Position numbers and translations under genes: made by a program. From a virus, in the IMG/VR virus record IMGVR_UViG_3300034072_001189, positions 1 through 21,989 of that record: DNA of 21,989 nucleotides. One strand, 5' to 3'. Position 1 is the first letter of the stretch. The number at the start of each line of letters is the position of its first letter. Shown here one piece after another: positions 1-21,989 of this stretch. The notes beneath the pieces are model-generated. The model saw only the letters and a list, made by a program, of their open reading frames with translations, did not search any database and was not told where the DNA came from.

Positions 1-163
1 GATCACTCGTCTCCTCGGCATCGGCCAATTCGGCCAAGCCAAGGTCGATGAGATGCTGCCCGCGATCTGCGGTCACGTTCAGTTTCTTGCCGGCCGGCAC
101 ATTGGCGTCGGCCGGATCGGCAGCCTCTTTGTCGATGAAGGCTGCAGTGATCTTGATCCACAT
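1..163 (-). CDS. Partial small phage protein of the head-tail region, cut by the window edge
   Basis: The N-terminal 54 or so residues are visible (begins MWIKITAAFID; rich in Ala/Asp/Glu). The gene reads leftward out of the window, so its length and C-terminus are unknown. ATG is at 163-161, with a purine-rich GGAG eight bases upstream, 15 bases after the stop of the DUF3168 gene, so it is the next gene of the late operon. No family is recognised. Its position directly after the tail completion gene would suit either a small accessory protein or a tail component, but the visible part does not look like the start of a tail tube protein. Confidence 0.6.
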   Translation of the reverse strand, partial: MWIKITAAFIDKEAADPADANVPAGKKLNVTADRGQHLIDLGLAELADAEETSD

Positions 164-178
164 GGGGGAGGTCTCCGC

Positions 179-580
179 TTACAGAGAGGTGTGCCAGACC
201 ATCACGTCGATGCTGGTGCGATGAACCACGCCTTCGGCATCATCGTCGTGGTCCGCCCGCCGGTTCATGATGAAGGTACGCAGACGGACGTCGGAAACGG
301 TCTCGCGCATGCCGATCAGGATGCCGGCGGGCGGTTTTGCGAGGAGGTCAGCAATGTCGCGTGCCGCCTTGTAAGTTCGACCGAGGCAGTCGATTTGGAT
401 TCGGCTGCGCGTCCATGCGCTGCCACCAGCCAAATTCATTCGCGGCACGCCGCTAATCTCAAACAAGCGTACCGCCGGGAGTCCCGCACCAGTTCCGCGA
501 AGGCCCCAATCGATGTTTGTGCCGACCAGGGCAGTGAGCGCCGCAGTCGCCCGCAACTTGGCACGAAGCGCCTCTTCCAT
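179..580 (-). CDS. DUF3168 tail completion protein (gp17-like)
   Basis: This 133-aa protein matches the usual length and pattern of DUF3168, the SPP1 gp17-like tail completion/tail terminator family. It has an N-terminal helix ending in a short-chain 'LRATAALTALVG' segment, a central strand region with 'SRIQIDCLGRTYKAARDIADLL', and a C-terminal strand ending 'RTSIDVMVWH'. In related phages this protein caps the tail and joins it to the head. ATG at 580 lies 3 bases after the stop of the gp10-like gene, and the pair is probably translationally coupled. The order gp6/gp8-like, adaptor, gp10-like, DUF3168 is the standard connector cassette. Family assignment is from pattern recognition, not a search. 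Confidence 0.85.
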   Translation of the reverse strand: MEEALRAKLRATAALTALVGTNIDWGLRGTGAGLPAVRLFEISGVPRMNLAGGSAWTRSRIQIDCLGRTYKAARDIADLLAKPPAGILIGMRETVSDVRLRTFIMNRRADHDDDAEGVVHRTSIDVMVWHTSL

Positions 581-583
581 GGT

Positions 584-997
584 TCAGCCCTTCTTGTCGG
601 CTTCCAATATCGCGTCGATGCCGCGCCGGCCGACATTCTTCATCGCGCGGTCCACATTGCCGTCGAAGGCAGGGCGGATAAAAGGGCGCGGCTGCTGATG
701 TATGTTGCCGAACTCTTCCTGGATCGCCTGCGGAAGAGGTCCGGGGCCGGCATAGACTTCGATCTCTGCGATCGGCTCCGCGATGGCAGCTTGTGCGGGG
801 GACAACTCGGTGCCGACCATTATGCTGTCCGCCATTTCACCCGTCCCGCGTGCTGCACCCGCGCGCATATCATCCGCCATCGGCTCAAGCTCTTCCTCGA
901 TGATCGGAACCAGCGTTTCTCGCCGCAAAGCCTTCCCCATCGCCCGAAGATTACGAGCAATCTGGTCGGTGCCGACGATCTTCACGGTCATTTTCAT
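584..997 (-). CDS. HK97 gp10-like phage protein (head-tail connection)
   Basis: The 137-aa protein begins MKMTVKIVGTDQIARNLR and contains the typical HK97 gp10 layout: an N-terminal 'G-x-x-x-L-x-x-N-L-R' helix, a central segment 'EEELEPMADDMRAGAARGTGEMADSI' in which a Gly-Thr precedes the 'L/M-x-x-S-I' turn, and a C-terminal 'PFIRPAFDGN' motif just before a basic helix. The 'RPFxRPAxD' motif is the family hallmark. The ATG at 997 overlaps the upstream stop as ATGA, which decides the start against a longer upstream extension in the same frame. The protein probably acts in tail completion or joining. Confidence 0.87.
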   Translation of the reverse strand: MKMTVKIVGTDQIARNLRAMGKALRRETLVPIIEEELEPMADDMRAGAARGTGEMADSIMVGTELSPAQAAIAEPIAEIEVYAGPGPLPQAIQEEFGNIHQQPRPFIRPAFDGNVDRAMKNVGRRGIDAILEADKKG

Positions 998-1344
998 GAT
1001 GTGCGCATGTCTGGACGCGATGAGCAGGTGACTTCGACGCCTACGTTGCGACCTCCCCAGCTTTTCGCGCCAATGACATAGTGGATCGCGCCATCGCAAA
1101 TGAGCGCATCTTTAGCGGTGATGGATCTTGTCAAATCGTCACTGAGGAACAGAAACCGAGACGTTAAGTCCTGAGCATTTTCTCCAGCCCGAAGACGTTC
1201 GCCATCTTTGATGTCCGTCTTTTTCGCCCACCGCTGGCCGATTCCGGCGAATTCGCCCGGCACCGATGAGACACCATCATCAGTATCGGGCGCACGCGCT
1301 ATCGTAACGAGCCATTCAAGATCCCCAGCAGCGATGCCCATCAT
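994..1344 (-). CDS. Phage head-tail adaptor (SPP1 gp16 / Phage_H_T_join-like)
   Basis: The 116-aa protein shows the small beta-barrel joining family pattern: 'GDLEWLVTIARAPDTDDG' near the N-terminus, then 'WAKKTDIKDGERLRAGE', then 'SRFLFLSDDLTRSITAKDALICDGAIHYVIGAKSWGGRNVGVEVTCSS', corresponding to the conserved 'R.........d.i...g..Y.V......R.....l...' layout. In SPP1-type phages the homologue closes the connector channel below the portal. An ATG at 1344 overlaps the upstream stop (ATGA). A GTG nine bases further upstream (1353) is possible but has no clear ribosome binding site. It overlaps the gp10-like gene by 4 bases at its other end. Confidence 0.8.
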   Translation of the reverse strand: MMGIAAGDLEWLVTIARAPDTDDGVSSVPGEFAGIGQRWAKKTDIKDGERLRAGENAQDLTSRFLFLSDDLTRSITAKDALICDGAIHYVIGAKSWGGRNVGVEVTCSSRPDMRTS

Positions 1345-1865
1345 ACGCGCCACCGGCGAAAATTGCGCAGGCGCGCCTTTGCAAATTCCTCAGCATCCTG
1401 CGCAACCTTTCCGCCTTCCCGGTCTCGGAAATAGCCAGCAACCAGCACACGCATCGCGCGCATAAGGTTGGGCGAAAAGGCGGATACGGCGTCTGGCGTC
1501 GCGAAGCCGGCGGTCATCGTCACCTCGATCGTGCTGCCATCGCGGACCGTCGGCCAGCCGCCGGCCGTCAAATAGGCCGGGCGCCGGGCGATCTGGGCAA
1601 AATACTCAGCCTCTTGCAGGACAACCTCCTGCCCATCGGTGTCGTAATAGGTGATGGCGTCGATCGATGCGATCGGCCAAGTGGACAGTTGCGCGCCGAA
1701 GCATGGCAGAACTTCCACTACTTCACGGCGGGTCAACACCAGGCCGGTATAATTCTCGATCCAGCCGCGGGCATCGACGATGGCGGACGTGATGAATGCG
1801 TCCTCATCGGTGCTCAGAACGCGCAGCTGGCGCTTGGCATCTTCAAGGCTGATCGGTTCGGCCAT
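1341..1865 (-). CDS. Head-tail connector protein (phiE125 gp8 / HK97 gp6-like)
   Basis: The 174-aa protein begins MAEPISLEDAKRQLRV and carries the connector family signature: 'DEDAFITSAIVDARGWIENYTGLVLTRREV' (helical segment, residues about 20-48), a 'WPIASIDAITYYDTDGQEVVL' strand segment (about 61-80), 'VTMTAGF' (about 117-123) and a C-terminal helix 'NLMRAMRVLVAGYFRDREG'. In HK97 and phiE125-like phages this protein forms the ring beneath the portal. ATG 1865 has a strong AGGAGG about 8 bases upstream. Longer in-frame starts lack this site. The stop overlaps the adaptor gene start by 4 bases. Confidence 0.87.
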   Translation of the reverse strand: MAEPISLEDAKRQLRVLSTDEDAFITSAIVDARGWIENYTGLVLTRREVVEVLPCFGAQLSTWPIASIDAITYYDTDGQEVVLQEAEYFAQIARRPAYLTAGGWPTVRDGSTIEVTMTAGFATPDAVSAFSPNLMRAMRVLVAGYFRDREGGKVAQDAEEFAKARLRNFRRWRV

Positions 1866-1913
1866 GCAATGCCTCCTGAAGGGGCGGGTGGCATGCGCCA
1901 CCCGCCCGCATCA

Positions 1914-2180
1914 TCACTGGTTGCCGCCGGTCATGACAGCGGCCGGCGCTGCCTTGCCCTTGGCGGGCTTGGCTTCCTTGGCATCGGCATCCTCGAAATA
2001 TTCGACGGGATTGCCATCGATGTCGGTCAGGTTGCCTTTGCCGTCGTCATAGGCGGCGATGCGGCGAAGCACGAAATGGCGCTCCGACGCCTCGTCACGG
2101 TCCTTGACCAGCTGACCGGCCGTGAAGACTTCGGGCGGATGCGCCTTGGTCTCATATTCCCGCAGGAACTTGATCGCCAT
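1914..2180 (-). CDS. Small uncharacterised phage protein in head region
   Basis: An 88-aa protein (begins MAIKFLREYETKAHPPEVFTAG) with a compact strand-rich N-terminal two thirds and a low-complexity Ala/Lys/Pro tail. The 'F.aGq.v.......A..fv.r..A' layout is like the small proteins that occur next to the connector gene in HK97-type phages, sometimes suggested to be head-tail or decoration accessories. I recognise no named family. ATG 2180 has a good AAGGAGGT seven bases upstream. It sits 48 bases upstream of the connector gene and 10 bases after the preceding gene, so it is part of the late operon. Confidence 0.75.
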   Translation of the reverse strand: MAIKFLREYETKAHPPEVFTAGQLVKDRDEASERHFVLRRIAAYDDGKGNLTDIDGNPVEYFEDADAKEAKPAKGKAAPAAVMTGGNQ

Positions 2181-2190
2181 GGTGACCTCC

Positions 2191-2643
2191 TTAGCTCACG
2201 ATCTCGTCGACGGTCGCCGCATCGTTGCCCGTCGCCGCGCCGTATCGAGCGTTGAAAGCCAGCACGATGGCGGAGACCAGCGACGCGGCGGTGCCGACCG
2301 TGACGGACAGGCGGACGAACCGGAACGCATTGTTCTTGTCCAAATCCTCCTGCCGCAGATTGATCAGCACCTGCTTGTTGTCGTCGGTGCCGACCTTGGT
2401 GAGCTGGGTGATGGCCGATCCGGACACATCCTTTGCGCCAGCGCCGGCGGCATCGGTCGCCTGCTCGATCTTCGCGTCGACGGTGGCGGCTGTACCGAGC
2501 GCGCCAACGGCCAGAACGGCGAGCAACGCGCCGAACTTCTGCATGTCGATCCAACCGGTAGCCACCGTGCCGGCGGCCTGCGAGACGGGATTGATGACGG
2601 CCACCACGCCGGCGGCCATCGAGGGATTGAGATTGCCGTTCAT
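2191..2643 (-). CDS. Conserved uncharacterised phage head-region protein (possible decoration/accessory)
   Basis: This 150-aa Ala/Val-rich protein contains 'GTVATGWIDMQKFGALLAVLAVGALGTAATVDAKIEQATDAAGAGAKDV', then 'AITQLTKVGTDDNKQVLINLRQEDLDKNN', then a C-terminal 'RFVRLSVTVGTAASLVSAIVLAFNARYG'. I recognise this layout from proteins found immediately downstream of HK97-type capsid genes in alphaproteobacterial phages, where it is usually left as hypothetical. The hydrophobic stretch near residues 37-53 is too short and Gly/Ala-rich for a convincing membrane helix. Its place right after the major capsid gene suggests a virion or assembly role; a decoration function is inference only. ATG 2643 has GGAAAG upstream. 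Confidence 0.78.
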   Translation of the reverse strand: MNGNLNPSMAAGVVAVINPVSQAAGTVATGWIDMQKFGALLAVLAVGALGTAATVDAKIEQATDAAGAGAKDVSGSAITQLTKVGTDDNKQVLINLRQEDLDKNNAFRFVRLSVTVGTAASLVSAIVLAFNARYGAATGNDAATVDEIVS

Positions 2644-2675
2644 CGAACTTTCCTTTCGATTTCAGTCTGAACCGT

Positions 2676-2699
2676 CCGCCCCGGAGTGGCCCGGGGCGG
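2676..2699 (-). terminator. Strong GC hairpin directly after the major capsid gene (no U-tract)
   Basis: Perfect 9-bp arms (2676-2684 and 2691-2699, CCGCCCCGG/CCGGGGCGG) enclose a 6-base loop, starting 8 bases beyond the capsid stop codon. No run of T follows on the minus strand, so a full intrinsic terminator is unlikely. A role in stabilising the 3' end of capsid mRNA or partly lowering downstream expression is more plausible. The type label is the nearest available. Confidence 0.4.
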
Positions 2700-2706
2700 A
2701 AATGGA

Positions 2707-4059
2707 TCAGGCGCGCTCCGCCAGCGCCACGAAGTGGCTCTTGGTCGCGCTGCCATGGGCGGGCTGGACGGGCGCGCGCAGGACCGGCTGACCGCCGACC
2801 CGCAGCACCCAGCGGAAGGCGCGGATGTTGTAATCGAAATAGAGGTGGATCGATTCCGCGAAGGTGATCCCGTTCTGCTTGCGGAAGGCTTCATAGCCAT
2901 TCGCATTGACGAACTGGAGATCGCCCTTGTCGCCGAGCGACTGCGCATGCTCGGTGAACAGAACCGGACGGCCCAGCAGCGTGCCACCCGGCGCCACCTG
3001 GAAGTTGGGGAACCAGACGGGCTGGTCCGCCTCATTCTTCAGCTTCATCAGGCTGGGCATGATGTCGCCATTGGCGATCCAGTTCGCCTGGGTCGGGTTG
3101 AGCATGCGCGCGAACATCTTGGCGACATTGTCGGCCACGATGGTGTCGGCGACCTGCGCATTTTCCTTCGCCACGGTGATCAGCGCGGGCGAAGACATCC
3201 AGCCGAGCGGCTTGGCGACGCCATCGCCGTACATGAAGGCGTCGACCGCCTTCCAGCGGATCGCGGCAGCAGCCTTGACGGTGAGCAGGGTGGCGATGCG
3301 CGGAGCATCTTCCAGCAGCTCTTCGGTTGCCAGAACGAAGGCATAGAGCTCATTCAGCGCGGTTTCGCGCGGCGTGAGGTTCATGCGCGACGGGGTCATC
3401 TGTTCGGCTTCCGAACGCCAATAGGCCTGGATGCCGGAGTTGCCCCACGGGGTGCTTTCATCACCCAAGCCGACGACGCGGTTCGAGGACGTCGGATCGG
3501 GCTGGATCAGGTTCATGATCGGATCTTCACCGCTGAAGACCAGATCGACGATCTGCTGACGAAACTCGGGCGGGACCAGATAGCTGCCGGCCGCGTCGCC
3601 CGTTTCCATGTGAACATTGGTCGGCGCCGCAAGGCGCTCGTCCACGCGGTAGGCCTGACCGGCGCCCGGATTGGCGAAGCGGACGGCCGTCGCGAATTCA
3701 GCCAGGTTGGCAAAGCCGCCATCGTCGAGGCGCGGGCGCGCATTGGCATAGATCAGGCCGTTGTGCTGGAAGCTGATCGGCGAAGCCGGTGCAGCCGCGG
3801 CGGGAGCGGCCGGGACGGTGGTGGTGGCGATGCCAGCAGCGACGGCCGCAGCGACCGGCCCGAGCTTGGTGGCGCGGGCGTTGAGGCGCTCGACCTGGGC
3901 AATCTGCTTTTCGAGCAGATCGAGGCGCTTCTCGTCTTCCGCGTTGGCAGTTTCCTCATCGGCGGTCAGCTCGCGATTTTCACCAATGGCGGCGGTGAGG
4001 CGGTCGTCCATGCGCTTCACACATTCACGCGCCTCATTCTTCAGAACGGCCAGGTTCAT
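2707..4059 (-). CDS. HK97-fold major capsid protein with N-terminal delta (scaffold) domain
   Basis: At 450 aa this is the usual length for an HK97-type precursor. Residues 1-63 are a charged coiled-coil-like delta domain, followed by an Ala/Pro-rich linker (about 64-94) that the prohead protease could cleave. The shell domain follows, with 'TGDAAGSYLVPPEFRQQIVDLV' (N-arm), the E-loop/A-domain region, 'AAAIRWKAVDAFMYGDGVAKPLGWM' (the typical 'E..d.Afl.GdG...P.Gil' capsid motif) and 'GRPVLFTEHAQSLGDKGDLQFVN' near the C-terminus. The ATG at 4059 has AAAGGAG upstream. It lies just downstream of the protease gene, the canonical order. A short GGGCGC/GCGCCC palindrome (4089-4102) sits in the 93-base gap between them. 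Confidence 0.95.
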   Translation of the reverse strand: MNLAVLKNEARECVKRMDDRLTAAIGENRELTADEETANAEDEKRLDLLEKQIAQVERLNARATKLGPVAAAVAAGIATTTVPAAPAAAAPASPISFQHNGLIYANARPRLDDGGFANLAEFATAVRFANPGAGQAYRVDERLAAPTNVHMETGDAAGSYLVPPEFRQQIVDLVFSGEDPIMNLIQPDPTSSNRVVGLGDESTPWGNSGIQAYWRSEAEQMTPSRMNLTPRETALNELYAFVLATEELLEDAPRIATLLTVKAAAAIRWKAVDAFMYGDGVAKPLGWMSSPALITVAKENAQVADTIVADNVAKMFARMLNPTQANWIANGDIMPSLMKLKNEADQPVWFPNFQVAPGGTLLGRPVLFTEHAQSLGDKGDLQFVNANGYEAFRKQNGITFAESIHLYFDYNIRAFRWVLRVGGQPVLRAPVQPAHGSATKSHFVALAERA

Positions 4060-4152
4060 GATGAACTCCTTTCAAAGGGCCAGTTTGCGGGCGCGTGCGC
4101 CCATGATGAGAGCGGCCCGAAGACCGCCCAATCCCCGCGCGTCGCGGAAATT

Positions 4153-5040
4153 TCAGAAGTCGAGCGCTCGCGCGCGCATCTCGGCGCGCTGGCGCATCAG
4201 GCCCAGCCGGGCCCGGCTCGAACCATATTTGGCAACCACATCACGCAGCGACATGACACCGTCGACGGTGCCGGCGGCGGCGGCGCGGGCTGCCGAGAAT
4301 GTCCGACCCGAACCGTGCATCGCTTCGACTTCGGAAGTCTTGATGCCGCGGCCGCGCGCGATCGCTGCCCGGAATGCCTCATTGCTCTCGTCGATCGATG
4401 CCTGCATCTCAGCGCGATCTTCGTCCGACAGCGGCGCATAAGGATGGCCAGCGATCTTCTCGGGCGACGAAGCGATAAGGGTCGTTTTCATGCCGATCTT
4501 GTCTTCGAAGCCCGACATGTCGACATGACCGCCGCGCACGCCGACCGAGCCAACTTCGCCGGAGTGCGTGACGTAATAGGCGGATGCCTGACAGGCGATC
4601 CAATGCGCAGCCGAGAAGCTGAAGGGGCTGGCCACTGCGATCACCGGCTTGGACTGACGCACCTCATACACGGCTTCGCCAGCCTCGTGCGTCCCGAAGA
4701 CCCAGCCGCCAGGCGACATGATGTTGAGGATGACCGCGCCGACCTTGCTGTCAGCACCTGCCGACCGCACCTGATCGGCGAAACGCTCGGTCGACGTGCC
4801 GCCATAGCTGCCCTTGGGAGACAGGGGGCCGGACAGGGAAATCACCATGGTGGCGCCATCGCGAACAGGATCCGCCTGGGCGCGCGCTTCCTTGGGGGCG
4901 TTGGATGCGAGACCGGCAATTCCCGCGAGGGCGCGCAGCGATTCCGGCAACATCGCATCGATCGTGCCGCGCGTCAGCAGGGCAGCAAGCGCATCGGGGT
5001 GCATCGCCCAGAGCGTGCGGGCGCTGGCCATCTCAATCAT
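4153..5040 (-). CDS. S49-family (ClpP/SppA-fold) prohead maturation protease
   Basis: A 295-aa S49 peptidase. 'VGAVILNIMSPGGWV' (SPGG at 109-112) forms the oxyanion strand. 'KPVIAVASPFSFSAAHWIA' carries the probable catalytic Ser143, aligning with the SGGYWIA serine of SppA/SohB. 'GEVGSVGVRGGHVDMS' is the conserved GSVGV segment, followed by 'GMKTTLIASSPEKIAGHPYAPLSDEDRAEMQASIDESNEAFRAAIARGRG', typical of the phage branch. In HK97-type phages such enzymes cleave the capsid delta domain during prohead maturation. The start overlaps the portal stop (ATG 5040, portal TGA at 5035-5033), pointing to coupled translation. Confidence 0.93.
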   Translation of the reverse strand: MIEMASARTLWAMHPDALAALLTRGTIDAMLPESLRALAGIAGLASNAPKEARAQADPVRDGATMVISLSGPLSPKGSYGGTSTERFADQVRSAGADSKVGAVILNIMSPGGWVFGTHEAGEAVYEVRQSKPVIAVASPFSFSAAHWIACQASAYYVTHSGEVGSVGVRGGHVDMSGFEDKIGMKTTLIASSPEKIAGHPYAPLSDEDRAEMQASIDESNEAFRAAIARGRGIKTSEVEAMHGSGRTFSAARAAAAGTVDGVMSLRDVVAKYGSSRARLGLMRQRAEMRARALDF

Positions 5041-6298
5041 CGGTGGAGGCTTCCTTGTCCTGCGGCGCAGTTTCCCCGCCAGTCATCGTGTCGGCGGCGC
5101 GATTGCTGTTGAGGGGCTCTCGCACATCGTCGGCCCATGGCTCATCAATGCGAGGCAGATTGTGAATATTGACGCGAACGTCGTTGATCGAGTGCGAACC
5201 CGCAGTACGATACAGAACGGCGTTGCGCGCCTGGGTGGCACTGTCGCCGCGCAGCATGCCGTCGAGATTAACCTTGACCTTGTAGCGCCGCCGCATTTCC
5301 GGCGTGAACAGACGCGCGCGCACCGCCTGCTCGATGCGACGACACCAAGGGCGCGCAACCCAGCGCACGAAATCACCGCTCTCCTGTTCGCTGTTCTTGC
5401 TGTTGCCGGTGATGAGCGAGCGCGGCATGCGCCAGTAGCGCGCCATCTCCATCGTGCGCTGGTCGATCAGTTCCATCAGCTGCGAATCGCTGTTGTCCGT
5501 CTGGACGACCTCGTATTTCAGACCCTGTTCAAGGATCGCATTGCCGCCTGCACGCCAGCGTCGCATGCTTTCCTGCAAGCGCTCAAAGGCTTCGTCGCCA
5601 AGCTCTTGATCCGACTGCAGCACGCCGCCGGGACGGTTGATGTTCTGAGCGGACAGCCGTCCCTGATTTTCAAGTGCCAGCGCGAACTCGATCGATCCGC
5701 GCGCCATCTTCCAAGGGGTCAGAGGGCGCAGTCGGGAATCGGCTAGGCCCGTGATCCAGAACAGGTCGCCCGGCCCTATGACGCGGGTGGCATTGTCATC
5801 TTGATAAGTGACGGAGAAGCCCCGATCCTTCCAGTCGACATGCGTGCGCAGCGGGTCCAGCGCCCACATTTCCAGTCCGTCGGCATGCGCCACCGGCTCA
5901 GCAAATGCGATGTTGCGCAGCGCGGCAGTGAACATCATCGACGGCCAGAACTCGGCGCCGACCTGAAACGGATTTGGCGCGTAGGATAGCAAATCCGCCA
6001 GCGCAAAGTCTTCGGCGGGCTTGCCGGTCGCAATGTCGATGACATCGAATGGCAGGCTACCGATTGCCTCTGCGATCAGCGAGCAACAGAAATTGACCGC
6101 CGACGCCTTCGCGGCTTCGTCGGCGGTGGCGGCGCTCAGCGGATAGATGCCGGCCAACTCGCCCCAATACCGACCATCGGTGAATTTGCCGTCAGTCACC
6201 TCTGTCGGTTCCGGGCGCGATGCCGCTGCTGGCCCCTGAGAGAACTGTTTCGAAATGCCTTGCCGATAATATTGATCGGCGGTCATGACAGCCCTCAT
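5033..6298 (-). CDS. HK97-type portal protein
   Basis: A 421-aa portal protein. The N-terminal 'GIYPLSAATADEAAKASAVNFCCSLIAEAIGSLPFDVID' is the canonical portal opening segment. A middle part includes 'AEFWPSMMFTAALRNIAFA' and 'LWALDP'-like 'MWALDPLRTHVDW'. It is followed by 'SIEFALALENQGRLSAQNINRPGGVLQSDQELG', the stem-helix/crown motif, and 'MARYWRMPRSLITG', the late conserved portal signature. It forms the dodecameric DNA entry ring that binds terminase and connector. ATG 6298 is chosen because GAAGGAGG lies 7 bases upstream; a longer reading frame would overlap the terminase gene. The distance to the TerL stop is 10 bases. Confidence 0.95.
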   Translation of the reverse strand: MRAVMTADQYYRQGISKQFSQGPAAASRPEPTEVTDGKFTDGRYWGELAGIYPLSAATADEAAKASAVNFCCSLIAEAIGSLPFDVIDIATGKPAEDFALADLLSYAPNPFQVGAEFWPSMMFTAALRNIAFAEPVAHADGLEMWALDPLRTHVDWKDRGFSVTYQDDNATRVIGPGDLFWITGLADSRLRPLTPWKMARGSIEFALALENQGRLSAQNINRPGGVLQSDQELGDEAFERLQESMRRWRAGGNAILEQGLKYEVVQTDNSDSQLMELIDQRTMEMARYWRMPRSLITGNSKNSEQESGDFVRWVARPWCRRIEQAVRARLFTPEMRRRYKVKVNLDGMLRGDSATQARNAVLYRTAGSHSINDVRVNIHNLPRIDEPWADDVREPLNSNRAADTMTGGETAPQDKEASTDD

Positions 6299-6308
6299 GC
6301 CGCCTCCT

Positions 6309-8123
6309 TCAACAGAACCGGATGCCGCGCGAGGCATATACCGACTTCTTCTTGGGCTTTACCGTCGCTGTGGCGGCGCCGACCGCCATTACGATGGTCA
6401 CCATGCCGTCGATGCGTCCGCGTGATTTCTTCTTGTTGAACATGCGATTGCCCATGCCGTCCGGCTCGATATGGGCATTGGCAGCGCAGGAGTAGGTGAC
6501 CGGAGAATCGTCCACCAACAGCGTCCCGTCGAGAATGCGATCCTCGGTGCGCGTGATCGAGTGCGGCATACACAGCTGCCGGTCTTCGAACATGATGCGC
6601 TGACCCTGCGCGTGCTTGACGATCTTGAGGCCGCGACCCTCCGGTTTGCCGGGGCCTTCCCATATCCACCATAGGATGCCGACCTGGTCGCAGGCGTCGG
6701 TGAACGACGTCAGGAAGGCCGGATCGACAACCAGTGCCTCAACGTCATGCTCGGCGAGTTGCTGCTGCACCTGAACGGCGACGAACGTGTAGTCGATCGT
6801 CGCGCCGGGCGTCGCGGTCAGATAATTGTCCTCGACCCAATCCAGATAGGGCGCCTTGTCGGCGTCGGCCCTTTCTTCAAGCCCGTCCCGCGTGGTCCAA
6901 TACCATGTCTTGACCGCAACCAGATCATCGGGAAGCTCCCACGCCTGCGACAAGGCCGTGAGGTCGTTCTTCTCCGACAAGTCCAGCGACAGCCACGATT
7001 TGCGGCCCCGCATGGCGCGGGCATCAACCACGCCCTGCACCGCCGACCATTTCTCTTCGCTGATCCAGAAGTCGGCCGCTGCGCTGTCGATGCCGAAATA
7101 CAGGCGCTTGACGCTCGATTTCGTAGACGGGCGGAGCTTGGCAGAATTCACCGTCTCGCGGATGTTCTCGATCGGGAAGGTTTCGCCCAGCGCCGGGAGC
7201 GACTTCTGCCAGGCGCGTTCATTCTCGAATATGGTTTCGCGGTCACCCTTGTCGATGCGGGCGATGAATGCGAAGGCCGTGTCGTCCTTGGCCTCGCCCT
7301 TCACGATCGCCTGATAGGTGTCCGAATAGGATGTCCCAACATGCTGCGTCGAACGCGCGGGCGTGTTGGTGCCCAGCAGCATCAGCGCATTGCCGGCGAC
7401 CTTGTCGATCGCCGCCTTCCATGTCAGCAGTGCGGCTTCCGATTTCAGCTCGTGGATTTCGTCCGCCGCCACAAGGGAGGGGCGGGGACCAGACTGCGAT
7501 TCCCCGCTGGCAATCGGCATGAAGAACGAGCCGCTATCCGGATGCTCGATCTTCCAGGCGTTTTCCAGTTCGCCGCGAATGATGACTTCGCCAAGGCCCT
7601 CCAGGCTCTCACCCTCTTCGCCATTCGGGATATCAGCTCGGCACATGGCAACGGCATCGCGAAAGAGGACGTTTGCCGTCGCCTTATCCTCGCCGATCGC
7701 ATAGCACTGCGCGCGTGGAATGTCGCACCAGCCCATGATGTAGACGCCGATCGCGCCCATCAGCGGCGACTTTGCCTGACCCTTTCCGGTTTCGATCCAG
7801 CCAGTGCGGAAGCGCCAGCGGTTTGTGTTGGTGCGCCAGCCGAATAGGCTGCCGCCGACGAAGCTATGATATTCCAGCGGATAGAAGGGTTCGCCGGCTG
7901 CCAGGCCGTCCGTAACCTGAAAGACCGATGGCAGGAAGTTTAGGAAATGCGCCGCCGCCTCCGGCCGCCAGTAAATCCCGCGCCGCTCGCCATCGCGAAT
8001 GTCGCGAAGGTGCCGTTCGGCTGCATGGCGCACCAGCTCGCCGCAAGTAAACAGCTTTCCTTCGACTGCAGCCTTTGCCCAGGCGGTGGTCGGGTCAGGA
8101 TCAGAGAGAAAGCGGTTAACCAC
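6309..8123 (-). CDS. terL: Terminase large subunit (TerL)
   Basis: A 604-aa DNA-packaging motor with both expected domains. ATPase: Walker A variant ETGKGQAKS at 111-119 and Walker B LVAADEIHE at 217-225, with the 'TNTPA' coupling segment at 252-256. Nuclease: the three acidic positions are visible as D381 (SLDLS), D467 (VVDPAF) and D572 (RIDGMVT). The length matches the Terminase_1 branch that pairs with P27-type small subunits. The only sensible start is GTG at 8123, overlapping the TerS stop by 8 bases; the next Met is beyond residue 120. It sits between TerS and portal, the standard packaging order. Confidence 0.95.
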   Translation of the reverse strand: MVNRFLSDPDPTTAWAKAAVEGKLFTCGELVRHAAERHLRDIRDGERRGIYWRPEAAAHFLNFLPSVFQVTDGLAAGEPFYPLEYHSFVGGSLFGWRTNTNRWRFRTGWIETGKGQAKSPLMGAIGVYIMGWCDIPRAQCYAIGEDKATANVLFRDAVAMCRADIPNGEEGESLEGLGEVIIRGELENAWKIEHPDSGSFFMPIASGESQSGPRPSLVAADEIHELKSEAALLTWKAAIDKVAGNALMLLGTNTPARSTQHVGTSYSDTYQAIVKGEAKDDTAFAFIARIDKGDRETIFENERAWQKSLPALGETFPIENIRETVNSAKLRPSTKSSVKRLYFGIDSAAADFWISEEKWSAVQGVVDARAMRGRKSWLSLDLSEKNDLTALSQAWELPDDLVAVKTWYWTTRDGLEERADADKAPYLDWVEDNYLTATPGATIDYTFVAVQVQQQLAEHDVEALVVDPAFLTSFTDACDQVGILWWIWEGPGKPEGRGLKIVKHAQGQRIMFEDRQLCMPHSITRTEDRILDGTLLVDDSPVTYSCAANAHIEPDGMGNRMFNKKKSRGRIDGMVTIVMAVGAATATVKPKKKSVYASRGIRFC

Positions 8124-8544
8124 GGCTCTTCAGGTAACCGCCGCCGGTTTGCCGCCGCGCCTTCTTCTCGACCTTGGTCCCGTTGCCACGGTCCCGCGGC
8201 GAAACGCACAGTTCCTTTTCCAGCGCCTGAGCGTGGCTGGCGGCGTTGCTCATGGTCGTCCACCATGGGTTATAGGTGGGGACGCCGGTTTTCTTGGCTT
8301 TGATGACCGGCCCCATTTTCAGCACTTCCCGCGCTGAAATGTCATAGGTCACATAGGCAACGACCAGCCGCTTGATCGAATGAGCGTTCGCGACGGCTAG
8401 CTTTTCGGCAGCGCGCAGGTCGCTGATTATCGCCTTCCAATATTCTGAAGCGGCGGCCCGGTCTGGTGCCCGGCCGAAGGTGGCCCGCCAGTTCGGCTCG
8501 GGCGGGACGCCATCGCCGCCTGGCAGTTCGACAAGTTCAGCCAT
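8116..8544 (-). CDS. terS: Terminase small subunit (P27 family)
   Basis: A 142-aa protein with the P27-like small terminase layout: 'PPEPNWRATFG' lead-in, then helical 'AASEYWKAIISDLRAAEKLAVANAHSIKRLVVAYVTYD', the 'GPVIKAKKTGVPTYNPWWTTMSNAASHAQALEKEL' block (the 'G.v......g.......p........' and terminal helix of the family), and a basic C-terminus. It recognises the packaging site and regulates TerL. ATG 8544 has GGAGGTCG upstream. The 118-base gap before it holds the GC palindrome and is the natural place to look for cos. Confidence 0.9.
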   Translation of the reverse strand: MAELVELPGGDGVPPEPNWRATFGRAPDRAAASEYWKAIISDLRAAEKLAVANAHSIKRLVVAYVTYDISAREVLKMGPVIKAKKTGVPTYNPWWTTMSNAASHAQALEKELCVSPRDRGNGTKVEKKARRQTGGGYLKSRG

Positions 8545-8649
8545 CGCGACCTCCGGGCGACGGGCCGAAACCCTCCCCCCTCAAAAATTGATCTCACTGC
8601 GCACGCAGGGCATCACCGGTGTCCGCCGGTCAGCGAATTTCGTTTCAGA

Positions 8650-8662
8650 CCCCCCGGGGGGG
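8650..8662. other. G/C palindrome between HNH and TerS genes (candidate cos element)
   Basis: Six C followed by seven G (8650-8655 and 8656-8662) form a perfect palindrome starting one base after the HNH stop codon. Further short inverted repeats (ACCGG/CCGGT near 8610-8630) lie in the same 118-base non-coding gap. In HK97-type phages with an HNH protein the cohesive-end site lies beside the HNH and terminase genes, so a nicking or terminase binding role is plausible. It could also simply be a hairpin at the end of the HNH transcript. Confidence 0.35.
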
Positions 8663-8995
8663 CTATGACCTGTTCCATGGATGGTCGGCACTCGTCGGGC
8701 GACCATCATGCCCGATGCCCTTGGCTTTGACCGGCTCTGCGTGTCCGAACTGCTCGGCAGTGACATCATTATGGCAGGGGGTACATAAATTGCGCGTGTT
8801 ATCGTCGTCGTCGCTACCACCCAACGCGAGGGGCTGAATGTGGTCTACGACGGTGGCGAATGTGGTCAGGCCCTTGGCATCGCAGCGCTCGCAAAGTCCG
8901 TCAGTGCGGGCGAGGCGGCGCTTGCGTTGCTCCTGACCAGCGCGACCCCGAAGGCGTTCGGTGCGTTCGCCACGGAGAGGATGATTGTTCTGCAT
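8663..8995 (-). CDS. HNH endonuclease (packaging-associated)
   Basis: A 110-aa HNH nuclease. The two CxxC zinc knuckles are C35/C38 and C71/C74. Between them 'VVDHIQPLALGGSDDDDNTRNLC' supplies D51-H52 (catalytic His) and the Asn residues, and H75 follows the second CxxC, giving the complete beta-beta-alpha-metal motif. In HK97 and many cos phages an equivalent protein next to TerS assists terminase cleavage at cos. The start overlaps the upstream stop by one base (TGATG). The basic 25-residue N-terminal tail is typical. Confidence 0.92.
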   Translation of the reverse strand: MQNNHPLRGERTERLRGRAGQEQRKRRLARTDGLCERCDAKGLTTFATVVDHIQPLALGGSDDDDNTRNLCTPCHNDVTAEQFGHAEPVKAKGIGHDGRPTSADHPWNRS

Positions 8996-9183
8996 CAGCC
9001 GATCGCGATGCGCTCGCCGTCCACAATGAATTGCACTGTGATGATGGTCCGCTCTTCCAGCCCATTGACGATCGCTGTGTGCAACTGATTGGGCAGTGGA
9101 TTGCCTTCGCTATCGCATATCATGATGGCGCGGCCGGGCGGTACTTCGGGCGTGTCGACCATGCGAACGAGAAGGGGTTTCAT
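8995..9183 (-). CDS. Small uncharacterised protein, first gene of the late operon
   Basis: A 62-aa protein (begins MKPLLVRMVDTPEV) that appears to be a small beta-rich fold: 'RAIMICDSEGNPLPNQLHTAIVNGLEERTIITVQFIVDGERIAIG'. The 'D.eG..lP......v.....e...itV.f.vdG..i' pattern occurs in short proteins of tailed phages upstream of terminase or in early regions; no function is known to me. ATG 9183 has AGGGAG about 8 bases upstream and is preferred to a longer in-frame extension that lacks one. The stop overlaps the HNH start by one base, so the two are co-translated. No convincing promoter was seen in the 95 bases upstream. Confidence 0.75.
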   Translation of the reverse strand: MKPLLVRMVDTPEVPPGRAIMICDSEGNPLPNQLHTAIVNGLEERTIITVQFIVDGERIAIG

Positions 9184-9278
9184 GGCCGGCTCCCTGTTAT
9201 CACTTGCCTGTGCGGCGAGGCATGGCGCGATCCCCGCGTCTAGGTTATTCCGACATTCCAAGCGGAAAGAGGCTCATC

Positions 9279-9602
9279 ATGATTCGATACATTGTTGTGG
9301 CCGCAGCGTTATGGCCTTCGTCTGCAATCGCAAAGCCTATCACTCTGAAGTGCGAACTAGATGATCGCGGATCACCTCTGGTGATGGACGTGGCTTTGGA
9401 TGAGGATGCAGGTACGGCCAGCTATATTTCAGCGCGTAATAATATGCCGGTCAAAAGATCGGCGATATTCTTACCTAGTACCGTATCGTTTGCCGCGTTC
9501 ACTATCGATCGCACCTCGCTCGCAATCACGAGAGAACCGATCTCGGACATTCCGTCTATCAGCGGCACTTGCTCGGTCGTGGAGATCAAGCGAGCATTCT
9601 GA
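9279..9602 (+). CDS. Exported small protein, moron-like (possible lysogenic conversion gene)
   Basis: A 107-aa protein with a clear Sec signal peptide: R3, a hydrophobic core, and a likely cut after the Ala at 18 (SAIA|KP). The mature part is about 89 residues with exactly two Cys (25 and 98), which could form one disulphide. It ends in a segment 'ISGTCSVVE' typical of small secreted hypothetical proteins of alphaproteobacteria. It lies on the strand opposite to both neighbouring operons, between late genes and tRNAs, and its base composition looks less GC-rich than the late genes. GGAAAGAGG precedes ATG 9279. Function is unknown; acting in the host periplasm during lysogeny is inference. Confidence 0.7.
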   Translation: MIRYIVVAAALWPSSAIAKPITLKCELDDRGSPLVMDVALDEDAGTASYISARNNMPVKRSAIFLPSTVSFAAFTIDRTSLAITREPISDIPSISGTCSVVEIKRAF

Positions 9603-9612
9603 CCCTTGTAAC

Positions 9613-9689
9613 TGGTTGCCACAGCGGGATTTGAACCCGCGACCTTCAGCTTATGAGGCTGACGAGCTACCGGACTGCTCTATGCGGCT
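9613..9689 (-). tRNA. Initiator-like tRNA-fMet (anticodon CAU), CCA encoded
   Basis: A full cloverleaf is readable on the minus strand: acceptor AGCCGCA/TGTGGCA, D-arm GAGC-AGTCCGGTA-GCTC, anticodon arm TCAGC-CTCATAA-GCTGA (CAT at 9655-9653), variable AGGTC, T-arm GCGGG-TTCAAAT-CCCGC, discriminator A and encoded CCA (9615-9613). Three initiator traits are present: an unpaired 1:72 (A:A), the A11:U24 D-stem pair, and a nine-base D-loop matching bacterial fMet tRNA. The fourth trait, three consecutive G:C pairs in the anticodon stem, is broken: 29:41 is A:U, 30:40 is G:C and 31:39 is C:G. It follows the tRNA-Thr with a 1-base gap. An elongator Met or Ile2 role cannot be fully excluded. Confidence 0.9.
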
Positions 9690-9690
9690 A

Positions 9691-9765
9691 TGGTGCTAGG
9701 AGAGGGACTTGAACTCTCAACCGACCGCTTACAAGGCGGCTGCTCTACCGTTGAGCTACCCCAGC
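9691..9765 (-). tRNA. tRNA-Thr (anticodon UGU), CCA encoded
   Basis: Read on the minus strand: acceptor GCTGGGG/TCCTAGC (two G:U pairs), D-arm GCTC-AACGGTA-GAGC, anticodon arm GCCGC-CTTGTAA-GCGGT (TGT at 9733-9731), variable CGGTT, T-arm GAGAG-TTCAAGT-CCCTC, discriminator A and encoded CCA. The T-stem has one mismatch (A52 against C62) and the anticodon stem has a G27:U43 wobble. It reads ACA, plus ACG by wobble; ACA is usually scarce in genomes this rich in GC. It is the upstream member of a two-tRNA unit with the fMet-like gene. Confidence 0.92.
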
Positions 9766-9778
9766 GATTTGATATTCT
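9751..9778 (+). promoter_or_regulatory. Possible plus-strand promoter for the 58-aa gene
   Basis: TTGAGC (9751-9756), a 16-base spacer and TATTCT (9773-9778) would start transcription about 20 bases before the ATG at 9808. The -35 element lies inside the tRNA-Thr gene read from the other strand, so it may be coincidental. Confidence 0.3.
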
Positions 9779-9807
9779 GTCGCAGCAACGACTCAACGGG
9801 AGGTGAT

Positions 9808-9984
9808 ATGACCACACCGGATGATGTGAATTATCTGTTGCGGCGCGCGCAGCAGGAGGCTCGCAAAGCCAAAGAGGCCCTACAGAGGGGCGACCACATC
9901 ATGGCTGTGTATGCCCATCGCGAATTGGCTACCCGATACGAGGCAACCGCTGCCTGCATCGCAAGGGAATTAACGAAGCACTGA
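9808..9984 (+). CDS. Small helical phage protein of unknown function
   Basis: A 58-aa, largely alpha-helical protein (begins MTTPDDVNYLLRRAQQEARKAKEALQ) with charged heptad-like spacing that could form a helical hairpin around the 'RGDH' turn. ATG 9808 is preferred to an upstream in-frame start because GGGAGGTGAT lies immediately before it and the longer frame would run through the tRNA-Thr gene. It stands alone on the plus strand, facing the replication operon across a bidirectional terminator at 9989-10019. No family is recognised. The small Ala/Arg/Glu-rich composition resembles other short sphingomonad phage proteins. Confidence 0.65.
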   Translation: MTTPDDVNYLLRRAQQEARKAKEALQRGDHIMAVYAHRELATRYEATAACIARELTKH

Positions 9985-9988
9985 CACG

Positions 9989-10019
9989 AAAAAAGGCCCA
10001 CGCTGCGCACGTGGACCTT
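9989..10019 (-). terminator. Intrinsic terminator of the replication operon, bidirectional stem
   Basis: A 10-bp stem (9993-10002 with 10010-10019, one mismatch) with a 7-base loop is followed on the minus strand by a run of six T (9994-9989). It ends the leftward transcript of the replication genes 65 bases after the 327-aa gene, and the same stem may help end the rightward transcript of the 58-aa gene five bases after its stop. Confidence 0.8.
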
Positions 10020-10083
10020 CTCCAGACGCAATGGTCCTAGGGCTTTTTTGGGCTATTTCGGGGCCACTTGCAAGCGGAAATCG

Positions 10084-11067
10084 TCATGCCGCCTCACCTT
10101 CCTCGCCCCAGCCGAAGCGGGCTCGAATGATGGTCGCAATTTCCGCCCAGCCCTTGAGGATGCCGCGTTCGTCCAAGAACTCGGGATCGATCGGCCGCAC
10201 ATGCTCATAGACTGGCTCATGCCCTGGCCGGTGGACGGCCAACAGTGCGCGGTCCTCGCGCGTGGATAGATCGAGGCCAAGCCAGACCGGCTCTACCACG
10301 CGGCCCTCGTTAAGGGCGTCGACTACGCTCCTGTCGACAACCGAGAAGGCGCGCGCCACGCATAACGGCCATCGGTTCAGCGCTTCGATCAGGAAGCGCT
10401 TGGCCTTGCGTTTATGGACCCGATAGCGGCCAGCCGCGACGGAATAGCCGATCGCGTCACCCACGATCATATCCAGCACCAACTGCTTGGGCATCGGTAG
10501 CATGTCGCGCCAATAGCCGTATGCCAGATGCAGCCGCACGCGCAGCACGCCTTCCGCCGCCCGGCCGCCGCCTCGCGACTGGTCGACGCGCGCCTCAAGG
10601 CTGGCGACCTTCACCGCGACGTCGGCCTCCAGGCTGCGATAGACGTTGGCGATCTGGGCCGCCCATTCGAGTTGGTCCTTGTCGATCGTGCCGTTGCGAT
10701 GCAGCTGGATCAGCGCGCCGTCATGCGTGCTGGTCGAGCGCTCCCACGTCTCCGGCGTCCCATAGGCCTTGTGGTTCCACGCCTCGCGGATCTGCACTGC
10801 CTCCTCAATGCCGGGCTCCAGCCGCATGGGCCGCTCCACCATCTTTGGCTTGCGTCGGCCGGTGCGCTTGCCCTCTGTGACCCGCTCGACCGGACGCGGA
10901 TGCCCGAGCACCAGATGCTCGATCCGCTGCTGTTCACGCTTCCGCGCCGTCGCCAGCCGGGCCATGCGGGCATTGAACCGCTCGACGCCGGCCGGGTCAG
11001 CCGCATAGGCTGCCGCCAGGTCGGCACGGGCCTTCGCAATCCGTTCTGCCCTTGTCATCGCACTCAC
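10084..11067 (-). CDS. Uncharacterised phage protein with central HTH-like segment (possible regulator)
   Basis: A 327-aa protein. Residues 1-80 are very basic and helical. Residues 85-160 are helical with 'WNHKAYGTPETWERSTSTHDGALIQLHRNGTID'. Residues about 190-235 look like a sigma-region-4-type helix-turn-helix ('PMPKQLVLDMIVGDAIGYSV...RVHKRKAKRFLIEALNRW'). The last 90 residues are mixed. The layout recalls alphaproteobacterial DUF6456-like proteins but I cannot confirm that. As the last gene before the terminator and closest to the late operon, it occupies the position of a late activator or antiterminator such as lambda Q. GTG 11067 overlaps the upstream stop as GTGA; ATG 11058 is the alternative. 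Confidence 0.8.
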   Translation of the reverse strand: MSAMTRAERIAKARADLAAAYAADPAGVERFNARMARLATARKREQQRIEHLVLGHPRPVERVTEGKRTGRRKPKMVERPMRLEPGIEEAVQIREAWNHKAYGTPETWERSTSTHDGALIQLHRNGTIDKDQLEWAAQIANVYRSLEADVAVKVASLEARVDQSRGGGRAAEGVLRVRLHLAYGYWRDMLPMPKQLVLDMIVGDAIGYSVAAGRYRVHKRKAKRFLIEALNRWPLCVARAFSVVDRSVVDALNEGRVVEPVWLGLDLSTREDRALLAVHRPGHEPVYEHVRPIDPEFLDERGILKGWAEIATIIRARFGWGEEGEAA

Positions 11068-11234
11068 CGCTTCATCCTTCCAATATCGTCAATCACGTCA
11101 TCGATGCGCTCGACGGCCTCGCGTCGCATCTCGGCCGCCAGCGTCGGCATGGCGCCGTTCATTCCCTTGATCAGCAGTTTCACCGCGCTCAGCGAGGCGA
11201 CGATGTCGGCGGGCGTGGGGCGGCGGTGGCTCAT
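11064..11234 (-). CDS. 56-aa uncharacterised helical protein
   Basis: A 56-aa protein (begins MSHRRPTPADIVASLSAVKLL) with two amphipathic helices, the second rich in acidic residues ('VERIDDVIDDIGRMKR'). ATG 11234-11232; the stop overlaps the GTG of the 327-aa gene (GTGA), and an ATGA junction exists with the doubtful frame upstream. These couplings, and the high-GC third positions compared with the segment before it, support a real gene. No function is known. Confidence 0.65.
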   Translation of the reverse strand: MSHRRPTPADIVASLSAVKLLIKGMNGAMPTLAAEMRREAVERIDDVIDDIGRMKR

Positions 11235-11422
11235 GGGACGAAGCAGTCCCTTTGGAACGGACGATGTGCGGCCTGCGAGGTTTGCAGGGTTTGGCGGGTC
11301 TGTTTCACCCTCTCTATATAATTTCGCACTGCTAAATCCCCCGCGTAGGCTGAAACATAGCCTTCAAAACTCGCAAACCTCGCGTGCCAATATTCAAACA
11401 ATGCATCAGAATGACCTCGCAT
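11231..11422 (-). CDS. Doubtful 63-aa reading frame in a low-GC, repeat-bearing segment
   Basis: An open frame (ATG 11422, alternatively TTG 11431) ends with an ATGA junction to the 56-aa gene, which favours translation. Against it, third codon positions are much poorer in G/C than in its neighbours, there is no clear ribosome binding site, and the DNA carries several GCGAGGTTTGC-like repeats that would dictate the residues. It may be a non-coding control or origin region that happens to be open. Confidence 0.3.
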   Translation of the reverse strand: MRGHSDALFEYWHARFASFEGYVSAYAGDLAVRNYIERVKQTRQTLQTSQAAHRPFQRDCFVP

Positions 11423-11431
11423 AACTCGCAA
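11275..11431. repeat. Iteron-like cluster of short direct and inverted repeats
   Basis: An 11-base inverted pair GCGAGGTTTGC (11275-11285) / GCAAACCTCGC (11373-11383) encloses an AT-rich stretch around 11315-11325. Next to the right arm, ACTCGCAA occurs at 11369-11376 and 11424-11431, and ACCTCGC at 11377-11383 and 11414-11420, so the two units appear as ACTCGCAA-ACCTCGC and then in the opposite order. This lies in the only low-GC gap of the replication operon and could be an origin or protein-binding region. Confidence 0.45.
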
Positions 11432-11449
11432 TTTGGATAGAAAATGACT

Positions 11450-12232
11450 TCATGCTTCTAATTTTCGCACCGACCACAGCTTCACATTTGCATGCCCGTC
11501 ATCTTTCGCTTGAAGCTTCAATCCGTTGACGACGCGGTCCTTATATTTGATCAGAAACTTGCCGAGTTGCCGCGCCCCTATGTCGCCGCGCTTGTCTTCA
11601 GCGATCTCTTTCAGCGCCTCGTTGAGATGCGGATGCGTCAAGGCATCGAACATTCGTGATTCCGCTATCTGCTTGATTTCCGCTGAGGTTTTCCAACTGT
11701 CCCCGACCGCGCTGTGCCATGTTCCGAACACCAGTCTAAGTGAAGACGTCACCGGGTCATCGCCACGAGCAGCCTCCATGGAAGCGCAAGGGTCTTCGCA
11801 ACCCAGCCAGATCAGAGCAGAGCGAACGACCTTGCTCCACTCCTCAAAAGAGGCCAGCGCCGGGGCCTGATCGGGGTACCCTGCAGCGGCATAGGCGCGC
11901 ACAACGGTCAGCGCGGCGGCGATGTATTTGCCGCGGTCTGCCATCACCGTTTGACGGGGGTTCGACTTAAAGCGACGAAGCTCCGGGCGCTCCACGCCCG
12001 GATCAAGCGCGCAGACGACAGCGCGCCGCGTCATGTCTCCCACAAGGTGGATATTATTGCCGGTGGCGAAGCAGGTCGCCCGGCTTTCGATCTTCACCAG
12101 TTTTGACGAGCCAAGGATGCGAGGCTGAACCACCGGGCGCTCGATCGGCAAAACCTCTGCCGTCTTTGGGCACTTAACCCACATTACGCCCTGCTCCCAG
12201 CCAAATTCCTGTTCGCTTCCAGCCTCGGTCAT
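11450..12232 (-). CDS. C-terminal part of a phage AAA+/primase-associated ATPase, apparently missing its Walker A half
   Basis: A 260-aa protein. The block 'ESRATCFATGNNIHLVGDMTRRAVVCALDPGVERPELRRF' (ATGNN sensor-1-like motif, then the conserved GDMTRR and ERPELR) followed by 'DRGKYIAAALTVVRAYAAAGYPDQAPALASFEEWSKVVRSALIWLGCEDPCASMEAARGDDP' is the C-terminal half of large phage/plasmid replication ATPases that I know as proteins of about 450 aa or more. Here the start lies only about 50 residues before ATGNN, so no Walker A or Walker B region is present. GTG-GGAGGTGAG supplies the RBS for ATG 12232. The upstream gene ends 16 bases before, leaving no room for the missing part. Confidence 0.75.
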   Translation of the reverse strand: MTEAGSEQEFGWEQGVMWVKCPKTAEVLPIERPVVQPRILGSSKLVKIESRATCFATGNNIHLVGDMTRRAVVCALDPGVERPELRRFKSNPRQTVMADRGKYIAAALTVVRAYAAAGYPDQAPALASFEEWSKVVRSALIWLGCEDPCASMEAARGDDPVTSSLRLVFGTWHSAVGDSWKTSAEIKQIAESRMFDALTHPHLNEALKEIAEDKRGDIGARQLGKFLIKYKDRVVNGLKLQAKDDGHANVKLWSVRKLEA

Positions 12233-12248
12233 TTTCTCACCTCCCACA

Positions 12249-13010
12249 TCAATGTTTCAGATCGCCAGGTTGCGGGCCCGGGATGTCCATCTGCCGATAT
12301 TGCTCGGCAATGGCGCGGCTGACGCTGCGGGCCTCCTCCTCGCGGCTCGCGATCGATCGGAACCGGCCTGCGATCCACTCGACCGGATTTGCCGGAGCAT
12401 GATCCCTGGCCGCCACGATCCCGGCCAGCACCGCCGCAGGGTCGTGATCCTTCAGCCATTTTCCAAGCATCGAACGGGCCTGTGGCGGCTTCATCCCGCC
12501 AGCCGTCAACATCGGAACACCAAGGTTGAAGATCATCTTTTTCGGATCGTCAGAAAGCGCTTCAGCGCCAGTTACTTTAGTAACTGTATTGGGTGTGGGT
12601 CTGGGGGTTGAGTTCTCGTTGGCATTCCGTTGCAACGGATCATCAACGGACGCTGCATCCCTATTACGTCTTTTCAATGCCTTAGCTGTCGCGCTGGCCT
12701 TACCGGCTTTGCTCTGCTGCGACTTCTTGCTTTGCAAATGCTGGAGTTCATCTTGCAACCTGGCTTGATGCCATTGGCCATCGCGGACACGGAAAAACTG
12801 GACCAGCGTCGGGCGGATTTTTTTCCACTTGTCGCGGGTCATTTTCGCGTATCGAGCAAGCATCACGTCGTCGTCCGGCAGGCAGCAACCAGGGGTGCGC
12901 CACGCCGTCATGAGCAGCAGCAGATAGGCGCCGTGCTCGGTTGTGGTCAGGTGCGTCGTGTCCGCCAGATATGCATCCGTGAAAAGGGGCAGGGAGGGGA
13001 ACTCAGCCAT
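12249..13010 (-). CDS. DUF1376-domain replication initiation-like protein
   Basis: A 253-aa protein. Residues about 5-85 are the DUF1376 domain ('PSLPLFTDAYLADTTHLTTTEHGAYLLLLMTAWRTPGCCLPDDDVMLARYAKMTRDKWKKIRPTLVQFFRV'), a winged-helix-like module common in alphaproteobacterial phages. A basic Lys/Ser-rich coiled linker and a low-complexity region lead to a C-terminal helical domain ('ARSMLGKWLKDHDPAAVLAGIVAARDHAPANPVEWIAGRF') resembling helicase-loader tails of phage O-type proteins. ATG 13010 overlaps the DnaB stop by 8 bases with GAGG upstream. Probable role (inference): origin recognition and loading of the neighbouring helicase. Confidence 0.87.
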   Translation of the reverse strand: MAEFPSLPLFTDAYLADTTHLTTTEHGAYLLLLMTAWRTPGCCLPDDDVMLARYAKMTRDKWKKIRPTLVQFFRVRDGQWHQARLQDELQHLQSKKSQQSKAGKASATAKALKRRNRDAASVDDPLQRNANENSTPRPTPNTVTKVTGAEALSDDPKKMIFNLGVPMLTAGGMKPPQARSMLGKWLKDHDPAAVLAGIVAARDHAPANPVEWIAGRFRSIASREEEARSVSRAIAEQYRQMDIPGPQPGDLKH

Positions 13011-14457
13011 AATAATCCTCGTCGGGCGCGCTGTAGAAGTCCGAGCCGCGCACAGCGGCATGCTGACCAAAGAACCAGCCTAAGCCCTTGCCCGGGGGCA
13101 TGTTGCGGCGCTTGGGGACGATGAACTCGATCTTCTTCTCGGCGGCCTTCATGTCGGCCAGCCAGTCAGTATATTTGACGCCGGTTTCCGCTTCCGGCTT
13201 CTGATCCTTGACGTAGACCTCGTGCCGATAGACGAAGAATATGGCGTCTGCGTCCTGCTCGATCTGGCCGCTGTCGCGCAGGTCGGACGTCTTGGGCCTA
13301 TGATCGTCCCGGTTCTCCGCGTTGCGGTTAAGCTGGGCCAGAGCTAGGACGGCCAGCCCCTCTTCCTTGGCGAGCGTCTTGAGGCCTTTACTGATCTCGG
13401 AAGCACTCTCGTAAGGCGACATGCCGGGCCTGCTGGGCTGCATGAGCTGAAGGTAATCGATAATCACCAGCTCAAGTTTCTGGTTCTGCGCGGCCAGCCG
13501 GCGCTTGTGCCTGCGGACCCGTCGGGTGAGCATTGCGAGCGTAATCCCCGCCTTGTCAGCAATCTCCAGAGGGAGCGCATCCAACCGTCGTGCGGCATCC
13601 TTGACCGCCCGAAGATCATCTCCCCGAACATCACCGTTCACGACATTCTCATAAAGAACGGCGCTAGTCCGAGTGCAGCACATATCGGCAAGGATGCGAC
13701 GAGACAGTTCGTCGCCAGACATCTCGAGACTGAACATCAACACCGGATGCCCAGCGCTGGCCGCGCCCCACGCATAGGTCGTCACGACGGACGTTTTTCC
13801 CATGCCGGGGCGACCGCCCCCGACGATCAACTCACCCGGTCGGAGATAGCCAATCACCTTGTCGAGCGATCCGATAATACCACATTTCACCCCAACGATT
13901 GGCTTGCCGAAGCTCGCAATCGCATCTCGGGCATAGACGCCAGCATGGGCTTGGCCTGCTGAAGCATCTTCATCCGCCAGTTCCGCAACAGCTTCGTCAG
14001 CCAATACGATCAGGTTGTCGCATGTCTCGCTGCCGTCCCGGGCGGACTGAACAACCTCTTCCAGACCCTGGACCATTCGCCGCCGACGGCCGAGGTCGCA
14101 AACCTGTTGGAGATAGGCCTTTGTGCGGTCTCGCGACCCCGCGTTCATGTCGGCGGCAAGCAACACCCGTTCTAGTTGCCGCCAGCCGTCATGAGCGCTG
14201 AAAAATGGCGCCAGTGTGACAGCATCGACATGCCTGCCGAGAGCATTCTGCTCGACCATTTTGGCAAACACCTGTCCATGCAGCGGAACCGAGAAGTCGA
14301 CCGGTCGGACGTGATCTGCCGCCGGATCAATCATCCGATTGTCCGCCAGAAGGTCGGACAGCAAGCCGATTTCCGCCTCCGGGTTTTGGAGGGCTGTTGC
14401 GGGATCGTTACCGCTAGCCGGCCGATCGTCGCCTGTGCCGAGGACATTACGCGGCAT
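13003..14457 (-). CDS. dnaB: Replicative DNA helicase (DnaB family)
   Basis: A 484-aa DnaB-type helicase. The N-terminal collar-binding domain (about 25-160, 'NPEAEIGLLSDLL') is followed by the RecA core with Walker A GRPGMGKT at 215-222, catalytic Glu245 in SLEMS, Walker B VIIDYLQLM at 331-339, Gln375 in ALAQLNR, and the 'DLRDSGQIEQDAD' motif from 392 with Arg411 as the likely arginine finger region. It unwinds phage DNA as a hexamer and recruits host primase. ATG 14457 is chosen over GTG 14466 because GAGG lies about 10 bases before it. It overlaps the preceding gene by 11 bases. Confidence 0.95.
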   Translation of the reverse strand: MPRNVLGTGDDRPASGNDPATALQNPEAEIGLLSDLLADNRMIDPAADHVRPVDFSVPLHGQVFAKMVEQNALGRHVDAVTLAPFFSAHDGWRQLERVLLAADMNAGSRDRTKAYLQQVCDLGRRRRMVQGLEEVVQSARDGSETCDNLIVLADEAVAELADEDASAGQAHAGVYARDAIASFGKPIVGVKCGIIGSLDKVIGYLRPGELIVGGGRPGMGKTSVVTTYAWGAASAGHPVLMFSLEMSGDELSRRILADMCCTRTSAVLYENVVNGDVRGDDLRAVKDAARRLDALPLEIADKAGITLAMLTRRVRRHKRRLAAQNQKLELVIIDYLQLMQPSRPGMSPYESASEISKGLKTLAKEEGLAVLALAQLNRNAENRDDHRPKTSDLRDSGQIEQDADAIFFVYRHEVYVKDQKPEAETGVKYTDWLADMKAAEKKIEFIVPKRRNMPPGKGLGWFFGQHAAVRGSDFYSAPDEDYYG

Positions 14458-15067
14458 ATCGCGCACCTCGCTGGACTTGGATTCTGGGCAGGCTTAGGGG
14501 GCGCGACAATTGTGCGCGAAGCGCGCTGGCCATCGCGGGCGACCTCACGTCGATGCCGGGCAAATGGCACAGCGTCCGCTTCGCCTCATCGGTCCACAGT
14601 GTCACGCAAGCCCCAACACAGCGCGCCCGCAGCCAGTCGAGTGGCGTAGCGTGAAGCACGAGGCGCGCATCGTCGCCCCAGGATCGGGAAGCATCAAGGA
14701 TCGCATCCATGCCGAGCGCCCAAGTTGCCCCGGTGCGCACAAACCACGTGTCGGGCGCGGAAAGCCCGAAAGCGATCAGGTCGACGGCTGCCCCTTGCTC
14801 CTCTGCCAGCACGATCACGCAGCGCGCGCCCTGCTCGGACGGTTGCCAGACATCGCGCCGATCCACCTCAACATCGGTGAAGGCGATCAGACCCGCGCCG
14901 AACAGCATCGCGGCTGGCGCTCCGACTGCGGCCAGCCGGCGCATGTCGTTGAAGGTGACGGCGCGCGCATGGCTTTCCAACTCGGCGCGCAGTGGGTTGC
15001 GGATTTCGCGAGCTTCCAGCCGAACGATCTCAGAAAGTTCGGCGTCCGTCGGCGGTTCCCCCGTCAT
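14447..15067 (-). CDS. Conserved uncharacterised phage protein between cro and dnaB
   Basis: A 206-aa protein (from ATG 15067; GTG 15076 overlaps the Cro stop as GTGA and would add three residues). Visible parts are an N-terminal helix, a strand-rich centre 'CVIVLAEEQGAAVDLIAFGLSAPDTWFVRTGATWALGMDAI', 'LVLHATPLDWLRARCVGACVTLW' and a C-terminal 'LSRPLSLPRIQVQRG'. I recognise the 'W..r.G...lG.d........l.l..tPl.WLra...G.cvl' pattern from hypothetical proteins next to replication genes in alphaproteobacterial phages, but no biochemical role is known to me. A replication accessory function is guessed from context. Confidence 0.82.
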   Translation of the reverse strand: MTGEPPTDAELSEIVRLEAREIRNPLRAELESHARAVTFNDMRRLAAVGAPAAMLFGAGLIAFTDVEVDRRDVWQPSEQGARCVIVLAEEQGAAVDLIAFGLSAPDTWFVRTGATWALGMDAILDASRSWGDDARLVLHATPLDWLRARCVGACVTLWTDEAKRTLCHLPGIDVRSPAMASALRAQLSRPLSLPRIQVQRGARYAA

Positions 15068-15072
15068 GGCGG

Positions 15073-15291
15073 TCACTCCGCCTCAGCGGGAATGGGATAA
15101 ATATCAGGTCGCAGAAGATGGCGGCTGATACCGGTCCCAGCCTCCGCCGCAAGGACGTAGTCAGCGGGCAGATGCTTGCCCGCCTGCAACCAGTTCCAGA
15201 CACGCTGTTGAGACACGCCAATGATCCGCCCAAAGGCGGTTTGACCGTTCGCGGCCACGATCGCGGCCTGAAATGCTTCATAAGGGGACAT
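15073..15291 (-). CDS. Cro-like YdaS-family HTH regulator
   Basis: A 72-aa protein with the YdaS/Cro layout: 'AIVAANGQTAFGRIIGVSQQRVWNWLQAGKHLPADYVLAAEAGTGISRHLLRPDIYP'. The helix-turn-helix is residues 18-37 and the terminal RPDIYP is the family signature. As the first leftward gene, divergent from the CI gene, it is the expected antagonist of CI that shifts the phage to lytic growth. There is no ribosome binding site before ATG 15291, and the predicted -10 box lies only about ten bases upstream, so the messenger is probably leaderless or nearly so. Confidence 0.92.
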   Translation of the reverse strand: MSPYEAFQAAIVAANGQTAFGRIIGVSQQRVWNWLQAGKHLPADYVLAAEAGTGISRHLLRPDIYPIPAEAE

Positions 15292-15300
15292 CGTGAGCCG

Positions 15301-15328
15301 ATATTAACCAGACTTTACCAGCTTTCAA
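15301..15328 (-). promoter_or_regulatory. Leftward early promoter for cro and the replication operon
   Basis: On the minus strand TTGAAA (15328-15323), a 16-base spacer and TAATAT (15306-15301) form a near-consensus sigma-70 promoter. The spacer and -10 contain two CTGGTAAA/CTGGTTAA half-sites, so repressor bound there would block RNA polymerase. Transcription would begin near 15294. Confidence 0.7.
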
Positions 15329-15340
15329 CAAGAATATTGT
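15304..15340. promoter_or_regulatory. Left operator: tandem ACCAG half-sites plus CAACAA...TTGT element
   Basis: TTAACCAG (15304-15311) and TTTACCAG (15314-15321) are direct repeats, followed by CAACAAG-AATA-TTGT (15327-15340). The same element types recur beyond the CI gene. This cro-cI intergenic region is the expected CI/Cro operator. Confidence 0.65.
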
Positions 15341-15377
15341 GATACCGCACCTGCGAAAGCGGGGCTATGACAATTTT

Positions 15378-16064
15378 ATGCGTCAGACTGAAACCGATTA
15401 CGTGCAAAACATGGCCAACTTTTTCCGCGAGGAGCGGATTAAGCTGGGATGGTCCACGAAAGAGCTCGCCGAAGCGGCACGGGCTATAGCCATGCGCGAA
15501 GGGCGTTCGATCTCGCTTTCGCAGCAGACCATATCCGCTTTCGAGCAGGGCAAAGCAAAGCGCGCTCCCAGTTGGGCGCAGTATGTTGCGAGCGCTTTGG
15601 GCAATGGTGCGCTGGCCGCAAAGGAGTTCGAATCCTTCGAGGAAATCGGCCAAAGGTCCGTGCTGGTTGAATGCCTCCCCACTTACGCCGGCGCCGGCGG
15701 CGGTGGGACGGGCGAAGGCGATGTTCCTCAGATTTCCTTCTCGCGAGATCTGGTGGAATATGAACTTCGCGCTACGCCAGCCGACCTCGTGGCCATCCAG
15801 ATTGAGGGAAACTCAATGGACCCGGATTTCCAGTCAGGCGATCAGTTGCTCGTGGATAAGCGCAAGCGAACGCTTGCCCAGCCTGGCGCCTTTTGCCTGT
15901 GGGACGGCGACGGCTACGTCGTCAAATATCTGGAGAAGATACCCGGATCGGAGCCTCAGAAGGTTCGGGTCATCAGTCGGAATGAGATATTTTCGACCTC
16001 AGAGAGATTGGCTGAGGAAATCAGCATCTTAGGTCGGGTAGTCTGGTTCGCCCGTCGCGTCTGA
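15378..16064 (+). CDS. CI-like repressor with S24 (LexA/UmuD-type) self-cleavage domain
   Basis: A 228-aa protein from ATG 15378 (GTG 15339 and ATG 15411 are alternatives; none has a good ribosome binding site). An XRE-type HTH lies near residues 18-60 ('EERIKLGWSTKELAEAARAI...SLSQQTISAFEQGK'). A hinge carries the Ala-Gly dipeptide expected for autocleavage (YAGAG, about 103-107 in this numbering). The S24 domain has Ser146 in EGNSMDP and Lys183 in VVKYL as the catalytic pair. The set implies RecA-stimulated inactivation and SOS induction. It is divergent from cro; operators flank it on both sides. Confidence 0.93.
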   Translation: MRQTETDYVQNMANFFREERIKLGWSTKELAEAARAIAMREGRSISLSQQTISAFEQGKAKRAPSWAQYVASALGNGALAAKEFESFEEIGQRSVLVECLPTYAGAGGGGTGEGDVPQISFSRDLVEYELRATPADLVAIQIEGNSMDPDFQSGDQLLVDKRKRTLAQPGAFCLWDGDGYVVKYLEKIPGSEPQKVRVISRNEIFSTSERLAEEISILGRVVWFARRV

Positions 16065-16111
16065 CCAGTATCAACAAAAATACTTGTTGCGTTAACCAGA
16101 AAACTGGTTAA
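16061..16111. promoter_or_regulatory. Right operator: palindrome TTAACCAG-AAAA-CTGGTTAA and CAACAA/TTGTTG pair
   Basis: CTGACCAG (16061-16068, including the CI stop codon) is followed by CAACAA-AAATAC-TTGTTG (16072-16089) and an 8-bp-arm palindrome TTAACCAG/CTGGTTAA (16092-16099 and 16104-16111). These copy the elements on the other side of cI, so CI should bind here too. Confidence 0.7.
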
Positions 16112-16113
16112 TC
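16084..16113 (+). promoter_or_regulatory. Rightward early promoter for the accessory/integrase operon
   Basis: TTGTTG (16084-16089) and TTAATC (16108-16113) are separated by 18 bases, and the operator palindrome lies between them. The layout CTTGTTG-N14-CTGGTTAAT is exactly that of the leftward promoter. It would give a leader of about 90 bases before the first gene. Confidence 0.5.
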
Positions 16114-16183
16114 AATGCCTCGTCGGTTGAACGCCTCCGGGCCGAAGACGCCGATGCAGGCAGGGCGTCCGCATGCGGATAAC

Positions 16184-16200
16184 CCTGTCCTTTAGACAGG
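16184..16200 (+). promoter_or_regulatory. Leader hairpin at the ribosome binding site of the first early-right gene
   Basis: CCTGTC (16184-16189), a 5-base loop and GACAGG (16195-16200) form a 6-bp stem whose 3' arm runs into the GGAG used by ATG 16211. A perfect 12-base palindrome TCCGCATGCGGA lies at 16168-16179, and GACGCC/GGCGTC arms lie at about 16147-16168. The leader is therefore highly structured and might limit translation, though high GC alone makes such stems common. Confidence 0.35.
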
Positions 16201-16210
16201 AGCATTCCAC

Positions 16211-16723
16211 ATGGCCGACGCCACCCAGGCGCGTAGCGACGACGCTTCGCGGAACGAAGACTTGCGCGTTGAGCGCGCTGACACCCCGATCATTGCCTAT
16301 GCCCGACTGGTGGCACAGAGTGATGAGTTCTTCGATGCGGCCAGCAAGGGGCGCGGGCGCAATAGTCACCCGGCTTTCCGCATCCTCTACGATACCGCTG
16401 GCAAGGCGATGGAGACGAGCTATCTCCATATGCTCGATCTCCTGCCGAATGGCGACGACCGCGATCTGATGATCTTGGCCGGTCATGCGGCCATGATGGC
16501 CAACCAATTGGTTGGTCATATGCCTGGAGGCGTCGAGCGCGATGCGGCTTGCAAGCTCGCTAAAGGCGTCGCCTCTGCGTTGACAGCCATTAGCGCAACG
16601 CTTGCCCACCAGTGGCCGGCCGGCGTTGATGATGTTGAGCCCATCTTTCCCGAACTCGCAAAGTTCATTCGCCGCGACATGATGATCGTGGAGGCGCGCC
16701 GCGCCGATGCGGAGGGCTGCTGA
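16211..16723 (+). CDS. Uncharacterised phage protein, first gene of early-right operon
   Basis: A 170-aa soluble helical protein. The first 25 residues are polar and disordered. Residues 26-160 are amphipathic helices ('PIIAYARLVAQSDEFFDAASKG', 'ILYDTAGKAMETSYLHMLDLLPNGDDRDLMILAGHAAMMANQLVGHMPGGVERDAACKLAKGVASALTAISATLAHQW'). The pattern is of an all-alpha bundle without a recognisable motif. The GGAG before ATG 16211 is partly inside a hairpin. It stands immediately behind the CI-controlled rightward promoter, so it would be among the first proteins made on induction. I do not recognise the family. Confidence 0.8.
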   Translation: MADATQARSDDASRNEDLRVERADTPIIAYARLVAQSDEFFDAASKGRGRNSHPAFRILYDTAGKAMETSYLHMLDLLPNGDDRDLMILAGHAAMMANQLVGHMPGGVERDAACKLAKGVASALTAISATLAHQWPAGVDDVEPIFPELAKFIRRDMMIVEARRADAEGC

Positions 16724-16724
16724 T

Positions 16725-17009
16725 ATGGGAAAATATCCGCTCAGCGCTGCCCAGATCTCCAGCTGGAAGCCCATGGTCGACGCAGGCGATGTTCTCGATC
16801 GCGCTGGAGCGATCCTGATCCTTCTTGCCGGCGCCTATGAAGCGGACGGTGAGGCAAATCGTCTCTCGGTGATCGCAGCAAGGTCAGACGACGCACCCGA
16901 TTGGGCCGGGATGAACCCGATCCTTTTCAGAGACGCTTTGCATGGGGTCGCCACCTTGATCACGCTGGCCCGGCATTTGGAGCTTGATGAATCGGACGGG
17001 CGGCCGTGA
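16725..17009 (+). CDS. Uncharacterised small phage protein
   Basis: A 94-aa protein (begins MGKYPLSAAQISSWKPMVDAGD) predicted to be helical with a moderately hydrophobic helix 'RAGAILILLAGAYEADG' that is interrupted by charges and is unlikely to cross a membrane. GGAGGG lies 8 bases before ATG 16725 and the start is 1 base after the preceding stop. The next gene overlaps its stop as GTGA. No family is recognised. Confidence 0.72.
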   Translation: MGKYPLSAAQISSWKPMVDAGDVLDRAGAILILLAGAYEADGEANRLSVIAARSDDAPDWAGMNPILFRDALHGVATLITLARHLELDESDGRP

Positions 17010-17173
17010 GCCGCCTCCGCCAGATCATCGCCGCGATCGAGCCTTGGTACGACTGGGGCAGATGGGGCGCTGAATCTCTCAACGGCGGTTGGGGCGACGG
17101 CTGGCGGTTCCAGTTCGAATGGTTCCGTTGCCAGATCTTCATCGCTTTCACCCGCTTCCCAAAGGAGAAGTAA
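17006..17173 (+). CDS. 55-aa Trp/Phe-rich protein
   Basis: A short protein with eight Trp and six Phe in 55 residues ('IEPWYDWGRWGAESLNGGWGDGWRFQFEWFRCQIFIAFTRFPKEK'). GTG 17006 overlaps the preceding stop (GTGA) and the stop lies one base before the next ATG. The aromatic C-terminal half could associate with membrane or form a small aromatic-packed fold. Similar aromatic-rich mini-proteins occur in phage early operons but I cannot name a family. Coupling at both ends supports expression. Confidence 0.6.
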   Translation: MSRLRQIIAAIEPWYDWGRWGAESLNGGWGDGWRFQFEWFRCQIFIAFTRFPKEK

Positions 17174-17174
17174 C

Positions 17175-17786
17175 ATGGCCACCCGCCGTGAAATCCTTGC
17201 TGCGGCCATCGCAGCGCCCATGCTGGCCACGCCGGCCATTGCGCAGACTGCCGCCCTCGCGTGCTTGCCGATCGCCGATACCGCTGAATGGGATGCAGCT
17301 TTTGCGCGATACCAGTCTGCAAAAGACGATGACGAGCGTTTCTATCGTGAAGTCTATCAGCCTGAAATGGACCCGCTCGATCATCTCGAACCGCCTTACA
17401 ATATCACCCATGTCGCAAGGAACGGCCACGCCTTCACATACTCAATCGATCCCCGATACAATGAATATGACACTGGTCCGATCGGGGAATGGCGCTTCCT
17501 AAGGGAGGAGATCGAAGCCGCGAAGGAAAAGTGCGCGACTTACTTTGCCGCGATGCCCGCTGCACGGCGCGATTTTCTGAACCGCACAACCGACGAGCTG
17601 GGCGGAGCAGCATATGATGCCCGCTATGCACTCTTTCGCACGCCAGCCCCGAACTTGGATGCGCTGGAATATAAGCTGCGGATGCTGATGGAGGCGGCCA
17701 CTGACAGCGTCATCGAACCGCCAGAAATCGCGCAGATCATCAGCGATGTCCAGTTGATCGCCGGGAACGCCGGAGGCCGGCCGTGA
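17175..17786 (+). CDS. Exported phage protein with Tat-like signal peptide
   Basis: A 203-aa protein. Residues 1-24 are a signal peptide: TRREIL (R4-R5, Tat-like), a hydrophobic Ala-rich core and AIAQ cleavage site. The mature part is mixed helical: 'EWDAAFARYQSAKDDDERFYREVYQPEMDPL', a strand segment 'NGHAFTYSIDPRYNEYDTGPIGEWRFLREEIEAAKEKCATYFAAMPAARRDF' and a C-terminal helical bundle. AAAGGAG precedes ATG 17175. The body looks like a cytosolic phage protein of unknown role to which a signal was attached, or the N-terminus is simply a hydrophobic helix. No catalytic motif was seen. Confidence 0.75.
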   Translation: MATRREILAAAIAAPMLATPAIAQTAALACLPIADTAEWDAAFARYQSAKDDDERFYREVYQPEMDPLDHLEPPYNITHVARNGHAFTYSIDPRYNEYDTGPIGEWRFLREEIEAAKEKCATYFAAMPAARRDFLNRTTDELGGAAYDARYALFRTPAPNLDALEYKLRMLMEAATDSVIEPPEIAQIISDVQLIAGNAGGRP

Positions 17787-18127
17787 TGGGAGTTATCCGG
17801 AACTGCTCGACCTGCGCCTATTGGCGTTCTGGCGCACATTCCTCGATGCTCGTGCCGGCGCTGGACGAGAGCTATGAGGATGTCGGCGCCTGCGAGAACG
17901 TTCCGCCGCAGATCATCACCGTCGACGGTGGCCCCGAAACCGTCCAGCCGACCACCCACGCTTCACGCTGCTGCGCGGAATGGAGCCGCGGCTGGGTCGA
18001 TTACGATGGTCCGGATGATGACGATGATGACCCGGATGGCGAGCCCAAGCCCGCTAACGATCCGGATCCTGACATCGCCAAGGTCCGCCGCCTTTTCCCC
18101 AATCCTCCCCGGCCGATCGCCGCTTGA
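17786..18127 (+). CDS. Cys-rich, possibly zinc-binding small protein with acidic tail
   Basis: A 113-aa protein. C7-x2-C10 with Trp13, C36 and C62-C63 with Trp66 form a CxxCxxW...GxC...CCxxW layout expected of a single zinc site. The C-terminal third has an acidic run of six Asp around residue 77-82 and a Pro/Asp-rich linker. A second protein with the same arrangement is encoded at 20424-20663. ATG 17786 overlaps the preceding stop (TGATG); GTG 17783 is an alternative. Function is unknown. A nucleic-acid mimic role for the acidic tail is only speculation. Confidence 0.72.
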   Translation: MGVIRNCSTCAYWRSGAHSSMLVPALDESYEDVGACENVPPQIITVDGGPETVQPTTHASRCCAEWSRGWVDYDGPDDDDDDPDGEPKPANDPDPDIAKVRRLFPNPPRPIAA

Positions 18128-18141
18128 AGGAGCATGGTCCC

Positions 18142-18567
18142 ATGACTTCGACCGATACCAAGGCGGATTACACCGCTGAAGAGACGACGGCCTACGAGGC
18201 CTATCTGAGCGCGCTTGCTGAGCACAACATCATGTGCGCTCGCGCCGGCGCCACGACGAAGCAAAAGATGGATGCGGCTTTCGCGGTCGATCGGGCGCTT
18301 AACCATTTCATGCAGGTCGCGGGCCACGAGCCGCACTCTACCCGGTCGCCGGAGGATATCCGCACGATCGAGCGGATGACGGACGAGCTTTCTGAAAAGG
18401 CGCGGGCGATCCGCAGCGCCTATTCGATGTTGGTCGGCATCCATCACATTGGCGAGTTTGCTTATCACACCGACATCGACGTGGATGGGCACGCCGCCTG
18501 CAATTCTTTGCTGGACGATGCCACCGATGCGCTCCGTCGTGCTCTTGCGCAGCCAGGTGCCGCATGA
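18142..18567 (+). CDS. Uncharacterised helical phage protein
   Basis: A 141-aa protein (begins MTSTDTKADYTAEETTAYEAYLSAL) composed of four to five amphipathic helices, with 'VDRALNHFMQVAGH', 'DIRTIERMTDELSEKARAIRSAYSMLVGIHHIGEFAYHTDIDVDGHAACNSLLDDATDALRRAL'. The several His (GIHHIGEFAYH) and Asp residues could bind metal but no known motif fits. ATG 18142 is preferred because AAGGAG lies 9 bases before it; an in-frame TTG at 18124 is possible. Its stop overlaps the next start (ATGA). Confidence 0.7.
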   Translation: MTSTDTKADYTAEETTAYEAYLSALAEHNIMCARAGATTKQKMDAAFAVDRALNHFMQVAGHEPHSTRSPEDIRTIERMTDELSEKARAIRSAYSMLVGIHHIGEFAYHTDIDVDGHAACNSLLDDATDALRRALAQPGAA

Positions 18568-18863
18568 CCGGTGTTCGCCTCACAGTGCCCAACAGCTTCA
18601 CCTTCATGGTCGCGCGAAAGGGCCGCACGGTCCGGCCGGGCGTCACACTCCCCCGCACGCGGTACCAGACGCTGGATGAAGCTGCGAGCGAAGCGGAGGC
18701 GTGGGCCGTCGCTAGTCCTGGGCAGACCGTCATCGTTTTTCAGGAGGTTTTGCGGGCAAAGCTCGATCCCGCAACCATCGATCCAGCCGCTGTCCCCCCG
18801 GCGGTTGGCGGAGCCGGGCGGCGTTCGCCCCCTAAGCCGTCCGGCTCCAAAGGTGACGCATGA
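18564..18863 (+). CDS. Uncharacterised small phage protein
   Basis: A 99-aa protein. The first 65 residues are a compact strand/helix domain ('VRLTVPNSFTFMVARKGRTVRPGVTLPRTRYQTLDEAASEAEAWAVASPGQTVIVFQEVLRAKL'). The remainder is a flexible Pro/Ala/Gly/Ser tail. The 'T.deA..eA...A...PgqtV.VfqEv' pattern occurs in short prophage proteins that modulate or bind other factors, but the function is unknown. ATG overlaps the preceding stop as ATGA and its own stop overlaps the next ATG as ATGA. Confidence 0.72.
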   Translation: MTGVRLTVPNSFTFMVARKGRTVRPGVTLPRTRYQTLDEAASEAEAWAVASPGQTVIVFQEVLRAKLDPATIDPAAVPPAVGGAGRRSPPKPSGSKGDA

Positions 18864-19048
18864 GCGACTTCAGGCCTACGGGCGAAACGGTGATCTTCTT
18901 TCGAGAAGGCATGTTCTATCCGCTCCAGCTTTCCGGACTGAAACCGACAGCGGAAGAAGCGGCGGACCATGCTGCCTGCAATCCCGGCACCCTTCGGATC
19001 GAGGATCTGTGTGGCAATGTCATCTGGCCAGAAGGGGCTCGACAGTGA
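18860..19048 (+). CDS. Uncharacterised 62-aa protein
   Basis: A small protein (begins MSDFRPTGETVIFFREGMFYPLQL) with a strand pair, a helix 'TAEEAADHAACNPGTL' and 'RIEDLCGNVIWPE'. The 'A..ea..hA..npgt.rVed..Gnvlw' pattern is recurrent in short alphaproteobacterial phage proteins. It is coupled on both sides, ATGA with the 99-aa gene and GTGA with the SLOG gene. No function is known to me. Confidence 0.7.
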   Translation: MSDFRPTGETVIFFREGMFYPLQLSGLKPTAEEAADHAACNPGTLRIEDLCGNVIWPEGARQ

Positions 19049-19527
19049 AGGGCGGCAGAATCCTGATCTGCGGTGGCCGAACCTTCAACGACCAGGCCGC
19101 CTTTGCCCGCGTTATGGAAGGGCGGGATCCGGCGATCATCATCAATGGCGGCGCGGCTGGCGCTGACCGCCTCGCGCGCATGTGGGCGGGATATCGCGCG
19201 ATTGCCACCTTCACGTTCCCAGCCGACTGGGAGCGGATGGGGCCGTCGGCTGGGCCGCGCCGGAATCAACGTATGATCGATGAAGGAAAGCCCGATCTGG
19301 TCGTCGCCTTCCCGGGTGGACGGGGCACTGCCGACATGATCCGCAGGGCACGGGCGGCTGGCATACCCGTCATCGTGGCAAGCGCGATCGAGACTGGTAG
19401 GCCAGCCGTTCTGACCCCTTTTTGGCAGGGTGATAGTGCCAAAGGCGCAATCGATCCAGCCGCGCCTGGCCAGGGGCGAGGCAATGTGCTGCCGTTTGAG
19501 CGAGGGAAGCAAAATGAACACGAGTGA
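19045..19527 (+). CDS. DUF2493 / YspA cpYpsA-related SLOG-domain protein
   Basis: A 160-aa SLOG-fold protein, starting at GTG 19045 (GTGA overlap). The nucleotide-binding motifs are visible: ILICGGRTFND at 6-16, INGGAAGADRLA at 33-44 (the phosphate loop), FPADWERMGPSAGPRRNQRM at 58-77 with the conserved RNQxM, and VVAFPGGRGTADM at 86-98. SLOG proteins of this branch are predicted to bind or process a nucleotide-derived ligand and are common in phages, but the ligand is unknown. The C-terminal 40 residues are Pro/Gly-rich and end 'NVLPFERGK', a tail shared in form with the next gene product. Overlap with the next gene is 14 bases. Confidence 0.88.
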   Translation: MKGGRILICGGRTFNDQAAFARVMEGRDPAIIINGGAAGADRLARMWAGYRAIATFTFPADWERMGPSAGPRRNQRMIDEGKPDLVVAFPGGRGTADMIRRARAAGIPVIVASAIETGRPAVLTPFWQGDSAKGAIDPAAPGQGRGNVLPFERGKQNEHE

Positions 19528-20155
19528 CGAGGTAAAGCAGCTGCATGGCGCCGCCAGTGCGCTGCCAGCCGCTGAGCTGGCGCGGCAGATGCTTACGCAC
19601 CTCGATGAGTGCCAGCGTCTGAACAAGTTCGCCGGCGTCGAAGAACTGCATATCCGAACGATCTGCGAGGCGCTGCTCGCTGGCGGGCAAGCAAACGACC
19701 AGGGAACGTCCCTCGGAATTCCGATGGACATCGCCACTGCGCCGGAAGGCGACGGATGGATTCTGGCCTATGAACCGGATCGCGCCGAGCGCTTGCCACC
19801 CTGGCGGCTCGCAACCCGCTGCGACGAAGGCTGGCGGGATGAGGATGGGTACGTCATCGCTCCGACCATGTGGGCGCGCTGTCCGGATCCTCAGCCGTCT
19901 CCCACCGGATGGGGCCAGCCGCAGGGCCATCTTCGCATCTGCCGGGCATGGTCCGACCAGATCCCTTGGCTGACGCATCTGATCGAGGTGGTGAAGCCCG
20001 ATGGGAGCTACGACGATTACCGCCAGCCGGAGATGGCCAACAGCCTCGAAGATGCGCGGCAGCGCGCCACAGCCTGGGGCGAAAAGCTGGGCCTGCCCGT
20101 CGTCGAAATGGACGATGAGAATGTGGTGCCGTTCAAACGGAGGGATCAGGCATGA
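19514..20155 (+). CDS. Uncharacterised phage protein with DUF551-like segment
   Basis: A 213-aa protein. Residues 1-60 are helical. Residues about 70-125 ('GDGWILAYEPDRAERLPPWRLATRCDEGWRDEDGYVIAPTMWARCPDPQP') have the W...P....W.......P..W...P.P spacing of DUF551-type phage proteins, a weak resemblance. A C-terminal part includes 'SYDDYRQPEMANSLEDARQRATAWGEKLGLPVVEMDDENVVPFKRR', whose NVVPF end resembles the NVLPF end of the SLOG protein. GAGGGAAGC precedes ATG 19514. Function is unknown. Confidence 0.75.
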   Translation: MNTSDEVKQLHGAASALPAAELARQMLTHLDECQRLNKFAGVEELHIRTICEALLAGGQANDQGTSLGIPMDIATAPEGDGWILAYEPDRAERLPPWRLATRCDEGWRDEDGYVIAPTMWARCPDPQPSPTGWGQPQGHLRICRAWSDQIPWLTHLIEVVKPDGSYDDYRQPEMANSLEDARQRATAWGEKLGLPVVEMDDENVVPFKRRDQA

Positions 20156-20427
20156 TCAAAGTGCAACCGCCGGCCGAAAGCCGGCCGTGGGTGATGGCGA
20201 CGATGGAGGGTGTGCTTGCGGGCACCATACCCAGGCTCGTCGACCTGCAGCTCAAAGTTGGGGAATTGAGCGCTGAGATGGATCGGCTGCGGCAGATCGA
20301 AGCCCAGGCGCAGGCGGTGTATGACTATCATCTGCAAGGTCGCGCCGCCGGCGCGATGGATGGTCGCTGGGACATGAACGAGATGATTGAGCGGCTGGAT
20401 CGTCTCGGGAAGGTGATGAAGCGATGA
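20152..20427 (+). CDS. 91-aa coiled-coil phage protein
   Basis: A mostly helical protein. Residues 17-55 have heptad spacing ('EGVLAGTIPRLVDLQLKVGELSAEMDRLRQIEAQAQAVYDYH'), so a coiled coil or oligomeric helix is likely. ATG overlaps the preceding stop (ATGA), and its stop overlaps the next ATG (ATGA). No family is recognised; a role as a partner of a neighbouring protein is speculative. Confidence 0.7.
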   Translation: MIKVQPPAESRPWVMATMEGVLAGTIPRLVDLQLKVGELSAEMDRLRQIEAQAQAVYDYHLQGRAAGAMDGRWDMNEMIERLDRLGKVMKR

Positions 20428-20663
20428 GCAGATTTTGCGCCACTTGCCGGTTCTTCAGTGTTGGGACGACGTCGGCGTTCCCCAATGCTGATGGCATGTG
20501 CCGACGGCATGCGCCGCAAGGTGCAGTAATTGGCTGCCACCATAACGGGTATCAAGTTTTTCCGCCCATGTCGGAGCATCATTGGTGTGGTGAGCATGAG
20601 CCCATCCGCCTTGTGCAGCTCGGACGGCGCCTGACGGAACTGGCCCGGGTGAAGGAACAGTGA
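20424..20663 (+). CDS. Second Cys-rich putative zinc protein
   Basis: A 79-aa protein. C5-x2-C8 with Phe10-Phe11, C26 followed by RRHAP, and C55 in HHWCGEHEP form a CxxC...C..H.P...WC layout with an additional C38 and several His. This is the familiar form of short phage proteins that carry one zinc site; I know no function. The order and spacing of CxxC, single C and C-terminal WC parallel the 113-aa protein at 17786. Coupled to neighbours by ATGA and GTGATG junctions. Confidence 0.75.
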   Translation: MSRFCATCRFFSVGTTSAFPNADGMCRRHAPQGAVIGCHHNGYQVFPPMSEHHWCGEHEPIRLVQLGRRLTELARVKEQ

Positions 20664-21103
20664 TGCGGCTTTTCGTACGCCTCGACGCATGGCTAGGCAT
20701 CAACCTGTTTCACCCGCCGATCATTCTGGTCTGCCAACTGACCCGGCAGACGCAATATGCGATGTACCGGGCGCTGTGGTTCTTCGCCGCCTGTCACGCC
20801 ACGGTCTACCTGGAGCGGGACGATTGGCTCTGGGTCGCGTTCATGTGGTTTTTTGTCGCGCTCACGCTGCTCAACGCTACCGTTTACGCAGATTGGCCGG
20901 TCATTTCCGTCCGGGCGTTTCGGCTGTTCTGGTTCTTCCTCCTGATCGGGCAGGCGACGCTAACCCTGCTTGGAGGCGACCTACTGGCATCGTCGATCCG
21001 CTCGGTGATCATCCTGTTCGCGGAATATGCCGCGACCATTAAGACTATCCCGCCGCGCAGGAAGCGCGACCGGCGGGCGAGCGCGAAGGAGGCTCGCGCA
21101 TGA
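20663..21103 (+). CDS. Multi-pass membrane protein of unknown function
   Basis: A 146-aa protein with three to four hydrophobic segments: about 36-50 (weak), 55-76 ('WLWVAFMWFFVALTLLNATVYA'-type), 87-104 and 108-126, then a basic, Lys/Arg-rich cytosolic tail. The first 35 residues are amphipathic. It would be an inner membrane protein. Its place in a CI-controlled operon before the integrase is unusual for a lysis protein, because there is no endolysin near. Superinfection exclusion is one possible job but unproven. ATG 20663 overlaps the preceding stop (GTGATG). Its own stop overlaps the next start (ATGA). Confidence 0.75.
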   Translation: MRLFVRLDAWLGINLFHPPIILVCQLTRQTQYAMYRALWFFAACHATVYLERDDWLWVAFMWFFVALTLLNATVYADWPVISVRAFRLFWFFLLIGQATLTLLGGDLLASSIRSVIILFAEYAATIKTIPPRRKRDRRASAKEARA

Positions 21104-21189
21104 TGGCGATCGAGTCAAAACGGGACACCTCTTTAACCACGAACGACGCTTGCGATCAGCCTGCCGATGGAGGAATCGATGGCAGTTGA
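21100..21189 (+). CDS. Possible 29-aa leader-like peptide
   Basis: An ATGATGG junction with the membrane protein gene opens a 29-residue frame (begins MMAIESKRDTS), ending 11 bases into the following gene. GAAGGAGG lies about 7 bases upstream. It may be a true mini-protein or simply a coupling peptide that delivers ribosomes to the following start. Too short to judge. Confidence 0.4.
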   Translation: MMAIESKRDTSLTTNDACDQPADGGIDGS

Positions 21190-21523
21190 GCGAAACCACA
21201 ATGAGTCGGTGATCGACCTCGACCGGAAAGTATCGCGCGCGCTCCAGTGCGGACGGGGGATAACGCTCTCTCCGTCCCAGCTAGACGTCTTGGCCGAGAT
21301 CGGCCTTGTCGGCCGCCTGGCAGAAGAGAAAGCGCGCATCCTCAAGGAGCAGGCCCAATGGCGGCAGAAAAAGGTGGCATCTATCAGCGGGGCGAGTTCT
21401 GGCTCGACCTCGACCGCGGAGCCGGCGGGAAGCCCAACTCAAGCAGCTGGTATATCTTCTGGTATGACCCCGGAAGAGGCCGGCAGCGCCGCAAGAGCAC
21501 GGGCACGTCAGACGTTCGGATAG
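21179..21523 (+). CDS. Small phage protein upstream of, and overlapping, the integrase
   Basis: A 114-aa reading frame. Residues 1-60 (begins MAVERNHNESVIDLDRKVSRALQCG, then 'LSPSQLDVLAEIGLVGRLAEEKARILKEQAQ') form a helical domain of a kind I have seen before integrase genes in alphaproteobacterial phages, where the protein usually ends soon after. Here the frame continues for about 55 more residues of Ser/Ala/Gly-rich sequence on top of the integrase gene, in another frame. GGAGGAATCG before ATG 21179 decides the start against ATG 21167. Excisionase is conceivable from context but the sequence lacks a winged-helix signature. Confidence 0.65.
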   Translation: MAVERNHNESVIDLDRKVSRALQCGRGITLSPSQLDVLAEIGLVGRLAEEKARILKEQAQWRQKKVASISGASSGSTSTAEPAGSPTQAAGISSGMTPEEAGSAARARARQTFG

Positions 21524-21989
21524 CGTGCGACGCGCTCGATGCCCATTATCTTGCCGTCCACCGCCCGACATCACGCGAGCAGGATGTCTACACCGTCGCT
21601 GAAGCCATGACTGATTATTGGTTGGAGCATGGCAGCAAGCAGACCAGTGCAGAGGCCATCAAATCCCGGCTGAAGCTCATGAGCCGCTTCATGGACATCG
21701 AGGCGGACGCCGGTCGATTGGTTGACCCATTCATTCCCGACCACCTTGATGACCGGTTCCTGGAACGCTTCCGCCAATGGGCGAAGGCGGAACCGATCGT
21801 CGCGCGCAAGAAGGACGGGAAGGGCAACTGGATCGATGGCAAGGCGCGCGCTCGCAGCGCCTCGACGGTCGAGGAGAGCATCATCCAGCTGAAGGCGGCG
21901 CTCAACCACGCCTTCAACGCCCGGCGGACGCGCTACGTCCCACCGCTGAAGCACAAGGCACGCGATCAGGTGACGCCGCAGCGCACCTA
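21358..21989 (+). CDS. int: Tyrosine integrase, N-terminal part (runs off the window)
   Basis: The frame is open to the window end; 210 residues are seen. Residues 1-55 match the arm-binding/strand-rich start of phage integrases ('GIYQRGEFWLDLDR', 'SWYIFWYDPGRGRQRRKSTGTSDVRIA'). Residues about 78-200 are the SAM-like core-binding domain ('TVAEAMTDYWLEHG', 'LMSRFMDIEADAGRLVDPFIPDHLDDRFLERFRQW', 'RSASTVEESIIQLKAALNHAFNARR'). The catalytic Arg-His-Arg-Tyr domain lies beyond the edge. AAGGAG stands 9 bases before ATG 21358. It is the last gene seen in the early-right operon, with the attachment site expected beyond its end. Confidence 0.88.
   Translation, partial: MAAEKGGIYQRGEFWLDLDRGAGGKPNSSSWYIFWYDPGRGRQRRKSTGTSDVRIACDALDAHYLAVHRPTSREQDVYTVAEAMTDYWLEHGSKQTSAEAIKSRLKLMSRFMDIEADAGRLVDPFIPDHLDDRFLERFRQWAKAEPIVARKKDGKGNWIDGKARARSASTVEESIIQLKAALNHAFNARRTRYVPPLKHKARDQVTPQRT

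Follow-up and report, generated by a model that had tools for sequence, protein, structure and literature searches.

An initiator-like tRNA encoded by a probable temperate phage retains the middle G:C pair of its anticodon stem

A virus record of 21,989 bases (IMGVR_UViG_3300034072_001189), analysed over its full length and referred to here as the window, carries a 77-nt initiator-like tRNA gene with a CAU anticodon at positions 9613..9689 on the minus strand. There is no sequence in the record beyond the window. We consider it likely, judging from the sequence, that this gene encodes a working initiator tRNA supplied by the phage, probably together with its packaging and structural genes. Our direct observations are of features in the tRNA sequence, of compensated pairing in its stems, of a pattern of conservation across phages and of the gene's position upstream of the terminase.

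ARAGORN reports a tRNA-Met(cat) at exactly 9613-9689 on the minus strand, the Rfam tRNA model scores this segment at 64 bits (gathering score 29; E 4.8e-12), and the minimum-energy structure predicted by RNAfold is a full cloverleaf, with a z of -2.4. Positions in the tRNA were numbered both by hand and by script, and the base identities given in the initial annotation all proved correct. The acceptor stem begins with a mismatch, A1:A72, and continues with G2:C71, C3:G70, C4:G69, G5:U68, C6:G67 and A7:U66; C4:G69 and G5:U68 are unusual for an initiator. The 5' strand of the anticodon stem (positions 27-31, U C A G C) lies at 9658..9662 (minus strand) and the 3' strand (positions 39-43, G C U G A) at 9646..9650 (minus strand). 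The three pairs most relevant to initiators are therefore A29:U41, G30:C40 and C31:G39, in which G39 is a virus-typical change. The initial annotation was silent on the intact G30:C40. Elsewhere, the tRNA has A11:U24, the anticodon loop CUCAUAA, A57, A73 and an encoded CCA.

The phage tRNA aligns without gaps over its 77 nt to E. coli metZ (59/77 identical) and to an alphaproteobacterial initiator (61/77 identical). In contrast, elongator tRNA-Met (metT, metU) and tRNA-Ile2 (ileX) are without A11:U24, and gaps in the D and anticodon arms are needed to align them. An alignment with fMet genes, proposed in the initial annotation and conducted here with E. coli and alphaproteobacterial genes as references, thus favours an initiator over elongator Met or Ile2, and we agree with that annotation that the gene descends from an initiator tRNA. 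Of the evidence that it cited, the 1:72 mismatch and A11:U24 stand. However, the CTCATAA loop is no sign of an initiator; the same loop occurs in E. coli metT, metU and ileX, and is therefore not diagnostic.

A comparison of individual marks leads in the same direction. The phage tRNA has a mismatch at 1:72, G2:C71, C3:G70, A11:U24, the CAU anticodon, A73 and the 3' CCA, all of which mark initiators. The first four of these are the features that a review associates with formylation (PMC7949028), and all four are found. The initiator mark that it lacks is the run of three consecutive G:C pairs at 29:41, 30:40 and 31:39, where it has A:U, G:C and C:G, with 30:40 alone kept. Elongator marks are absent. 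Position 1:72, which is paired in elongators (metT, metU and ileX begin with GG and end with CC before A73), is A1:A72, and the D arm reads GAGC...GCUC rather than the GCTC...GAGC of metT and ileX.

There are 16 differences between the phage tRNA and the alphaproteobacterial initiator. In six stem pairs (4:69, 6:67, 7:66, 31:39, 50:64 and 51:63) both bases differ yet pairing is preserved; one G:C has become G:U, no pair is broken, and positions 9 and 16 carry single-site changes. At 1:72, the C:A of the alphaproteobacterial initiator is A:A in the phage, so the mismatch is retained. Because the stem changes are compensated and no pair is broken, the gene appears to be under constraint. Together with the held mismatch, these compensated changes argue for a working initiator, and not for a relic or an elongator.

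It is very unlikely that an initiator was here converted into an elongator Met tRNA or an Ile2 tRNA reading AUA. Such a conversion would be compatible with the CUCAUAA loop, which is common to both, and with C4:G69, which is shared with Ile2. However, the tRNA retains A1:A72 and A11:U24, the elongators align to it only with gaps, related viral tRNAs have never formed a G:C at 1:72, and AUA is scarce in the phage, accounting for 13 of 220 Ile codons. We rejected an elongator Met or Ile2 identity on the alignment and the numbering comparison. Codon compensation for Met was also rejected, as it gives no reason for the initiator features.

Less probable still, and already disfavoured, is that the gene was captured and is decaying, or that it is a remnant of a host initiator left at an attachment site. 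To judge by the sequences, decay of the tRNA does occur in this family, as a relative by its large terminase subunit (TerL), L293, has at the same place an initiator with broken acceptor pairs, but it does not appear to have affected the tRNA at 9613-9689. There, every stem change is compensated, and the tRNA of a sister phage, IMGVR_UViG_2548876536_000004 (L015/L277), is identical. An attachment-site remnant was rejected on the grounds that the gene is full-length, lies mid-genome beside a tRNA-Thr and has a 3' half unlike host-type initiators. Host contamination was rejected given the same tRNA in the sister phage and the phage genes that flank it.

To judge how unusual the anticodon stem is, cellular initiators are the relevant comparison. 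In unselected genomes from the class of Rhizobium genome G006, the initiators listed read A-G-G with G31:C39 almost throughout, with one G-G-G, and in the class of Achromobacter 25 of 25 unselected matches read G-G-G. (Genomes G006 and G012 each have a second, altered initiator copy, the basis on which both were found.) Since A29:U41 is the norm in alphaproteobacterial initiators, it is ordinary there; in sequence terms, the odd feature of the phage stem is C31:G39. The initial annotation regarded the run of three G:C pairs as broken, and 29:41 and 31:39 are indeed changed. However, the initiator signal is not simply broken, given that G30:C40 is intact and A29:U41 is the alphaproteobacterial norm. 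In the ribosome, G30-C40 is contacted by A1339 of 16S rRNA (type I A-minor) and 29-41 by G1338 (type II), but nothing comparable is described for 31:39 (PMC11497404). With the most contacted pair intact, "degenerate" is too strong a label for this stem, whose P-site mark appears to be lost only in part. E. coli initiators in which all three G:C pairs were replaced by elongator sequence initiate poorly (PMC7949028), but the phage tRNA is not that three-pair mutant.

A changed 31:39 is found mainly in viruses. One search pattern requiring it matched 95 stretches in IMG/VR versus 23 in about 85,000 cellular genomes, which is a contrast of counts and not of rates per base; because such patterns require a conserved core and overlook initiators that have diverged, the counts are lower bounds. 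The 23 cellular matches include natural exceptions, namely Ureaplasma and Mycoplasmataceae, and Azambacteria. Initiators of Ureaplasma and Mycoplasmataceae (L254, L258, L259 and L269) have a U31:U39 mismatch with A29:U41 and keep G30:C40, and the Azambacteria initiator has U31:G39 and also keeps G30:C40. Based on neighbouring phage genes, several of the 23 are prophage copies. A terminase lies beside the altered copy at three cellular loci (L256, L270 and L271), two of which (L270 and L271) also have a portal gene, and L266 has a phage-type DnaB helicase, with a TerL relative downstream. At L264 the one protein tested matched an ABC transporter only, and at L273 no PHROG match was found beside the altered copy. 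Several genomes with an altered copy also carry an ordinary initiator.

Among viruses, the changes follow a consistent pattern. Among the distinct viral sequences whose 31:39 is changed (67, on 35 different acceptor stems), a standard pair occupies that position in all 67 and G:C is kept at 30:40 in 65. C:G at 31:39 predominates (57/67) and G39 is present in 62/67, with few A:U or G:U intermediates. We also searched with the stem left free, obtaining 88 distinct viral cores, of which 66 have a changed 29:41, 21 a changed 31:39 and 5 a changed 30:40 (Fisher p 1e-22 for 29:41 vs 30:40 and 0.001 for 31:39 vs 30:40); because the sequences counted are not independent, the p-values do no more than describe the contrast. 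In this stem-free sample, 1:72 is never G:C or C:G in the 76 viral acceptors that are well paired. Variation at 29:41 and 31:39 with 30:40 held matches the 16S contacts, in which A1339 lies on G30-C40 (PMC11497404). The number of independent origins behind this pattern is not readable from 77 nt. Two further groups were seen in these searches. Viral initiator-like tRNAs with the loop UUCAUAC or UUCAUAA (L533-L584) have a changed C32 and often a changed A38, with G:C at 30:40 in 40 of 41 distinct cores. Initiators of rhizobial phages with the acceptor GTCGGxG, and their relatives (L119, L138, L145, L173, L264 and L266), have acceptor mismatches at both 1:72 and 2:71.

The initial annotation took phage initiator tRNAs to be uncommon, which is not the case. 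There are at least 120 matches in IMG/VR, and BLAST returned 187 phage records with a rhizobial-phage initiator as query and 55 with the phage tRNA of the window. In 24 representative isolates, 23 have at least one changed pair among 29:41, 30:40 and 31:39, 13 have a changed 31:39 and 23 keep G30:C40, although these proportions are biased to altered stems by BLAST queries that themselves had altered stems. The sole full G-G-G stem among the 24 is that of mycobacteriophage Erdmann (C1), and the initiator of Rhizobium phage RHph_TM3_3_3 has the same A-G-C stem as the window tRNA. Isolate annotations mostly read tRNA-Met, with fMet noted for CcrSC only, and a survey credits some prophages of S. 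meliloti with a tRNA-fMet (PMC12429752). We observed initiator-like tRNAs that are unannotated in the records of Vibrio phage nt-1 (L418), Clavibacter phage CN1A (L417), Agrobacterium phage Atu_ph07 (L423) and Aeromonas phage phiAS5 (L436). Phage initiator tRNAs are thus already known as annotations; a literature search on altered anticodon-stem pairs in phage initiators turned up no treatment of these stems, which does not prove that none exists.

Matches to PHROGs in the window include large and small terminase subunits, portal, major head protein, HNH endonuclease, DnaB-like helicase and repressor, and with this gene content the window is probably part of a tailed, temperate phage. A tRNA-Thr(UGU) gene (9691..9765, minus strand; ARAGORN, Rfam 63.1 bits) lies directly upstream in the same tRNA cassette, with one base between its end and the initiator-like tRNA. 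This tRNA-Thr differs from the sister phage copy by one base, at 66, which turns the 7:66 pair from G:C to G:U, and its T stem has one A:C mismatch. Downstream, all co-oriented on the minus strand, are genes for an HNH endonuclease (8663..8995; phrog_144, E 2.9e-20), the terminase small subunit (8116..8544; phrog_83, E 6.4e-13) and the terminase large subunit (6309..8123; phrog_9, E 1.5e-93), so that the order is tRNA-Thr, initiator, HNH, small terminase and large terminase, with the initiator about 1.5 kb upstream of the last. Two small plus-strand ORFs (9279-9602 and 9808-9984), neither with a Pfam match, lie on either side of the two minus-strand tRNA genes and resemble inserted accessory genes; the former has a signal-peptide-like start. 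Farther away, a YdaS-type toxin domain (PF15943) at 15073-15291 (minus strand) adjoins the repressor gene (15339-16064).

The sister phage is 98.4% identical over 10.7 kb, and no gene recognisable as the host's lies at the ends of its contig. More broadly, TerL is downstream and co-oriented in 18 of the 21 loci with a detectable TerL, and the altered tRNA is about 1.5-3.3 kb upstream of it; these loci represent at least three terminase families, with many from one rhizobial lineage. In TerL relatives (L277-L323), the same slot upstream of the terminase holds Gly(TCC), Thr(TGT) with Gly, Thr(CGT) or, in L293, the decaying initiator. The placement upstream of the terminase suggests that the tRNA is expressed late. 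A consensus scan found no sigma-70-like promoter near the tRNA. No near match to the window was found among phages or plasmids. The best phage match of TerL is to Azospirillum phage Cd, and in 385 genomes of the class of Rhizobium G006 it has matches of 34-35% only. We infer that the host is alphaproteobacterial, a class assignment to be read with the fact that even the best phage match of TerL reaches only 42%.

If the tRNA is a working initiator, its expected course can be outlined. It would be charged with Met given its CAU anticodon and A73, and formylated given the weak 1:72 position, G2:C71, C3:G70 and A11:U24. Entry into the P site would be expected from the intact G30:C40, which A1339 of 16S rRNA grips, with 29:41 and 31:39 freer to vary. 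Its supply of initiator would presumably fall in late phage translation.

Within this explanation, there are two accounts of why 31:39 changed, which we regard as about equally likely and hold only tentatively. In the first, selection favoured the change because the tRNA thereby goes unrecognised by host enzymes that cut initiators at the stem-loop border, and the phage tRNA replaces the destroyed host initiator. VapC toxins, one of them from the alphaproteobacterium Bosea, cleave initiators where the anticodon stem meets the loop, and growth is partly restored by additional initiator genes (PMC8522696). G39 adjoins the border cut by these initiator-specific VapC enzymes (PMC8522696), in a comparison where the host initiator is deduced from class-wide genomes and not from the actual host. 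The predominance of G39 with few intermediates also fits this account, as does the fact that A38, on the other side of the scissile bond, is changed instead in 17 distinct viral cores that keep C32. Moreover, phage elongator tRNAs with loop mutations have been predicted to resist nucleases (PMC10264068). However, the window phage's host has no known nuclease, C39 is retained by most phage initiators (only 21 of the 88 stem-free cores have a changed 31:39), and shared descent could explain the excess of C:G and may inflate the G39 count. Nuclease escape would be a plausible reason for the stem change, and replacement of a cleaved host fMet tRNA a plausible role. In the other account, the gene is a plain extra initiator for late translation, in which 29:41 and 31:39 drift and P-site selection proceeds mainly through G30:C40. 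The free variation of 29:41 but not of 30:40 in viruses, the retention of G30:C40 in the cellular exceptions (Ureaplasma with U31:U39, Azambacteria with U31:G39) and the location upstream of the terminase are all consistent with plain supply. However, drift should give many A:U and G:U pairs at 31:39, where C:G in fact dominates, and 31:39 is hardly ever changed in the sampled cellular genomes.

A broader proposal, about which we are somewhat doubtful, is that phages of many hosts carry an initiator class of their own, in which 29:41 and often 31:39 are rewritten and G30:C40 is held since it is sufficient for the P site, with the rewritten pairs concealing it from those host enzymes by which the cell's own initiator is destroyed or modified. 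We consider it unlikely that the altered stem serves to lower discrimination at initiation, allowing starts on non-AUG codons or on unusual 30S subunits. A swap of G30-C40 does reduce discrimination against CUG (PMC11497404), and 8 of the 18 tabulated genes in the window have a predicted GTG or TTG start. However, the pair with the published effect, 30:40, is unchanged in the phage tRNA, and GTG starts are common in GC-rich genomes. For the suggestion in the initial annotation that the tRNA might favour initiation at phage GTG/ATG starts, we found no evidence.

Returning to the preferred explanation of a phage-supplied working initiator, the tRNA can be placed relative to known systems. It resembles bacterial tRNA-fMet (E. 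coli metZ/W/V/Y and the alphaproteobacterial type) in its gap-free 77 nt, 1:72 mismatch, G2:C71, C3:G70, A11:U24, G30:C40, CAU, A73 and CCA. It differs in having C31:G39 instead of G31:C39, in replaced pairs at 4:69, 6:67 and 7:66, in A:A instead of C:A at 1:72, and in being phage-encoded beside a tRNA-Thr. Its initiator core is common to those of other phages, e.g., Sinorhizobium phiLM21 and phiLM21-like prophages of S. meliloti, RHph_TM3_3_3, Caulobacter CcrSC, Aeromonas Aeh1, Vibrio nt-1, Myrna and mycobacteriophages of cluster C1, although some of these keep G31:C39. Like the phage tRNA, cellular initiators without the full GGG/CCC (alphaproteobacteria, Ureaplasma, Mycoplasmataceae and Azambacteria) keep G30:C40, but these are apparently the cell's own genes, and C31:G39 is not their norm in the data seen. 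As with phage tRNAs proposed to evade anticodon nucleases (PMC10264068), the phage tRNA probably differs from that of the host in the region that such nucleases cut; here, however, it is the loop-closing stem pair that has changed, and the tRNA is of the initiator type. According to the same study, phages generally avoid this tRNA where VapC-LT2 targets it (PMC10264068).

Textbooks treat the three G:C pairs as marks of initiator tRNA in every domain of life. Phage initiators that retain chiefly the middle pair form a large natural set, in effect an evolutionary experiment on which pair matters, and its outcome is in line with the grip of A1339 on 30:40 seen in structures. The same set allows a direct test of the idea that phages swap the host initiator for a version resistant to cleavage by host toxins, and it includes laboratory-tractable examples in Caulobacter phages CcrSC and CcrColossus, Vibrio phage nt-1, mycobacteriophage Myrna and Rhizobium phage RHph_TM3_3_3.
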